NCBI GenBank assembly: GCA_030430205.1
Contig: JAUIGE010000030.1
Span: 1 to 64,000 of the forward strand
DNA length: 64,000 nt
DNA from: Bacteroidia bacterium
GTDB lineage: Bacteria; Bacteroidota; Bacteroidia; J057
Direction of reading: 5' to 3'
The translations under genes were made by a program, and so were the position numbers. Below, piece by piece: positions 1 through 64,000 of the stretch. Under the pieces are notes generated by a model. The model did not search any database, was not told the DNA's origin, and saw nothing but the letters and a program-made list of their open reading frames with translations. The first letter of the stretch is position 1. Each line of letters opens with the position of its first letter.

Positions 1-9
1 CAGGGCAGG

Positions 10-57
10 CTCCTTCGACAAGCTCAGGGCAGGCTCCTTCGACAAGCTCAGGGCAGG
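10..57. repeat. 24-bp direct repeat, two tandem copies
   Basis: A 24-base unit starting CTCCTTCGACAAGCTCAGGG occurs twice in tandem, with partial copies on both sides running off the window edge. The unit contains the TTCGA/AGCT motif of dispersed intergenic repeats. The rest of 58-304 holds only short C and A homopolymer runs and no gene that I can see. Confidence 0.7.
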
Positions 58-304
58 CTGTCGAAATGACACCTCCTTGCGAAAAATGAAACTGATAGTT
101 TATTTCGTCAGCGTTCCTAAGACTTGAAAATAGGAAAAACTCATGAGTTTCTTATTCCTATCGAAGCGTTTAACCAGCTGTTGATTTGAAAAACAATCCC
201 CCCCCCCACTCCTCCGAAAAAAAATTGTAATTTCACCTCGCATCTAACTATTCCCCGGCACCTCATGAAAAATCCCCCCCTAAAAGCACCTGCCTCTTGA
301 CTCC

Positions 305-2347
305 ATGAAAAAAACACTTTTTCTTTTTATCACACTCCTTCTCCCTTGCTATCATATCATTGGTCAAAGCAGCATCATTGATAGTTTACTAGCGATTACA
401 AGCGCTAATGACACGAAGCAAAGCCTTATAGCCTATTTTCATTTGGCGATGACCCTGGAACGAAATGATCCAAATAAAGCGATTGCTTATGTTGATCAAG
501 GCTTATCGCTGCTTGAAAAAGGAGAATTCGAAACGGAAAAAACCAGGCTCTTATACCTCAAGGGGAATGTGCTAAATAGTATCAGCAAATTTGAGGCTGC
601 AGATTCTTGTTATCAGGCTGTGTTTGAACTTGCAACTGCCAACAAGGACAACCGTGCCCTGGCCCGATATTATTTGAACCGAGGCATCCTTTTTAAACGC
701 CAGGGAAAGATGGAGGAAGCGATTGATTTCTATAATAAAGCCATTCCCTATTATCAAGCAGATGATGATATACGGGGAATGGGAAGGGTAGCGCTCAGCT
801 TAGGCAATATCTATGCGACTACAGGAAACTATCCAACTTCCTTTGAGCAACTTAACTTAGGGCTCGAATGGTCTACCCAAGCAAAAGACACCGCAAATAT
901 AGCCAGCCTCCTCAATTCATTAGGTGCCAATCATTTAGACAAATCTGAGTTCTATGAAGCATTAGGCTATCTCATCAAAGGTGCCCAGCTCAAAGAAAAG
1001 ATAGGTAATAGGCGCGGGGCAGGCTCAGCTTACGCAAATATTGGAATCATTCAAGAGCAGCAAAAACTTTTTGGAGAAGCCTTAACCTCTTTTCAAAAAG
1101 CGCTTCTGATTTTTGAAGAAACTCAAAACCATGCTGGATTGCTGGCTGTTTTGATCAATTTGAGCAATCTACTTTCTAAACAACATGATCTTGATCTTGC
1201 CGAGCAGTATGCCGACCGGGCTTATACCTTAGCCCATCAACTTGGACAAAAAGCGAAAGAAGCCATTGCGTTAGGAAAATTGGGGGTCATCCATGTGGAG
1301 CAGGGAAAAATCGCAACAGGTCAAAAAGAATTGGAACAGAGTTTACGATTACTCAAAGAAACAAATGGGAAAGAATACCAGGTTACTTTTTTATGTGCGT
1401 TAGCTGATATTTATGCAACAAAGGGTCAAGCCCCAAAAGCACTTTTAATGGTTCAGGAAGCAGAGCAAATAGCTCAAGAATTGGAGACGGTGCAAGCTGC
1501 CATGACCATTCATGAACACATGGCCATCATCCATAAAAAGCTGGGAAATCATCCATTGGCATTTTCGCATCTGGAAGAATGGGCGAGGTTGAAAGACAGC
1601 GTGCTGACGGTAGAAAGTAGCCGCCAATTAACGCAAATGCATACCCTGTATGAAACAGAGAAAAAAGAGCAAAAAATTGAATTATTAGAAAAGGATCAAT
1701 TGATCCAGCAAGAGCAATTGAAAGCGACTAAATACAGAAGGAATTTATTCGGAATAAGCTTGATTTTGTTATCGCTGATCGCTGCCCTGATTGTTTATGC
1801 CCAGCGCATGAAGATTCAAAAAAACCGTCAACTCCGAGAGCAAGATCGACAATTGCATGCCCATCAAGAGGAATTGATACAAAAAGATCTTATCGCTTCT
1901 CAAAAAGAATTAGCTTTTAAGGAACAAAAATTAAAAGCTTTCACTGCGCAAATGGCTCAAAAGAACCATTTACTGGAGGAACTGGAACAGGAATTAAGTC
2001 ATATACAAGCCGCCACTGAGTCAGCAGAAAAAACACGTTTGAAAAAGATTAAGGAGCTCCAGCAAGCACGCATCTTAACGCCAAAAGATTGGCAGGAATT
2101 TCAAGAGCTATTTGAAGAAGTTTATGCTACCTTTTTCCAACAGCTTACAGAATCTTATCCTCAACTCTCCAAAGCAGATCATCGTCTGCTTGCCTTGATG
2201 AAACTGAGAATGGATAACCATCGCATCGCTGATATGCTTGCCATCTCCTATGAGAGCCTTAAAAAGGCTCGATATCGCCTCCGAAAAAAACTTGTTCTCG
2301 AAACAGAAATGAAATTGGAGAATTTTGTAGAGCGAATAGGTAAATAA
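305..2347 (+). CDS. TPR-repeat membrane protein with C-terminal LuxR-like helix-turn-helix
   Basis: This 680-residue protein begins with a signal peptide (residues 1-21, ending IIGQ). About nine tetratricopeptide repeats follow (roughly 60-430), then one transmembrane helix near 479-500, a charged coiled coil (505-580), and a C-terminal region whose last 70 residues (SKADHRLLALMKLRMDNHRI and onward) resemble the LuxR/GerE-type winged HTH of Bacteroidota TPR regulators. The architecture suggests a periplasmic protein-protein sensor coupled through the membrane to a cytoplasmic DNA-binding domain. This is inferred from architecture. The ligand and target genes are unknown. The gene stands alone; its 3' end faces the minus-strand AbiEii remnant. 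No kinase domain is present. Confidence 0.8.
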   Translation: MKKTLFLFITLLLPCYHIIGQSSIIDSLLAITSANDTKQSLIAYFHLAMTLERNDPNKAIAYVDQGLSLLEKGEFETEKTRLLYLKGNVLNSISKFEAADSCYQAVFELATANKDNRALARYYLNRGILFKRQGKMEEAIDFYNKAIPYYQADDDIRGMGRVALSLGNIYATTGNYPTSFEQLNLGLEWSTQAKDTANIASLLNSLGANHLDKSEFYEALGYLIKGAQLKEKIGNRRGAGSAYANIGIIQEQQKLFGEALTSFQKALLIFEETQNHAGLLAVLINLSNLLSKQHDLDLAEQYADRAYTLAHQLGQKAKEAIALGKLGVIHVEQGKIATGQKELEQSLRLLKETNGKEYQVTFLCALADIYATKGQAPKALLMVQEAEQIAQELETVQAAMTIHEHMAIIHKKLGNHPLAFSHLEEWARLKDSVLTVESSRQLTQMHTLYETEKKEQKIELLEKDQLIQQEQLKATKYRRNLFGISLILLSLIAALIVYAQRMKIQKNRQLREQDRQLHAHQEELIQKDLIASQKELAFKEQKLKAFTAQMAQKNHLLEELEQELSHIQAATESAEKTRLKKIKELQQARILTPKDWQEFQELFEEVYATFFQQLTESYPQLSKADHRLLALMKLRMDNHRIADMLAISYESLKKARYRLRKKLVLETEMKLENFVERIGK

Positions 2348-2447
2348 TGGTTATGCTTTTTTGACTTATTCACCCGCTCCAATTCCTCTTCCAATGCCCA
2401 AAATCGACTATTTGCATAATCGTTTTTTTTGAAACGATCTGAGAAGC

Positions 2448-2502
2448 ATAATACATAACCAATAAGCCTCTTTTTCACTTCCTCCCAAGTCACCTCAACC
2501 AA
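2448..2502 (-). pseudogene. Out-of-frame C-terminal remnant of the AbiEii-like gene
   Basis: In another frame than the upstream AbiEii ORF, overlapping its stop codon by a few bases, the minus strand encodes VEVTWEEVKKRLIGY. This matches the usual last segment (WEEVK...) of AbiEii-type nucleotidyltransferases found beside DUF6922 genes. About 25-30 residues that normally lie between FFKEK and this segment are absent. The remnant therefore points to an internal deletion plus frameshift. The comparison with family members is from memory, not a search. Confidence 0.5.
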
Positions 2503-2962
2503 CTTTTTCTTTAAAGAACCCCATCAACTGGCTCAAACTGAATTTTTTAAGCAAAAAGCAAATATCAAAAAAGTCCTTTTTTGAGCCACGATTAGCAATT
2601 GCTGCTAGCTTCATTGCTCCTATATCTTCCAAAGAAGCTAATCTAACCTGCTCAACCACTAGTGGATCACGGATAAAAGGGTATGGGTAGGTAAGCATAT
2701 CAATTTTGATATTGTCAACAGAGATCGCCCAGAATATGTCGCTTTGATTAAGTAATTGGAAGGGTTTGTCCAATTCCTTAATTATCAATTCCCTATCGAA
2801 TACCTCGGAACCAAATAAATCCAAATCAACAGAAATTCGATGTCCAATTTGAAGGGCTAAAGCTGTTCCCCCAACCAAGGTAAAGGGCTTCAAGGAATCC
2901 ATTCCCATCAACTCCTTTAATAATGCCAAAGTTTCTGGATAGACGGATCTATATTGTAACAC
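2495..2962 (-). CDS. AbiEii/AbiGii-family nucleotidyltransferase (toxin), C-terminally truncated
   Basis: The 155-residue product has the AbiEii nucleotidyltransferase signature: a G-G-T-A segment (LVGGTALALQIGHR) followed by the acidic pair SVDLDLF, and later SLEDIGAMKLAAIANRGSKK and DFFDICFLLKKFSL. These are the substrate- and metal-binding parts of the minimal nucleotidyltransferase fold. Members of this family act as toxins of type IV toxin-antitoxin or abortive-infection pairs, modifying tRNA or other acceptors. Family proteins usually run to about 200-230 residues. Here the frame stops at FFKEKVG, and the normal C-terminus is found out of frame just downstream, so the gene is probably inactive. 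It overlaps the upstream DUF6922 gene by 46 bases, as is usual for the pair. Confidence 0.75.
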   Translation of the reverse strand: MLQYRSVYPETLALLKELMGMDSLKPFTLVGGTALALQIGHRISVDLDLFGSEVFDRELIIKELDKPFQLLNQSDIFWAISVDNIKIDMLTYPYPFIRDPLVVEQVRLASLEDIGAMKLAAIANRGSKKDFFDICFLLKKFSLSQLMGFFKEKVG

Positions 2963-3219
2963 CTGAATGCTGTTTTGGGGAGTTGGAAAATGTTAGATAG
3001 GAAATGAAGAGTGAGTTTATCCAGTGAGCGAATTTTAACTACTTCTTGCTTGATTCTCTGCATGCCATAAAATGCACGAATTGATAACCAGTCTTTAACC
3101 GTCCCGCGAGTCACCACCCGCTCTATAATCTGCCGAGCATGCTTCTCATAATCAATATTTTGTGAATTCGTGTCCCAAAATAAAAAAGGGCTGAGTTCTG
3201 GTGTCTTTTTTTCTTCCAT
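2917..3219 (-). CDS. DUF6922-type small protein, partner of AbiEii-like gene
   Basis: This 100-residue protein contains PFLFWDTNSQNIDYEKH followed by IIERVVTRGTVKDW and IRSLDKLTLHFLSNIF. I recognise it as the DUF6922 type that almost always precedes an AbiEii-like nucleotidyltransferase in Bacteroidota. By position and by analogy with AbiEi/AbiEii it is the presumed antitoxin or regulatory partner. That role is inference. It lies 41 bases downstream of mnmE on the same strand and overlaps the toxin-like gene. No catalytic motif is visible. Confidence 0.75.
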   Translation of the reverse strand: MEEKKTPELSPFLFWDTNSQNIDYEKHARQIIERVVTRGTVKDWLSIRAFYGMQRIKQEVVKIRSLDKLTLHFLSNIFQLPKTAFRCYNIDPSIQKLWHY

Positions 3220-3260
3220 AAATTGCTAATGTCTCGTAACCAATTTACGCATATCCTCTT

Positions 3261-4676
3261 CTATTTCCCAATACAAAACTTCGAAAAAATATTCCCCAGA
3301 ACCTCATCATTTGTGATCTCACCGGTGATCTCACCGATGTGGTGTATCGCTGCGCGAATATCGATCGTCATCAGGTCGGAGGGGATGTCATCGGCGATGG
3401 CCTGCACGACTTCGCCCAGGTGTTTGTGGGCGGCCTGGAGGGCGCTGAGGTGCCGCACATTGGAGATAAGGGGTTGGTCGGAGGAGAGGTCGCCGAGGGA
3501 TTCGACCCTGTCGTACATGAGGTCGCGCAGACCGTCCATGTAGATGTTTTCTTTGGCGGAGATGAGCAGCCAGGGGTATTGGCCTGCGATCTGGTTGTCG
3601 TGCTGGTTAGCGTAGGCTTGCTGATCGGGCAGCAGGTCGCTTTTGTTGCCGATGAGGATGACTTGCGCGCTGGCCGGCAGATTGAGGCTGTTGACGTATT
3701 GGGCGGCTGTTTCGGGATTTTGGTCGGTGACATCGAAGAGGTAGATCACCAGAGAGGCGATCTGTGCGAGGTCCAGGCTACGCCTGACACCTTCGGCCTC
3801 GATGAGATCGGCTGTATCGCGCAGGCCTGCGGTATCCTGCAGGCGAAACTCTATCCCCCGGATCACAAAGCGATCTTCCACCACGTCACGTGTCGTGCCG
3901 GGAATATCCGAGACGATGGCTCGGTTTTCATCGAGCAGGGCGTTGAGCAGGGTGGATTTCCCTGCATTGGGTTTGCCGATGATGGTGGTGGGAATGCCCT
4001 TTTTGAGGGCGTTGCCGAGGCTGAAAGACTGGATCAGCTGCTGCAGATGCGCCAGGATATCGGCGATCAGCTTGCGGAGCTGTGTCCTGTCGGCGAACTC
4101 GACATCTTCTTCCCCAAAGTCGAGCTCCAGCTCGATGAGCGAGGTGAAGTTGAGCAACTGCTCACGCAGTTCTTTGAGCTTGTCGGAGACACCTCCGCGC
4201 AGCTGGTTGAGGGCGAGCTTGTGCGCGCCGGCGGAGTTGGAGGCGATGAGGTCAGCGACGGCCTCTGCCTGTGCGAGATCCATGGCGCCGTTGAGGAAGG
4301 CGCGCTGGGTGAATTCGCCGGGCATAGCCAGGCGGGCACCGGCATTGACGAGGATTTGCAGCGCTTCGCGCAGGATGTAGGGGCTGCCGTGGAAAGAAAG
4401 CTCCACGGTATCTTCGCGGGTGAAGGATTTCGGAGCCCGAAAAAGGATGACAACGACCTCATCGAGCGTTTCTTCCCCTTTCATAAAACGGCCATAGTGA
4501 ACGCTTCTTGCCGCTGCGCCTGACAGCCTTTTCCCCATAAAAACAGCATCAACAATGGAAATGGCTTCCGGCCCGGAGAGTCGGATCATGCCCAGGGCTC
4601 CCTGCCCGGGCGGGGTGGAGATGGCGACTATGGTATCTTCGTTTTGCAGCATGCGGCAAAGGTAGGAGATTTTCAT
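3261..4676 (-). CDS. mnmE: tRNA modification GTPase MnmE
   Basis: The protein (471 residues) works with MnmG to install the carboxymethylaminomethyl group at the wobble uridine of certain tRNAs. The N-terminal formyl-THF-binding domain starts at NEDTIVAISTPPGQGALG. The G domain has G1 GKPNAGKST, the DIPGTTRD switch, G3 DTAGLRD and G4 NKSD. The C-terminus ends in the diagnostic FCIGK with the conserved cysteine. Length is typical. I take the start at 4676 because AAGGA sits a few bases upstream; an internal Met at 4652 would fit the family N-terminus equally well. A G/C-rich stretch relative to its neighbours. Confidence 0.97.
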   Translation of the reverse strand: MKISYLCRMLQNEDTIVAISTPPGQGALGMIRLSGPEAISIVDAVFMGKRLSGAAARSVHYGRFMKGEETLDEVVVILFRAPKSFTREDTVELSFHGSPYILREALQILVNAGARLAMPGEFTQRAFLNGAMDLAQAEAVADLIASNSAGAHKLALNQLRGGVSDKLKELREQLLNFTSLIELELDFGEEDVEFADRTQLRKLIADILAHLQQLIQSFSLGNALKKGIPTTIIGKPNAGKSTLLNALLDENRAIVSDIPGTTRDVVEDRFVIRGIEFRLQDTAGLRDTADLIEAEGVRRSLDLAQIASLVIYLFDVTDQNPETAAQYVNSLNLPASAQVILIGNKSDLLPDQQAYANQHDNQIAGQYPWLLISAKENIYMDGLRDLMYDRVESLGDLSSDQPLISNVRHLSALQAAHKHLGEVVQAIADDIPSDLMTIDIRAAIHHIGEITGEITNDEVLGNIFSKFCIGK

Positions 4677-4898
4677 TTGTCCTTCCGGGCAAAATTACAA
4701 ATTGCAGGCTGGGTTTCCATGTTTGAAAGTCTGTTGAAAAGTTCTTTCTCAAATTGAAAACTACCCGAAATAGTGGTAAGTTGCTTCATCAATTCTTTTG
4801 GTAGAACTATGTGATAAAGGGCTCTTTTTCTGATTAATATTATTGGCTTAATACACTCTTATTCACTGCCATTATCGAAACAAACTAATTCTTTTCTC

Positions 4899-7800
4899 AT
4901 GAAAAAAACTCACCTCTTAATTCTTTGCACCCTATTCTTGCTGTTGATTGGGATAACCAATAGATCCCAGGCACAACTTACTGCCGGCGATCTGGCGATT
5001 GTTTATTTTACAGGAGCCGATGCAGGACCAAATTGTACCCACGATGACACGGTTTCCATACTGACCCTGGTACCACTTGCTGCCGGAGAAAAGTTTATAC
5101 TTACCGACCAGAGCATGCATGATAATAATGGCGCCAACCCGGAAGAATTTTGTTTAAATGCATCTGCCGCTGATGGAAAAGCCTTTGTTTATACTGCTCC
5201 GGCAGCTATACCCGCTTTTAGTCTGATCGTGTTTAATGCCTGTGCCCTGGGCCCGAACTGGGCAGACTATACCACCCTGCCAGGCAATACAAGCACATAT
5301 TTTCGTCCTTTCCTCCCTGGAAGTGGAGCTGAATTTGACCTCAATCCCTTTGAAGGAGATCAGTTATTTCTTTTTATAGATTCCAATCCCAGCAATGCAA
5401 CAGAACCTGCTGCTGAGCCACTCTTCATTTTTGGGATGGATTTTACAGGAAATTTCGGTACCGGTGATGGCTGGAATAACAATGTGCCAGCCAGCAATAC
5501 CCTCCAATACATCTCCATTGAGCCTTTAGGCCTGATAAATGCAGGCGCTTCATTGGAGCTGGCCAATACCCCAAATGGTTTCGGCAGTTCCAGTGCTGCT
5601 TATTATGGCCCCTTAACCTTTACAAGCAAGGCCGATGCGCTGACTAAAATCACCACTGCCAGTAATTGGCTTGAGGGAGATCCTTATGTTCATCCTAATG
5701 GCAATTTTCCTGCAATTGCAGCCCAGAGTGCAACTTTCCACAATGGCTCCAACCCCTTCAGCGGACCCTCCACCGGCCCTACTGCTGCCTGCCAGAACCA
5801 AACAGTCCCTCTCAACGCCTCAGGATCAGCATCCATTGCCCCCTCCGACCTGGATGGAGGTTCTACCGGTGGTCAAACACCTTACACTTTTTCCGCTTCA
5901 AAGTCCAGCTTTAGCTGCTCAGATGTAGGGGCAAATACAGTTTCCCTCACTGTCACGGATGCAAACAATGAGACTTCAAGTTGCTCAGCTACCGTTACTA
6001 TCACGGATGTGACGCCGCCTACGGCTATCTGTCAGAACAGAACCGTACAACTGGACATTAATGGAAATGGCTCTGTCAACGCCACACTTATCAACAATGG
6101 CTCAGCAGATGTCTGTTCTGGGACCAACCTGACCTTCAATCCCTCTTCTTTTTCATTTAACTGCAATCAAGTAGGTCAAAATCCTGTGACCTTGTCGGTG
6201 AGTGATGCATCGAATAACTCGAGTAGCTGCTCGGCTACGGTTACTGTGCAGGACAATATCGCCCCTACTGTGACTTGTGCCAATACAACTGCCTCGTTGG
6301 ATGCAAATGGAAATGCAAGCATAAATGCAGGGAATGTACTCTCCAGTGTAAATGATAATTGCCCTAATCATACCCTGTCTGTAAGCCCCCAGACTTTTAC
6401 TTGCAACGATATAGGATCACCTATACAGGTTACGCTTACCGTCACAGATGCAAGTGGGCTTACAGGTTATTGTACAGCAAATGTGACTGTGGTTGACGCC
6501 GGCGCTCCCCATGCTGTCTGTCAGAGCCTAACAGTTCCACTGGATGGAACGGGCAATGCATCTATTGCTCCTTCTGACCTGGATGGAGGCTCATCAGATA
6601 ATTGTGGCATCGCTTCCTACAGTGCCAGTGCTACTACTTTTGACTGCTCTGATGTTGGAAATCAAACAGTAGCCCTGAATGTCATTGATGGTTCCGGGAA
6701 TTTTACAGGTTGTAACGCGACCGTTACCGTCCAAAACAACCATGCGCCTTCGGCAGTATGCCAAAATTATACGCTTAACCTACCGGGAACCACAGGAACG
6801 ATCAACCCTGCCGATGTTGATGGTGGCAGTGCGGGCGTCTGTGCCCCCATTACCCTTTCAGCTTCTCCTTCCGCATTCAGTTGTAATGATCTGGGCCCCA
6901 ATTCAGTGGTCCTTACGGTAAGCCATAACGGGGGGAATGGCCTGAGCAGTACGTGTACAGCGACAGTGACGGTGCAAGATCCCAACAGTTATTGTTGTGC
7001 GCCTCCCGCTGCTGTTTGTAATAACATCACCGTCAACCTGAATCCCACGAGCTATACCATGGCTCCTTCGGAAATAGATGATGGCAGTACCGCAGATTGT
7101 GGGTTACAAAGCTTGAGTGCCAGCCGAAGTACATTTGATTGTACAGATGTAGGGAACCAAACTGTCACCCTGACGATCACCGATATCAATAACGCTTCGA
7201 GTTCCTGTACGGCCACGGTGACTGTAGTAGATAACACCCCGCCTGTCATCACTTTGACGGGGGCGGATCCTGTTCATATTTGTCAATATGAGACTTATAC
7301 GGATGCCGGAGCCAGCTACAGTGATAATTGCAGTGGCACGGGACCAGTTGTTGGCAATACTTCTGGTGTAAATACCAGCCAGGCCGGCACCTATACGGTT
7401 ACCTATAACCATTCAGACCCCAGCGGCAACGCAGCCACTCAGATCACCCGAACGGTGATTGTCGATCCCGCACCGGCCAAACTGGCCGAGGATGGTTGCA
7501 ATAATTGTGACAAAATCCTGGTAGATATCTGTCAGGACGATCCTGCACCCAATCTGCAAACGGTCGTCCAGGGCAATGCCAACTATGAAAATGGCGCTAC
7601 GCTCAACTGGTATGAAGATAACAATGGTGTCAAAGGCAATCCTTTGCCCGGTGCTCCTACCGTCAATTCGGCACAGACTTCCAATGATACCTATTGGGTA
7701 GAGCAGCAATTGGGCAACTGCCCGGGTCCGGCCATTCTGCTCCAGCTAAGGGTAAGAAGACGCTATACCCCTGATTTCAACTTGCCCGCCATCGGTTGTG

Positions 7801-8894
7801 GAAACACAGGTCGTATTGACCTTGCAGCCTGGGTCAGTGATCCCAAAAACAAAGCCACTGCTTATACTTTCTACGATGTAGATCCCGTAGCCAACCCGGG
7901 TGCTACTCCTTTAGGCACCGTAAATGCCAAAAATGGTGTGGTTTGCTTTGGAGAACATGTCCTCGTGACTCTCGCAAAAGGAAGTCAGACAATTTGGGTG
8001 CAAAGCACCGTTCCCAACGGCTGTGGAGGCACTGCCTCCTCTACCCTGGTGGCCCCCGCACAGGCAGCCAGTCTGAATCCCATCTCCAACATCGTTGTCA
8101 ACCATGGCGCTGCTGTCAATGTAGCCTTCACAGGCCAAAATGCGACCCATATTTTCTGGTTCAATTTGCCTGTATTCAACAATCCCTATATCGGAATCCT
8201 TGGAACAGCAGGATTGGGAAATCTCTCTTTTACAGCTTACAATACAGGCAGTAGCCCCTTAACGGCTACCATCCGTGTGATTCCATACAACGGCAACTGC
8301 GCCGGCACCTTCCAGGATTTCACTATCACGGTAAATCCTTCTTCTGGTCCTATCCGTCAGGGGCAAGGAAATAATTTGCAGTTGGCAGTGAGCAGATTGA
8401 ATGCGCATGATGCCCTGCTGAGCTGGGACATCCTCTATGAGTATGAATTAAACCGCTTTGAGATTGAGAAAAAGCGCAATGATGGCGAATTTGAAAGCAT
8501 CGGATTCCAGGATTGGAAAGGAAATGGTTCCTACGAATTCACTGATAAAAGTGCCATGGGCAATGAAAATCAGTACCGATTGAAGTTGGTTCTGGCTGAT
8601 GGCCGCATCGTTTGGAGCGAAATCGTTGAATTGAACCTGGACTATAGCGAGAACAGGCGATTTAACCTCTACCCCAATCCAGGTGCAGATCAGTTCCATG
8701 TCAAAGCTTTGTTCCCTATAGAAACAAGCTTTAGCTGGCAGCTTTCAGATGTAATGGGGAAAGTCGTCAAAACGGGTGAAATGACCCAACAGGAAACAAC
8801 GATCCAGATACATGAGCTCGCTGCGGGCACCTATCACCTGGTAATGACTTCTCCAGAAGGGAAGCGTTATCTGATGAAAGTAGTGAAGCAGTAG
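4899..8894 (+). CDS. Secreted HYR-repeat protein with T9SS sorting domain
   Basis: This 1331-residue exported protein has a signal peptide (1-25, ending SQAQ) and an N-terminal lamin-tail-like domain (about 27-285, starting LTAGDLAIVYFTG). A series of 80-90 residue repeats (about 295-860) follows, each with TA(V/I)CQN...L, a GS/D..C..L segment and CSATVT(V). These are HYR-like immunoglobulin-fold repeats. The late one near 800 (YTDAGASYSDNC) is the bacterial-Ig variant. After Ig/FN3-like domains the protein ends in a type A T9SS sorting domain from about 1252 (RRFNLYPNPGAD to LMKVVKQ). It is probably anchored or released at the cell surface and adhesive; this is inferred from the family. A partial duplicate of its C-terminal region lies at about 12.97 kb. 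Confidence 0.85.
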   Translation: MKKTHLLILCTLFLLLIGITNRSQAQLTAGDLAIVYFTGADAGPNCTHDDTVSILTLVPLAAGEKFILTDQSMHDNNGANPEEFCLNASAADGKAFVYTAPAAIPAFSLIVFNACALGPNWADYTTLPGNTSTYFRPFLPGSGAEFDLNPFEGDQLFLFIDSNPSNATEPAAEPLFIFGMDFTGNFGTGDGWNNNVPASNTLQYISIEPLGLINAGASLELANTPNGFGSSSAAYYGPLTFTSKADALTKITTASNWLEGDPYVHPNGNFPAIAAQSATFHNGSNPFSGPSTGPTAACQNQTVPLNASGSASIAPSDLDGGSTGGQTPYTFSASKSSFSCSDVGANTVSLTVTDANNETSSCSATVTITDVTPPTAICQNRTVQLDINGNGSVNATLINNGSADVCSGTNLTFNPSSFSFNCNQVGQNPVTLSVSDASNNSSSCSATVTVQDNIAPTVTCANTTASLDANGNASINAGNVLSSVNDNCPNHTLSVSPQTFTCNDIGSPIQVTLTVTDASGLTGYCTANVTVVDAGAPHAVCQSLTVPLDGTGNASIAPSDLDGGSSDNCGIASYSASATTFDCSDVGNQTVALNVIDGSGNFTGCNATVTVQNNHAPSAVCQNYTLNLPGTTGTINPADVDGGSAGVCAPITLSASPSAFSCNDLGPNSVVLTVSHNGGNGLSSTCTATVTVQDPNSYCCAPPAAVCNNITVNLNPTSYTMAPSEIDDGSTADCGLQSLSASRSTFDCTDVGNQTVTLTITDINNASSSCTATVTVVDNTPPVITLTGADPVHICQYETYTDAGASYSDNCSGTGPVVGNTSGVNTSQAGTYTVTYNHSDPSGNAATQITRTVIVDPAPAKLAEDGCNNCDKILVDICQDDPAPNLQTVVQGNANYENGATLNWYEDNNGVKGNPLPGAPTVNSAQTSNDTYWVEQQLGNCPGPAILLQLRVRRRYTPDFNLPAIGCGNTGRIDLAAWVSDPKNKATAYTFYDVDPVANPGATPLGTVNAKNGVVCFGEHVLVTLAKGSQTIWVQSTVPNGCGGTASSTLVAPAQAASLNPISNIVVNHGAAVNVAFTGQNATHIFWFNLPVFNNPYIGILGTAGLGNLSFTAYNTGSSPLTATIRVIPYNGNCAGTFQDFTITVNPSSGPIRQGQGNNLQLAVSRLNAHDALLSWDILYEYELNRFEIEKKRNDGEFESIGFQDWKGNGSYEFTDKSAMGNENQYRLKLVLADGRIVWSEIVELNLDYSENRRFNLYPNPGADQFHVKALFPIETSFSWQLSDVMGKVVKTGEMTQQETTIQIHELAAGTYHLVMTSPEGKRYLMKVVKQ

Positions 8895-8920
8895 GCCCCA
8901 AAAAGCTGATCTAAGCAAAA

Positions 8921-8966
8921 AAATCGCCTGATAGATGGGAGAAAATCCCATTTGTCAGGCGATTTC
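8921..8966 (+). terminator. Rho-independent terminator hairpin after the HYR protein gene
   Basis: A long inverted repeat has outer arms AAATCGCCTGA and TCAGGCGATTT, inner arms GATGGGA and TCCCAT, and a short AAAA-containing loop. It is followed by TCTTTT and preceded by an A-run, so it could work in both directions. It lies 27 bases after the stop of the HYR protein and before the response regulator gene. This argues that the regulator is a separate transcript. Confidence 0.85.
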
Positions 8967-8994
8967 TTTTATTTTGATGGGTAAAGGAAAAATA

Positions 8995-9747
8995 ATGGAG
9001 CAAATCAAAATTTTGGTGGTAGAAGATGAAATGATCATCGCTGCGGATATAAGCATGACATTGGAGGAACACAATTATGATGTCATTGGCATGGCTCCAA
9101 GGGGAGAGACGGCCCTGGAAATCGTGAAAGAAAATGCCCCGGACATGGTTTTGATGGATATTAACCTAAAAGGAAAACTCGATGGCATTGAAACCGCCCT
9201 GCTCATGCAGGAAATTCGCCCGACCCCTATTATTTTTCTGACTGCGAATGTGGACCAGGCCAGTTTTGAACGGGCAAAAGCCGTTCAGCCCTATGCTTTC
9301 CTCGGAAAGCCATTTAAAGCGACAGAGCTTATCCGGGCCATCGAACTGGCCATATCCAGGTTGGGAAGTGAAAGGGATATGAATCCCGAAAATACCGAAA
9401 AGCCAGATTCACCCGAAGATGGACTCGCCCTTTTGGGCGACAGGATTTTTGTCCGATTCAAGGACAGGCTGGTAAAAGTTTCTATCACAGATATCATCTA
9501 TGCTACAGCTGAAAGCAACTACTGTCGGATCGTGACCGCTGAGCGCGATCACATGCTGGCGATTACCCTCAAAGCATTTGAGGAGCGCCTAAGCGCTCCT
9601 CAATTTATGCGGATTCACCGCTCTCATCTCGTCAATCTCGAAAAACTCGATGAAGTAGGCGAAGTATATCTCAGGCTCGGCAAGCATCAGGTTCCCTACA
9701 GCAAAAGCTATAAAGAAGAACTTTACAGACGATTGAGGACAGTTTGA
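8995..9747 (+). CDS. LytTR-family response regulator
   Basis: The product has an N-terminal receiver domain (1-120) with the acidic pocket ED at 10-11, the phospho-acceptor Asp55 in VLMDINLKG, and LGKPFK with the conserved lysine. A LytTR DNA-binding domain follows (about 150-250: FMRIHRSHLVN). It is expected to bind direct repeats upstream of target promoters when phosphorylated. I chose ATG 8995, preceded by AAAGGAAA, because an upstream ATG at 8935 lies inside the terminator hairpin. No kinase is adjacent. The HisKA_2 kinase at 20.1 kb is of the class that usually partners this receiver type, so it is a possible partner. The gene converges on the M6-like protease with only 2 bases between stops. 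Confidence 0.92.
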   Translation: MEQIKILVVEDEMIIAADISMTLEEHNYDVIGMAPRGETALEIVKENAPDMVLMDINLKGKLDGIETALLMQEIRPTPIIFLTANVDQASFERAKAVQPYAFLGKPFKATELIRAIELAISRLGSERDMNPENTEKPDSPEDGLALLGDRIFVRFKDRLVKVSITDIIYATAESNYCRIVTAERDHMLAITLKAFEERLSAPQFMRIHRSHLVNLEKLDEVGEVYLRLGKHQVPYSKSYKEELYRRLRTV

Positions 9748-9749
9748 TG

Positions 9750-12700
9750 TTATCGTTGCCAGTTCAGTTTTCCCTGAAGGATTTCTCCGCTATCACTGAC
9801 CAATCTGTACAGGTACAGGCCACTTGCCAGATGTGTGTCAGGCCTCCAGCTTATTTCCTGCTTTTCGCCAGCCCCTACTCTACCCTCAAAGACTTTTGCT
9901 ACCAACTGTCCATGGAGATTGAATATCTCCAGTTTTACCTGGCAATCCTGCTTCATGCTGAAGGAGAAGTGGGTTTGCTCATGGAAAGGGTTGGGATAAG
10001 CTTCGCAAAGTGATTCCAGTTGCATGGCATTTTCCGCAAAAGATTCTCTCCTTTTTCCGCCAATCACACCGCCGGGCTGAGAATCATCCGGACAGAGCGG
10101 CGCTCCTGTACCCATACCCATTCCCATGGGAGGAGCAACAATGTCCAGGTACATATTGACACCATAAGTAGGCCAGTTGATGATAGAATAGCCGCTCGGC
10201 GCATAATCTGCCCAGACGAGGGCCATCGTACCGAAACCATCATTCAAGACATTATCCGGACACACAAAGCCAAAGCTTGTTAGGTTATAAGCACCAAACT
10301 CCTCTCCATTATAGACAGCTTTCCACAATTCTCTGTTGGGTCCGGAATTGGAAGCGATTCCTCCACCGCCTGCACCGCCACCACCGCCAGCATTAGGAGC
10401 AACCTCTACTCCTTTTTTCAATCGAATCAGACGCGAAGATCTTCTGGCTTTTCCATGGTCCGTAAATTGCCACTGGAGTTCACAGGCATCCGTGAGCGGA
10501 GCATTGTGATAGTCACCATCAGACTCAACTATATGCCATATAGCTATCCCGGTTCCGACGATATTTTCATCATAATGGGCATCAATATCCTTATTCCCCC
10601 TGTTTTCCAACAGGAAAAACTCCTTTCCGTCAACTCCATTTGTTCGGGGCAGGATAATCACTTTTTCACTTGTCCTTACATCTGAAACTTTAACATCAAA
10701 AGTGGTATTTCTAATGAATACCGGTGTCGCCCAACCCAAAGCGAGTTTGGTTCTGCCTTGCAGGTGAGGGGAAGCTTTTAGCCCCTCCCCAACTCCCATC
10801 AGGTCATACTGCGCCGCTTCCGTATATACGTCACGATCTACCACATATAAATCTCCGATGTTCAGCAGCAAATGGGCCAGCTCATGCGTAGGTGTGACAA
10901 AGTCCATCGAATCCTGGGCATCCGTATACCACTCAGTGATAGCCAAAAATCTAACTCCATCGGCATAATAGGCACCCCCAGGGGTATTGGGCACATTGGG
11001 GTGCCCCTGACAATAAGGTTTAAACTCACGCATCGTTCCTCCATCATCCTTAGCGGGGGTTATAATCAGAATCGCCAACTCCCTCGGGTCCAGGATACCA
11101 TCCTTATTTTTATCATAATGGGCAAAGTTAAAGGCAGCATTAATCCCCTCCATAGCGTGAACCCACTTCCTCTGATGGCCACCTGTATATCCTATTTCCC
11201 AAAAAGGATCAGTAATATCACATTCAGGGTCGGCAGCACAGTTACAGGAGTGCTGTGTCCAATAGATATCGGGGTCTGGCAGGTTGGGAGCCACATAAAA
11301 CACCCCTGCGTTGGAAAGGCTAAATCTTCCTCCGGATACCTTTTCGAAATAATCTCTGGTGCTGTGGCTGCCAAAGAGCAGGTCAGTTACATTTGCCTGG
11401 GAGGGTGAAGGCACATGTGCCTGTCCCGGATCAATAATGACTGTAAGCAAGGGAATTGTTCCCTGCATAGGCTCAATGCCTCCGGCACCTCCCATGGGGT
11501 TATCCACAGAACCCAGGTTGGGCGGCTCTGCCAAATCCGGTGTTCCTCCTTTTTCAACCAATACCGTCATGCTGCGATCGCCCATAAAGGCTGTACCGCC
11601 ATTGGGAGCTGCCCATAGCAGCTTTACATTTTCCAGACCAGCCTGCGACTTCGCATGGATGTGCTTGAGGACAAAAACAAAAGAATGAACCCCCAGGTAT
11701 TTATTGCCATTTGCCAGAATCACCTTATTGGGCAAATATACCTTGCCTCCCATTTCCAGACAGACCATCGTCTGACTTCCTGTACTGTTAAAGGATTCAG
11801 CACTGAAAATAACGGCCATTTCGCCATTCTCAGGAATGCTCACAACCATATCCATATGAGGAATGGGTTGGGTAATAAAGGAGCTGGTGCTGATATTCGG
11901 GCCGCTGGGAGCGGCTTTAAACTTCATGTGAGGCTCACAATTTGTCGCATCCTTCGGCATGGCTGAAGCGACAAATGATCTTCCCTGTACGCCCGCAGGA
12001 CCATTTCCTGATACTTTCCACTGAAATTTTACAGAATTTTTTCCCGCTCTCAAGCCATTAAAACCAAAAGTCATGGTTTTGGCCTGGAAGGTATTTCCCT
12101 GAGCAAACAGCACATCTGTGGGCAGCATTGGAATGCCATTTACCAAAGCTCGCAGATAGAGGCTTTGGCCTGGAGCTACCACCGTTTCCAAAGCAGCACT
12201 GGCTACCAGTACATCTCCGCTTTTTGTGCCTATATGCAGCAGGCTGTTGGGAACATCTACCCAGCTATTGCTAGTTATTGTGCTATTAACCATCATAGAT
12301 TTGATGGCCATTTGTCCGACATTTTTGCTATCGTCCTTCCTGATCAGGATGGAAGCATCGCGGATGTATGCTGGCTGATTATTTTGCAGGGAACGCCATT
12401 CCATCTGTATAGAATGAATCCCCTCATCAAAAGTGCCTGTAAAAACGAAGGCACGACTTTCCAGCCATTGACCAGAGGAAAAAGTAATAGCTCCGGGATC
12501 CATCGCTACCCCATCCACGATGGCGCGCACTTCCATGCTATTTCCCTGGGTTTCAGCAGTGAAATAGAGGGCGACTTTTGTGCCATTCTCTTCTGCCAAA
12601 AAATTGGCAGCGGCGCCTCTGTATGCACCCGCAAAATTTGCGGCTATAGGTGTCCATTCTGTAGAACGGGTCACCATCCAGTGACTATTTTGCAAATGTG

Positions 12701-12827
12701 TTTTGCCCAATTCCGCCTCAAAGCGGGCGTCAAAAGTACCTCCGATTTCCTGTGCAGAAACACGGAGGCCTATTAAGAGCAGAACGATAAGGCTTAGGTA
12801 ATTGAGAAAAGTGATTTTAGTTTTCAT
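9750..12827 (-). CDS. Secreted M6-like metalloprotease with T9SS sorting domain
   Basis: About 1025 residues from ATG 12827, which starts the signal peptide (MKTKITFLNYLSLIVL... ending VSAQ); an upstream in-frame ATG would put extra residues before it. The N-terminal 450 residues are beta-rich repeats. The catalytic region carries the zinc motif HELAH at about 648-652, a downstream QYDLMGVGEG segment of the M6/immune-inhibitor-A type, and a calcium-loop-like NKDGILDPRE. The C-terminus is a T9SS domain (AYPNPFHEQTHF to GKLNWQR). It probably degrades proteins outside the cell; this is family inference. An unusual glycine-rich linker (about 830) precedes the last beta domain. Confidence 0.83.
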   Translation of the reverse strand: MKTKITFLNYLSLIVLLLIGLRVSAQEIGGTFDARFEAELGKTHLQNSHWMVTRSTEWTPIAANFAGAYRGAAANFLAEENGTKVALYFTAETQGNSMEVRAIVDGVAMDPGAITFSSGQWLESRAFVFTGTFDEGIHSIQMEWRSLQNNQPAYIRDASILIRKDDSKNVGQMAIKSMMVNSTITSNSWVDVPNSLLHIGTKSGDVLVASAALETVVAPGQSLYLRALVNGIPMLPTDVLFAQGNTFQAKTMTFGFNGLRAGKNSVKFQWKVSGNGPAGVQGRSFVASAMPKDATNCEPHMKFKAAPSGPNISTSSFITQPIPHMDMVVSIPENGEMAVIFSAESFNSTGSQTMVCLEMGGKVYLPNKVILANGNKYLGVHSFVFVLKHIHAKSQAGLENVKLLWAAPNGGTAFMGDRSMTVLVEKGGTPDLAEPPNLGSVDNPMGGAGGIEPMQGTIPLLTVIIDPGQAHVPSPSQANVTDLLFGSHSTRDYFEKVSGGRFSLSNAGVFYVAPNLPDPDIYWTQHSCNCAADPECDITDPFWEIGYTGGHQRKWVHAMEGINAAFNFAHYDKNKDGILDPRELAILIITPAKDDGGTMREFKPYCQGHPNVPNTPGGAYYADGVRFLAITEWYTDAQDSMDFVTPTHELAHLLLNIGDLYVVDRDVYTEAAQYDLMGVGEGLKASPHLQGRTKLALGWATPVFIRNTTFDVKVSDVRTSEKVIILPRTNGVDGKEFFLLENRGNKDIDAHYDENIVGTGIAIWHIVESDGDYHNAPLTDACELQWQFTDHGKARRSSRLIRLKKGVEVAPNAGGGGGAGGGGIASNSGPNRELWKAVYNGEEFGAYNLTSFGFVCPDNVLNDGFGTMALVWADYAPSGYSIINWPTYGVNMYLDIVAPPMGMGMGTGAPLCPDDSQPGGVIGGKRRESFAENAMQLESLCEAYPNPFHEQTHFSFSMKQDCQVKLEIFNLHGQLVAKVFEGRVGAGEKQEISWRPDTHLASGLYLYRLVSDSGEILQGKLNWQR

Positions 12828-12969
12828 GAGTTGGTTTTGATTTAGGGCTGCAAGTAATGCTTTTGGGCAAAGGGCAAATATTAACAAATATTAAAGTGCA
12901 TTAAGAAGCTTTAAGAAGAGCTTGTCTAAAATTAAGGTACTCCCAAAAGGAGTAGCTTATGGATTTGCT

Positions 12970-13161
12970 CTGATAAACTTCAGTATTACAGTAAATCCGG
13001 GAGTGGGCAGTAGGCAGGCGGGGAATAGGCTACAGTTGGCAGCCAGCAGGGTGAATGCGCATGATGTGCGGCTGGAGTGGGAGATTGTGTATGAATTTGC
13101 TTTGGAGCGTATTGTCGTGGAAAATGATCCTCAGTCCAACAGGCAAAAGGTATATGCATAA
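12970..13161 (+). pseudogene. Duplicated fragment of the HYR protein C-terminal region
   Basis: An open stretch encodes FALINFSITVNPGVGS, then RLQLAASRVNAHDVRLEWEI and VYEFALERIVVEN. The 1331-residue protein has FTITVNPSSGP, NLQLAVSRLNAHDALLSW and LYEYELNRFEIEK in the same order. The fragment has no signal peptide and stops after about 60 homologous residues, so it is a remnant and not a gene. The nucleotide sequence is G-rich and diverged. The remaining gap, 13162-13332, shows only a short repeat of CAGAAATC segments. Confidence 0.7.
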
Positions 13162-13332
13162 GATTGTAAAGAGGTAAAAAAAGCGCCTCCATAATTGAAG
13201 AATCCCTTTACTCAGAAATCCCCGGGCTTCGCTCAGAAATCAGGGGGTTTCGCATAGCAAAACAATGAAAAGAGCCATGAATTAATGACTTTTAAGCATG
13301 AAAGTGCTCCCTTACTATAAAATCTAAACCTC

Positions 13333-16300
13333 ATGAAAACAATTTTCAAATTCAATTCACAAACCCATTGGCCGGCATGGCTCTATAAGTATTCACTATT
13401 TTGCGCCATGTTAACGGCGAGCATAGGGCTTAGCTATGGGCAAACCGGTTCCAGTTCATTTACCATAAATGGCGCAACATTTTCCGTCAATTCCAATCCA
13501 ACAGATTATCAACGAACCTTTAGCTGGTCAAATATGTGGTTGGCTACATATGGCGGGACATGCGATTGCGATGGTGACCAAACGACCAGTGTGGGTGGAT
13601 TTACAGAAAGTGGGTTGATTGTGGAAATCGGCGATATTTTTTATATCGGTCAATCGACTCCTAATGTCATTTTTAATTCTGGCCGAAAAGAAAATAATGT
13701 TCGAAGCGGAAACTGGACCGTAGCTTTAGGTCCTGATATATTTCAAGAATGGTATGTTGAAGGAACAGCCATAGGTTCTGGTCCTCCTGCAGATGCTGCC
13801 TGTACGCGTTCCTGTACAAATGTTGGCAGTTCAGGTTTTTCTTACCTGGAAGCTCGAACAGACCCTATTTATGCTCCGACATCAGTTAGTGCTTCCAGTA
13901 CTTCTGCTGGTGGCTCTAACTTATCTACCATCCGTGTGACCTGGGTCAAACAGACACATATCCCAAACAGTCAGCATGGCTATAAGATTTATTATCGAAA
14001 AACAGGTACAGCAAGCTTTACGCAAGCTGGAACCGTGGCAGGTTCAGACAGTTATACCTTTGATGTTACGGGACTCCTCGCTAATACACAATATGACATT
14101 GCTGTCAGAACCTATACAGATGACTGGGGAGGGCATCAGTCTGGCTTAACGGCCGCAACAGGCCGCACCCTGGCGCCTGCCTTTACAGCTACTTCTGGTG
14201 AGCACAGTACCAAGGTGGTGCTGGATTGGGATAATCTGGCTTCAGGCATCAGCGATCTGCGTTTGAAACGCTCCAAGCCGACAGGTGGTTTTGAAGAAAT
14301 AGCGATTTTGAACAAAAACGCAACAGCTTATACAGATACGGATGCCCTTCCTGGCTTTGGATATACCTATAAACTATGCCCATTGGATGGCAATGGCAAT
14401 GAACTTGTCACTTTTACCACGACAGGCTATCGCAAATCCAATGGCGTGATCAAAGGCAGCATCAGGGCTACGGGAGGTGCAGGTGTACAAGGCGTACAGG
14501 TATGTGCTGTCCCCACCCCAGCCGTTAGTCCGGCAGGGGCTACAGCGCCACCAGTAGGAGGATATTGTGCTACAACAGATGCCAATGGCAAGTATGAGAT
14601 TAGAGAAATTTATTATTATGATGAGGCAACTTTTGTGGTGACCCCCTCTTTTAGTGGCCACAAATTTGGGCCATTGAATCAAAATATAATTTTAGATATC
14701 AATAGCTTTACAGCCGCTCCCATTGATTTCGTAGACTCCACTTCGGTAAGTATTTTTGGAAAGGTTCATTTTCCTCCCGCCTCCCAATTTGGAGGTACAG
14801 GCAGTCTACTTATCGGTGTTAAAGATGCCATCATCAAGGTAGATACCATTGATAGAGGGATCAGAACGGATCAAAACGGAAACTGGAGTTATGCTGTTAC
14901 TTCTCCTGGAAATGTCTCTTTCTCAGTAGAATACCTTCATCATGCCTTTGATCAAAGCAAAAGAACGATAACTGTAGTTGATCAGGATATCTCTAATATC
15001 AATTTTATTGACCAGGAGGTAGATTCCATCAAAATCAGGATACAGGATGGTTGTGGCCTTCCGTTGGATGTCATCTCTAATGCTAATGGAAGTACGCCCA
15101 GAGTAAGATTGACACATGATAGAGGCTCCCAGTTTTTTCAGCAAGAAGTCAATATGGATGGGAGCGGCTTTGCAACAACAACTGTTCCTGCAAGCTTTTT
15201 TAAGGTCGTAGCCCTGGACGACCCTCCCTTTGTCAACGGAAGTGTAGCCCAACAATTACAGGATACTACTTTTACATTTAAGCTCGAAGTGAGAGATACG
15301 ACAGATGTGACTATTCAGGATACCGTCTGGACCTATAACCCTTCCAAAACAGTAATCATTGGTGGTCAGTCTGTTTTTATCAAAGGAGATACAAGCTTTA
15401 CTACGTCGGATAAAATGGTCAGGCGTTCCCTTCAGCCCAGAGCAGACTTTGTCTATTATGGCCCTTTTGACATCAAAATAGATTATGAATCCGCTGGGGC
15501 AGAAGTATTCAGAGGATGTACTTCCACCGGCATGGGAGGTGCCAATGATTCTATTATTCTGATGAATGTAGGTGCTTTTTATCCCTTAACGATAGAGGTA
15601 ATTGACAAATTTTCAGGCTGTCCGGTAGATACAGGACGCATCCAGATTTATGACTTTGTAGGGGATTTGGAGAACAGTCCTCAAGCCATTCCCTTAAAGA
15701 ATGGATCAGCCATCTATCTCCTTCAGGCAGGCCTTCCCAATATAGCCACGGGAGGAGCCTATCCTTTTCAAAAGGCATTTTATTTATCCATCACCGCTGG
15801 GGCAAGACCCGCAGAAGGCTATGGAAACTGGATTATGGTCCGAGGGGGTCGAAATTTGACGCCTACCTATACCTCCCGTTCCCCGGAATTCCCAGACCTG
15901 ATAGTGCATGACCCTCCGGGTGACAACAGTTTTGCCTGGGTAGAAAAAGGATCCACCTATGAATTTGAAGATAAAACACAATATGAAGTAGGAGGAAGTG
16001 CTGGCGTGTATGTTGATGCCACTTTTGGGGTATCTAATATCACAGATATCGGATTTGTTGTAAGTCAAAGCTATGAAATTGCAGGTGGGGTCAAAGCAAC
16101 CGTCAACTATACAGGAGGAAGAACGAACAACACCAATATTTCCAAGACCAATTCTTATTCCTTTACAGAAAATTTCTCCACCTCATCTGATCCCTTATTT
16201 ACAGGCTATGAGGGAGATGTGTACATTGGTAAATCCATGAACCAGAAGTTTTCCATAGCGAAGGTGCTCTCTTTTGACCCCATCACTTGTACTTCTTCTG

Positions 16301-19300
16301 TCAACGACCTGCCTAACCTGGAAGAAACGGGTATTGTTACCACCTTTATCTATACAGAAAAACATATTAAAGGCGTACTGGTTCCTCAATTGAGATATCT
16401 GGGAAACATTCTTCGCTTACAAGCCAGCAGTGAAACCGATGCCCAGGTCCAAAAAGACCTGGTCGCAGAAGCGGATTCTTTTGGAATTGATGTCCTCAAT
16501 TGGGAATCTATTCTGGCAAGAAATGCATACAATAGGGACACCGGTGCCGTTTTCAAGGAAAACAGATCATTCAGTGCCGGAGCTATATATCAGGCGACAG
16601 TATCCTATGATTCTACTACCAGCAACTATTTTGACTATACCAACTTTGTGGATATCAATACAAGCGTTGGTTTTGCCTGGGAGGTCAAGGCAGGTGCATG
16701 GTCGGAAGGAAGCGTTGGGATCGCAGCCAGTTTCCGTAAATCCTATACCCGTGATACCGGTAACGTTAAAGGCAGCAATTTTACGGTTGGCTATCAATTA
16801 GCCGATAAAGACATTGGGGATTTTTTCAGCGTAGATATTTTAACTGATACAGCTTTTGGGGTTCCAGCTTTTAAGCTCTTTGCAGGAACCAGTTCTTGTC
16901 CGCATGAAGAGGGCACACAGCCCAGAGACCAGGCCAAGATCAGTATCATCCCGCCAACAGGTCAAACTGTTGTCCCACTTGGTGGATCATCTCTCATGGT
17001 AGCTAAGTTGATCAACGAAAGCAAAAGCCAGGAAACGCGTGAATATCATGTAAGGGTAATTCCTCAAACGAATCCAGATGGAGCGTCTATCAGCATAGGA
17101 GGCTACAATATCAATAACCGAAGTGCTTCTTTTTTCCTGGATGCATTTCAGACCAAAGATGTGGTATTTGAAGTAGAAAGGGGACCGCTTGCTGCCAATT
17201 ATAGCAGGATCGGGATCATGATGTATCCTCCTTGTGAATACGAACTTTGGGAAAATAATGGCAACCTTACGAGTGGCGATACGGCATATATAAGCGTTAA
17301 TTTTGAAACAGAATGCTCGGCTGTATCCTTACTTAAGCCTGTCAATAATTGGTTGGTTAATGCCAATAGCAATAACCTGCTGATTGTAGACTTCGGTGGA
17401 TTTGACTTGCAAAATGAATTTTTAGAAAGCCTGACCCTGGAATACAAAGTTGTGGGCCAGGGCTGGCAAGATGGGCCAACCATCGCCAAGGCTGATTTTC
17501 AGGGAAGCATACATCGCCTTGCCTGGGATGTGACAGGTTTATTGGATGATCAGTATGAAATCCGGGCACGTGCCAATTGCTCCTTAGGAAGAGGAACAAC
17601 CTATTCCTCCGCTCTTCAGGGCACCATTGACCGGACCTCTATTGGGCCATTCGGTTCTCCCAGCCCTTCCGATGGATTTCTACGATTAAACCAGGACATC
17701 TCTGTTACTTTTGATGGAGATATCGAATGCTCCTTCCTGAGCTATGCTACCCAACCAGACATCACTTTGATCAGAATGGACAATATGACTGCCATTCCAT
17801 TTACTGTGCAGTGTTCTGAAAATAAGGACGAAATCATTCTTCAGCCGACAGTTAACCTTTTTAACATGCCAGAGCTGGAAGGCGTGGAGATACGGGCACA
17901 TGTCATGGGCATGGAGGATGACAATGCCAATGTACAGCAATATCCTATTGACTGGTCATTTGTCGTAAATGCCTCTCCTGTCTTCTGGGATCCTGCCAGC
18001 ATCGACCAAAAAGGCGTAATCGGTCAAAGCAATGTGATTGCTGCCAAACTCAAAAACCAGGCAGTAATTACCAAAGCATTTGAAATCACAGATTTCCCAG
18101 CCTGGCTGACCCCATCAAGCCTTAATGGCTCGGTACTTTCCAATGGTGAATTTGATCTGCAGTTTGCCGTGGATCCTGAATTACCTCCTGGCTATTACCG
18201 CGATACAGTGATCGCCATGGTAGATGGTTGGCCAGAAATCCTGGACATTAGCTATGAGTCATTGGCTATCCCACCTAATTGGGTTGTTAACCCAAACAAA
18301 TACACCTATTCCATGAATATGGTGCTGGCCTTCAGCCTGGATCAGGGTGATACGAACCTCTCACGCGATGATCGCGATATGATTGCTGCCATTTACAATG
18401 GCGAGGTGCGTGGCGTAACAAGATTGGAATATGTCCCTCAGTTTAACAAATACATGGCCTTCCTGACGGTTTACTCCGATATCCCTGCAAATGAGGAAAT
18501 TACCTTTAGTATGTGGAGAGCAAGCACAGGTGTAGAACATCGTGCAGGAGAGACCTTTTTCTTCTCCAATGAGCAGGTATACGGCCGCATTGGGGCACCA
18601 GAAATATTGCATCCTGATGGTGTATTCCAGGTAATACCACTCAAGCAAGGCTGGAACTGGGTATCCCTGAATATCACCAATCCTGACATGACGATACACA
18701 ATCTCCTCAGTTCCCTTGCGTCTGATGAAGTAGGCAACAATATCACCGTAAAGAGAAAAGATGGGAAGACAGGGACCTTTACTCAAATCGCTACCCCTAT
18801 CATTTTTGCCAATCAATGGTCTGGCGAACTTGCCGAACTAGACAATAAGCAAGCTTACCTCATCCATCTCTCAGATGCGCCAGATACGCTCAGAGTAGCC
18901 GGGCAGCCGATCACCAACTTCTCAACCATTGATATGTTAAGCGGCTGGAATTGGATAGGATTCCAACCTCAATCAGCACAGCCTGTCCTTCAGGCCTTGA
19001 ATTCCGTGAACCTCCGTAATAAGGATTTACTGAAAGGGCAGCAAGTATTCAGTGAATACCATAAAGGCAGTGACACCTGGTATGGCCCACTGCAATTTAT
19101 GGAACCCGGCAAGGGGTATAAATTGCGATTGAGAAGTGGTGTCCTGTACAATGACTTGGTTTACAGTCGCCTTGGCCTCAAAGATTTTGAGGTGGACCAC
19201 ACTCGTTTTGAGAGTAGCATGACGCTGATTGGGAGTGTAGGGATTGAAGAGGCGGGAGGCGAGATCAGAGACGAGAGATTAGAGACTTTAGACGAAAGAC

Positions 19301-19824
19301 TCCTGGTCGGAGCGTTTATTGATGATACCTGCAGAGGCTATGGGTTTTTGGAGTATGTCGAATTTTTGAAAGCATATCGGGTGATTTTTAGTTTGCATGG
19401 CAATGCTTCTGATATCGGACGTCCTGTAACCTTTAAACTATATGATACCCAAAGTGGGCAGGAGTTTATTCCGAATAATGCCCCTGAATTCTTTGTAACT
19501 GACCGCATCTTAGGTGAAATGACAGACCCTTATGTGCTCTTTGAGCGCCTTGCGCTTCCTGAAGCAGGCTATGTCCTGGATCAGAACTACCCGAATCCTT
19601 ATGATTCCCGCACCACGATCCGGTTTATCATGCCACAAGAGGAGCAAGTGACTTTGAGCATCTATGATCAAATGGGGAAGGAAATCGCTGTTCCTGTAAA
19701 TGAATTCCGCAAAGCGGGTGAGCATAGCATCATCTTCGATGCGAGCGAGCTTCCTGCTGGCGTTTACCACTACAAGATCGAAGCCGGTGAATACCGCGCC
19801 AGTCGCAAGATGATCAAGTTCTAA
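13333..19824 (+). CDS. Giant secreted multidomain protein with T9SS sorting domain
   Basis: This 2163-residue protein has a signal-peptide-like N-terminus ending LSYGQ (about residue 36). A fibronectin type III domain follows (about 180-285: APTSVSASS... to TLAPAF). Two carboxypeptidase-regulatory-like Ig domains come next (about 375-460 and 470-560). A long central region carries no motif I recognise. Near 1640-1850 there are tandem beta modules sharing GWNWVSLN/GWNWIGFQ. The T9SS type A sorting domain starts near 2085 (NYPNPYDSRTTI to SRKMIKF). An acidic/arginine-rich insertion GEIRDERLETLDERL near 1975 looks repeat-derived. It is probably a surface or released structural protein. Its function is unknown. 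A small membrane protein gene follows 10 bases downstream. Confidence 0.8.
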   Translation: MKTIFKFNSQTHWPAWLYKYSLFCAMLTASIGLSYGQTGSSSFTINGATFSVNSNPTDYQRTFSWSNMWLATYGGTCDCDGDQTTSVGGFTESGLIVEIGDIFYIGQSTPNVIFNSGRKENNVRSGNWTVALGPDIFQEWYVEGTAIGSGPPADAACTRSCTNVGSSGFSYLEARTDPIYAPTSVSASSTSAGGSNLSTIRVTWVKQTHIPNSQHGYKIYYRKTGTASFTQAGTVAGSDSYTFDVTGLLANTQYDIAVRTYTDDWGGHQSGLTAATGRTLAPAFTATSGEHSTKVVLDWDNLASGISDLRLKRSKPTGGFEEIAILNKNATAYTDTDALPGFGYTYKLCPLDGNGNELVTFTTTGYRKSNGVIKGSIRATGGAGVQGVQVCAVPTPAVSPAGATAPPVGGYCATTDANGKYEIREIYYYDEATFVVTPSFSGHKFGPLNQNIILDINSFTAAPIDFVDSTSVSIFGKVHFPPASQFGGTGSLLIGVKDAIIKVDTIDRGIRTDQNGNWSYAVTSPGNVSFSVEYLHHAFDQSKRTITVVDQDISNINFIDQEVDSIKIRIQDGCGLPLDVISNANGSTPRVRLTHDRGSQFFQQEVNMDGSGFATTTVPASFFKVVALDDPPFVNGSVAQQLQDTTFTFKLEVRDTTDVTIQDTVWTYNPSKTVIIGGQSVFIKGDTSFTTSDKMVRRSLQPRADFVYYGPFDIKIDYESAGAEVFRGCTSTGMGGANDSIILMNVGAFYPLTIEVIDKFSGCPVDTGRIQIYDFVGDLENSPQAIPLKNGSAIYLLQAGLPNIATGGAYPFQKAFYLSITAGARPAEGYGNWIMVRGGRNLTPTYTSRSPEFPDLIVHDPPGDNSFAWVEKGSTYEFEDKTQYEVGGSAGVYVDATFGVSNITDIGFVVSQSYEIAGGVKATVNYTGGRTNNTNISKTNSYSFTENFSTSSDPLFTGYEGDVYIGKSMNQKFSIAKVLSFDPITCTSSVNDLPNLEETGIVTTFIYTEKHIKGVLVPQLRYLGNILRLQASSETDAQVQKDLVAEADSFGIDVLNWESILARNAYNRDTGAVFKENRSFSAGAIYQATVSYDSTTSNYFDYTNFVDINTSVGFAWEVKAGAWSEGSVGIAASFRKSYTRDTGNVKGSNFTVGYQLADKDIGDFFSVDILTDTAFGVPAFKLFAGTSSCPHEEGTQPRDQAKISIIPPTGQTVVPLGGSSLMVAKLINESKSQETREYHVRVIPQTNPDGASISIGGYNINNRSASFFLDAFQTKDVVFEVERGPLAANYSRIGIMMYPPCEYELWENNGNLTSGDTAYISVNFETECSAVSLLKPVNNWLVNANSNNLLIVDFGGFDLQNEFLESLTLEYKVVGQGWQDGPTIAKADFQGSIHRLAWDVTGLLDDQYEIRARANCSLGRGTTYSSALQGTIDRTSIGPFGSPSPSDGFLRLNQDISVTFDGDIECSFLSYATQPDITLIRMDNMTAIPFTVQCSENKDEIILQPTVNLFNMPELEGVEIRAHVMGMEDDNANVQQYPIDWSFVVNASPVFWDPASIDQKGVIGQSNVIAAKLKNQAVITKAFEITDFPAWLTPSSLNGSVLSNGEFDLQFAVDPELPPGYYRDTVIAMVDGWPEILDISYESLAIPPNWVVNPNKYTYSMNMVLAFSLDQGDTNLSRDDRDMIAAIYNGEVRGVTRLEYVPQFNKYMAFLTVYSDIPANEEITFSMWRASTGVEHRAGETFFFSNEQVYGRIGAPEILHPDGVFQVIPLKQGWNWVSLNITNPDMTIHNLLSSLASDEVGNNITVKRKDGKTGTFTQIATPIIFANQWSGELAELDNKQAYLIHLSDAPDTLRVAGQPITNFSTIDMLSGWNWIGFQPQSAQPVLQALNSVNLRNKDLLKGQQVFSEYHKGSDTWYGPLQFMEPGKGYKLRLRSGVLYNDLVYSRLGLKDFEVDHTRFESSMTLIGSVGIEEAGGEIRDERLETLDERLLVGAFIDDTCRGYGFLEYVEFLKAYRVIFSLHGNASDIGRPVTFKLYDTQSGQEFIPNNAPEFFVTDRILGEMTDPYVLFERLALPEAGYVLDQNYPNPYDSRTTIRFIMPQEEQVTLSIYDQMGKEIAVPVNEFRKAGEHSIIFDASELPAGVYHYKIEAGEYRASRKMIKF

Positions 19825-19834
19825 TCGCAAGCTC

Positions 19835-20131
19835 ATGAAACAACCAAGCTTTTTCGTATGGCTTCTCCTGGCAGCACCTCTCCTGGGATGGCTTGCGATT
19901 GAGCTTGGCAGTTTCATGACTTCCCTACTTTGGCAAAATCTGCACAAATTATGTGAGTTATTACTTCAACAAGACACACTACTAATTGCTCTCAGTATCA
20001 GCTTTTTGCTGGCTGGGAGCTTTGCTTTTTATTTAATTTTACAAAATCAAAAAGGAGACCGCTTCAATCACCGGTTATACCTCATGAACAAAAAATTTCA
20101 GCGAAAGGATTATTTGAAGGATCAAGTATAA
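19835..20131 (+). CDS. Small two-helix membrane protein, unrecognised
   Basis: The 98-residue product has two hydrophobic segments (about 6-28 and 49-67) separated by a short loop, then a basic cytoplasmic-looking tail ending KKFQRKDYLKDQV. I do not recognise a family. It follows the 2163-residue T9SS protein by 10 bases and precedes the TPR histidine kinase by 13 bases, so the three are probably co-transcribed. It could be an accessory to the secreted protein or to the kinase, but the sequence does not decide this. Confidence 0.55.
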   Translation: MKQPSFFVWLLLAAPLLGWLAIELGSFMTSLLWQNLHKLCELLLQQDTLLIALSISFLLAGSFAFYLILQNQKGDRFNHRLYLMNKKFQRKDYLKDQV

Positions 20132-20144
20132 ATATGTAATTTTC

Positions 20145-22130
20145 ATGCAACATGATTTTTACAAGATGAGATCCTTTAAACACCTACTGTTATTTTTACT
20201 TTGCTCTATTTGCCTCACTTCCTTATTTGCACAGACTCAATATCTAGATAGCCTACAGAAGGAACTGCATACAACTACCGACGATAGTACTCGTTTGGAA
20301 CGCCTCATTTCTATTTGTAAAGCTTATAATAATTACCAGCCCAATCGAGGGTTCCCCTATGCAAATGAAGCATTGCAAATCGCAAAAAAACGCAAACACG
20401 CAGAAAAAGAGGCAGAAGTCCAAAAAGTCTGGGGAAGGCTGGCAGCCAATAATGGCCAGTTAGATACCGCCCTTCTTCATTTTCAACTTGCCCGCCAATT
20501 AACCCCACAATTTGAATCTGGGAAATTTCTGATAGACCTTATGCTGAAGTTTAAGTTTATCCATTCGGCACAGGGAAATAATGATAGCGCCATGTACTAT
20601 AGTTTCAAAGCCCTTAGCCTGGCAGAAGAACAAAATGATAGTATAGGGATAGCAAATAGTTTAAATGAAATAACTGAAATAATGGCGACAATGGGACCTG
20701 CCCGGGAAGCGCTGAAATATGCAGAAAGAGCCTTGGAAATGAATCAAATCCTGGGCCGGGTACCAAAGCTAGCCTTGACCTATCAAAATTTAGGGGTGAT
20801 ATATCGGGAAATGGGGGATTTTGATAAGGCTTTACATTTTCAAAATAAATCTCTTGATGTATTCCATCAGATCGGAGATCAAACTGAGTTTGCCATTGGT
20901 CTCCTTTACAGGGGAAATATCTATAAATTTCAGGAGGACTATGTCTCTGCCCTGGAAGATTATCAGAGAGGGGCAGTTTTAGCAAAGGAAATAGGATATC
21001 CAGGCCTCACTCATGTACTGAATGCCAGTGTTGGAGACATTTATGTACGAACCGAACAATACGAAAAAGCACTCCCTTTTCTCCTGGAGTCGGTTAGGGA
21101 GATGAACGAGTCAGAAATGTCCAACAATTTACCTGAAAATTATAGGCATATCGCCAAAGCTTATGCTCAACTTCAGCAGCATGACAGTGCGTATCATTTT
21201 TTGGATTTATCCTATAACGTAAGGGATACCATTTATTCAAAAGAATCAAGAGAAACCAGCAGCCGCCTACGCACAGAATATGAAACCCAAAAGAACCTGG
21301 ATGAGATCGCATTATTAAGAAAAGACAAAGAACGCCAACAGCTTATCATTGTATTTAGTATCGGTTTTTTAGGATTAATGGCGATCATTCTCTTCCTGTT
21401 TGGGCGTTCCAACCGCATCCGAAAAGAAAGCAATCGCCTTCTGTCCCAAACCAATGATACCTTAAACAGCCAAAATGCTGAGATCGAAAATCAGAGAGAC
21501 CTTATTGCCATCCAAAACAATAAAAACGAACTCCTGCTCAAGGAAATCCATCATCGGGTAAAAAACAACCTCCAAACCATTTCCAGCCTGCTCAACCTTC
21601 AGTCTGCCTACATCAAAGATGCCGATGTCAAAAAAGCCGTGCAGGCAGGCCAGCATCGGGTGAAGTCCATGGCGCTGATCCACCAAAAACTGTATCAAAG
21701 GGAAAACCTCGCAGCCATCGAAATGAAAGACTACCTCTCTACTTTGGGAGAAAGCCTGATGGATACTTTTGGTGAAAAAGCTGAAAATGTCCAACTCATC
21801 CTGAATATGGATGAAATTGAACTGGATGTTGACACAGCCGTACCTGTAGGCCTGATAGTCAATGAATTACTCACCAACTCCCTCAAGTATGCCTTTCCCG
21901 ATGGAAAAGCAGGAACCATCAGCATGGATTTACACAAAACCGCAGAACAAAAATGGGAGCTTTCAGTAATGGATGATGGCGTAGGAAAAAGTGATGATCA
22001 GGACACAAAAGAAAGCACTTCTTTTGGTTCCCGCCTGATTCATTTGCTAAGTTTACAATTGAATGGCAAGATGGTAATTGATCATTCTCAGGGAACAAAA
22101 GTCAGCCTTCTATTCGAAGAAATCCGATAA
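20145..22130 (+). CDS. TPR-containing sensor histidine kinase (HisKA_2 type)
   Basis: After a signal peptide (MRSFKHLLLFLL... ending LFAQ) come about six TPR repeats (60-350), a transmembrane helix near 398-418, and a cytoplasmic kinase. The dimerisation and phosphotransfer helix has EIHHRVKNNLQT near 466 with the phospho-accepting histidine. The ATPase has the N-box NELLTNSLKYAF and the G-box DDGVGKS. The second in-frame ATG at 20166 starts exactly at the signal peptide and may be the true start. Kinases of this class in Bacteroidota commonly phosphorylate LytTR response regulators; the only one in the window is at 8995. It runs 6 bases upstream of phosphofructokinase, so the two could share a transcript. 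Confidence 0.9.
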   Translation: MQHDFYKMRSFKHLLLFLLCSICLTSLFAQTQYLDSLQKELHTTTDDSTRLERLISICKAYNNYQPNRGFPYANEALQIAKKRKHAEKEAEVQKVWGRLAANNGQLDTALLHFQLARQLTPQFESGKFLIDLMLKFKFIHSAQGNNDSAMYYSFKALSLAEEQNDSIGIANSLNEITEIMATMGPAREALKYAERALEMNQILGRVPKLALTYQNLGVIYREMGDFDKALHFQNKSLDVFHQIGDQTEFAIGLLYRGNIYKFQEDYVSALEDYQRGAVLAKEIGYPGLTHVLNASVGDIYVRTEQYEKALPFLLESVREMNESEMSNNLPENYRHIAKAYAQLQQHDSAYHFLDLSYNVRDTIYSKESRETSSRLRTEYETQKNLDEIALLRKDKERQQLIIVFSIGFLGLMAIILFLFGRSNRIRKESNRLLSQTNDTLNSQNAEIENQRDLIAIQNNKNELLLKEIHHRVKNNLQTISSLLNLQSAYIKDADVKKAVQAGQHRVKSMALIHQKLYQRENLAAIEMKDYLSTLGESLMDTFGEKAENVQLILNMDEIELDVDTAVPVGLIVNELLTNSLKYAFPDGKAGTISMDLHKTAEQKWELSVMDDGVGKSDDQDTKESTSFGSRLIHLLSLQLNGKMVIDHSQGTKVSLLFEEIR

Positions 22131-22136
22131 TAAAAA

Positions 22137-23234
22137 ATGAAAAAAAAGCTCCTTATCATGACGGGTGGCGGGGACTGCCCCGGGCTCAACGCGGTGATCC
22201 GCGCCGTCGTCAAAAGCGCCCAATACGATGGCAATTGGGAAGTCTATGGCTCCATAGAGGCCTATAATGGCTTAATGACCAACCCCATCCGGGTGGCTCG
22301 CCTTGGCAGCACCGAGGTGGCTGGCATCCACTATCGGGGAGGCACCATTATCGGCACCACCAACAAAGGGGACCCCTTCCAATTTCCGGTAAAGCAGGAG
22401 GATGGCAGCTATGTAAAGGTAGATCGTTCGGACGAAGTCATTCGGCAGCTCAAAAAACTTGAAATAGACGCCGTCATCAGCATCGGCGGAGATGGCTCTC
22501 AGCAGATTTCTCAGCAGTTCTTTGAGAAAGGCGTGCCCATTGTGGGCGTTCCCAAAACCATTGACAATGATCTATCGGCTACCGACCGAACATTCGGTTT
22601 TCAGACAGCGGTAGAAATCGCCACGGATGCGGTAGACAAGCTCGTCACGACAGCTGCCAGCCACAACCGTGTCATGATCCTGGAAGTCATGGGGCGGTCA
22701 GCCGGTTGGATCGCCCTGCATGCAGCCATGGCCGGGGGCGCAGAAGTCTGCCTGATTCCCGAGATTCCTTATGACATTCAGAAGGTGGTAGAGCGTTTGG
22801 AAAGGCGCTATAAAGCAGGTAAAGGCTTTGCCAATATCGTGATCTCCGAAGGTGCCCGCCCCAAAGGCGGCTCAATCGTTTCCCGCAAAAGCCGGGAAGT
22901 CGGCTACGAAAATGCGCGCCTGGGCGGCGTAGGCTATCAATTGGCGGAGGAGCTTGCGGAAGCAGGCTTCCATGAGGCAGTGCGGGTCAATGTGCTGGGG
23001 CACCTCCAACGCGGAGGCGTGCCTACGGCTTTTGATCGCATCCTGGCCACCCAATTTGGGGTGCGGGCCTTTGAGCTGGTGCGGGACAAGCAATTTGGAC
23101 GCATGGCTGCCGTAAGAAATGGGAAAATTTCCGATGTCACCCTGAAAGAGGCTACAGCAGCCTACAATTTTGTGGACCTGGATAACTTCCTGGTACGATC
23201 TGCCCGCGCTGTGGGGATTAGTTTTGGAGACTGA
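22137..23234 (+). CDS. pfkA: 6-phosphofructokinase
   Basis: The 365-residue enzyme phosphorylates fructose 6-phosphate to the 1,6-bisphosphate in glycolysis. It has the nucleotide-binding start GGGDCPGLNAVIR, GGDGS at 117-121, PKTIDND at 139-145 with the catalytic Asp, and the MGRSAGWIAL substrate segment. The residues matching E. coli 104 and 124 are Gly120 and Lys140. This Gly/Lys combination is known from ATP-using group III enzymes, while PPi-dependent ones usually have Asp/Lys. ATP is therefore the likelier donor, though pyrophosphate is not excluded. Higher G+C than the flanking kinase gene. Confidence 0.95.
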   Translation: MKKKLLIMTGGGDCPGLNAVIRAVVKSAQYDGNWEVYGSIEAYNGLMTNPIRVARLGSTEVAGIHYRGGTIIGTTNKGDPFQFPVKQEDGSYVKVDRSDEVIRQLKKLEIDAVISIGGDGSQQISQQFFEKGVPIVGVPKTIDNDLSATDRTFGFQTAVEIATDAVDKLVTTAASHNRVMILEVMGRSAGWIALHAAMAGGAEVCLIPEIPYDIQKVVERLERRYKAGKGFANIVISEGARPKGGSIVSRKSREVGYENARLGGVGYQLAEELAEAGFHEAVRVNVLGHLQRGGVPTAFDRILATQFGVRAFELVRDKQFGRMAAVRNGKISDVTLKEATAAYNFVDLDNFLVRSARAVGISFGD

Positions 23235-23257
23235 GTATTTCTTTTCACCTTTACAAC

Positions 23258-25042
23258 ATGGCAAAAGACGCTTCAAAGTCAGGCAAAGTATTTGACCGGG
23301 CAATCACCGGAAGGTTGATCAGTTATACCAGGCCCTACCGCACCTATTTCATCCTGGCGCTGGCCCTCACGCTGGTTATTTCCGTTTTGACACCGCTTAC
23401 GCCTATCCTGGTGGAGCGTATCCTGGATGGCCCGGTCTCGCAGGGAGATGCCTATGGACTGCGTCAATGGGTCCTTATCCTATTGCTGGTATTGATGGCT
23501 CAGGGCGTGGTGTATTATTTTAATACCTACCTCACCGCCTGGCTCGGCCAGGCCGTTATCCGCGATATGCGGGAGCAAATCTTCCGGCATATCCTCCAGC
23601 TTCGGCTGGCATATTTTGACAAAACGCCCGTCGGGCGTTTACAGACACGCGCCATCAGCGATATAGAAACCCTCAACAATGTCTTCAGCTCAGGACTCGT
23701 CCAGATCATCGGACAGATTTTTCTGATCATCGCCATCATGGTTTTTATGCTGATCAGCGACTGGCGGCTGACGCTGGTGGTTTTATCCGTTATTCCGCTG
23801 ATGTTCCTGGCCACCTGGGTGTTTAAAAACTATGTTAAAGCGGCCTTTCAGGGCGTGCGCAATGCCGTGAGCAATATGAATTCCTTCTTACAGGAACATA
23901 TCACAGGCATGCAGATCGTACATATTTTTGGCAGGGAAAAGAAAGAAGCGGAAAAATTTGACGAAATCAATAAAGAGCTGCGCAAGGAGCATATTGCCTC
24001 GGTGATGGCCTATAGCATCTACTTTCCGGTGATCGAAATCATCACCGCCCTGGCCACAGCTTTGCTGGTTTGGTATGGCGCGAACCGCGCCATGGATGGC
24101 CTGCAATTTGGCACGCTGACGGCCTTCATCATGTATTTAAGCATGTTTTTCCGTCCCCTGCGGCAGATCGCAGATCAGTTCAATACCCTGCAACTGGGCA
24201 TGGTGAGCGCTGAGCGCGTTTTTCAGGTGTTGGATACCGAGGAATTTATTGTTCCTCCCCATGAGCGAAAACCAGAATTCAAATTGAATAAAGGTGCGGG
24301 CCAGGAGCATGAGAAAGGCATTCCTGTCACTTTTGAGCATGTTTCTTTTGCCTACAAGGATGAAGATTGGGTGCTGAAAGACGTCAGCTTTGAGGTCGGA
24401 GCAGGTAAAAATATCGCCCTGGTAGGCTCTACCGGCTCGGGCAAAAGCACCATCATCAGCCTGCTCAGCAGGTTTTATGAAATTCAAAAAGGCAAAATCC
24501 TCGTCGGAGGAAAAGATATACAGCAGCTATCGCTGGAGGAATTGCGGCAAAAAGTAGGCGTCGTCCTACAGGATGTCTTCCTGTTCTCCGGAAGCATACG
24601 CGACAACATCACCCTCAACAATGCCGACATCCCGCAAGAGCGGGTGATAGAAGCCGCCAAACAGGTTGGGGCGCATGACTTCATCGAGCAACTGCCGGGA
24701 GGCTACGATTACAATGTACGCGAAAGGGGTGCAACCCTTTCCCTCGGTCAGCGTCAGCTGATCGCCTTCGCGCGCGTCATGGTCTTCGACCCCAGCATCC
24801 TCGTCCTCGACGAGGCCACCGCCAATATCGACACCGAATCGGAGGAGATCATCCAGCAAGCGCTGGAGCTGGTGATGCGAGGTCGTACCTCGATCATCAT
24901 CGCCCACCGCCTCTCCACCATCCAAAAAGCAGACCTGATCATCGTCCTCAGCAAGGGCGAAATCGAAGAGTCCGGCAGCCATCAGGAACTGATGGAGTTG
25001 CAGGGGGCTTATTTTCGCCTGCATGAGTTGCAGTTTGATTAG
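23258..25042 (+). CDS. ABC exporter, fused permease and ATPase (MsbA-like)
   Basis: This 594-residue half-transporter has a six-helix transmembrane domain (about 30-315) followed by an ATPase domain. The ATPase carries Walker A GSTGSGKST, the signature LSLGQRQL, Walker B ILVLDEATANID and the switch histidine in IIIAHRLSTI. The family exports lipids, lipid A precursors or drugs as homo- or heterodimers at the inner membrane. The substrate cannot be read from the sequence. It lies 23 bases after pfkA. A GC-rich hairpin (25060-25095, arms TTCCCCCTCT and AGAGGGGGAA) follows the stop and may terminate transcription. Confidence 0.93.
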   Translation: MAKDASKSGKVFDRAITGRLISYTRPYRTYFILALALTLVISVLTPLTPILVERILDGPVSQGDAYGLRQWVLILLLVLMAQGVVYYFNTYLTAWLGQAVIRDMREQIFRHILQLRLAYFDKTPVGRLQTRAISDIETLNNVFSSGLVQIIGQIFLIIAIMVFMLISDWRLTLVVLSVIPLMFLATWVFKNYVKAAFQGVRNAVSNMNSFLQEHITGMQIVHIFGREKKEAEKFDEINKELRKEHIASVMAYSIYFPVIEIITALATALLVWYGANRAMDGLQFGTLTAFIMYLSMFFRPLRQIADQFNTLQLGMVSAERVFQVLDTEEFIVPPHERKPEFKLNKGAGQEHEKGIPVTFEHVSFAYKDEDWVLKDVSFEVGAGKNIALVGSTGSGKSTIISLLSRFYEIQKGKILVGGKDIQQLSLEELRQKVGVVLQDVFLFSGSIRDNITLNNADIPQERVIEAAKQVGAHDFIEQLPGGYDYNVRERGATLSLGQRQLIAFARVMVFDPSILVLDEATANIDTESEEIIQQALELVMRGRTSIIIAHRLSTIQKADLIIVLSKGEIEESGSHQELMELQGAYFRLHELQFD

Positions 25043-25059
25043 GAACTCACCCCCTTCTT

Positions 25060-25095
25060 TTCCCCCTCTCTTGCCAAAGCGCAATAGAGGGGGAA
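25060..25095 (+). terminator. GC-rich hairpin after the ABC exporter
   Basis: The arms TTCCCCCTCT and AGAGGGGGAA are perfectly complementary with a 16-base loop. There is no downstream T-run. The right arm is also the start of the palindrome-rich repeat element that follows, so it may be part of that element and not a dedicated terminator. Confidence 0.45.
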
Positions 25096-25349
25096 GTCTG
25101 CGGGGAATGGACGGGGTCCATTGAGGGGGGCGAAATGGGATTTCGGGTGTTTTCAACGATGAAATCGTTGGGGGATGCGGGACGGATTATAATCCGTCCC
25201 TACAGCTGGTCGAACGAAATTCGTTCGAAAGTAATAGCTGTTTTCAACGATGAAATCGTTGCGGGCGGTAGGGACGGATTACAATCCGTCCCGCATCTCA
25301 TCGAACGAAATTCGTTCGAAAAAAAATCCGGCTGGCTGCCGGAGGAAGA
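25086..25349. repeat. Palindrome-rich repeat element, left copy (2 units)
   Basis: After a conserved lead-in (GGGGAAGTCTGC, GGACGGGGTCCATTG, GGGATTTCGGGTG) come two 91-base units beginning at 25149 and 25240. Each unit holds three palindromes: CAACGATGAAATCGTTG, GACGGATTATAATCCGTC and TCGAACGAAATTCGTTCGA. The element ends with AAAATCCGGC, then GGCTGCCGGAGGAAGA, itself a small hairpin. The same element with six units lies at 39080-39720, at the other side of the CRISPR-Cas locus. The rest of 25350-25507 shows nothing that I recognise. Confidence 0.85.
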
Positions 25350-25507
25350 CATCATACCATGCGGCCCTGCCGCAGCCCATCGCAGCGAGCTAACGCAATA
25401 GCTCCCAAAAGCAATTGATCATCCATCCATTACCCCAACCCACGCCAGCGAAAACACGATTTCTCCGAAATCCATATCCCTCCCAAGCCCCCCCATCTGC
25501 AAATCCG

Positions 25508-25537
25508 CTCATCCTCTCAATCTGCACATCTCCCCGG
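25508..25537. repeat. Trailer motif beside CRISPR array 1
   Basis: The 23 bases beginning CTCATCCTCTCAATCTGCAC directly precede the degenerate end repeat of array 1. The same 23 bases precede the degenerate repeats at 26231 and 26389. It therefore marks the leader-distal (trailer) end of both arrays. Confidence 0.75.
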
Positions 25538-25930
25538 TCCTTGTTATGATGGACAGGTTACTCCGACCTTTCGTAGGAAATTGATGTCTATTGACAGCTC
25601 GGGTCTCAGTCCTTGTTATGATGGACAGGTCACTCCGACCGCAACCTTTCATTTTGACCACGGAGCCGAAACGGCCTGTCTCAGTCCTTGTTATGATGGA
25701 CAGGTCACTCCGACACACCTACTACTTTGAGGTAGAATTTGAAGCCGCAGTCTCAGTCCTTGTTATGATGGACAGGTCACTCCGACATGCACAGTAAAAG
25801 CAACTGCATCAGCTCAATGATGTCTCAGTCCTTGTTATGATGGACAGGTCACTCCGACTACGGAGCTGCATCTTTATCACCAAAGCAATATCTGTCTCAG
25901 TCCTTGTTATGATGGACAGGTCACTCCGAC
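25537..25930 (-). CRISPR. CRISPR array 1: five 37-bp repeats plus a degenerate end repeat
   Basis: Full 37-base repeats start at 25603, 25678, 25750, 25822 and 25894; on the plus strand each begins GTCTCAGTCCTTG and ends GGTCACTCCGAC. A truncated repeat with one substitution (GGTTACTCCGAC) lies at 25537-25567. Spacers are 35, 38, 35, 35 and 35 bases and all differ. The degenerate repeat marks the trailer at the left, so crRNAs read from the minus strand and would carry the 5' handle ACTGAGAC. No TAnnTTTG promoter is visible to the right of the array. It may be transcribed by read-through from array 2, or be dormant. Confidence 0.95.
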
Positions 25931-26096
25931 AGCTATTCTCTCATACGGCCCTGATAATAAGCCACATACGCACCAAAAATCCCAGGAGATATGGGCCTTT
26001 TTCTCAAAATGACGTCAAAAAGCAGCTTCATTGCACCAAGATGGAGGATAAATACTTCATCTGCAAGATAAAGCTTTTTTAGCTGCGATCAGCAGG
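25931..26096. other. Intervening segment right of array 1
   Basis: This 166-base segment sits where a leader of array 1 would be expected. It contains AT-rich stretches and no promoter of the TTTG/TAnnTTTG form on the minus strand. No clear similarity to the leader of array 2 was seen by eye. It could be a decayed leader. Confidence 0.4.
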
Positions 26097-26412
26097 GGAA
26101 GAGGATGAGCTGATGTGCAAATTTGCTGATGAGCAGATGGAAGAGCCGGGCTTGGCTGTCTGCAAAGCATATCCTCAGACAGTCTTCCATCTGCTAATCC
26201 TCTCATCCTCTCAATCTGCACATCTTCCCCGTCCTTGTTATAATGGACAATGGCGGAAGAGGATGTGCTGATGAGCAGATTTGCTGATGAGCAGATGGAA
26301 GAACGCGGCTTTGCTGTCTGCAAAGTATATCCTCAGACAGTCTTCCATCTGCTAATCCTCTCATCCTCTCAATCTGCACATCTTCCCCGTCCTTGTTATA
26401 ATGGACAATGGC
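26097..26412. repeat. 158-bp tandem duplication of the CRISPR trailer
   Basis: Two copies (26097-26254 and 26255-26412) have an exact 158-base period. Each contains a long imperfect hairpin (arms AGCAGATGGAAGA and TCTTCCATCTGCT, inner arms CTGTCTG and CAGACAG), then the 23-base trailer motif and a piece of the array 2 repeat. The first copy's repeat piece (26231-26255) is therefore an orphan partial CRISPR repeat with no spacer. Confidence 0.85.
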
Positions 26413-28706
26413 GATGAGCTGGAGGTAGAGGCCTAGAAAAGGCTAGAGAAACTGTTTCAGTCCTTGTTATAATGGACAATGGCGATGAGCTGCTCCTATC
26501 GGAGCCGGTCGTCGATGGTAGAGCAAGTTTCAGTCCTTGTTATAATGGACAATGGCGATGAGCGTCGAAAGAGAAGATCCTATCGCTACATCAATGTTTC
26601 AGTCCTTGTTATAATGGACAATGGCGATGAGCTACAATCTTTATCGTATGAGCGGAAAAGACATTCGTTTCAGTCCTTGTTATAATGGACAATGGCGATG
26701 AGTATGAAGAGTTTTCTCAAGCGGTTCATGAAGTTATGTTTCAGTCCTTGTTATAATGGACAATGGCGATGAGCAGATCGAAGAAATCGATCTAAAAAAT
26801 GGGTATGTAGTTTCAGTCCTTGTTATAATGGACAATGGCGATGAGTGGACATCAAAAACTTAACAATCGTTAAGGCGACTAGTTTCAGTCCTTGTTATAA
26901 TGGACAATGGCGATGAGCATCATACCGCCACCCTGATCAGGTAATCTTGGAAAGTTTCAGTCCTTGTTATAATGGACAATGGCGATGAGTTTAACTCTTA
27001 AATACGAATCGTCATGACAAAAAAGTTTCAGTCCTTGTTATAATGGACAATGGCGATGAGTATCAGGAAATCACTGATAAGTATCAAGATTATAGGTTTC
27101 AGTCCTTGTTATAATGGACAATGGCGATGAGCTGACCCAACAAAGAGCATCCTCGTTGGCCAGTACATGTTTCAGTCCTTGTTATAATGGACAATGGCGA
27201 TGAGCAACTCGTGATTGGGCAAAAGCCAATGCTGTGCAGGTTTCAGTCCTTGTTATAATGGACAATGGCGATGAGCGGAGGAATGCCAAATCTGGATAGC
27301 ACACAAATCAGTTTCAGTCCTTGTTATAATGGACAATGGCGATGAGTCCCTAATAAGGGATTTGTTTGGGTAAAAACCAGGACAGTTTCAGTCCTTGTTA
27401 TAATGGACAATGGCGATGAGGATACACCATGGCACCCCGCCAAACGGTGAAAAAGTTTCAGTCCTTGTTATAATGGACAATGGCGATGAGATGGAGGAAG
27501 ACGTGTACAACTCAATAATGAAAGTTTCAGTCCTTGTTATAATGGACAATGGCGATGAGCCTGGCAATAAAACTCCGCGAAGCGGGGTTAGTAAGTTTCA
27601 GTCCTTGTTATAATGGACAATGGCGATGAGCCTCTGTGCAGCAGGGATGAAAATTCCTTGTGGTGGAATGTTTCAGTCCTTGTTATAATGGACAATGGCG
27701 ATGAGTGTTGGCTACAGAAGGTTGAGGGATTCCTTACCAGTTTCAGTCCTTGTTATAATGGACAATGGCGATGAGATTGAAAGATTAAGGAACCGTCCTA
27801 AATTTCTCTTCGTTTCAGTCCTTGTTATAATGGACAATGGCGATGAGTCTTTAATATGAATCTTGGAGTAGCACACCGAAATGTTTCAGTCCTTGTTATA
27901 ATGGACAATGGCGATGAGATCGCGGACGAGGCTGTTCAGGGTTTTGCACAGCCGGTTTCAGTCCTTGTTATAATGGACAATGGCGATGAGTCTGTCCTAT
28001 GAAACCCGTTTAGCCGCGATGCAAGTTTCAGTCCTTGTTATAATGGACAATGGCGATGAGCAGCAAAGTGTATGACCAGCAAGTAAGACAGATAAAGGTT
28101 TCAGTCCTTGTTATAATGGACAATGGCGATGAGTCTCCAAACTAGGCAATGAAGTTCAAGTAACGGTTTCAGTCCTTGTTATAATGGACAATGGCGATGA
28201 GGGGTCCAGACGAACCGGATGAGATCACCCCCTGGGGTTTCAGTCCTTGTTATAATGGACAATGGCGATGAGCCAAATTGCACGCTATGTTTTTGAAAGT
28301 TTTAAGTTGGAGTTTCAGTCCTTGTTATAATGGACAATGGCGATGAGCTTGGCGTCCAACCAGCTGACCTGAAATCACACCTCGTTTCAGTCCTTGTTAT
28401 AATGGACAATGGCGATGAGCCTGAATGACAGCCAAAAAAGCACCGTACTGGAAAGTTTCAGTCCTTGTTATAATGGACAATGGCGATGAGAAGACATGCT
28501 TCAGAGTATTGAAACAAGTCAGACAGAGTTTCAGTCCTTGTTATAATGGACAATGGCGATGAGACTGCTACAGCAACCTGAGTGACAATGCACTTATTGG
28601 TTTCAGTCCTTGTTATAATGGACAATGGCGATGAGGAGTAAACATAACCACCGAAGAAGCTCAAGGTATAGTTTCAGTCCTTGTTATAATGGACAATGGC
28701 GATGAG
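26389..28706 (-). CRISPR. CRISPR array 2: 32 full 36-bp repeats plus a degenerate end repeat
   Basis: I count 32 identical-looking 36-base repeats from 26454-26489 to 28671-28706, with spacings of about 69-75 bases and 32 distinct spacers of about 33-39 bases. On the plus strand each repeat begins GTTTCAGTCCTTG and ends GGCGATGAG. A 5'-truncated repeat at 26389-26418 marks the trailer, so the leader is on the right next to cas1. crRNAs come from the minus strand, where the repeat ends ACTGAAAC, the typical 8-nt type III crRNA handle. The repeat core (CAGTCCTTGTTAT, then ATGGACA) is shared with array 1. Confidence 0.98.
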
Positions 28707-29050
28707 AGGTCGGGATCTTAAGTGTCTGAGTATCAGGTCCAGTGCATGTTCGATAATGAACACTTCTCCCTTTTTTGAGACACAAATCCTCGTTTTTGAC
28801 TTTGTCATCAATTTTTTGCATGGAAATGAGCTGTAAATATCCCGTTTTTTTGATTGAGAAGACAAAGATACAGAAAACATTTTACTAACTCAAAATATAT
28901 TTTGCCGTAAATAAACATGAGAAATCCGGTTAAGTAGCGTTGCCGGATGCCGTTTTCAGAATGGGTAAACACCCTCAATCTACCCACTGACTGCTCACCC
29001 AACCATTGCTGGCGGCCTTTGCTCAAGTTTAATTTTTAATCCAATGTAGT
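28707..29050 (-). promoter_or_regulatory. CRISPR leader of array 2
   Basis: This AT-rich 344-base region separates the newest repeat of array 2 from the divergently read cas1. It contains the leftward promoter described separately, so about 150 bases of leader RNA would precede the first repeat. No clear TAnnTTTG promoter for cas1 was found on the plus strand. Short open frames here run into the repeats and are not credible genes. Confidence 0.8.
28863..28894 (-). promoter_or_regulatory. Promoter for CRISPR array transcription
   Basis: On the minus strand TTTG (28894-28891) is separated by exactly 20 bases from TATCTTTG (28870-28863). This matches the Bacteroidetes primary sigma-factor consensus TTTG / TAnnTTTG. 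The predicted start is near 28857, reading leftwards into array 2. The same -7 octamer TATCTTTG precedes the cas6-csm operon. Confidence 0.8.
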
Positions 29051-30100
29051 ATGCATTTGGTCATTAATTCTTACGGCTGCAGTTTGAGGAAGAAGAAGGG
29101 ACGCTTCAAGCTGAAAAATGACAAGGGGGAAACCCTTTTTAGTCCCGAGCAGATCGAGGCCATCACGCTTGCGCGGGCCTGTATGATCACCACAGATGCC
29201 ATCATGCTGGCGATTGAGTATGATATTCCCATTTACCTGATAGAGCGAAATGGGAAACCTGTGGGGCGCTTTTGGTCCCATCACTACGGCTCTATCGCGA
29301 CCATCCGTCGCCACCAGCTGGAGTGGAGCCAGACGCCTGCCGCCGCCCGTTGGATGCGTGTGCAGGTATATGAAAAGCTGATGGCGCAGTCGGCCCTGCT
29401 GGGGAAGCTTGCTCAGCAACGGCCCTCCGCTGCCAGAGAGTTGGTCGCTTCATCTGTCTTGCTAAAAGAGCAGGCTGCAACGCTCGAAAATTGGCCGGAA
29501 GAGCCTATTTCCTTACAGGCAGATCGCCTGAGAGGATTTGAAGGCATCAACTCCCGCCGGTATTTTCAGGCCCTCAACCTGGCCCTGCCCAAGCGTTTTC
29601 GCTTTGATGTGCGCAGCCGTCGCCCCGCCGCCGATCCTTTTAATGCCTTGCTCAATTACCTCTATGGCATGCTCTACCAGCTGGTGGAGCACAGCATTGT
29701 GACCGCGGGACTTGAGCCGACCATCGGTATATTGCATACCGATTATTACCGTCGCCCTGCCCTTGCTTTTGACCTGATCGAAGCCCTCCGTCCCTGGGTG
29801 GATGGCCTTGCGGTCCAACTCTGCATCAGCAGGCGTTTTAAGCAGCTGCATACCCGTATCCGGGGAGAAGGGCTCTGGCTCAGTGAAGAGGGACGAAAGC
29901 TGGCGATTCCGGCTTTTGATGAGGTTTTTGGCCTGCCGCTGGAGCAGGAGAAAGAAGAGGAAGGAATGGAAGTTGCTTTTTCCCGTAAGGAACGGGCGCG
30001 CCGAAAGTGCAAACAACTTGCTCAATTTCTCTTAAAAGACTGGCCGCGTGATTCTCTGGGATCACGCTTTTTATTTGGTCTCCAAAGTAAGGTGGCCTAA
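29051..30100 (+). CDS. cas1: CRISPR-associated endonuclease Cas1
   Basis: This 349-residue integrase inserts new spacers at the leader end of the array. Family marks visible are the N-terminal beta domain (MHLVINSYGCSLRKKKGRFK), ITTDAIMLAIEYDIPIYLIE, and the C-terminal helical domain with DPFNALLNYLYGMLY, then a His/Asp-bearing PTIGILHTDYYRRPALAFDL segment in the metal-binding region. Length is normal and no lesion is seen. Its usual partner Cas2 is present only as an N-terminal stub 12 bases downstream. The gene is noticeably richer in G+C than csm2, csm3 and the two effector candidates, so adaptation and effector modules may have different histories. Confidence 0.95.
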   Translation: MHLVINSYGCSLRKKKGRFKLKNDKGETLFSPEQIEAITLARACMITTDAIMLAIEYDIPIYLIERNGKPVGRFWSHHYGSIATIRRHQLEWSQTPAAARWMRVQVYEKLMAQSALLGKLAQQRPSAARELVASSVLLKEQAATLENWPEEPISLQADRLRGFEGINSRRYFQALNLALPKRFRFDVRSRRPAADPFNALLNYLYGMLYQLVEHSIVTAGLEPTIGILHTDYYRRPALAFDLIEALRPWVDGLAVQLCISRRFKQLHTRIRGEGLWLSEEGRKLAIPAFDEVFGLPLEQEKEEEGMEVAFSRKERARRKCKQLAQFLLKDWPRDSLGSRFLFGLQSKVA

Positions 30101-30112
30101 AACTGGCAAATC

Positions 30113-30601
30113 ATGTTAAGATTGGTTGCCTACGATATCTCCAAGGATCGGCTGGGCGACAAAGCCTACAAAAAAGGCTGGGTCTATACCCGCTATGCGG
30201 ATGACATCACCTTTTCTTCAGACAAAAACTTCAGCCCTAAGCAGATGGACAAAATCCGGGGCCTGATAAGACAGGCAGGATTTGCCGTCAATGAGAAAAA
30301 GGTCCATCTCTACCACAAGGACGATCCACCGGAGGTGACGGGCCTGGTCCTGCTCGATCCCAGGCCCGATGTATCTCCCGCTTTTTTGAAGCACCTCAAA
30401 GCCGACCTCAAAGCCCTCAAACTGCTCAGCGAACAGCGGATGTTGCGACGGGGCATCGTGATGGCCCTACCCCTCAACAAACTCCGGCAGTCCATCCGGG
30501 GGCAGATCAATTTTGTAGGCATGATCCGAGGCTGGGAAGATGAGTTGTATCGTCGCCTGATGCAGAAGCTGCAGCGCCTGAGCGCTGTGGTGAGTTATTG
30601 A
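30113..30601 (+). pseudogene. Cas2 N-terminus fused to C-terminal part of a CRISPR-associated reverse transcriptase
   Basis: The 162-residue ORF starts as Cas2 (MLRLVAYDISKDRLGDKA, with the metal-binding Asp of YDIS). At about residue 19 it switches to reverse transcriptase: KKGWVYTRYADDITFSS with the YADD catalytic box at 28-31. Then come a GFAVNEKKVHLY segment, EVTGLVLLD, and a thumb-like region RGQINFVGMIRGWEDELY. Most of Cas2 and the RT fingers and first palm motifs, including the first catalytic Asp, are missing. The simplest reading is a deletion that joined cas2 and a downstream RT gene in frame. The product cannot be a complete Cas2 or RT. It stays open over 162 codons, so a recent event or a retained role is possible. 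Confidence 0.85.
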
Positions 30602-30717
30602 GTGTGGGAGTACAGATGTCATTCCGACGCTTTGGGAGGAATCTCTTGAACTTGAATAACTTATACCTGTGGCTTTTTTTATCATTATTTTCGTACGTCA
30701 AAGAGCCTTATTTTAAC

Positions 30718-31560
30718 CTAACCTCTGTATCCCATATCTTTTAATTTGAGGAGATTGAGGAGATTGCCATAAATTTGTGATTTGACATTAGCATAGCTAA
30801 GTAGGTTTTTTCTTGCAGGCATAATTAATTCTGGATTGATATAGCCAGGCCCAAAGTAAAAAACGCATATCTCGGCAGGCATTTTATTGATATAATCGAT
30901 CACCAATGATCGTTTTTTACCTTCTTCTTTATCTTTCTCTGATTTGTCAGCTGATTTTTGCTCAAAAAATGTTTTGTCTTCATCACTGATAAGAATCAAA
31001 TCATACTTTTTATAATTGATATCTTTTACACCACTGCCACTTACTGGCTGAAAATCTGGTCTCTTTTTGATTACTTTGCTTAGATCAAAGTATTTTTCCA
31101 ACTCATTTTCTGACCTGTCTTCATTTACTTTTTTATAGGCAAGAACCAAAATCCTTGCTTCCTGGAATAGCTTTAATTCGATATGGGCAAGATCAACATA
31201 ATGCGCAATGGCTTCAGCGTTGCCGTTCACTATTTCTTTTAACTCTTTTTCTACCAACTCTCGGGAAGTAACAATGAGCTTTTGGTAACCACCATAAAAT
31301 CCTAACATCCCAGTTAATATGGCAATGATAATGGCTACTCCATATGTATTCAATCGACTTTCAATCATTAATCCAATCAGATTAAAGGTATCATCTAGCG
31401 TCGAGGCGTCGGTATTGGCATCGATCTGTATCGTTTGTGATTTCACTGTGAGGAAGTCTTTGCAAAGAAAAACCCCCAACAAAAAAATACCGACTCCAAG
31501 GGCAAGCGATATACTTGCCACAATTATCCAGTGGTTATTCTTCTTCTGTAACATATACAT
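30718..31560 (-). CDS. Two-helix membrane protein with C-terminal Rossmann-like domain; candidate type III CRISPR effector
   Basis: The 280-residue product has transmembrane helices at about 10-33 and 72-91 flanking a 40-residue extracytoplasmic loop. A short helical linker follows, then a soluble domain (134-280) with strand RILVLAY, strand KKYDLILISDED, strand EICVFYFG (234-237) and a C-terminal helix containing RKNLLSYANVKSQIY. This domain matches, element by element, the C-terminal domain of the upstream gene, which it overlaps by 26 bases. It is the last gene of the cas6-csm operon. No Csm6, CARF or nuclease signature is recognisable. I infer that it may perturb the membrane when signalled, as other type III membrane effectors do. 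I do not recognise the family. Confidence 0.7.
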   Translation of the reverse strand: MYMLQKKNNHWIIVASISLALGVGIFLLGVFLCKDFLTVKSQTIQIDANTDASTLDDTFNLIGLMIESRLNTYGVAIIIAILTGMLGFYGGYQKLIVTSRELVEKELKEIVNGNAEAIAHYVDLAHIELKLFQEARILVLAYKKVNEDRSENELEKYFDLSKVIKKRPDFQPVSGSGVKDINYKKYDLILISDEDKTFFEQKSADKSEKDKEEGKKRSLVIDYINKMPAEICVFYFGPGYINPELIMPARKNLLSYANVKSQIYGNLLNLLKLKDMGYRG

Positions 31561-32263
31561 CTATAAAATTTTGCATTTCTTTGATCCTTGCGTGTAAAGC
31601 AAAAGGCGAATTGGCTGCGTGGACTTTGTTTCTGTTTTTGGCAACGAGGTCAATTATTCCACCAAAATGAATAATGAATTTGTTTGGTGGAAGAGCTTTG
31701 ATAGTTTTTTCCATTAATTGATAATGGGCAAGGTTTTCCCCCTCATAAGTAATAATAGAATAGCCATGCTCGTCTTTTCCTGTTTTTTTGCCTCTTAGAC
31801 TTTGATTGTCAAGAAGAATAAATTCAATTTCTTTCCATGGGATTAGTTGGGGATCAAATTCGAGTGAGGAGATAATTTTTGGAAATGGGTTATTGATTCC
31901 CATTTTCTTCAATAAATGCTCAATCGCATCCTTTTCGTGTGGCTTGGAAATAACCCATATAGGTTTTCTTGGAACTTCATTCACAAAATCGTCATCTTCA
32001 ATTTCATTCAGAATGCTCAAAGACTGCACAAAAAGTTGATTTTTTTCTAATAAATAAGTCTCTTTTCCTAAATTACCCAAACGAAAGTCTTTCTCTATTT
32101 CTGTAAACCTTACATAGTTCATAAATATTTGAGGATAAGGATTTGCTTCATTCCCGGATGGTTTTAATTTGCTTAAAATCCTATCGCATGTTTCCTTTAG
32201 GTCTCCCGTTTTAAGAAGAGAGATACATTCTTGTATGGTTTTTTTATGTAAAATAGCTTTCAT
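31535..32263 (-). CDS. EAD11-like domain protein with Rossmann-like C-terminus; partner of the membrane protein
   Basis: Residues 1-92 form an all-helical domain with the pattern TIQECISLLKTGDLKE, then RFTEIEKDFRLGNLGKETY and LLEKNQLFVQSLSILNEI. This is very like effector-associated domain 11, an adaptor that brings conflict-system effectors together by homotypic contacts. The C-terminal half (100-242) has PIWVISKP, EFILLDN, NKFIIHFGG (HFGG at 199-202) and RNKVHAANSPFALHARI, parallel to the membrane protein downstream. It starts 10 bases after csm5 and overlaps the membrane gene. I infer that it is a sensor or adaptor for that protein. It has no catalytic motif that I can name. A search against EAD and CARF/SAVED profiles would decide its family. 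Confidence 0.7.
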   Translation of the reverse strand: MKAILHKKTIQECISLLKTGDLKETCDRILSKLKPSGNEANPYPQIFMNYVRFTEIEKDFRLGNLGKETYLLEKNQLFVQSLSILNEIEDDDFVNEVPRKPIWVISKPHEKDAIEHLLKKMGINNPFPKIISSLEFDPQLIPWKEIEFILLDNQSLRGKKTGKDEHGYSIITYEGENLAHYQLMEKTIKALPPNKFIIHFGGIIDLVAKNRNKVHAANSPFALHARIKEMQNFIDVYVTEEE

Positions 32264-32273
32264 GGGAATTAAG

Positions 32274-33569
32274 TTATTTTAGAAGTTTTAGGTTTATCCA
32301 GCCCAAAGGCACATTCCCAGGCTTCAAAACAGTCCTTGTCACCGGAAAATGATCCTTTGACATCCCTACCTCATGCACTACTCTCCGAAAACGAAGAAAA
32401 GCCTGCACACCTTCAGGATGATGATCCTCCGCATAGTGGTAGAAAGCCAGGGCAAGAGAGTTATCAAAAATTGTTTTCCCCAATCCAATCCGCATAAATA
32501 TTTCTCCTTCATCTGCACGATCATAGAGGCGGGTATAAAAATTAATCAAATTGTTATGTGCAGCCCGGTCAGGCATTTCTTCTGCAAATTCCAGGCTGTC
32601 CAGTTCAAAGCCGATGCAGGCTTTGGAGAAGGCATATATACTCTCCAGTAGCCCATCTATTCCCTCATTCCGAAGAAATTGAAGCTCTTTTGCCTGCAGA
32701 GAATCAGCACGTAAACCTATTTCAAAACTGCTATCTAACCCTTCGGAAATGGCTTCACGGGGTTGGGGAATTGTGGCCTGATTGGCTCTGCCAAACCTAT
32801 TGCCCCCCAAGGGGGCAAGTCGAATCCTTTCTGCACGACAAAAAATCATATCACTGGCAGAAAACCTTTGGGTATCGCTCACACGGATATGCTGACTGTC
32901 AGGTGCCTGCTTGCGGTCGTTCACTTTGCCAAACAAAGATTCCTCTGGAAGAATCCTACGTAATTTATTGCGAACTTCTCTTTGGGCATCGCGCAAAAGT
33001 TGGGATTCTCTTTTACTTGGTTGAATTCGTTTTTTCTTTTTTGCTCTTATCGGAGCTATTTCTCCCAGGATTTCATCGCATTCCATAACTATTTTGTAAG
33101 CATTTCGCATCATTTGCTGGCCCTCTGAAGTCTTATTGAGCCAGCGATAGAGTAAAGCTGTCCGAATGGCGCCTTTGATGCTGCTGCCAGGGATAAAGGG
33201 CCGTCCGGCTGTTTTGAGTATAGGATGGACTTCAATATTCTGTGTTGCTCCATAACCTTCATTTCGAATGGATAACTTTGTAAGACTCGCCACATCCATT
33301 CTCAACTGATTTTCAATAAAGCTTTTCAATCTCAGTTTTGAGGTGTTGTTTTCAACCGTTTCGAAGGAAGCTGAAAACTCCCCCATTTTATTTTGTTTCT
33401 CAAGGGCATCCACTAATAAGTTTTGATCGATATAATGTATCCATTTCTCATCCTGGCTTACAACAAAATCAGTGTATGGTGACAGTATATCAGCATGGTC
33501 CGAGTAAATTGAAACGGGTGTCTCTGTATGAAGCTGGAGTTTGTATGTCGTGATTTTGCTCATAATCAA
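32274..33569 (-). CDS. csm5: Type III-A CRISPR RAMP protein Csm5
   Basis: This 431-residue protein caps the 3' end of the crRNA in the Csm complex. The RAMP signature is GRPFIPGSSIKGAIRTALLY (about 122-141), and the N-terminal strand is KLQLHTETPVSIYS. A basic insertion (KKKKRIQPSKRESQ) lies near 185-200. Its start overlaps the end of csm4 by 4 bases (ATGA type), indicating translational coupling. Another in-frame Met two codons later is also possible. Length is in the usual range for the family. Confidence 0.9.
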   Translation of the reverse strand: MIMSKITTYKLQLHTETPVSIYSDHADILSPYTDFVVSQDEKWIHYIDQNLLVDALEKQNKMGEFSASFETVENNTSKLRLKSFIENQLRMDVASLTKLSIRNEGYGATQNIEVHPILKTAGRPFIPGSSIKGAIRTALLYRWLNKTSEGQQMMRNAYKIVMECDEILGEIAPIRAKKKKRIQPSKRESQLLRDAQREVRNKLRRILPEESLFGKVNDRKQAPDSQHIRVSDTQRFSASDMIFCRAERIRLAPLGGNRFGRANQATIPQPREAISEGLDSSFEIGLRADSLQAKELQFLRNEGIDGLLESIYAFSKACIGFELDSLEFAEEMPDRAAHNNLINFYTRLYDRADEGEIFMRIGLGKTIFDNSLALAFYHYAEDHHPEGVQAFLRFRRVVHEVGMSKDHFPVTRTVLKPGNVPLGWINLKLLK

Positions 33570-34588
33570 AAGGGTAATGAAAAGACCAGTCCGTTCCTGA
33601 TTACGCTGGAAGTGTGCTGGTCCGGGTGAACATCTTCTAATTTTCCTAAGATGGGTTGGGTGAGGATAGCCCCTTCTTCTATCATGCGAACTTGTTTTCG
33701 ATGTTTCTCATTTTTGCCGAACCTTCCTAATGATCCCCCGCCCCTGATGATTAGGCGATATTTTTCACACTGAGCAAATTCTTTCGGGCTTTTGGGAATT
33801 CCGAGAGAGAGGCTACATTGTCTTCCGGTATTTTGCAAGTTGGGAAAATAAAAATCAGAAGCATCTTTTTCTTCAATGGCCGCTATTTGTCCACAACCAC
33901 TTCTTCTCTCTCCTCCTATTCCTTCATCTGCAAGCAGCCGAAGGCAAGCTTTCCATTTGTTAAGGGATTCGGTATCCAAAGATTCATTTAATAAAAAATA
34001 CAAATGGGTCTGGAGCTTCGTATTTCCAATTTCCAAATGCTGCAATTGCATGTTTACCTGGTGGTAATAGACCCCTTCCTGGCTTATTTCATGTACCTTC
34101 ACCTTTGGATAGGTAACCTCTTCTACAAGTGAACTTTCTGCTAATTGTCTGACGTGTGATCTGGATTGTATGCCTAAAGAGCTTAACTCTTCCTTCGTCA
34201 GTAGATGTTTGTTACCAATGATATGGAAGTCTGTCAAATGATCTTCTTTGGGTGCAGCATTCCATACGCCAACAGAAAAGAATTCAATGGCTTTCGCTGC
34301 CTTGTAATTTCCCTCATTTTGGTAATGGAAACTGATTGGTTTAGGTAAAAAGAAAACCCGGCTTCCATTGCTGGATTCTATACAATGGAATACAGAAGAA
34401 ATACTAATTTTCTGATCCTTAAAGCTTTTTACAAACTTGTCAGTTTCATTGGGAAACAGTTTGGAATAGGTGTTTACTAATGCAGAAAAAAGGGTGTCTG
34501 AGTGAATCCATTGGTGGGTTGTTTCCAGGGTGTTTTTTCCCAGATGAAATTGATTGGAAAGATTGGTTTTCAGGATGATCACTTTCAT
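33566..34588 (-). CDS. csm4: Type III-A CRISPR RAMP protein Csm4
   Basis: This 340-residue subunit binds the 5' handle of the crRNA and contacts Cas10. Family marks are the N-terminal strand with HQWIHSDTLFSALVNTY, the central EGIGGERRSGCGQI-like segment (DEGIGGERRSGCG), and the C-terminal GGSLGRFGKNEKHRKQ followed by RNGLVFSLPF. It overlaps csm3 upstream and csm5 downstream by 4 bases each, so the three are coupled. No unusual features seen. Confidence 0.92.
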   Translation of the reverse strand: MKVIILKTNLSNQFHLGKNTLETTHQWIHSDTLFSALVNTYSKLFPNETDKFVKSFKDQKISISSVFHCIESSNGSRVFFLPKPISFHYQNEGNYKAAKAIEFFSVGVWNAAPKEDHLTDFHIIGNKHLLTKEELSSLGIQSRSHVRQLAESSLVEEVTYPKVKVHEISQEGVYYHQVNMQLQHLEIGNTKLQTHLYFLLNESLDTESLNKWKACLRLLADEGIGGERRSGCGQIAAIEEKDASDFYFPNLQNTGRQCSLSLGIPKSPKEFAQCEKYRLIIRGGGSLGRFGKNEKHRKQVRMIEEGAILTQPILGKLEDVHPDQHTSSVIRNGLVFSLPF

Positions 34589-35340
34589 GAGAAATAGGAA
34601 TTGTAGGGATTATTGGGGATAGGCTGCCAGTCAACGATTTCTTCATTTTCATAATCTGTGATCAACTTTTGTTTAAAATCTACTTCTTCGAAATGTATTT
34701 TTCCATATCCCCTTGATCCATGACCTCCCAAATAATCATCCATAATTAAGCGCATGGCTTTTATCAAAAGTTTAAGGTGCTTGTCGGTTTTTTGGTCATC
34801 ATACATATCATAAATCATTTCCATGTTGAATCGAGCTTCGGCAGGGACACGTTCCAATTGACGAGGGTGTTTTGCTGTACCAGTCAGCCTATCAATAGTA
34901 TTTTCCCATTTTGCTTCAGTGAACTCAGTTTCTAAAACTTCGCGATCAGTAAAAGTTTTGGCAAAAGCCTGGGTGTCAAGATCTGCATCTCTTACTATCA
35001 GTCGGGTTACCAGCATATCATCTTTTTTCTTTTCTCCTTTGTCCTCTTCGCTTGACGCATCACCCCCGGCAGAATACCCAAAAAGCTCTTTTAGGGTAGG
35101 AGAATCCTTATTCACTGAATTACTTCCTTCTTCCCTAGCCAGTAAACTTCGTAACTTTCCCTTTAGTGAACTTCCAGGTATAAAAGGGATTTCGCCCCGC
35201 GCAGTTTTAATTACATTGAGGTCAATACCTCCGATATCCAATGCAGTTTTGCTACCCCCGATGTGTAGACCTGTCAATACCTTGATTATGGCTGTTATTC
35301 GAATTTTTCCTATGAAGTGAATTTCTTTTTTTGTTTCCAT
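34585..35340 (-). CDS. csm3: Type III-A CRISPR RAMP protein Csm3 (target RNA nuclease subunit)
   Basis: Csm3 forms the backbone of the complex and cuts target RNA every six bases. The catalytic aspartate corresponds to Asp40 in IGGIDLNVIKT. The RAMP loop is PFIPGSSLKGKLRSLL, and GGHGSRGYGKIHF lies near the C-terminus. An acidic/lysine insertion (SSEEDKGEKKKDD) near 100 is longer than in short family members. The catalytic residue is intact, so target RNA cleavage should be retained, which normally switches off cyclic oligoadenylate synthesis after the target is destroyed. Confidence 0.95.
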   Translation of the reverse strand: METKKEIHFIGKIRITAIIKVLTGLHIGGSKTALDIGGIDLNVIKTARGEIPFIPGSSLKGKLRSLLAREEGSNSVNKDSPTLKELFGYSAGGDASSEEDKGEKKKDDMLVTRLIVRDADLDTQAFAKTFTDREVLETEFTEAKWENTIDRLTGTAKHPRQLERVPAEARFNMEMIYDMYDDQKTDKHLKLLIKAMRLIMDDYLGGHGSRGYGKIHFEEVDFKQKLITDYENEEIVDWQPIPNNPYNSYFS

Positions 35341-35345
35341 CTTTA

Positions 35346-35768
35346 TTATTTTTTGGGGTAGTGAAATTTTTGATATCCAACCATTGCTTCCATAATGGTT
35401 TGCAGGCTTTTAATTTGGTAAGCTGCCTTTGATGAATCGTGATCAATTTGTTTTATCAGGTCGCTGATGAGTTCTGTAACTATTTGTGCATCCCAATTTG
35501 TCTGTCGACCTGTTATATAGGCAATTTTTGGTCGAAGCAATTTTAGCTTTGTTATATCCTGGCTTCCCAATCGTTTTATTCTGGAAAAAATATTTCTCAA
35601 TTGGTTAGAGGTAATATCTTTACCTTTTTCTTTCATTAGGGAATCTATTTTATTGATGATTCGATCAATTTGATCAGGAGAAAGGGGTTCATTGCTATTT
35701 TCAATCTCAAGAAGATATTGATAATCATTCTTAAAAAATGTTTTAGCCTTTTCTAATGGAGTTGTCAT
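35346..35768 (-). CDS. csm2: Type III-A CRISPR small subunit Csm2
   Basis: This 140-residue helical protein is the small subunit of the Csm complex. Recognisable parts are TSNQLRNIFSRIK, LLRPKIAYITGRQ and the C-terminal IMEAMVGYQKFHY. It sits between cas10 (28 bases upstream) and csm3 (5 bases downstream). Its presence, with Csm5, sets the subtype to III-A and not III-B. Base composition is AT-rich like csm3 and csm4. Confidence 0.95.
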   Translation of the reverse strand: MTTPLEKAKTFFKNDYQYLLEIENSNEPLSPDQIDRIINKIDSLMKEKGKDITSNQLRNIFSRIKRLGSQDITKLKLLRPKIAYITGRQTNWDAQIVTELISDLIKQIDHDSSKAAYQIKSLQTIMEAMVGYQKFHYPKK

Positions 35769-35796
35769 GATTTTATTTTTGAATCAATTTTTGGGA

Positions 35797-38280
35797 TTAT
35801 TTTCTACTCATAAATTCAGCCCATCTTACTCCTACAGCTATGAGGAGAGGTGAGCCAATGGATTTTCCCTCTGGGTGGGGTTGAAGATTTTTTTTGAATA
35901 GGTTTTCATACATACTCACGATTTCGTTCTCAACGAATTCCTTGTTTCCTTTTTTTACCTCTCTTAAATAATGGTATAAGCGCCATAAACGTGGCAGATA
36001 AATACTCCTCTGATTTTGGATATCTTTCATAACCTTGATATAACCAGAAATACTTTTCTGCACTTTCCATAGTATAGCTCGACTTTCCCGATCCTCAGGC
36101 TTTGTCACCAGATAATATAAATTAGATCGGAGCTCCCTTGCCTTGTCAAAATCATCCCATGTAAGAACTTGGCCGAAAACCTGAATACAATTTTTTCCAC
36201 TGGCCTTCGCCACCCCCAAAGCCTCCTCCGCCAATACCGCAAAGCGGCTCACCGGAAACTTAGGTCCCACCATCACCACACCCGCGGATAGCGTCAATGT
36301 GCCACCCGTAAAGCGATCAAACTCATCCCTGATCAGCTTTCCAAACTCTAATATCAAATCCCAGGCACCCACCATCAGGCAGTCGTCACCACCGGAGAAG
36401 ATGACGTAGATGTTGTCGCGGAAGCTTTCTTCAGCAGAGTCAAGCAGGTTTTTGTAGTGTGCCAGTTTTTCGTTCTCTTCGCAATAGCTTTTTGTAAACC
36501 AGTCTATCAACTTAGTGTCCAGTAATACATTGATATGTCCTTCAAAAAACCATTCCATGGCGCGAGATAGAGCCGCAGTGTGGAGGATAGAGCTTTTCCC
36601 GTTTTCATCTCGTATGCCTGAGCGGAAACTATTGCCAAGGTTGTCAATATCCATTTTGAGGACCCCCAATTTTGGGGTTCCGGTGCGTTTGCCAGCAAAC
36701 TCTGCCAGATACCCAAAGGAGATGATAAAATCCTCCTGAGGATCATCTCTTTCCGACTTTTCAAGGCCTTTATTGTATTTCTGGAATCCCGCTATCAGTT
36801 CTTTGTTTTTGCTATTTTCAAGCAAATGAGGTTTCCATGTAGGCAGGTCTTTTACCAGGTAGGTGACTGGTTTGGGCACAAAATCCTTTTCATCATTTGA
36901 CCAGGAGGACAGCATGAGTTTGGATTTGTTGATTAGGACACTGCATGCCTGCTCATTGGAAGACCAAACCAGTCGTCTGTGAAATCCGGTATAGGGATCG
37001 GGAATAGTTTTTTCTGACAAATCCTCCTCTGCATCCTCGTCTCTATAAAATCGTTCCTTTTTGGTCAGTTGCCATTCCGGTTGAAGAGAAAGCCCAAATC
37101 CTTTATAGTTATGCAAATTACTTGCATAATCATCCATTTTTTTTCCTTGGGGTCCTTTGGTTACATTTCGGTAATATGCCTTTTCCAGCTTTCGCCTGTC
37201 TGTGAAACTGTAGGGGGACAGGGGATCAAATATTTGATGAAACAGTAGTTCACTTTTAGATTCCAAATCTGATTCTGACTGTTTATCCTTTTCTTGTGAT
37301 AAATCAAAAAATTGAAGCCGATGTTCATTTAATGCTGTATCCAGCGCTTTCCATCTTTCAGCGAAGCCATTGCGAAATTGCTCTTTTGCCAGCGGAACAA
37401 AAGCCAGGATTACCTGCACGACTTCAGGGATAGAAATATCTGCTCCTCGCATATTCAGAGGTTCAAATGCAAATTCTTTTCTACACCGCAGTAACACCTT
37501 TTCCATAGATCGGGGAGCAATTAGATAGAATGAGCCCCCTCCATTATAGAGTAGGTTTGCAGGACTAACTTTCAATTCTTTAAGCAAGTAATCCACTGCC
37601 ATAAATGCCATCGCCTGGATGCGGAGTGAACGCGCCTTCAAAGCTTTCGCAGCCCCTTTACTTTCTGTGTCAAAAATGAATTCCTGTATGCCAGAGATAT
37701 CACCTTTGATAAAGAGCATCCCATCCTCATCTGCCTCATTCAATAAAGAACAAACAGATGCAGCAGCAGTAAGTCTTGCATAATCAAAAAGGCTGTTGTG
37801 CCCATTAATGACGATCTGAGAGGCAAAAAACCTAATCAGAGATAACAAAGCCTCATCATGCCTGAAATGGTTTGAAGATTCAGAAATAGAATTTCCGGAG
37901 ATGCTCGTCAGTTTGGCAGAAAGCTGGTTTAACAAATCTTGAGCTGAAGTATCTCCACTTGCCGGAAATAAAAACCGCTGGCCCTGCTGGAGATCATCGG
38001 GCAAAGTGGCAACGGCAGTCGTTAAATCCGGCTTCAATCGCCTGACAGGCTTTCCCTCATCATCCGTTTCCCACAAATAAGCAAAGGGAGAAGGCATATC
38101 AGTCCGGCTCGCCTCTACCCGGGCTCCCGGACAAACCGCCTCCTGCGCTTCCCGAATTACCCCCTGATGCTTTTGCCAACAAGCTTCCACATCTACCCCC
38201 AGGCAAGGCATCACCATCTCCTCCGGCCAAATACTCTTCAGCAGCGCCGTAACAAATATTTCGTGTGTCTCTTTATTCAT
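35797..38280 (-). CDS. cas10: Cas10/Csm1 large subunit, GGDD present, HD nuclease signature absent
   Basis: This 827-residue protein is the signalling subunit of the type III-A complex. The first palm domain starts at FIKGDISGIQEFIFDT. The second palm carries GGDD at 630-633 (IFSGGDD), the active site that makes cyclic oligoadenylates from ATP. It is followed by GTLTLSAGVVMV and EEALGVAKASGKN. The N-terminal 170 residues lack the H-D-x-G-K signature of the single-stranded DNase, and only a degenerate FRHDEALLSLI can be seen. No zinc-finger cysteines are obvious. DNase activity is therefore probably lost, and immunity should depend on cyclic nucleotide signalling. The start overlaps the end of cas6 by 4 bases. 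Confidence 0.95.
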   Translation of the reverse strand: MNKETHEIFVTALLKSIWPEEMVMPCLGVDVEACWQKHQGVIREAQEAVCPGARVEASRTDMPSPFAYLWETDDEGKPVRRLKPDLTTAVATLPDDLQQGQRFLFPASGDTSAQDLLNQLSAKLTSISGNSISESSNHFRHDEALLSLIRFFASQIVINGHNSLFDYARLTAAASVCSLLNEADEDGMLFIKGDISGIQEFIFDTESKGAAKALKARSLRIQAMAFMAVDYLLKELKVSPANLLYNGGGSFYLIAPRSMEKVLLRCRKEFAFEPLNMRGADISIPEVVQVILAFVPLAKEQFRNGFAERWKALDTALNEHRLQFFDLSQEKDKQSESDLESKSELLFHQIFDPLSPYSFTDRRKLEKAYYRNVTKGPQGKKMDDYASNLHNYKGFGLSLQPEWQLTKKERFYRDEDAEEDLSEKTIPDPYTGFHRRLVWSSNEQACSVLINKSKLMLSSWSNDEKDFVPKPVTYLVKDLPTWKPHLLENSKNKELIAGFQKYNKGLEKSERDDPQEDFIISFGYLAEFAGKRTGTPKLGVLKMDIDNLGNSFRSGIRDENGKSSILHTAALSRAMEWFFEGHINVLLDTKLIDWFTKSYCEENEKLAHYKNLLDSAEESFRDNIYVIFSGGDDCLMVGAWDLILEFGKLIRDEFDRFTGGTLTLSAGVVMVGPKFPVSRFAVLAEEALGVAKASGKNCIQVFGQVLTWDDFDKARELRSNLYYLVTKPEDRESRAILWKVQKSISGYIKVMKDIQNQRSIYLPRLWRLYHYLREVKKGNKEFVENEIVSMYENLFKKNLQPHPEGKSIGSPLLIAVGVRWAEFMSRK

Positions 38281-38966
38281 GCGTCAATTTTTCTAATGTT
38301 TCCGAAACCTCTGCTCACGCCCTTGCCCAATCCGATATGATCGGGCAGGAGGACATTGGTGCGAAAGACAAAGTTGAAGGCGAAGACCCGCACGCCTTTA
38401 TAATTGATGTGCTGAGTGGGGCGCATTTGGGTGATTTCCAGCTGTATCTTTTCGGCTATGTGCCAGTTTACCGCCTTGGCGAAGCTGAGGATATTGCCGA
38501 TCAGTTTGGGTTCGAGGAAGTAGATGATGTCGCGCAGACTTTCGAGTTCCTGGTATTCGCGGTAGTTGTGCTGGTTGAGCGCCTGCCAGTTGCGGATGCT
38601 GTACAGCTGGGACATATCATCTGTGATGCCCAAAGGATATTTTTTGACCTCATAGGCTTCCAAAGCCAATTCATTCTTGTGATCCCGCAATTTCAATTGC
38701 GGAAATTTGTCGTCAGCGACCAAGTCCTGCCCTGGCTGAAATGCTTCTCCAAAACAGATCATGATTGGCATTTGGTTTTCCCGCTTGTACTGCACGCGAG
38801 GATAATGATATTGAGAGCTTCCGTCAGGGAAGTGATTATGAAACCAGGCAAAGTCTTCCTGATCCAAAGGGATTTTTTCCAAAAAGGCCCCTCTAAAGGC
38901 GCTGACCTCGCTTTCATAGATAGAAGGAGAGAAAATGGCTTTGAGGATAGGTAAGGTAGTAGGCAT
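38277..38966 (-). CDS. cas6: Cas6 crRNA-processing endoribonuclease
   Basis: The 229-residue protein is the first gene of the effector operon and cuts the repeat part of the array transcript to release crRNAs. The C-terminus has the glycine-rich loop GLGKGVSRGFGNIRKI typical of Cas6. The N-terminus runs TLPILKAIFSPSIYESEV. Several histidines (WFHNHFP, WHIAEKI) are candidates for catalysis. The cut should leave the 8-nt handle ACTGAAAC on array 2 crRNAs. Assignment rests on the C-terminal loop and position. A strong -7 box lies about 28 bases upstream. Confidence 0.88.
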   Translation of the reverse strand: MPTTLPILKAIFSPSIYESEVSAFRGAFLEKIPLDQEDFAWFHNHFPDGSSQYHYPRVQYKRENQMPIMICFGEAFQPGQDLVADDKFPQLKLRDHKNELALEAYEVKKYPLGITDDMSQLYSIRNWQALNQHNYREYQELESLRDIIYFLEPKLIGNILSFAKAVNWHIAEKIQLEITQMRPTQHINYKGVRVFAFNFVFRTNVLLPDHIGLGKGVSRGFGNIRKIDA

Positions 38967-38993
38967 ATATTTTTCTATTTATCCAAAAAATAG

Positions 38994-39001
38994 CAAAGAT
39001 A
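38994..39001 (-). promoter_or_regulatory. -7 box of the cas6-cas10-csm operon promoter
   Basis: The minus strand has TATCTTTG here, matching TAnnTTTG and identical to the -7 box of the CRISPR leader promoter. The transcription start would be near 38988, about 22 bases before the cas6 ATG. No good TTTG is found 19-21 bases upstream, so the promoter may be weak or activator-dependent. Confidence 0.6.
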
Positions 39002-39079
39002 TTCCAAAATGAAAAGTCCAATCTTTCGAAAATGTACACAAAGAACATCCTCCAAAGAAACAGAAGAATTTCTTTCGAT

Positions 39080-39720
39080 GCCTCCCCCGATTGGGGGAAG
39101 TCTGCTGGGAATGGACGGGGTCCATTGGTGGGGGCGAAATGGGATTTCGGGTGTTTTCAACGATGAAATCGTTGGGAGATGCGGGACGGATTATAATCCG
39201 TCCCTACAGCTGGTCGAACGAAATTCGTTCGGAAGGAATAGCTGTTTTTAACGATGAAATCGTTGGGAGATGGGGGGACGGATTATAATCCGTCCCTACA
39301 GCTGGTCGAACGAAATTCGTTCGAAAGTAATAGCTGTTTTCAACGATGAAATCGTTGGGAGATGCGGGACGGATTATAATCCGTCCCTACAGCTGGTCGA
39401 ACGAAATTCGTTCGGAAGTAATAGCTGTTTTTAACGATGGAATCGTTGGGAGATGCGGGACGGATTATAATCCGTCCCTACAGCTGGTCGAACGAAATTC
39501 GTTCGAAAGTAATAGCTGTTTTTAACGATGGAATCGTTGGGAGATGGGGGGACGGATTATAATCCGTCCCTACAGCTAGTCGAACGAAATTCGTTCGGAA
39601 GTAATAGCTGTTTTTAACGATGGAATCGTTGGGAGATGGGGGGACGGATTATAATCCGTCCCTACAGCTGGTCGAACGAAATTCGTTCGAAAAAAAATCC
39701 GGCGGGCTGCCGGAGGAAGA
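39080..39720. repeat. Palindrome-rich repeat element, right copy (6 units)
   Basis: The lead-in (GGGGAAGTCTGC, GGACGGGGTCCATTG, GGGATTTCGGGTG) and the end (AAAATCCGGC, CTGCCGGAGGAAGA) match the left copy at 25086-25349. Between them are six units starting at 39153, 39244, 39336, 39427, 39518 and 39610, with periods of 91 or 92 bases. Each carries the same three palindromes around GATGAAATC or GATGGAATC, GGATTATAATCC and CGAACGAAATTCGTTCG. Open frames through this block are repeat-derived and not genes. Confidence 0.88.
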
Positions 39721-39736
39721 GGGGGGAGCCCCTCCC

Positions 39737-40366
39737 CTACTCATGCAAATTCCACTCCTCGCCATTGGCGAGTTTGAAGGCGACTATGCCTTTTTCTTTT
39801 TGCAGGTAAAAGGCCCAGGGCTCCTGGGTGGTGGTGTCGAGCGTAGCCCGGTCAACTTCCACTGCGAAGAGATTGCGGTATTCTTTGCCGTTGACGGTGA
39901 CGCGGTCTTTGAGCTGGATGTTGTCCAAAAAGAGGTCTCCGGTAAGCTTGTTGCTCATGATAACGGTGAGGAAATCGTTGATTTGGGCAGGTGGGTCCAG
40001 GGGCGTTTTTGTGATGAAATCAGGTTGCATGGAAAAATTGAAACGCACATTGAGGTCGTTGGAAGTCATTTCAAAAAATGCCGTTTCCAATTCATATTCA
40101 TCGCAGCAGGTGCCGCACTGCGCATCTATCTGACAGTTGAAGACGTCGGTATTCAGGGCAAAAAGCGGGAGGGAATAGCTAAAAACGGCCGTTTGTATGC
40201 CCGCGCCTTTGAACAGGCGGTTTTGGTTATCTGCATAGGCAATCCATTCCTTGGAGCTGCTTTTGACTAGAAACTGGCCTAAATAATTGCTGTTGCAATC
40301 TCCGCAACAGGCGGAAATCAACAAAACAAAGCTAAGAGAGAGGGAAATCAAGATGGTGTTTTTCAT
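39737..40366 (-). CDS. Putative lipoprotein, unrecognised
   Basis: The 209-residue protein has a lipoprotein signal peptide with lipobox LISAC (Cys at about residue 20). A mature part follows with a cysteine cluster (CQIDAQCGTCCDEYE near 77-92), which may form disulfides or bind metal. The rest is beta-rich (FLTVIMSNKLTGDLFLDNIQ, FAVEVDRATLDTTTQ). No family recognised. The stop lies 16 bases from the right repeat element. CATCTTTG at 40412-40405 on the minus strand is one mismatch from a -7 box and may be its promoter. Confidence 0.65.
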   Translation of the reverse strand: MKNTILISLSLSFVLLISACCGDCNSNYLGQFLVKSSSKEWIAYADNQNRLFKGAGIQTAVFSYSLPLFALNTDVFNCQIDAQCGTCCDEYELETAFFEMTSNDLNVRFNFSMQPDFITKTPLDPPAQINDFLTVIMSNKLTGDLFLDNIQLKDRVTVNGKEYRNLFAVEVDRATLDTTTQEPWAFYLQKEKGIVAFKLANGEEWNLHE

Positions 40367-40424
40367 AAAAGCTGGTTAGATTTCGAAATAAAACAATTCA
40401 GTAACAAAGATGAAATATTTCAGG

Positions 40425-40540
40425 TGGACTCATTCGCTTCGCGCCCTTTCAGCGGCAAGCCTGCCGACCTTTGCATACTCGATCATATACCGGACGATGT
40501 TTGGCTGCAAGGCGTTGCTGAATCATTAAAAATGAGTCCA
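40425..40540. repeat. 116-bp segment bounded by a 10-bp inverted repeat
   Basis: TGGACTCATT (40425-40434) and AATGAGTCCA (40531-40540) are perfect inverted copies. The interior contains GGCGTTGCTGAATC, a sequence reminiscent of insertion-sequence ends. There is no transposase. This may be a small non-autonomous or decayed mobile element. Confidence 0.35.
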
Positions 40541-40567
40541 TTATTTCAATCATTATATTTATAGCAT

Positions 40568-41137
40568 ATGCAATTCACGCCATTTCCCATTTTATTGACA
40601 AAAAGATTACGCCTTCAGAAAATAAGACACGAAGACAAAGAGATCATCTTTTTTCTCCGCACAGACCCGGAAGTAAACAAATACATCCAAAGGCCTCCCA
40701 CGACTTCTTTGGAAGAAGCCACCCAATTCATAGAAATGATCATCCAAAATATAGATAAGGGGGAGAGCATCAACTGGGCCATCACCCTGCACGGCAGGGA
40801 CGAGATGATAGGCAACATTTGCCTATGGAATTTTTCTGCTGACCGCCGCAAGGCGGAAGTCGGATACGATCTGTTGCCAGATTTCCAGAGGCAGGGAATC
40901 ATGACCGAAGCGCTGCAAGCGGTTTTGGAGTATGGGTTTGACTCCCTCAAACTCACTGAAATAGAGGCATATACGCATATTCAAAATGAAGCCTCCATGC
41001 AATTGTTGCTAAAAAATGGATTTTCATTGAATGAAGAGGAAAAGGATGAGGAAAATCCTTATACTGTTGTTTTTAATATCCAACGAACTGAGTCTTCGGG
41101 CTCACCGAAGGGAAAATCAGCGCCCACTCAGCCTTGA
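40568..41137 (+). CDS. GNAT-family N-acetyltransferase (RimJ/RimL type)
   Basis: The 189-residue product begins TKRLRLQKIRHEDKE, as in ribosomal-protein acetyltransferase relatives. It contains the acetyl-CoA loop region DLLPDFQRQGIMTEAL and the C-terminal NEASMQLLLKNGF. These enzymes acetylate amino groups of proteins or small molecules; the substrate is unknown here. The last 15 or so residues (ESSGSPKGKSAPTQP) are low-complexity and come from DNA resembling intergenic repeat (TTCGGGCTCACCGAAG hairpin). The original C-terminus may thus have been altered. TATATTTA just upstream is one mismatch from a -7 box. Confidence 0.85.
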   Translation: MQFTPFPILLTKRLRLQKIRHEDKEIIFFLRTDPEVNKYIQRPPTTSLEEATQFIEMIIQNIDKGESINWAITLHGRDEMIGNICLWNFSADRRKAEVGYDLLPDFQRQGIMTEALQAVLEYGFDSLKLTEIEAYTHIQNEASMQLLLKNGFSLNEEEKDEENPYTVVFNIQRTESSGSPKGKSAPTQP

Positions 41138-41156
41138 GCATGATTAAAAACAAACA

Positions 41157-42662
41157 ATGAACCGAAATACCTCATTGCTTTTCCTTTTAGTTTTAACCGC
41201 TTTTATTACTCGGGTCTTTGTTATATGGATTGGAAGACCTGAATTTGTAGGTTGGTTTAATCATACATACTATTACTATGTTGAAACAGAAGGATTGCTT
41301 AGCCATGGGAAGTTGCCATTTCCTGATATGCCTTTGCTCTTTTATATATATGCCTTTACCGCCAAAATTTTCACCTACCTGGGTGCAGATATGCATCATG
41401 CAATTGTGAATTCTACAAGATTTTGGATGAGTCTGATTCCTTCTATACTTCCCATAGCTGTATATTTTACGTTTAAGGGCATTTACAGAAGCGAGGCCTT
41501 CCCAAAATGGATTTGGGGACTCATATTTATCAGTGCCTTTTATCCACTAAGCCTGTTGTATATGCCTGAATTTCTTCAAAAAAATGTGCTGGGGATACTG
41601 CTGCTTGCCCTGCTGATACAACAATCCAGAAATGCACTTGAAGGTTTACACGCCAAACGAATCATCCTCCTTGTTCTCACTTTCTTACTAATTGTGCTGA
41701 CCCACTATGGCACGACTGCTGCTGCTCTTTTGTACGCTAGCGCATTTCTATTTGCATATGGCTGGCATAAGAGAAGCCCATCGAAAGCAAAACTGAGTCT
41801 TGCTTTATTTGCGGGAATATCTTTTGCTCTCGGGAGCATTTATCTCTTTGATTATCAAAGATTTGAGCGAATTATATTTTACATCAACAGGATGGCAGAT
41901 ACCTCCAGCCTGGGCTTGATCTTTTCCTCTGATGGGGACAAATTATCAGCCATATTGATGGCGCTCATTCCGCTGGCTGCGGTTCTTCTTTTGTATCAAT
42001 TGTACAAAAAAGCCAAACCAGCCCTTTCTTATGAAAATAGTGTGTTCTGGCTGTGTAACATCATATTTTGCTATTTGCTGATGCTGCCGGTTTATGACCC
42101 GTTGCTTTTTGCCCGATTTGCCAATTACCTAATCCTGCCCTTATTATTTGTTGTGGCTTTTGTGATACAGTACTCCCTAAAAAAGGCATGGATGAAAAAA
42201 GCGGTACTGGGTTTTGCCCTACTGGGAACCCTCACCATTGCTGCTGGTGATATCAGCAGTCGGATGCTTCGCAATAAAAACAAAGGACAGATATATCAGG
42301 ATATTGTAAAAATGAAAGAGGCAAACGGCCTGAGTCCCAATGATTTAATCATCGCCAGAAACGGAGCAGAACACATTTCCAATTGGTTTCTCCAAACAAA
42401 ATCTTGTGTTATTACTTCCTTTAATCTAAATGATTTCGAAAAATACGACCGTATTTTCATTCTAAATCCAACTGAAGGAAGCATGGCATTGCCAGCTAAT
42501 ACAAGTGAAGCCATTGAAAAATACAGCTATATGCTGAGTAATATCCGGGAGCCTCAAGGCGCACAGCTTGTTTATGAATCTCCCCATATCCGATTATTGG
42601 AATTAGAATCGGCACCCGGGGAATGGAGCTTTGATGAGCAAGGCAAATGGATTGGCTATTAA
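41157..42662 (+). CDS. Polytopic membrane protein, GT-C glycosyltransferase-like
   Basis: The 501-residue protein has about ten to twelve hydrophobic segments, beginning with LLFLLVLTAFITRVFVIWIG. The first large extracytoplasmic loop carries aromatic and acidic residues (HTYYYYVETEG, PFPDMPLLFY), as in the dolichyl-phosphate-mannose transferase and ArnT group of GT-C enzymes. A soluble C-terminal domain follows from about residue 385 (DLIIARNGAEHISNW). It probably transfers a sugar from a polyprenyl donor, but no acceptor can be named. It starts 20 bases after the acetyltransferase and leads into the flavoprotein gene, so the three may be one transcript. Confidence 0.65.
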   Translation: MNRNTSLLFLLVLTAFITRVFVIWIGRPEFVGWFNHTYYYYVETEGLLSHGKLPFPDMPLLFYIYAFTAKIFTYLGADMHHAIVNSTRFWMSLIPSILPIAVYFTFKGIYRSEAFPKWIWGLIFISAFYPLSLLYMPEFLQKNVLGILLLALLIQQSRNALEGLHAKRIILLVLTFLLIVLTHYGTTAAALLYASAFLFAYGWHKRSPSKAKLSLALFAGISFALGSIYLFDYQRFERIIFYINRMADTSSLGLIFSSDGDKLSAILMALIPLAAVLLLYQLYKKAKPALSYENSVFWLCNIIFCYLLMLPVYDPLLFARFANYLILPLLFVVAFVIQYSLKKAWMKKAVLGFALLGTLTIAAGDISSRMLRNKNKGQIYQDIVKMKEANGLSPNDLIIARNGAEHISNWFLQTKSCVITSFNLNDFEKYDRIFILNPTEGSMALPANTSEAIEKYSYMLSNIREPQGAQLVYESPHIRLLELESAPGEWSFDEQGKWIGY

Positions 42663-42729
42663 GATTGGATGGGAATTAATTAGAATTCTGCTTTTTTTGT
42701 ACATAAGGATTAAAAAAAATTACCAAGAA

Positions 42730-44142
42730 ATGACGAATAAGAACCAAGAGAGCCATCTAACGGCTGATTATTTGATTATTGGAGCTGGCGCCTCGGGAAT
42801 GGCTTTCGCTGATACCCTATTAACTGAGACTGATGCCAGCATGATTATAGTGGACAAATTTCACAGACCCGGTGGTCATTGGAATCATGCCTATCCTTTC
42901 GTCACCCTACACCAGCCCTCCTCATTTTATGGCGTCAGCTCTACTGAATTGGGGGATGATAAAATAGATGAATCGGGTTTTAATCGCGGTTTGATGAATT
43001 TAGCAACAGGAACAAGCATCAATGCATATTACGAACAAATTATGTCCCGGAGGTTTTTGCCTTCTGGGAGGGTACAATATTTTCCCCTATGTGAGTATCA
43101 GGGAAATGGTCAATTCCAATCCATATTAACCGGCAAAACCTTTGAAGTCACGGTAAACAAAAAAACAGTAGATGCTACGCACCTGAAAACAAAGATACCC
43201 GCTACACATACCCCCAATTTTAAGGTGAGCTCTGAAGTGGTTTTTATGCCTATCAATGGGTTAACCCATTTAAAAAATACCCCCGGAAGATATGTGATTA
43301 TTGGAGGGGGAAAAACAGGAATAGATGCCTGCCTATGGTTACTTGAGCATCAGGTTGATCCGGATAATATCACATGGATTATTAGCAGGGATGCATGGTT
43401 TACAGATAGACAAAATACCCAACCCACCCCTGAGCATCTTATTTATTTCCTCAATGATTATGCATGTCAGCTGGAAGCATTGGAAAAAGCTGATTCTATT
43501 CCTGATTTGTTCCTGCGATTTGAAAAAGCTGGCGTTTTTTTGAGGTTGGATAAAAATGTAATGCCCAGAATGTATCACGGTGCAACCGTAAGCCAAATAG
43601 AATTGGAACAACTGAGGCGTATCAAAAACACGGTCCGTCTGGGTCGTGTTCAGCAAATTGAAAAAGATAGAATAAAACTGGAAAAAGGTGAAATACCTAC
43701 AAATTCGCATGTTGTTCATGTAGACTGTTCTGCAAATGCGCTCAGTCATGCAGAGATGAAACCGATCTTCGCAAAGGACACAATCACAATTCAATCTGTC
43801 CGGGCCGGGCAGCTTGTTTTTAGTGCTTCATTTATTGCTCATATTGAAGCAACTGTTGCAGATGATCCTTCTCTCAAAAATGATTTTTGCAAGGAAATCC
43901 CCATGCCAGACAAAGATACCGATTGGGTAAAAGTCTATGCCACCTCTTTTAGGAACCAGCACAAATGGTCCAAAAATAAGGAAATAAGCAAGTGGCTCTA
44001 CAACAACAGATTAGATGGTTTTAGCCATTTGGTAGCCAATGTGGGTCCTTATGATACAAAATCAGGAGAGATTTTAGCACGCATCAGCAAGAGCAAAAAA
44101 CCTGCAATGGAGAAACTCAACAGCTTTGCAGCAGAGCTCTAA
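42730..44142 (+). CDS. FAD/NAD(P)-dependent oxidoreductase
   Basis: The N-terminal Rossmann motif DYLIIGAGASGMAFAD binds FAD, followed by VDKFHRPGGHWNHAYPFVTL. A second nucleotide-binding motif YVIIGGGKTGIDACLW lies in the middle, as in flavin monooxygenases and related two-dinucleotide-binding enzymes. About 470 residues from ATG 42730. An upstream ATG at 42631 would add a hydrophobic extension overlapping the membrane protein gene and is less likely, because the conserved fold begins right after MTNKNQESHLTA. The substrate is unknown. Many relatives in databases are called NAD(P)-binding proteins without assay. Confidence 0.82.
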   Translation: MTNKNQESHLTADYLIIGAGASGMAFADTLLTETDASMIIVDKFHRPGGHWNHAYPFVTLHQPSSFYGVSSTELGDDKIDESGFNRGLMNLATGTSINAYYEQIMSRRFLPSGRVQYFPLCEYQGNGQFQSILTGKTFEVTVNKKTVDATHLKTKIPATHTPNFKVSSEVVFMPINGLTHLKNTPGRYVIIGGGKTGIDACLWLLEHQVDPDNITWIISRDAWFTDRQNTQPTPEHLIYFLNDYACQLEALEKADSIPDLFLRFEKAGVFLRLDKNVMPRMYHGATVSQIELEQLRRIKNTVRLGRVQQIEKDRIKLEKGEIPTNSHVVHVDCSANALSHAEMKPIFAKDTITIQSVRAGQLVFSASFIAHIEATVADDPSLKNDFCKEIPMPDKDTDWVKVYATSFRNQHKWSKNKEISKWLYNNRLDGFSHLVANVGPYDTKSGEILARISKSKKPAMEKLNSFAAEL

Positions 44143-44190
44143 ACTCCCCATGCACTGATTTTTATTGCTTTCATTTCTCAAGGATTAGGC

Positions 44191-44198
44191 TAAGTTTG
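44191..44198 (+). promoter_or_regulatory. Candidate -7 box for the aspartoacylase-like gene
   Basis: TAAGTTTG fits TAnnTTTG, 40 bases before the ATG. An ATTG lies 23 bases upstream, slightly far for a -33 box. A plausible promoter in a 95-base gap. Confidence 0.4.
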
Positions 44199-44237
44199 CG
44201 CTCGCATAATCTGGCTAACAATCCACAGGAAAAATAA

Positions 44238-45215
44238 ATGAATAGCGCAACACAAATTCAACAGCTCAATATCGAAGACACCCCAAAAGGAACCATAGGC
44301 GAGTATTGGTTACACCTCGTCAATAATGGCATCGGCGAACCCATCCGCGTCCCCATTATGGTCGCGAGAGGCCGCTACGACGGGCCAGTGCTGGGCCTGA
44401 CTGCCGCCATCCATGGCGATGAATTGAATGGCATTCCGGTCATTCAAAGGGTGTTTAAAGAATTGGATGTCCAACAACTTCACGGTACAGTCGTTGCCTG
44501 CCTGTCCGCCAATGTTCCTGGCCTTTTACTCGAACAAAGGAAATTCAATGATGGCACCGACCTCAACCACATTTCCCCGGGAAATATCAACGGAAATATG
44601 GCTCATATTTATATGGCGAAATTGGTGCACCATATTTTGACTCCCCTGCAATATCTCATTGATATTCACACGGCAAGTTTTGGGCGAATCAACTCCTATT
44701 ACATTCGTGCCAATATGGCAATGAAGGAACCTGCCCGCATGGCAAGGCTTCAAAACCCTGATATTATCCTTGACAATCCCGCTCATGATGGCACTTTCAG
44801 GGGCACTGCGATGAGCATGGGCATTCATTCCATTACCCTGGAATTGAAAGACCCCAATATTTTCCAATCGGATGTGATTGAAGATGCTTTGACAGGCGTC
44901 CAAAATGTGATGTATGATCTGAAAATGTTGAAAGGACAACCCTTTTCACCAGAAATCAATACGATTATATGTGACAGCTCCTATTGGATTTATACCGACG
45001 TCGGCGGGCTGCTCAAAGTCCATCCTGACGTAAAAGAATATGTCAAAAAAGGGGATTTGATCGCCAATGTCCGAACCATTTTTGGTCACATCATCAAAGA
45101 ATATTTCGCACCCGAAGATGGCATTGTGATCGGAAAAAGTGTCAATCCCATCAACCAAAGTGGAAGCCGGATTTTGCACCTGGGAATTAACCCCAGGGAG
45201 ATTCAGTCTCCATGA
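44238..45215 (+). CDS. Succinylglutamate desuccinylase/aspartoacylase-family zinc hydrolase
   Basis: The 325-residue enzyme has the zinc-binding AAIHGDELNG (His and Glu ligands), LIDIHTASFGR with the third ligand, and a catalytic-type TLELKDPNIF. The C-terminal beta domain has KVHPDVKEYVKKGDLIANV and IVIGKSVNPINQSG, typical of AstE/AspA relatives that hydrolyse N-acyl amino acids or related amides. The precise substrate is not evident. Length fits the family. Stands alone between the flavoprotein and a small secreted protein. Confidence 0.88.
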   Translation: MNSATQIQQLNIEDTPKGTIGEYWLHLVNNGIGEPIRVPIMVARGRYDGPVLGLTAAIHGDELNGIPVIQRVFKELDVQQLHGTVVACLSANVPGLLLEQRKFNDGTDLNHISPGNINGNMAHIYMAKLVHHILTPLQYLIDIHTASFGRINSYYIRANMAMKEPARMARLQNPDIILDNPAHDGTFRGTAMSMGIHSITLELKDPNIFQSDVIEDALTGVQNVMYDLKMLKGQPFSPEINTIICDSSYWIYTDVGGLLKVHPDVKEYVKKGDLIANVRTIFGHIIKEYFAPEDGIVIGKSVNPINQSGSRILHLGINPREIQSP

Positions 45216-45309
45216 GTTTAGGATTATTTGGAGGCTTGTCTTTTTATTTTTTCAAAAATCATCAAAATCTTATTGTTAATATTGGGGATAAAACCTAACT
45301 TCTTTAAAC

Positions 45310-45813
45310 ATGAAAAAGAATGCATTTTTAGTCCTGATCGCCTGTTTTGTCCTGTTTACGACAGCATTTGCACCGCTTGCCAAAGGGCATAAGTACAGCT
45401 CTGAAGAAGGGAAAATGTCGATTGTCTTTCCCAATGAATTTGAAATAGAAGAGTCCGATCTTGAAAATGTCAAAGTGGTGAAGATCACTGCGACACATGA
45501 TGAGCTTTTCTTATTTGCTTCCTATTCCCTCCATAAAACAGAGATCACCAATCATGAATCTCTCGCCGAGCTATCCGTGCAATCCTTTGCAGAAAGTATC
45601 ACAGGTACCATCAACGGGCAGTCTGAGTGGAAGGTAAAAAAGCACAACGGGCTAAAGGCCATGATGGAGCTGGCGGAAAATGAGTCAAGGGTGCAGTATA
45701 ACGTCATCCTCGTAGGAGACATCCAATATCAATTGGTTGTGGTGGCTCCCCAAGACAGCTGGGACCAGGAAGCTGCGGATACTTTTTTCAAGTCTTTCAA
45801 ATTGAAAAAGTAA
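45310..45813 (+). CDS. Small secreted protein, unrecognised
   Basis: This 167-residue protein has a signal peptide (MKKNAFLVLIACFVLFTTAF, cleavage near AFA). The mature part is a single alpha/beta domain (YSSEEGKMSIVFPNEFEIEE to ADTFFKSFKLKK). Its pattern resembles PsbP-like or DUF1795-like folds, in which an opening hairpin is followed by a helix ending in a phenylalanine-rich tail. I cannot name the function. It converges on the hybrid sensor gene. Confidence 0.65.
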   Translation: MKKNAFLVLIACFVLFTTAFAPLAKGHKYSSEEGKMSIVFPNEFEIEESDLENVKVVKITATHDELFLFASYSLHKTEITNHESLAELSVQSFAESITGTINGQSEWKVKKHNGLKAMMELAENESRVQYNVILVGDIQYQLVVVAPQDSWDQEAADTFFKSFKLKK

Positions 45814-45835
45814 GGCGCTTCAGGCCAGCAAGCCA

Positions 45836-48640
45836 TCAGAGTTCGCTCGGCGAGACGCCAAACTCTTTTTTGAAGCTTTTCGAAAAATAGGAAATATTGG
45901 AGTAGCCCACCTGATAAGCCGCTTCCGAAACGGTCATGGAGTGGCTCTCCAATAACTTTTTCGCAAAATGCAAACGCTGATCGCGGATCAGGTCAAGTGG
46001 GCTTTTGCCCGTCAGGGATTTCAATTTACGGAATAGCTGACTCCGGCTGTACCCGATTTCTTTCCCCAATTCTTCCACCGAAAAATATTCATTTCCCATA
46101 TTCTCTCTGATCGTGCTGGCCACCTGCTGGAGAAATTTTTCCTCCATCGAGAGGCTTTCCACTTCGGGAAAGCTCCAGGGTTGCTGGCTGTATTTCTCCT
46201 TGAGCAGCCTTCGGCTTTGAATGATATTCTCCATTTTCAGCTTCAACTCTTTGGCATCAAAGGGCTTGGTGAGGTAGTCATCGGCACCGCTTGAAAGGCC
46301 CTGCCATTTGTCCCGCTGCTCCGCTTTGGCCGTCAGCAATATGACAGGAATATGGCTCGTTTTCTCTTCCTTTTTTACAAAATCACATAGCTCAATCCCG
46401 CTTAGACGCGGCATCATCACATCGCTGATGATCAGATCCGGGAGATGCTCCCGCGCCATCTCTATCCCTTCCTGCCCATCCCGGGCGAGGATCAGCTGGT
46501 AGCTGTCCTGCAGGAGTTCCTGCATATATGCCTGCAAATCGGGATTGTCTTCTACAATCAAAACCAGGTTTTCATGCTCAGAAGCTGTCGCTTCTGTGGG
46601 CCAAAATTCGATCCCAGGCTGAGTCTTCAGCGATTCTTGCAGAGAGGGCGGCAGCGGCTGTGCCGCTGGCTGAAAGTCATCCCCTTGAAAATCGCCCGCA
46701 TGTATCTTGAGGCTAAAGGAAATGGTGGTTCCTTTTCCCAACTGGCTCTCCACACGGATCTGCCCCTGGTGCAGCTCTATAAGCTCCTTGACCAGCGCCA
46801 TCCCGATGCCACTACCCTGCTGTCGGCTCTTATCGCTTTGATAAAAGCGGTCAAAAATCTGATCCGTCTCAGCTTTGCTCATGCCTTCTCCATTGTCGGC
46901 CACGCTCACGGACAAAGTCCGGCTATCGGCCTTTACGGAAAGGTAAATTTCGCCATTTTCTGGCGTGTATTTGATGGCATTGGAAAGGATATTTACCATG
47001 ATTTTTTCCAGCTTATCCGGATCAAAAATGGCCTCTTTATTTTCCGATAAATAATTGGTAATCAAATGAATGCGCTTCTTATGAGCGATATCTGAAAACT
47101 CTGCTACCCGGCTTCGGATAAATTGAACGACTGCCCCCTGCTGCAATTTCAGCCGCATCTTGCCGGATTCTATCTTGGATATATCCAGGATCTGATCTAT
47201 CAGTTGCTGCAATCGTAGCGCATTGCGCTTCATGACCTGGATGTGGCCTGCTTTCACCGGGATTTCATTCCCGCTATTTTCCAGTTCACTGCCCGGGATA
47301 TTCTCCTCCGCATGTTGCAGCGGCCCGAGTATCAGGGATAAAGGTGTGCGAAATTCGTGGCTGATATTGGTGAAAAACCGCGTTTTCAACTGATCCAGCT
47401 CCTGTATTTTCTCTACCTGTGCCTGTTTTCGTTCGCCTTCCAAAAAGCGATACCCCAGCCCAATGGTGAAGATAAACAGAAGGCCAAACTGACCCATAGC
47501 GCTGGCCAGGGCAGCCCAGGGTTCATTATTGCTCATGGCAATAACGCCGACCACATTTCCTCCCAAAAAGCTAAAAAAGCCGATAGCGAAGATGCGCGCC
47601 GTCCAGTTTTTGCTCCAGATAAAACGAACCCCAACCGGAATAATCAACAGCAGGCTAAGCAAAAATCCCCCTGCATGCAGGATGTAGGGAGGCCAAAAGG
47701 CACGGACAAAATAGGCCACGACGACCAGACTTATCAGCGCAAGCGAAGCGAGATAGTAGCGATTCCAGGCTGGAAAATGCGTTTTCACATCTATAAACGC
47801 ATGGCCAAACAGCAGCATAAATGGCACGCTAAAGAGGCAGAGTTGGAAAAAGGGCCGAGCCAGGGTCGGCTGCCAGGAAAACAAATAGACTAAGCCTCCG
47901 GCAGGTTCTATGGCTAGCAGATCAAAGGAATACAAAAAGCAAAAAATGCCAAAATACAGGAAGGCCCGGTCGCGCACATAGAAGAACAGAACCATGGCCA
48001 GCATCCCAATGATGACAAACATGCCCCAGGGACCGAGCACTTCCCATCTGTCGCTCATATTGAGCCTGGGAAGGCCAATGGCTTCCCCTCTGAGCTCCAC
48101 CCCTAAAAACTGCCGTTGAGGTCTATGAACATTTTGCAGCCGCACATACAAACTATATCGTTTGCCTGCCTCCAGTGAAATCGGCAGCCCCAGAGCGAGG
48201 GGGTGCTCCTTCAGGCTTTTTTCAGATTGCGGGGTTAAAAAACCCGATTTCTCATGTCGGATCATTTCACCGGATTCATTGAGCAGGAAAAATTCGAAGT
48301 AATCCAGGCCGAAATGGACCTCATCACGCAGAGAGTCTCCTGGGATGACCAGGAGAGCCTGCTGCAATGCAGTTTCTGCGATGATGGGGACATGAAGCCA
48401 ATAGACTTCAGGATATTGGCTGGCCTGCTCTGTTTCGAAGCTTTCCTGGAAAGCCTGAGGAGATTGCAGGATTTCCTCCAGACTCAGCTTCCCCGACTTG
48501 TCTACAAACAGGCTGGCATGAGGAATCAGTTTTTCCTTTAGAATGAAGCCTTCAATACGCAGGCTGTCCGAAGCCATCAGCCGTGGCAAAAAGGCCGGAG
48601 CCAGGAGCAGTAACAATAGCCGGAGATATCGCATACACAT
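45836..48640 (-). CDS. Hybrid sensor histidine kinase / response regulator with AraC-type HTH (7TMR-DISM)
   Basis: This 934-residue one-protein phosphorelay starts with a signal peptide and a 7TMR-DISM extracellular domain (about 25-190). Seven transmembrane helices follow (about 205-405). The cytoplasmic kinase has the phospho-accepting HEFRTPLS (near 428) and N, G1 and G2 boxes (NILSNAIKYT, DNGEGMS, GSGIGMALVKEL). A receiver has Asp in ISDVMMPR (near 738). A C-terminal AraC HTH (830-934) ends with SYFSKSFKKEFGVSPSEL. It likely senses a small ligand, perhaps a carbohydrate, and controls transcription directly. The ligand is unknown. No regulon partner is adjacent. Confidence 0.95.
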   Translation of the reverse strand: MCMRYLRLLLLLLAPAFLPRLMASDSLRIEGFILKEKLIPHASLFVDKSGKLSLEEILQSPQAFQESFETEQASQYPEVYWLHVPIIAETALQQALLVIPGDSLRDEVHFGLDYFEFFLLNESGEMIRHEKSGFLTPQSEKSLKEHPLALGLPISLEAGKRYSLYVRLQNVHRPQRQFLGVELRGEAIGLPRLNMSDRWEVLGPWGMFVIIGMLAMVLFFYVRDRAFLYFGIFCFLYSFDLLAIEPAGGLVYLFSWQPTLARPFFQLCLFSVPFMLLFGHAFIDVKTHFPAWNRYYLASLALISLVVVAYFVRAFWPPYILHAGGFLLSLLLIIPVGVRFIWSKNWTARIFAIGFFSFLGGNVVGVIAMSNNEPWAALASAMGQFGLLFIFTIGLGYRFLEGERKQAQVEKIQELDQLKTRFFTNISHEFRTPLSLILGPLQHAEENIPGSELENSGNEIPVKAGHIQVMKRNALRLQQLIDQILDISKIESGKMRLKLQQGAVVQFIRSRVAEFSDIAHKKRIHLITNYLSENKEAIFDPDKLEKIMVNILSNAIKYTPENGEIYLSVKADSRTLSVSVADNGEGMSKAETDQIFDRFYQSDKSRQQGSGIGMALVKELIELHQGQIRVESQLGKGTTISFSLKIHAGDFQGDDFQPAAQPLPPSLQESLKTQPGIEFWPTEATASEHENLVLIVEDNPDLQAYMQELLQDSYQLILARDGQEGIEMAREHLPDLIISDVMMPRLSGIELCDFVKKEEKTSHIPVILLTAKAEQRDKWQGLSSGADDYLTKPFDAKELKLKMENIIQSRRLLKEKYSQQPWSFPEVESLSMEEKFLQQVASTIRENMGNEYFSVEELGKEIGYSRSQLFRKLKSLTGKSPLDLIRDQRLHFAKKLLESHSMTVSEAAYQVGYSNISYFSKSFKKEFGVSPSEL

Positions 48641-48728
48641 TGCTTTGTCTTCAAGTTAGTAAAAGATCAAAAATAATTTCTCATCATAAAAACCTGCCTT
48701 ACCAGCGTCAATTCTTCTTTCCTGCCCT

Positions 48729-49427
48729 TTATCCTTTTCTCCTGATCAGGTTAATCCCAACCAGCGCAAACCACAGCATCGTCAGGGGGCCACTTATCTG
48801 AGCAAAGCTCAGGACAGGGAAGGCGATAGAAAACAGACCCAGTATCTCCAGAGCTGCTACGAAAAAAGCCCAATAACACAACCAGCGGGGCAGGAAGGAA
48901 GACCTGAGGGCAGCCCAGGCCATCAGGGTGTTGGCAGTGATGATAGCGAAGAAGGGCCCTATGACAAAATTGATAAGCATGAAATGATCCATGCCAAAGG
49001 TGGCGTGCAGCAGGATGTCTTTTTCCATACCTGGAAACTGCTCCGGCATCCATAGCAATTGGTTGATCAGGCTTGAGTGGGAAACAAAGCCAGAGACAAT
49101 CACAGGGATGCCTATCGCATAAGCTGCCATCGCCAGGTTTTTCTGCCAACTGTTTTCGGAGATGGATTGGTACAGGACCATTCCTGCCACCAGCATGGCT
49201 GAAAAGCCAATCACCGGAAAAAACATCACCAACCTGACCACATGGGCGTTGGCGTGGAGATTCTCCAGCCAATGGTCAATAGAGCCTCCTGACATCACCT
49301 CAGGGACAAAGAGAATGCCTAAGCTCTCAGAGGTGATCGCAAAGGAAATGATAAACAAGCCTACACACAGGCCGGCAATGCCGCCCAGGCGGCGAAGATT
49401 GGGGTTGAGAGAGAGATCGTTGTTCAT
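48729..49427 (-). CDS. Polytopic membrane protein, DUF4386-like
   Basis: About 232 residues from ATG 49427 (MNNDLSLNPNLRRLGGIAGL), chosen because an upstream Met at 49508 would add a polar extension before the first helix. Six or seven hydrophobic helices follow. The arrangement (LRRLGGIAGLCVGLFIISF first, then HANAHVVRLVMFFPVIG) is like DUF4386 membrane proteins. No enzymatic motif. Function unknown. Confidence 0.6.
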   Translation of the reverse strand: MNNDLSLNPNLRRLGGIAGLCVGLFIISFAITSESLGILFVPEVMSGGSIDHWLENLHANAHVVRLVMFFPVIGFSAMLVAGMVLYQSISENSWQKNLAMAAYAIGIPVIVSGFVSHSSLINQLLWMPEQFPGMEKDILLHATFGMDHFMLINFVIGPFFAIITANTLMAWAALRSSFLPRWLCYWAFFVAALEILGLFSIAFPVLSFAQISGPLTMLWFALVGINLIRRKG

Positions 49428-49674
49428 TGTAAATGATGGTTTGTTGTTGTTGATGATCACGCTCTGTGATCGTGTCAGCACAAACCTGCCATTAATCAGC
49501 GATCCCACTTTACCTCATTTGTTGTGTTGAATGGTTCATTTGTTGCAATAAGGCTGGGATGCAACATGAGTATCAGAAGATGCAACAAACCTAACCGATA
49601 GGCCTAAAAAGCAAATTCGCAGCATAGCCCAAAAAGCCATGCTGCGAACATAAAACTGCCTACTGCCCCCTAGC

Positions 49675-50145
49675 CTACCGCTTCGTGCAGTTCATGCTGC
49701 AAGTCTCACCGCCTCCGGCGAAGTTGAAGGAATAGTTGATAATCAACAGGTTTCCGTTAATGGATCCACTTCCATTGACAGAAATGGCAAGGCCTCCAAC
49801 AGTGATATTCTGATTAGGAATGTTAACAGAAGTATTATTTACCGTACCGTTAATAGCGGAGTTAGAGCCGCCAATGTTATTGATGATGACTGCATCAGCA
49901 GAGGCCGAACCCTGAACAATATTGATTTCATAGGTATAATTCCCTGAAGGACAAGACTCTGAGACAGTATACTGGGCGATGAATTTGTCACGCCAGGGAA
50001 TACATGTACCATCGTCCTTGGTCGCGTCGATATTGTAGTTGTCTGACATCGGATCGGTACAGCCTTCTTCTGCGCAGCCGGTGGCAAGCAGCATAAAGAG
50101 AGAAAAGGAGAAGATTAGTAAGGTTAAAAGTGGATTTCTTTTCAT
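49675..50145 (-). CDS. Putative lipoprotein with cysteine-rich N-terminus, unrecognised
   Basis: This 156-residue product has a lipoprotein signal ending LLATGC (Cys at about 24). A mature N-terminus with CTDPMSDNYNIDATKDDGTC follows, a motif seen in many secreted Bacteroidota proteins where the two cysteines flank a DATxDDGTC calcium-like loop. The rest is a beta-rich Asn/Gly/Ser domain with two terminal cysteines (ETCSMNC). Likely outer-membrane-anchored. Function unknown. Confidence 0.7.
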   Translation of the reverse strand: MKRNPLLTLLIFSFSLFMLLATGCAEEGCTDPMSDNYNIDATKDDGTCIPWRDKFIAQYTVSESCPSGNYTYEINIVQGSASADAVIINNIGGSNSAINGTVNNTSVNIPNQNITVGGLAISVNGSGSINGNLLIINYSFNFAGGGETCSMNCTKR

Positions 50146-50243
50146 GGTAATTTGTTTTCAGATTTTAAATTAAAGGTACCCAATTCTTGAAGATATAAAA
50201 ATCCGGGCACCCAAAATTAACGGCATTGTAATCCTTTTATTGG

Positions 50244-50867
50244 CTATTTTTTCCAATCAAAATGATACCTCAATCCGACCCCCAGCAAAGCCAGATAATC
50301 CGGCCCCCAAACGAGCAAACCGGTATACCATCCCAGCGGGTGGTTCACTTCCAGGATAGAGCCTGTTATGCTCGCCTGCAAGCTCCACTGCGGCGCGACC
50401 TGGTAGCCCAGGCCCAGGCGATAGCCCAAATCTCCCCGCACAGTGAAGTCCGAAAAATTTCTGTCAAATCCCTGATTGGGCTGATCGAGGCTACCTGTAA
50501 TCAGGTATGAGCGAAGGCCTGCAAAGCCTTCAGCGAAGCTAAGCCACTTCCTATTGGCGCCAAAGCGCCATTCATAGCCTGCATGCAATTGCAGGCGCAG
50601 GCTGCTATTGAACTCCCGGAGCACTCCGGTCGTAGGGGGCGAAGCCCCTGGCCGTGTCAAAGCGCTGAGCATCAGCCCGGATTGAAAAATGCTGCGCTTT
50701 TGCGTTTTCCAAACGTGATTGAGTTTGAGGCCGAGGCCTCTGGCCTGGTCAAAAGTGGCTTTTTCATATTCCACTTCCAGGCTCTGGAAAAAAGGCTTGC
50801 TGTCCTGTGCTTTCGCAAGCGAAAAACATATCAGAAAGCATATAAGGAAAGCTGGTGTATGTCGCAT
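50244..50867 (-). CDS. Predicted outer-membrane beta-barrel protein
   Basis: The 207-residue protein has a signal peptide ending LAKAQ. Alternating hydrophobic strands follow (SLRLQLHAGYEWRFG, LGYRLGLGYQVAPQWSLQAS), and it ends with an aromatic strand (GVGLRYHFDW). This is the profile of small outer-membrane barrels. It starts 12 bases after the esterase gene upstream, so they are probably co-transcribed. No named family seen. Confidence 0.65.
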   Translation of the reverse strand: MRHTPAFLICFLICFSLAKAQDSKPFFQSLEVEYEKATFDQARGLGLKLNHVWKTQKRSIFQSGLMLSALTRPGASPPTTGVLREFNSSLRLQLHAGYEWRFGANRKWLSFAEGFAGLRSYLITGSLDQPNQGFDRNFSDFTVRGDLGYRLGLGYQVAPQWSLQASITGSILEVNHPLGWYTGLLVWGPDYLALLGVGLRYHFDWKK

Positions 50868-50879
50868 GTTGGAGGAAAA

Positions 50880-51716
50880 TTATTTGCTGAAAAAATATTC
50901 AAGTCCTGCCTTGAAGCCCACTTCCGCATTGGCGGAATGTCCCTTGGGGTATCGCTCGTAGACGGCCGTCAGGCCGGCGGGCTGATGGGCCTTGAGCCGC
51001 TCCTCCATTTCATCAAAAAAGGTATTCCAGGTCACAGACTCCAGGCTGCCCATCGTTGTATGAAGGTTGAAAGGCAGGGAAGTCCCCGCTTCATGAAGCA
51101 GAAGTTCATCGGCCATTAGATGGCCGTCGCCCCACCAAAGAGCAGGACTGCCTGCTTCTATATTCACAAAAAGGGAGCTGTCAGGAAAAGTGAACATTTC
51201 CCAAAAACCAAAATAACCGCCCAGGGAATGCCCCATGAGCGTTCTTTCGCTCGCGGCAGAGGCATAGCGGGCCTCCACCTCCGGTATCAAATCCTCCTTG
51301 AGGAAGGATCGGAATGCCGCAGCCTTTCCCCCCAGCACATCCTCTTCCTTGTTTTTTACAGAAGTCAGGTCATCTATCCGAATTTCAGAGATACTCCCCC
51401 ATCCACTCAGAGACTTAGGGTTGATGCCTGCATAGGCGATCCCGACCAGCAGGATGTCGCGTATTTTGTCTTTTTCCATCAATTGTTTGGCATCTGCTGC
51501 CACATTGGGATAGTGCCAGTGCCCGTCTATCAGGTAGACGGTGGGATAGCTTTGGGACTCGGAATAGTCCGGAGGCAGGAGAACGGTGATCTCATAGCTC
51601 TGCCCCGTTTGGGGCGAGTCGAGTTGGAAGCTTTCCTGCTCCGCAGAGCGGAGCACCAGACTCTCGCAGCTGCTCAGAAGGAGCGTTAATACAAAAAAAC
51701 CTATAAGCTGTTTCAT
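50880..51716 (-). CDS. Alpha/beta hydrolase, esterase D-like lipoprotein
   Basis: This 278-residue protein has a lipobox LLLSSC (Cys about 17) and an alpha/beta hydrolase fold of the putative esterase family. It has the oxyanion region YPTVYLIDGHWHYPN, the nucleophile elbow GHSLGGYFGFW with Ser, and a late His in PKGHSANAEVG. Relatives include siderophore and acyl esterases. The substrate is unknown. It is anchored to a membrane, so it probably works outside the cytoplasm. The beta-barrel gene follows 12 bases downstream. Confidence 0.8.
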   Translation of the reverse strand: MKQLIGFFVLTLLLSSCESLVLRSAEQESFQLDSPQTGQSYEITVLLPPDYSESQSYPTVYLIDGHWHYPNVAADAKQLMEKDKIRDILLVGIAYAGINPKSLSGWGSISEIRIDDLTSVKNKEEDVLGGKAAAFRSFLKEDLIPEVEARYASAASERTLMGHSLGGYFGFWEMFTFPDSSLFVNIEAGSPALWWGDGHLMADELLLHEAGTSLPFNLHTTMGSLESVTWNTFFDEMEERLKAHQPAGLTAVYERYPKGHSANAEVGFKAGLEYFFSK

Positions 51717-51749
51717 TATAAAGGAATTTCAATACAGGACAATTTTTCA

Positions 51750-51975
51750 GGAAAGTCCCCCAAAGTCCCGAAGGGACGCCATATTCAGCATGGGGCGAAG
51801 CCCCATGAAGGTAAACGCCCCCAATAGAAGTCCTGAAAGGACGGCATATCTTAGGAAGCCATAGCTAATATATCGCCCTTTCAGGGCTTTAAGACCTGGT
51901 TTGAATCGAATAATCGGGCTTTGCCCGATCGTAATATATAGCGTCCCTTCAGGACTTTGAGGATGTTTATTATTC
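51750..51975. repeat. Cluster of short palindromes, dispersed-repeat type
   Basis: Several imperfect palindromes occur here: ATGGGGCGAAGCCCCAT (51790-51806), ATCGGGCTTTGCCCGAT (51913-51929), and TCCTGAAAGGAC with its counterpart GTCCCTTCAGGAC. An open frame across this cluster (51747-51986, minus) encodes a string that looks like read-through of repeats and is not called as a gene. No gene seen in 51717-52228. Confidence 0.6.
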
Positions 51976-52156
51976 ATGACTTTCATTTTTTGTCCTGTAC
52001 TAAGTAAAGGAATAGTAAAAGAATCAGTTGTTTTCTGGAAGTGAATGGCATGTATGTCTTGGGATCACCCATTTTTAATCAACCCTAAGATAAGGAATAA
52101 TGGTAAAGTAAAAAGGCGACTTCTGGAAGTGCCCCCAGCTCCAATCAAAATCCAAA

Positions 52157-52217
52157 AATGTTACCAATAAAAATATTTGTAACATTATTCGTAACATTTA
52201 AGTATATTTGTAACAAT
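52157..52217 (+). promoter_or_regulatory. Promoter and likely TetR operator of the export operon
   Basis: TATATTTG at 52203-52210 fits the Bacteroidetes -7 box, with TTTG 23 bases upstream. Around it are AATGTTAC (52157-52164) and GTAACATT (52179-52186) as an inverted pair, plus further GTAACATT (52191-52198) and GTAACAAT (52210-52217). The reiterated half-sites overlapping the promoter suggest that the TetR protein represses its own operon; that role is inferred. Confidence 0.6.
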
Positions 52218-52228
52218 TATTGAAATGA

Positions 52229-52831
52229 ATGAAACCACTAACTCAAAATAAAAGTCAAATACTGCTACTGGAAGCTGGGAAAGCCCTTTTCTGGAAGTAT
52301 GGTATCCGCAAAGTGACGGTAGAAGAGATTTGCAAGGAAGCGGGGGTAAGCAAAATGACTTTTTACCGAAATTTTAAGAATAAAATTGAAGTGGTGGAAG
52401 GAGTGATAGATGGACTGGTAAAAGAATCCCAGGCCCAGTATATCGAGTTGATGGGGAGCGGGAAAACCTTTGATGAAAAGATCAAAGGAATGATTGAGTT
52501 GAAGCGGGAAGGTACCCAAGGAATCAGCAAAGAGTTTGTTACTGACCTGATACAATTGAAGGAACACAAAGATTTTAAAGAATTGAGATTGACCCAAAAA
52601 ATGGAGTTGCACCAGCGGAATCAGATGGAGCTTTTTATGGCTGACATGGCCAAAGCCCAGGCGCAAGGGCACATCCGGTCTGATGTCAGACTTGATTTTA
52701 TCCTTTACCTCCTCAATGATATTCAGCAAAAAATGCTCGACCCGGTTCTGAACAGCATGTATGAAAATGAAGAAGAGCTGATTATGGAGTTAACGAATTA
52801 TTTCTTCTATGGAATTTTGAATAAGAAATGA
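52229..52831 (+). CDS. TetR/AcrR-family transcriptional regulator
   Basis: This 200-residue protein has an N-terminal HTH (LFWKYGIRKVTVEEICKEAG then VSKMTFYRNFKNKIEVVEGV), the TetR signature. A variable helical ligand-binding domain follows. TetR proteins usually repress adjacent transporters until a small molecule binds. Here the stop overlaps the ATG of an outer-membrane protein gene by 4 bases. The likely promoter upstream carries repeated GTAACA half-sites. It probably controls the six-gene operon. The inducer is unknown. Confidence 0.88.
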   Translation: MKPLTQNKSQILLLEAGKALFWKYGIRKVTVEEICKEAGVSKMTFYRNFKNKIEVVEGVIDGLVKESQAQYIELMGSGKTFDEKIKGMIELKREGTQGISKEFVTDLIQLKEHKDFKELRLTQKMELHQRNQMELFMADMAKAQAQGHIRSDVRLDFILYLLNDIQQKMLDPVLNSMYENEEELIMELTNYFFYGILNKK

Positions 52832-53958
52832 AAAAAATATACTCCTTTATACTATTTATCAGCCTGGCAATCAGCCTCTCCGCCCAGCAAAAGCTGGTAT
52901 TCGACGGGCAGCTCTCCCTCATCTCCAGCTACAGCCCGGACAATGCCTTGAGCGGCTTTGCCGGCGGGAGATACATCCCCGAGCTGTCCTACAAAATCCC
53001 CATCGATACCATTCGATTCATAGATTTTGAAGCCTCGGCCAATTTCTCGGCCTCTACCCTGGTCCATCCTTTCGATAGCTCGATGAGTGATGGGACGATC
53101 AGCCCCTATCGGATATGGGCGCGTTATTCGAGCAAGCAATTTGAGCTGCGCTTAGGCTTGCAGAAAATAGATTTTGGCTCCGCCACCTTTCTGCGACCCA
53201 TCCAGTGGTTCAACCAGATTGACCCCAGAGACCCGCTCCAGCTGACCAATGGCGTCTATGGCGCACTCGGGCGCTACTACTTCCTCAACAATGCCAACAT
53301 CTGGATGTGGGTGCTGTATGGAAATGAAAAAACCAGAGGTTTTGACGCCATCCAAACCAATAAAAAAATACCCGAAATCGGTGGACGGGTCCAGACCCCT
53401 ACCCCAAAAGGAGAGATAGCGCTCTCCTACCACTACCGCAATGCAAACTCCACGAAGATTGACTTCGTGCCTCAGTATGAGAGAATACCCGAGCATCGGG
53501 TGGGCATAGATGGCAAGTGGGACCTCAAAGTAGGACTTTGGTTTGAAGCGACCTACAGCCAAAAGAGGAAGGACCTCGGCCAGTTTACCCACCAAAGCCT
53601 GCTGAATGTAGGCACTGACTATACCTTTGGCCTTGGCAATGGCCTCAATGTGATCGCGGAGCACCTGCTGCTCAGCTATGATGAAAAAGCCTTTGGCTTT
53701 CAAAATATGGCTCAGATCACTGCCCTGACGGCCTCCTATCCCCTGGGATTTTATGATAACCTGAGTATGGTGCTGTATTACAGCTGGACCTCAGAAGACT
53801 TTGCCTTTTTCGTCAACTACAGCCACCAGTTCAAACATTTCACAGGCTATCTCATGGCCTTTTACAATCCCGAAGGCCAGATCGGGGTACAGCAAAACGA
53901 CTTTGTAAACAATTTTTCAGGTCCGGGATTACGGATCATGCTTGTATATAACCATTAA
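52828..53958 (+). CDS. Predicted outer-membrane beta-barrel protein of the export operon
   Basis: This 376-residue protein has a signal peptide ending LSLSAQ and a long chain of amphipathic strands (FEASANFSASTLVHPF, LGLQKIDFGSATFLRP, GFYDNLSMVLYYSWTS) typical of a barrel. It is encoded between the TetR regulator and the ABC transporter. It is the obvious outer-membrane partner of the transporter. No named family is certain. The next gene starts at 53966, 7 bases after its stop. Confidence 0.7.
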   Translation: MKKIYSFILFISLAISLSAQQKLVFDGQLSLISSYSPDNALSGFAGGRYIPELSYKIPIDTIRFIDFEASANFSASTLVHPFDSSMSDGTISPYRIWARYSSKQFELRLGLQKIDFGSATFLRPIQWFNQIDPRDPLQLTNGVYGALGRYYFLNNANIWMWVLYGNEKTRGFDAIQTNKKIPEIGGRVQTPTPKGEIALSYHYRNANSTKIDFVPQYERIPEHRVGIDGKWDLKVGLWFEATYSQKRKDLGQFTHQSLLNVGTDYTFGLGNGLNVIAEHLLLSYDEKAFGFQNMAQITALTASYPLGFYDNLSMVLYYSWTSEDFAFFVNYSHQFKHFTGYLMAFYNPEGQIGVQQNDFVNNFSGPGLRIMLVYNH

Positions 53959-53965
53959 TCAATAT

Positions 53966-54679
53966 ATGGACACACAACCTATCATTTCCCTCAGCGACGT
54001 GAGCAAACGATTTCCGGTAGGAGATGGAGAGTTTACCGCTTTGAAAAACATCAACCTGAGCTTCCAGAAAGCTGAGTTTGCAGGCCTGGTCGGACCGAGT
54101 GGCTCCGGCAAAACCACCTTGCTCAATATCATTGGCTCCCTGGATAGTCCTTCTGAGGGAAAAGCCGTCGTGATGGGCAAAAGCATTTCAGCGCTTTCAC
54201 ACCGAGAGTCTGCCCTGCTTCGCAACCACCACATAGGCTTTATCTTTCAGATCTATAATTTGCTACCCGTCTACACCGTGTTTGAGAATGTAGAGTTTGC
54301 GCTTTTGCTGCAAAACAGAAGCGCCGACGAGCGCAAAAAAGCGGTGATGGAAGCCCTCGACTGGGTCGGCCTTTCATCCATGGCCCATAAAAGACCAGAC
54401 AAACTGTCTGGTGGAGAAGGCCAGCGGGTAGCCATCGCCAGAGCGATGGTCAAGCGGCCCGCAATCCTGCTGGCCGATGAGCCTACGGCCAACCTGGACG
54501 CAGAAAATGCGCACATCGTGCTCAAAATGATGAAAAAGCTGAACAAGGAGCTCGATACAACTTTCCTCTTCTCTACCCATGACGAAAAAGTCATGAAGTA
54601 CCTCGATCGCATCGTGCATCTTCGGGATGGCAAAGTGGAAGAAGACGAAATCATTACCACTCAACAAGCTGCATCATGA
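53966..54679 (+). CDS. ABC transporter ATPase, LolD/MacB type
   Basis: About 237 residues from ATG 53966 (MDTQPIISLSDVSKRFP); an upstream ATG at 53942 is in the preceding gene and less likely. Walker A GPSGSGKTT, signature LSGGEGQRVAIARAMV, Walker B ILLADEPTANLD, and the LolD/MacB-type LRNHHIGFIFQIYNLLP. It powers the two FtsX-type permeases encoded next to it. The following gene overlaps it by 4 bases. Confidence 0.94.
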   Translation: MDTQPIISLSDVSKRFPVGDGEFTALKNINLSFQKAEFAGLVGPSGSGKTTLLNIIGSLDSPSEGKAVVMGKSISALSHRESALLRNHHIGFIFQIYNLLPVYTVFENVEFALLLQNRSADERKKAVMEALDWVGLSSMAHKRPDKLSGGEGQRVAIARAMVKRPAILLADEPTANLDAENAHIVLKMMKKLNKELDTTFLFSTHDEKVMKYLDRIVHLRDGKVEEDEIITTQQAAS

Positions 54680-55830
54680 AATTAGCATTTCAACTCGCAT
54701 ACAAAAACCTCATTGGCGCAGGCCTCCGAACCTGGCTCAATGTAGCAGTGCTGTCCTTTTGTTTTGTCATCATCATCTTTTTCAATGGCATGATGGACGG
54801 CTGGAACGAGCAGGCCAAAAGAGATACCATCGCATGGGAATATGGAAACGGCCATGTTTTGAATGATAAATACGATCCCTTTGATCCCTTTTCCCTTCAG
54901 GATGGACATGGACAGATTCCTGCTGATGCAGCCCATCTGACTCCTATCCTTATACAACAAGGGACCATCTATCCGGATGGACGCATGGTATCGGTGGCAT
55001 TGAAAGGCATAGATGCTTCTCAGACAAGCCTTGAACTGCCCACGCAGGCTTTAAGGGAAAGTGATGCTGAGATCCCCGCCATCATCGGCACGCGCATGGC
55101 GGCATCCAACAAACTGGAAAAGGGGGCAGAAGTACTGCTTCGCTGGCGCGACAAAAACGGCACTTTTGATGCCGCCAATATCACCATCGTTGACATATTT
55201 GAGAACAATGTGGGCTCAACAGACAATGGGCAGGTTTGGATTTCCATAGAAGATTTATGGAAAATGACGGGCATGACAGGTGAAGCCACCCTGATGGTTG
55301 CAGGAAAGGAATATGTCCACAAGGAGCTGGAAGGCTGGCATTTTGAAAGCCAGAAGGCACTTTTAAGCGATATCGACAAGATTATTTCGACCAAAAAAGC
55401 CAGTTCAGGAGTCCTCTATATGCTGCTGCTGGCAATTGCCCTGCTGGCTATTTTTGACACACAGGTGCTCTCTATTTTCCGCAGACAAAAGGAAATCGGG
55501 ACCTATGTTTCTCTCGGGATGACGCGTCGTCAGGTGGTGGGATTATTTACGGTGGAAGGTGCTATGTATAGCATTTTTGCCATGGTGGTAGGCTGTATCT
55601 ACGGCATTCCACTCTTTATCTATCTGGCAAAAACGGGCATCGCCATGCCGCAGGCATCGCAGGATATGGGCGTAGCCCTGGCAGAGAAAATCTTCCCTGT
55701 CTATGGAATTCAACTGGTAATCGGAACGATCATTCTGGTGGTGATCGCTGCGACCATCGTCAGCTTTATGCCTGCCCGTAAGATTGCAAAAATGGACCCT
55801 GTGGCCGCACTAAAAGGAAAATTACAATGA
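54676..55830 (+). CDS. FtsX-like ABC permease (first)
   Basis: This 384-residue inner-membrane protein has an N-terminal helix (LNVAVLSFCFVIIIFFNG), a periplasmic domain and a C-terminal three-helix FtsX domain (LYMLLLAIALLAIFDTQVLS onwards, with MDPVAALKGK at the end). With the next gene it should form a LolCE/MacB-type pair. It overlaps the ATPase by 4 bases and the next permease by 4 bases. Confidence 0.9.
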   Translation: MKLAFQLAYKNLIGAGLRTWLNVAVLSFCFVIIIFFNGMMDGWNEQAKRDTIAWEYGNGHVLNDKYDPFDPFSLQDGHGQIPADAAHLTPILIQQGTIYPDGRMVSVALKGIDASQTSLELPTQALRESDAEIPAIIGTRMAASNKLEKGAEVLLRWRDKNGTFDAANITIVDIFENNVGSTDNGQVWISIEDLWKMTGMTGEATLMVAGKEYVHKELEGWHFESQKALLSDIDKIISTKKASSGVLYMLLLAIALLAIFDTQVLSIFRRQKEIGTYVSLGMTRRQVVGLFTVEGAMYSIFAMVVGCIYGIPLFIYLAKTGIAMPQASQDMGVALAEKIFPVYGIQLVIGTIILVVIAATIVSFMPARKIAKMDPVAALKGKLQ

Positions 55831-57101
55831 TCAGGTTTTTATTAAAAGGAATACTCAGAGACCGCAGCAGGAGCATTTTGCCGATCATCATTATCTCCAT
55901 TGGGGTGATGCTGACGGTAGCCCTCAGCGGATATATGCGCGGCGCTTTTGGTGATATGATCGACCAAAATGCCCGCTTTTCTACGGGACATGTCAAAATC
56001 ATGTCCAAGGCTTATGCAGAAAACCAGGACCAGATTCCCAACGACCTGGCTTTATTAGGAATTGGAGAAATGGTCGAAGGCCTTCAACAGGATTACCCGG
56101 ATGTGGAGTGGGTTCCGCGCATCAGGTTCGGCGGTTTGCTGGATGTGCCTGATGAATCCGGCAATACCCGCGCACAAGGGCCCGCCGCGGGCATGGCTCT
56201 GGACCTGCTTTCGCCCAGCTCCACAGAGATCGAACGGATGAACATCGACAAGTCGATTGTCTCAGGAAGAGTGCCCCAAAATCCGGGAGAGGCCATCATT
56301 GGAGATGAATTTGCCCGGAAGTTGGAGCTATCTCTGGGAGATGTTTTCACCTATTTTGGTACAACCATGGAAGGCAGCATGACTTTCAAGAGTTTCACGG
56401 TTGTCGGAACGATTCGATTTGGTTCTATCGGAATGGATAAAGGCATGGTCATCGTCGATGTGTCAGATGCACAAATGATGCTCGACATGGAAGATGGCGC
56501 CGGGGAAGTGCTCGGCTTTCTAAAAGGTGGCGTTTATAAGGATGAAGTTGCTGTGGAAATGGCCACTGCATTCAACGCCAGATATGAAGGCGATGAGGAC
56601 GAATACGCACCTGAAATGTTTCCACTTAAAGCCCAAAACAACCTGGAAGGTTTATTGGAATATGGAGAAACCATGTCGGGTTTGTTTGTCTTCATCTTTG
56701 TCCTGGCGATGTCTGTCGTCCTGTGGAATACAGGCCTCCTGGGCGGCTTGCGCCGCTACAATGAATTTGGCATCCGCCTCGCCCTTGGCGAGGCCAAACA
56801 TCAGATCTATCGTTCCATGATCCTGGAAGCGACCATCATAGGTATCATTGGGTCCATAGTGGGCACACTCATCGGCCTGGGCCTCAGCTACTATATGCAG
56901 GTCGTAGGCATCGACATCAGCGAGATGATCACAGAATCATCCATGATTATGCCTACGGTTATCCGTTCCAAAATCACCCCTGAACTGTTCTATATTGGCT
57001 TTATTCCCGGTGTACTCGCCATGGTATTTGGCAATATGCTGGCCGGACGGGGTATTTATAAGAGAGAGACTGCAAAATTATTTAAGGAATTAGAAGTATA
57101 A
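55827..57101 (+). CDS. FtsX-like ABC permease (second)
   Basis: This 424-residue protein has a first helix (SILPIIIISIGVMLTVALSG), a large periplasmic domain, and a C-terminal FtsX domain (GLFVFIFVLAMSVVLWNTGL, then NEFGIRLALGEAKHQIYRSM). It is a paralogue of the upstream permease, which it overlaps by 4 bases. A heterodimeric permease with one ATPase is like LolCDE. The substrate (lipoprotein, lipid or drug) is unknown. Confidence 0.9.
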   Translation: MIRFLLKGILRDRSRSILPIIIISIGVMLTVALSGYMRGAFGDMIDQNARFSTGHVKIMSKAYAENQDQIPNDLALLGIGEMVEGLQQDYPDVEWVPRIRFGGLLDVPDESGNTRAQGPAAGMALDLLSPSSTEIERMNIDKSIVSGRVPQNPGEAIIGDEFARKLELSLGDVFTYFGTTMEGSMTFKSFTVVGTIRFGSIGMDKGMVIVDVSDAQMMLDMEDGAGEVLGFLKGGVYKDEVAVEMATAFNARYEGDEDEYAPEMFPLKAQNNLEGLLEYGETMSGLFVFIFVLAMSVVLWNTGLLGGLRRYNEFGIRLALGEAKHQIYRSMILEATIIGIIGSIVGTLIGLGLSYYMQVVGIDISEMITESSMIMPTVIRSKITPELFYIGFIPGVLAMVFGNMLAGRGIYKRETAKLFKELEV

Positions 57102-57108
57102 GAAAACA

Positions 57109-57858
57109 ATGAAATTTACAGCCATAACAACCTTGATCCTAGGATTCTTCCTACTTACTATCCCTGCATTCGCCCAAACACCAAATGCAGAAACCATCAT
57201 CCAAAAGATTGATGACAACATGAGTTCGAAGAACCGGATTGTCACTTCGGAGATGGTCATTCGCGGCAATCGGAAAGACAGAGTCGTTTCCTCCAGGGGT
57301 TACTCCGAGGGAAATGAAAAATCATTTACCGAATACCTTTCACCCGAAAGGGAAAAGGGCACCAAGATGCTCAAACTGGAAGATCGCCTGTGGATTTATT
57401 CTCCATCGACCGACAGGATCATCCAGCTTTCCGGGCACATGCTGCGCCAGTCTGTGATGGGCTCCGACCTGTCTTATGAAGACATGATGGAAGACCGCAA
57501 GCTCACCGATATGTATGACGCCAAAGTGATCGGTGAGGAGACCTTCAGCGACAGAAAATGCTGGAAGATGGAGATGATCGCCAAAGTCGAGGATGTATCC
57601 TATTACAAACGCCTGGTCCTGGTGGATCAGGAACGCTTTGTTCCGCTGAAGGAAGAGCTTTTTGCCAAAAGCGGCCAGATGCTCAAACAGACAACATTAA
57701 GTGATGTGGTTCAGATTGACGGCCGATGGTTCCCACGCAAGATGAACTACAAAGACATGCTGAAAGCAGGCGAGGGCACAGACTTTATCATCAAGGAGAT
57801 TCAGTTTGATGCGGATATTCCGGATTATATTTTTTCGAAGGGATCTTTGAAGAAATAG
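57109..57858 (+). CDS. LolA-like outer membrane lipoprotein-sorting protein
   Basis: This 249-residue exported protein has a signal peptide ending AFAQ. The beta-rich body includes SEMVIRGNRKDRVVSSRGYS, RLWIYSPSTDRIIQLSGHML, and a VQIDGRWFPRKMNYKD segment, typical of the family annotated as outer membrane lipoprotein-sorting proteins. It closes the operon and likely binds the hydrophobic cargo in the periplasm between permease and the outer membrane. The cargo is unknown. A palindrome (57869-57898) follows the stop. Confidence 0.85.
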   Translation: MKFTAITTLILGFFLLTIPAFAQTPNAETIIQKIDDNMSSKNRIVTSEMVIRGNRKDRVVSSRGYSEGNEKSFTEYLSPEREKGTKMLKLEDRLWIYSPSTDRIIQLSGHMLRQSVMGSDLSYEDMMEDRKLTDMYDAKVIGEETFSDRKCWKMEMIAKVEDVSYYKRLVLVDQERFVPLKEELFAKSGQMLKQTTLSDVVQIDGRWFPRKMNYKDMLKAGEGTDFIIKEIQFDADIPDYIFSKGSLKK

Positions 57859-57868
57859 TTGTTTTAAC

Positions 57869-57898
57869 TGTGGGGTCACATGATAATGTGACCCCACA
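57869..57898. repeat. Palindrome of the GGGTCACAT family
   Basis: TGTGGGGTCACA and TGTGACCCCACA are perfect inverted arms around a short TGATAA loop. No T-run follows, but the hairpin may still terminate the operon. Related palindromes flank the other side of the PIN toxin-antitoxin pair. Confidence 0.75.
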
Positions 57899-57971
57899 TT
57901 CTATTGCACACATAGTGAAAAAAACTTACATTTAAACTCCTCTTAAAGCCTAATCAAGACGTACATAATAT

Positions 57972-58277
57972 ATGGTAAGCACAAATGACATAAAATTAAA
58001 TATCATAAATCTGATTAGTCAGATCAATGATCTGGATAAACTCAAACAGATTTATAAGAAAATCACACAAGTAAATAAGTCCTTCCCAACAGAAAATAAA
58101 GAAAGCCAAAGCCCGAACTTCAAAGATGCCGTTGTTGAAATTCGTAAAGGAGTTACTTTCCAGGAAATACTGGAAGAACAGAATTACAAGCCCATTTCTT
58201 ATGCCAGGTTCAGAAAGAAAGCAGATAGTATAAAATGGGAACATTCGCTCGATGACTTATTGGCGGCTTTGGATTAA
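57972..58277 (+). CDS. Putative antitoxin of a PIN-domain toxin pair
   Basis: This 101-residue protein has an N-terminal helical region (VSTNDIKLNIINLISQIND) and a C-terminal segment (ISYARFRKKADSIKWEHSLDDLLAALD) that could wrap a PIN toxin. It lies just before a VapC-like gene, with a gap of 19 bases. I infer the antitoxin role from position; no named family seen. Frame and composition are AT-rich relative to the operon before it. Confidence 0.6.
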   Translation: MVSTNDIKLNIINLISQINDLDKLKQIYKKITQVNKSFPTENKESQSPNFKDAVVEIRKGVTFQEILEEQNYKPISYARFRKKADSIKWEHSLDDLLAALD

Positions 58278-58296
58278 CCCTATTCTTATTGCCCTA

Positions 58297-58755
58297 ATGA
58301 ATTACCTGCTGGATACAAATATCATTATCATCTATAGTCGCGATTCAGATATTGCTGAGAAAATTGAAGAAAAATACAACTTCTTCAGTGAACAAAATAC
58401 ACTTGCAGTTTCTATTGTTACTTTAGGAGAATTAGACTCCTTGATTAAACAATTGAATTTAGGAGAAAAGCGAAGAAAAAAAATTGAACTCCTATTAGAA
58501 GATATTGCAAAAGTAGGATTGAACTCAGTAGAGCTTATTCAAAAATATGGTGATATTGATGCATTCAGCCAAGGCAAGTTAAAAAGTAAACAAGCCCCTT
58601 TCTCCGCAAGAAATATGGGAAAAAATGATCTTTGGATAGCCGCCACAGCTAGTACCTATAATCTTACTTTGGTAACTACAGATAAGGATTTTTCCCACTT
58701 AAAAGGAACATATCTTGACCTTGAGATCATTGATATAGAGAAATTTCGGAATTGA
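58297..58755 (+). CDS. VapC-like PIN-domain ribonuclease toxin
   Basis: About 152 residues from ATG 58297 (MNYLLDTNIIIIYSRDS), chosen because the PIN fold begins there; an upstream ATG at 58252 overlaps the antitoxin gene. Acidic metal ligands are Asp6 in YLLDTN, Glu in TLGELDS, Asp in KNDLWIAA and Asp in TTDKDF. VapC toxins cut specific tRNAs or rRNA when freed. It has all four acidic residues, so it is probably active. The pair sits between GGGTCACAT palindromes. Confidence 0.85.
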   Translation: MNYLLDTNIIIIYSRDSDIAEKIEEKYNFFSEQNTLAVSIVTLGELDSLIKQLNLGEKRRKKIELLLEDIAKVGLNSVELIQKYGDIDAFSQGKLKSKQAPFSARNMGKNDLWIAATASTYNLTLVTTDKDFSHLKGTYLDLEIIDIEKFRN

Positions 58756-58760
58756 GATGG

Positions 58761-58816
58761 GGTCACATGATTATGTGACCTTCAAGTAGGGTCACATTAT
58801 AATGTGACCCTACTTG
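58761..58816. repeat. Two palindromes of the GGGTCACAT family
   Basis: A first palindrome has arms GGTCACAT (58761-58768) and ATGTGACC (58773-58780). A second one, 58783-58816, is a perfect 34-base palindrome centred on ATTATAAT with CAAGTAGGGTCAC arms. The stop codon of the 1464-residue protein gene lies inside it. Together with 57869-57898 they bracket the PIN toxin-antitoxin pair. Confidence 0.8.
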
Positions 58817-61800
58817 AACCACAATTTGCCTGTCTGAAACCCATCTCCCATCTGCAAATAATACAGATACATCCCCTTCGGCAATTCATGTAGATCGATC
58901 TGCCAATGGACATCGCCGGCGTCAAGCTCCTTTTGGAAGCTTGCTACTTCTTTGCCCTGCACGTCAAAGAGGCTCCATTTGGCAAATGATGCCTTCTCCT
59001 GCCAGCCTTTGATCTGGATTTCTCCATCAGATGGATTAGGGACTATATCCATAGATATTTGTTTTTCCTCAGCCTCAGGCGTCCCAATTTCACCCAGATC
59101 CAAAGAAGTCATGATTACTGGAATGCAGGCAGATGTGTCCACACAGCCATCTTTTTTGATTTCGACTGCATAGGATCCACTCATATTAGCATGGAAAGAT
59201 TGCAGGATTTCCCTCACCTTGATGGTATTTGTAGCGCAGTCAATCCATTGGTATTGAGCATCTACTGCCTCTGCCGTCAGTACATTGCCTGCGACTGTCA
59301 CATTTGTATTCAGGATTGTGACATCCAGGTTTGTGCGATGCACGCTGTCAAGGGAAGCACTGACATGAATGGTATCCTGATACATGCCAGAAGCATGTCT
59401 GTAAGCTCCCGCCAGCAAGATGCTATCGCCATGACAAATCCTGGCGGATTCCTGGGTCAGGACCGTTTGCCTTGCTATGGCATTGCTGTTTGCAGATTGA
59501 ATGAAAAACTGCTGCGTTTCCGTGATGTTGCAGCCTGAACCGTAGTGATAGGTTCCGACATTGTTGAGAGCTGCGCAAAGGGAAAGCCAGCTATTGAGGT
59601 GCGCATTTTCTGACCTGCGATGCAGCCTTGCATCTGCGGCATTGCCGATGATGACGGCATTGGCGGGTTTGAATCGGATCTCATTCAGCGGGCTGAATGG
59701 GCCATTTCCATAATTATTAACGATCCAATAATTGCCGGTATGCGGATTGGCAGAAGGCAAAATATTGGGCGGAATGTGCAGCCTGCTGACGACTACTTCC
59801 CCATTGGGCGTATTCGCGCCAAAATTAATTTCCGTTTCTGTATTCCCAAATACATACATGCCTGCGGCATTCACCATCAGCCGGTGGCTCTCCCCTCCCC
59901 CGACAGGCGCAGAAGAAATGACTTTGCCGGCATTGCCACTGATCGAACCGTGGGCGATGCCCACTTTGTCCATCACATCGGAGCTGTTCGCCAGGTTGAA
60001 TTGGTAGTACAACAGCAGGCCGTCCGTAAAGGGATTTACTCCTGTCCGCGTCAGATGCCGCAATTCCCTGATTTCATTTTGCGTAAGCGCTTTATCCCAA
60101 ATACAAACTTCATCTATTTCGCCCCTATAATTGCGGCTTCCCCAGCCCTTATAGCTGCCGATTCTCATGGATTCTATATCTACAGGCGAAATATTGGCAT
60201 TGTGCGTAACGCCTACACCGTTCAGGTAAAGCGTGATGCTACCCGGTTTCGCCACCAGGGCCACATGCGACCAGACGGCTGTATCCACGACCAGTCCGCT
60301 ATGCCACCACCAGGCACCGCCGGGCCAATGATATGCCAGCACATTGCCGGGCCTGAAATTCAGGCCCGCTGTTTCACCATTGTTGATGACAATGCCTGTA
60401 TAATCTGGCTGAATGCCCTGGGGTTTCACCCATGCTGAAATGGTAAAACTATCTACCTGCGATAGCGCCAGGTCAGGGATATTGGCGTGATCGGGATCGG
60501 CTTCGCAATGCAAAGCCAGGCCCGGTATGCTGTCCGGCAGGCATTGGCTATTGACGGTGATGAAGTCAGCAATTGTTTTGCTGACGAGATTTCCGGCACT
60601 GTCCTGGATAGTCAGTTTTACCGCATAAACGCCATTTTCTGCAAAAACAACCTGGGGATTCCTCACCGTTTTGGAACTGATATAGGCCGGCGCAGGAAAG
60701 AAATCCCACAGCCAATGCGCATCCACATGATCCAAAAAGGAATGATCCTCCATTTGGACGGTATCTCTGCTACACCAAACGACATCATTTGCTGTCATGG
60801 GCTCAGCGGCAGGAAGCGAAGGCCTCGCAAAAGGCGCTTCCCATATCCCGCGGTCGGAAGACAAACGCACTTTGCTATCTCTGTAAAAGAGTTTGAGGGA
60901 CAATGCCCTTGTCAAAAAGGGCAAGCCATCGCTATACATCACCCAATCGCTGGCATTTGTATCCCAGTAAAAAACGCCATAATCGGTCACCACATAGACG
61001 ACCTCATCTGTCCCTGCCTGGTAGACGATGTCCAATGTTCGGTGATTATCCAGCGTTGCGGTGGTCTTGTTGTCCCAGCTTTGACCGCCGTCGGTCGAGG
61101 CGTAGACCTTTTGCCTGTTGGCGCCGTAGGCGCTGATGACCCAAAGCTTGTTGGTGCTGTTGGGATCAAGGGTTAAATCCAGTCTGGAGATGCTATTGGA
61201 GGGAACGGCTGTTGTAGCAGTAAATGATTTCCCGCCATCATTGGAGCGATAAATCGTCCCCGCATTATTCTCCCTCACCAAACAATAGATGATCTCTGGC
61301 GCTATACGTGAGATCTCAAAAGTCAATACCCGGCTATTCGCAGCAAAGGTGAAGAGGGTGTCAAATTGCGCGCCTCCATTGGTGGATTTGTAGAACACAT
61401 TGTCATTTCCCAGAAACAGCTGATTGGCGTAATTGGGGTGATATTCCACTTCACTGGAATTCAACAAGGTGTAGGCTTCATTGGGGTAAATGCCCAGGTT
61501 TGCAGCTTCTTTGCTGGGGGTGGAAAGGGCATAGCCAATCTCTTTATCACCGATGTCTGAGAAGTGTAAGAGGTTGTTGTTCAACGGATTGATATAGCCC
61601 GTAGCTGTTTCAGCTCCTCCCAAAAACATGGTTTTTCCATTGCCAAATTCTTCCCTGTATACAGCATCGCCATTGTGGTATCGTCCACCTGTCCAGACAT
61701 CATAATTCCAGCCCTGATCGAATCCCCAATAGGTACTGGCTGAGATGCCCGTATTTCGGATTTCGACCGTTTGCATCTCATCATCAGAATAATTGATGCC

Positions 61801-63204
61801 GCCATCCGAGGTGTACCAAATTTCATTTCCCACCACATCTATATCCTGGATATCGGCATGCATCTCCAGCGAACGCGTTCCGCGGATGTATTCGATATTG
61901 GCGCCTCTGTTGCCGGATTCACAGGCCCAGATGGTGCCTACCCAGATGCGATCCGCATTGACATGCGACACATCGAGATCAAAATTATACCATCCCTGAT
62001 GGTAGCCACTGGAGTAGCCCGCATAGAACCAATTGGTATTCATATCATTGCCCGATGCATAGGGACCACCATCTATGCCGTCGGCATTTACCCAGCTATC
62101 GCCTCCGTTGAGGCTATAATAGATGCCGATCCAGCCATTGTCGCCGGCTTTGCTGTCGCCGATGAGCGCAGCGTAGATGCGGTTGGTATCCGCTGGCGTC
62201 ACACCGATTTTACAGCCAATATCTGTCGCCACGGCAAAAGTCGTGGGCGTATACCAAAGGTTATCTTTCAGCAGCCAGGAAGCGCCATTATCGGTGGATT
62301 TAAATATCTCCGCTCTTTTGGCGGTTGCGTTGTTTGTGGAAAGGAAAATAACATTCGGATTGGTGGCATGTGCTTCTATGTCCCAGCATTTTTTGTTAAA
62401 AATATTGGTCCAGCTCGCACCATCATTGATGGTTTGAAACAGGCCGCTGGCCGTGGCGGCAAAGACGATATTGGGCTGGGTGCGATGGATATAAAATTGC
62501 TCGACCTTGCCCGGCGCGGTGAAATTCAGCGTCCATGTGAGGCCTCCATCGAGTGTTTTGTAGATATCAGAACCATTGCAGATATAGACAGTATCGGGAT
62601 TTTGAGGATGAATTTTGATGTCCGCCGCATCTGTGATCGGCTCGTCTCTTGTCACCAGATTCCAGCTCAACCCATGGTCGGTGGATTTGAATACACCGCC
62701 GCCGGTAGCGGCTCCGCAGTACAAAATATCGTGATTGGAAGGCGCGACCGCGATGGAGGTCACATTGGTTTGTGTCGGCCTGAGACTCAGGCTGCCATCA
62801 TTTTTATAGGTGTCGAAAGGTCCGATATTGGACCAGGTGGCAGAGCGGGAGCTTTCATTCCGCTGCGCCTTGAGGGCGCTGTGGATGCGCGCCTGATCCT
62901 GCGGAGAAGGGATATAGATATGGCCATCGGAAGCGATGTAGCTCTGGATGTTTTTTTGCCAGTATCTGAAGTTTTGGGTATGGATGTTTTTTTCAAAAGG
63001 ATGGTCCCGATAATAGAGATCGTATTGGCTGATGACTTCGTCTATGTTGGGATCGGCGCTGTACATGAGCCTTGCCCACAGAGGAATATCAGCTTGATTG
63101 ATCGCTGAGGGAGGGACTTTGAAGAAGGCATCCTGGTTTTGGGCCTGGGAAAAAGAAAAAGCGGTAAAGAGGAGAAAGAAAAGCGAAATGTATTGTGTTT
63201 TCAT
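58810..63204 (-). CDS. Secreted BNR/sortilin-like propeller protein with PKD, LamG and T9SS domains
   Basis: This 1464-residue protein has a signal peptide ending FSQAQ. A beta-propeller rich in BNR/VPS10-like repeats follows (about 130-780: GGGVFKSTDHGLSWNLVT, SDIYKTLDGGLTW, AEIFKSTDNGASWLLKD). Then come a PKD-like domain near 800-890, a LamG domain (about 896-1070: SFTISAWVKP, GEIDEVCIWDKALTQNEI), and a C-terminal T9SS domain (MDIVPNPSDGEIQIKGW to KLWFK, from about 1380). It is likely surface-attached or secreted; the target is unknown. Its stop lies inside the 34-base palindrome. Confidence 0.85.
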   Translation of the reverse strand: MKTQYISLFFLLFTAFSFSQAQNQDAFFKVPPSAINQADIPLWARLMYSADPNIDEVISQYDLYYRDHPFEKNIHTQNFRYWQKNIQSYIASDGHIYIPSPQDQARIHSALKAQRNESSRSATWSNIGPFDTYKNDGSLSLRPTQTNVTSIAVAPSNHDILYCGAATGGGVFKSTDHGLSWNLVTRDEPITDAADIKIHPQNPDTVYICNGSDIYKTLDGGLTWTLNFTAPGKVEQFYIHRTQPNIVFAATASGLFQTINDGASWTNIFNKKCWDIEAHATNPNVIFLSTNNATAKRAEIFKSTDNGASWLLKDNLWYTPTTFAVATDIGCKIGVTPADTNRIYAALIGDSKAGDNGWIGIYYSLNGGDSWVNADGIDGGPYASGNDMNTNWFYAGYSSGYHQGWYNFDLDVSHVNADRIWVGTIWACESGNRGANIEYIRGTRSLEMHADIQDIDVVGNEIWYTSDGGINYSDDEMQTVEIRNTGISASTYWGFDQGWNYDVWTGGRYHNGDAVYREEFGNGKTMFLGGAETATGYINPLNNNLLHFSDIGDKEIGYALSTPSKEAANLGIYPNEAYTLLNSSEVEYHPNYANQLFLGNDNVFYKSTNGGAQFDTLFTFAANSRVLTFEISRIAPEIIYCLVRENNAGTIYRSNDGGKSFTATTAVPSNSISRLDLTLDPNSTNKLWVISAYGANRQKVYASTDGGQSWDNKTTATLDNHRTLDIVYQAGTDEVVYVVTDYGVFYWDTNASDWVMYSDGLPFLTRALSLKLFYRDSKVRLSSDRGIWEAPFARPSLPAAEPMTANDVVWCSRDTVQMEDHSFLDHVDAHWLWDFFPAPAYISSKTVRNPQVVFAENGVYAVKLTIQDSAGNLVSKTIADFITVNSQCLPDSIPGLALHCEADPDHANIPDLALSQVDSFTISAWVKPQGIQPDYTGIVINNGETAGLNFRPGNVLAYHWPGGAWWWHSGLVVDTAVWSHVALVAKPGSITLYLNGVGVTHNANISPVDIESMRIGSYKGWGSRNYRGEIDEVCIWDKALTQNEIRELRHLTRTGVNPFTDGLLLYYQFNLANSSDVMDKVGIAHGSISGNAGKVISSAPVGGGESHRLMVNAAGMYVFGNTETEINFGANTPNGEVVVSRLHIPPNILPSANPHTGNYWIVNNYGNGPFSPLNEIRFKPANAVIIGNAADARLHRRSENAHLNSWLSLCAALNNVGTYHYGSGCNITETQQFFIQSANSNAIARQTVLTQESARICHGDSILLAGAYRHASGMYQDTIHVSASLDSVHRTNLDVTILNTNVTVAGNVLTAEAVDAQYQWIDCATNTIKVREILQSFHANMSGSYAVEIKKDGCVDTSACIPVIMTSLDLGEIGTPEAEEKQISMDIVPNPSDGEIQIKGWQEKASFAKWSLFDVQGKEVASFQKELDAGDVHWQIDLHELPKGMYLYYLQMGDGFQTGKLWFK

Positions 63205-63269
63205 AAATCTATTTTTCTCTGATTAACCAGAAATGCAGCAGGATCATTCAAGTGATAAATTCCTGGCTC

Positions 63270-63430
63270 GTTCAAATTAATCAATTCGGCACACAAAATG
63301 GCTTGAACCGCTTCAACGGGAAGCAATTTGAAGTATTTACCCAGGAGAAGCATGGCCTGGCGCACAACCAGGTAGACTTGATATTGGAAGACGCTGCCGG
63401 ATGGCTCTGGCTTTTCCATAGCAAAAGTAC
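63270..63430 (+). pseudogene. Fragment of a two-component regulator propeller sensor
   Basis: The plus strand encodes QFGTQNGLNRFNGKQFEVFT followed by GLAHNQVDLILEDAAGWLWL, the repeat unit of the ligand-binding propeller of hybrid sensors. There is no signal peptide, no further repeat and no kinase. It is a remnant of a much larger gene. The remainder of the gap 63205-63684 holds no further gene. Confidence 0.65.
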
Positions 63431-63625
63431 CTTTACCCAAATAAGTTTCTTCCCAGTTTAAAGAGCGATTTGGTAAATCGCCCTCGGAATATCTATAAGC
63501 GAATGTACAAAAAAGCCACACCTGTTCTGAATACCCCCTAATTGTTAGGTCGCTCATCATTTATCCTTTTTCAGGCTTTCACCCAAAGCCGAAACAGTAA
63601 AAATTTCCGATATATTTTTATTAGT

Positions 63626-63646
63626 TAGTTATCCTAACTATATTTG
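63626..63646 (+). promoter_or_regulatory. Promoter with 15-bp palindromic operator
   Basis: TAGTTA-TCC-TAACTA (63626-63640) is a perfect palindrome with a 3-base centre and overlaps TATATTTG (63639-63646), a -7 box. A repressor of the MarR or HxlR type would fit such a site; this is inference. The same palindrome with a GGA centre lies in the hairpin after the gene. Confidence 0.65.
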
Positions 63647-63684
63647 TACTGGCAATGTTGCCACACCATTTAATTCATAACAAA

Positions 63685-63918
63685 ATGAGTAAATCAATTT
63701 TCTATCACGCTGGCTGCCCTGTATGCGTAAGTGCAGAACACGACATTATCGACCTTCTTGGTTCTTCCAATGTTGAAGTTGTTCACTTTGGAACAGACAA
63801 ACAAAGAATTGCTGAAGCAGAAAAAGCAGGAGTAAAATCTGTTCCGGCCCTATTGACGCCCAATGGAAATGTATTGCACATCAACTTTGGTGCGTCCATG
63901 GCAGACGTAAAAGGTTAA
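63685..63918 (+). CDS. Thioredoxin/glutaredoxin-like small protein with CPVC motif
   Basis: About 77 residues from ATG 63685 (MSKSIFYHAGCPVC); an upstream ATG at 63655 is less likely because the fold begins at SKSIFYH. The redox motif is Cys11-Pro-Val-Cys14. A later KSVPALLTPNG supplies the cis-proline of the thioredoxin fold. The short length fits a glutaredoxin-like minimal domain. It is probably a cytoplasmic thiol-disulfide exchanger. The promoter overlaps a palindromic operator, so it is likely a regulated single gene. Confidence 0.8.
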   Translation: MSKSIFYHAGCPVCVSAEHDIIDLLGSSNVEVVHFGTDKQRIAEAEKAGVKSVPALLTPNGNVLHINFGASMADVKG

Positions 63919-63919
63919 A

Positions 63920-63966
63920 AAATTTGCCCCACATAGTTAGGATAACTACCTTTGTGGGGCAAATTT
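63920..63966 (+). terminator. Hairpin terminator after the thioredoxin-like gene
   Basis: Perfect 14-base arms AAATTTGCCCCACA and TGTGGGGCAAATTT enclose a loop that itself contains TAGTTAGGATAACTA, an inverted pair. The hairpin ends in ATTTATA. Works as a terminator; the loop motif matches the upstream operator. Confidence 0.8.
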
Positions 63967-64000
63967 ATACTTCAAATTGGCTATTTCATCATTGAAATGG

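Follow-up and report, generated by a model that had tools for sequence, protein, structure and literature searches.

A Cas2 start fused to a reverse transcriptase end beside cas1: probable scar of a disabled spacer-acquisition module in a Bacteroidia type III-A CRISPR locus

Directly after an intact cas1 gene, the genome of a Bacteroidia bacterium carries a short open reading frame that begins as a Cas2 protein and ends as a reverse transcriptase (RT). The frame raises the question of how two incomplete genes came to share one reading frame, and whether the CRISPR locus around them can still acquire spacers. It lies near the middle of the 64,000-nucleotide stretch of DNA analysed here (contig JAUIGE010000030.1 of assembly GCA_030430205.1, positions 1 to 64,000; the window). 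An earlier note on this DNA had described the fusion, had attributed it to a deletion that removed most of cas2 and the first part of the RT, and had suggested that the locus once acquired RNA-derived spacers and may now be unable to adapt.

The chimeric frame and its locus

The chimera is a real feature of the assembled sequence, separated from the stop codon of cas1 by 12 nt (Table 1). Its beginning is the first strand of Cas2 with the conserved aspartate (YDI). In a scan with a 13-residue matrix of Cas2 N-termini, drawn from 10 Cas2 proteins of which one row was shortened manually to fit, position 30113 took rank 1 among all 77,328 positions without a stop in the window's six-frame translation, and it kept that rank with matrices of 14, 17 and 20 residues. 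The scan rules out a chance match as the source of the Cas2 start. The full ferredoxin-like domain of Cas2, some 90 residues that dimerise and bridge Cas1, is absent; about 14 residues of it remain.

Table 1. Features of the CRISPR locus, in window coordinates
Feature	Position	Strand	Basis or detail
CRISPR array 1	25531..25930		6 related repeats, 5 spacers
CRISPR array 2	26383..28706		33 repeats (26383 to 28671), 32 spacers
Probable leader/promoter region	28707..29050		344 bases, 61% AT, between array 2 and cas1
cas1, intact	29051..30100	+	349 aa; PF01867 E 4.1e-66
cas2N-RTC chimeric ORF	30113-30601	+	162 aa, ATG start, no internal stops
cas2 remnant, codons 1-14 (first strand, YDIS motif)	30113..30154	+	Cas2 matrix rank; alignment with relatives' Cas2
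C-terminal part of a retron-like, cas1-linked RT, in frame with the cas2 remnant	30155..30601	+	Identity to G010 RT; RT tree; structure model
EAD11-domain and NARF-domain genes, end of csm operon	30718..32263	-	PF19964 just under, PF20299 over cut-off
csm2, csm3, csm4, csm5 (type III-A effector genes)	32274..35768	-	Profile matches
cas10/csm1 with GGDD	35797..38280	-	TIGR02578 E 7e-102; GGDD read in translation
cas6	38277..38966	-	PF17262 E 2.4e-34, PF17955 E 1.8e-16

The remainder of the frame is RT. Retron RT models of PADLOC match the chimera (best E 4.5e-25), as does Pfam RVT_1 (E 1.4e-5, under the curated cut-off), with residues 22-79 aligned to profile positions 146-204 of 205. Over about 136 residues the RT part is some 50% identical to an intact RT of a genome of the same family, G010. 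It holds the end of the motif B helix, the YADD hairpin, the VTG motif and the thumb, or roughly the last 40% of an RT, and the alignment confirms that YADD and VTG are both present; the fingers, the catalytic aspartate of motif A and motif B are missing. The in-frame fusion described in the earlier note is thus confirmed by the Cas2 matrix, the RT profiles and the alignments.

Alignment with relatives, which the earlier note had proposed for this purpose, also places the two breakpoints: Cas2 extends to about codon 14, and RT likeness begins at about residue 199 of the 345 of the intact RT. The note's own estimate, RT from about residue 19, has to be moved back to about codon 14. Leucine 14 of the chimera aligns without a gap to an RT leucine that is invariant in all eight relatives, and it is equally compatible with Cas2, where 4 of the 10 matrix proteins have leucine at that position. 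The next residue is glycine in the chimera as against arginine in nine of the ten matrix proteins and in all five RT-linked Cas2 proteins. Because leucine 14 fits both parents and position 15 is not arginine, the join lies at about codon 14.

The missing pieces were sought nearby and in the rest of the genome. Relaxed tblastn found neither an RT N-terminus nor a Cas2 C-terminus in the window; an RT start hidden upstream of cas1 (28707..29050 included) and a cas2 end hidden downstream of the chimera were both rejected on empty searches. Besides the chimera, RT and Cas2 profiles returned from the organism's own genome only a retron XIII-type RT, a weak match on contig C75 (E 0.0096) and a cas2 on contig C2. 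None of the candidates for a complementing copy survived scrutiny: the cas2 of C2 adjoins another cas1, and the RT of contig C13 is typed by PADLOC as retron XIII and is absent from the rows of the RT tree. An HRDC-like ORF and formylglycine-enzyme-like targets at the RT of contig C60 point to a diversity-generating element. At that locus (L002 822-3104) the HRDC-like ORF and two formylglycine-enzyme-like genes flank the RT, and we take the element to be probably a diversity-generating retroelement. A search for a second cas2 or RT, as the earlier note had advised, therefore yields a cas2 beside another cas1, a retron XIII-type RT and the weak C75 match. The complete set of Cas1, Cas2 and RT of an RT-using adaptation module is not present, cas2 and RT both being incomplete.

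The surroundings are those of a type III-A (Csm) system, with Cas10/Csm1, Csm2-Csm5, Cas6 and two arrays as in known examples, from which the locus differs in having no complete cas2 and in the third-position G+C of cas10, csm3 and csm5, which is below that of cas1 and the RT part (0.33-0.44 against 0.61-0.69). Two neighbouring non-CRISPR genes have values of 0.62 and 0.65, and the adaptation genes may differ in history from the effector genes. The cas1 gene is intact, as the earlier note had it: the profile match is strong (Table 1), and E164, H229 and E244, which we take to be the metal ligands, are invariant in a three-row Cas1 alignment.

The note's count of 32 spacers in array 2 is right. 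Of its 33 repeats 32 are identical, which fits a recently active array; the first, low-coordinate repeat has 4 mismatches, and a further degenerate repeat with 9 mismatches stands at 26225. Since the degenerate repeat is at the low-coordinate end, the leader probably lies on the cas1 side, and the stretch between array 2 and cas1 is probably that leader. All 40 copies of the repeat core in the genome (at most 2 mismatches) fall inside the window, and a second locus with the same repeats was rejected at that threshold. Searches for targets of the array 2 spacers gave one marginal match in phages (E 0.7), largely over a repeat, and no match in plasmids. Both arrays have a 63-base trailer in common (25493-25555, 26187-26249 and 26345-26407; 92% identical), and a 158-base stretch is duplicated at the end of array 2. 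Direct repeats of 234 bases, 92% identical, flank the whole CRISPR locus (25089-25321 and 39093-39326), with more units of about 91 bases, partly self-complementary, at 39152-39692; the flanking repeats could have carried or shuffled the locus.

Two further genes end the csm operon. The EAD11 gene (31535-32263, minus strand) lies between csm5 and the NARF gene, and tblastn of the fetched loci matched copies of this window only. The NARF gene (30718-31560, minus strand) is predicted from its sequence to encode membrane helices, and PADLOC Mem_03 matches it weakly (E 0.014). Its domain (PF20299) recurs in type III-A loci, over the cut-off in the window (E 5.9e-6) and in the genome G007 (L159 7249-7989, minus strand; E 5.6e-8) and under it in L053 (4393-5214, plus strand; E 0.009). 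The window gene is a possible candidate for a signal-gated membrane effector, and it resembles Cap1 in general layout, as far as the accessible part of PMC12642688 describes that protein.

Relatives of the RT part and of Cas1

A search with the chimeric protein gave matches in 13 of 100 genomes including its own, that is, in 12 of 99 relatives. The earlier note had held that close relatives with the same compact fusion under purifying selection would speak against a simple deletion; a second fusion was looked for in these 99 relatives and none was found, all 12 matches lying in frames of at least 307 aa and none reaching the first 4 residues. Nor did a single-protein scan of genome contigs find relatives or a second copy of the fusion, a scan of viral contigs found none, and in plasmids six records matched, with distant RTs only. 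In two of the 12 matching relatives, G010 and G007, a complete RT gene immediately precedes cas1, and cas2 comes next.

The arrangement in these two genomes recurs elsewhere. A second contig scan used an alignment of the G010 and G007 RTs as its query, found 207 relatives and kept the best 80 with flanks of at most 6 kb; its patterns come from the half of the RT that the chimera lacks, so that it is blind to copies of the fusion. Screened with three Cas1 proteins as queries, a screen that a distant or more remotely placed cas1 could escape, eight of the 80 best RT loci carry cas1 (L049, L050, L051, L053, L054, L057, L064 and L065, where L049 is the G010 locus, L050 the G007 locus, and L064 and L065 are near copies). 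The RT stands directly upstream of cas1 in all eight, cas2 follows cas1 in the seven whose contig continues, and cas6 just precedes the RT in several. In L051 (2802-3686) and L054 (8150-9154) a DUF1016/YhcG PDDEXK nuclease gene lies between cas1 and cas2. Wider draws, which overlap each other and both take in the organism's own genome, had an RT match at the chosen E-values in 50 of 395 genomes of the class and 22 of 395 of the phylum; among the loci fetched from them (at most 30 per search), only G007 and the window itself had cas1 as a neighbour. G010 has two tandem cas1 genes, an RT-less one lying upstream of the RT-cas1-cas2 set with no cas2 directly after it. In this tandem region (L157 436-6732, minus strand) four genes separate the two: one that weakly matches a Csm6-type CARF (E 0.0065), one of unknown kind, a putAbiC gene and the RT.

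In a tree made with a quick method from 54 rows (the nine RTs of interest plus the 45 unlinked RTs that scored best in a pool of 149 RT ORFs on the loci, where one RT may occur more than once), the window fragment and the eight cas1-linked RTs, mostly from Bacteroidota, fall on one side of a branch with SH-aLRT 99. The nearest RT to the fragment is that of G010 (support 97), and the fragment's end branch is the shorter of the two (0.49, sister 1.08); the window fragment has residues in 39% of the alignment columns, and the tree has flagged long branches. The fragment matches the cas1-linked retron-like RTs in this grouping and in its YADD and VTG motifs, and differs from them in that it lies downstream of cas1, whereas theirs lie upstream in all eight loci.

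The Cas1 proteins give a less uniform picture. A more careful tree was built from 24 of the 33 rows, leaving out seven distant Cas1 proteins, L057, and L136, which nearly duplicates L135; several of its long branches carry a flag. In it window Cas1 and the RT-linked Cas1 of G010 form a pair with moderate support (90/91), and the quick 33-row tree has the same pairing (SH-aLRT 95). A pairing with the second, RT-less cas1 of G010 was not rejected (p-AU 0.34). A single clade of window Cas1 and seven RT-linked Cas1 proteins, L057 being left out, was rejected (p-AU 0.0035). Because the RT lineage holds together and one Cas1 clade is rejected, the modules have been reshuffled, with changes of Cas1 partner.

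Retron-like RTs in CRISPR loci are as such already known. A 2019 survey by Toro and colleagues reportedly bears on CRISPR RTs. The accessible parts of the literature call the CRISPR RT of Haliscomenobacter hydrossis retron-like, note that its close relatives carry the VTG motif, and consider a recent retrotransposition possible (PMC5541045); the same case is named in PMC6013744, and PMC11014452 cites a retron-related lineage as one of at least three sources from which CRISPR RTs arose. The VTG motif and a cas1-linked lineage are common to these RTs and the window RT part, which differs from them in comprising only the last 40% or so of an RT, in lying downstream of cas1 and in being fused to a cas2 start. 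The RT-Cas1 and Cas6-RT-Cas1 fusions of type III systems likewise join an RT to an adaptation gene; their partner is Cas1 and their RT group II intron-like (PMC5541045 and PMC11014452, in the parts accessible), whereas the window RT is fused to Cas2 and neither half is complete. In those same parts, the fusions with shown acquisition from RNA belong to the group II intron-like lineage (PMC5541045, PMC11014452). As the window RT is of the small retron-like kind and not group II intron-like, the suggestion that the locus once acquired RNA-derived spacers stands as plausible but unproven. Among the literature matches listed, where most subscription journals were outside reach, there was no occurrence of a Cas2-RT, RT-Cas2 or Cas1-Cas2-RT fusion and none of the phrase "cas2 fusion", and a search of the same reach for Saprospiraceae, CRISPR, reverse transcriptase and cas1 together found no literature.

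Origin and age of the junction

The gene order of the relatives bears directly on how the fusion arose. The earlier note had derived it from cas1-cas2-RT by a single deletion, a derivation that does not fit the RT lying upstream of cas1 in all eight related loci when the order in the window is cas1 followed by the chimera. With the RT first and cas2 last in the module, one deletion cannot join the start of cas2 to the end of the RT; the junction calls for a head-to-tail join or a circle, unless cas2 preceded the RT in the ancestor. We favour the reading, at a probability of roughly 60%, that the chimera is what a rearrangement left of a spacer-acquisition module, now disabled, and that the event was probably recent. 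The ancestral module would have had the order RT-cas1-cas2, and its end (cas2) would have come up against its start (RT) through head-to-tail duplication or through excision as a circle and reinsertion, the rest of the module being lost after the junction had formed. As a relic of duplication, likeness between the sequence upstream of cas1 and that after the RT was looked for and none was found. A genome-wide repeat just after the chimera, with three matches in the genome including this one, is an unlikely cause of the rearrangement.

A simple deletion could still account for the junction if cas2 stood before the RT in an ancestor, whether within a single cas1-cas2-RT module or because a cas1-cas2 module preceded an RT-cas1-cas2 one; we regard this origin as rather unlikely. 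The tandem cas1 genes of G010 make a two-module ancestor conceivable, and the unrejected pairing of window Cas1 with the upstream G010 gene points the same way; yet cas2 lies upstream of this RT in none of the eight loci, that upstream gene lacks an adjoining cas2, window Cas1 groups with the RT-linked cas1, and the two-module form would still need a second loss, that of the downstream cas1-cas2. The difference concerns the step of origin only, the product being equally disabled. It is very unlikely that the chimera is an artefact of assembly or sequencing, produced by the joining of two contigs or the collapse of a tandem duplication. The genome is a draft of 80 contigs, but searches of the rest of the assembly, rated 100% complete, did not recover the lost parts of cas2 and the RT; moreover, the two parents meet in frame and with no gap in either protein alignment, and the nearer known contig end is about 30 kb away from the locus, the window covering bases 1-64000 of contig C31.

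The state of the RT part bears on the age of the favoured rearrangement. The chimera keeps all 14 columns that are invariant in the eight intact RTs and four of the six that are kept in seven of the eight; in a leave-one-out control, intact RTs kept from 14 of 14 to 14 of 16 invariant columns. Identity between window and G010 is 50.4% for the RT part and 38.2% for Cas1, and this excess of RT over Cas1 is the largest positive one of 36 pairs, the others ranging from -16.2 to +7.1. The G+C of the three codon positions of the RT part is 0.59, 0.34 and 0.69, the third resembling that of neighbouring non-CRISPR genes. When substitutions alone were simulated, 52% of trials left a frame of the chimera's length open at 0.05 changes per site, and 10% did so at 0.2. 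Because a remnant with an open frame and its invariant residues shows no decay, the event was probably recent; a recent event and selection account equally well for the open frame, the kept residues, the G+C and the identical repeats. The choice lies between a recent event, constraint on the fragment, and an RT part derived from a module more closely related to the G010 module than was the source of the resident cas1.

Function and consequences for adaptation

Structure models indicate what is left of the RT. In the model of an intact RT (pLDDT 86), strand 130-136, which we take to be motif A with one of the three catalytic aspartates, precedes helix 193-206 and the YADD hairpin at 209-221; the chimera begins inside the helix that corresponds to 193-206. 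The model of the chimera itself (pLDDT 81, pTM 0.53), built on 14 short or partial sequences, has a folded RT part and unstructured residues 1-10 (mean pLDDT 47). Its best Foldseek match is the RT of retron Ec86 (E 1.8e-4, with a TM of only 0.31), and no Cas2 is among the best 50 of 610 matches. Lacking the Cas2 fold and RT motifs A and B, the chimera is expected to support neither spacer integration by Cas1 nor reverse transcription. The suspicion voiced in the earlier note that the locus cannot adapt gains support from this expectation that its product is neither a working Cas2 nor a working RT. According to the accessible part of PMC9048733, every system tested depends on the Cas1-Cas2 complex for adaptation, and knocking out cas1 or cas2 made adaptation inert; acquisition is therefore expected to be off, while interference may go on.

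The good state of the RT part would also suit a chimera that works, with the palm hairpin and thumb retained to bind nucleic acid or Cas1, as an accessory or regulator of Cas1 that uses the start of cas2. The open frame, the unbroken set of invariant residues, a conservation that is high relative to Cas1 and the predicted fold of the RT part all agree with such a role, which we nevertheless consider improbable: the known parental functions of catalysis and bridging are lost, and the fusion is known from one genome, with no second copy in the 99 relatives, the single-protein contig scan or the viral scan. More specifically, a recently born adaptation protein could have replaced Cas2 beside Cas1, so that acquisition is kept or regulated without Cas2 or reverse transcription; we give this possibility very little weight. 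Cas2 and RTs both have ferredoxin-like cores, and the boldest proposal, a chimeric mini-palm in which the aspartate of Cas2 strand 1 replaces that of RT motif A to restore a three-aspartate active site, starts from the fact that both strands end in aspartate and precede the helix and YADD hairpin. The predicted structure of the chimera does not support such a palm, there being no strand in the poorly modelled residues 1-10, and motif B and the fingers are gone, which makes the proposal extremely unlikely.

On the favoured reading of a disabled module, naive spacer acquisition would be off, and the Cas6-Csm-Cas10 system should still be able to use the stored 32 and 5 spacers. Judged from the gene content, acquisition has probably stopped, and the stored memory and the interference machinery look intact. 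If this reading holds, the locus is a natural test case of an RT-bearing CRISPR module that has lost acquisition and kept interference, and its memory is frozen. If the chimera were to work after all, Cas2 would be dispensable where it has been thought essential. For the retron-like lineage of CRISPR RTs, known from one case in two early surveys, the comparison adds eight loci, all of the same gene order, whose Cas1 partners have been reshuffled, and these make the acquisition of RNA-derived spacers by retron-like RTs a testable question.
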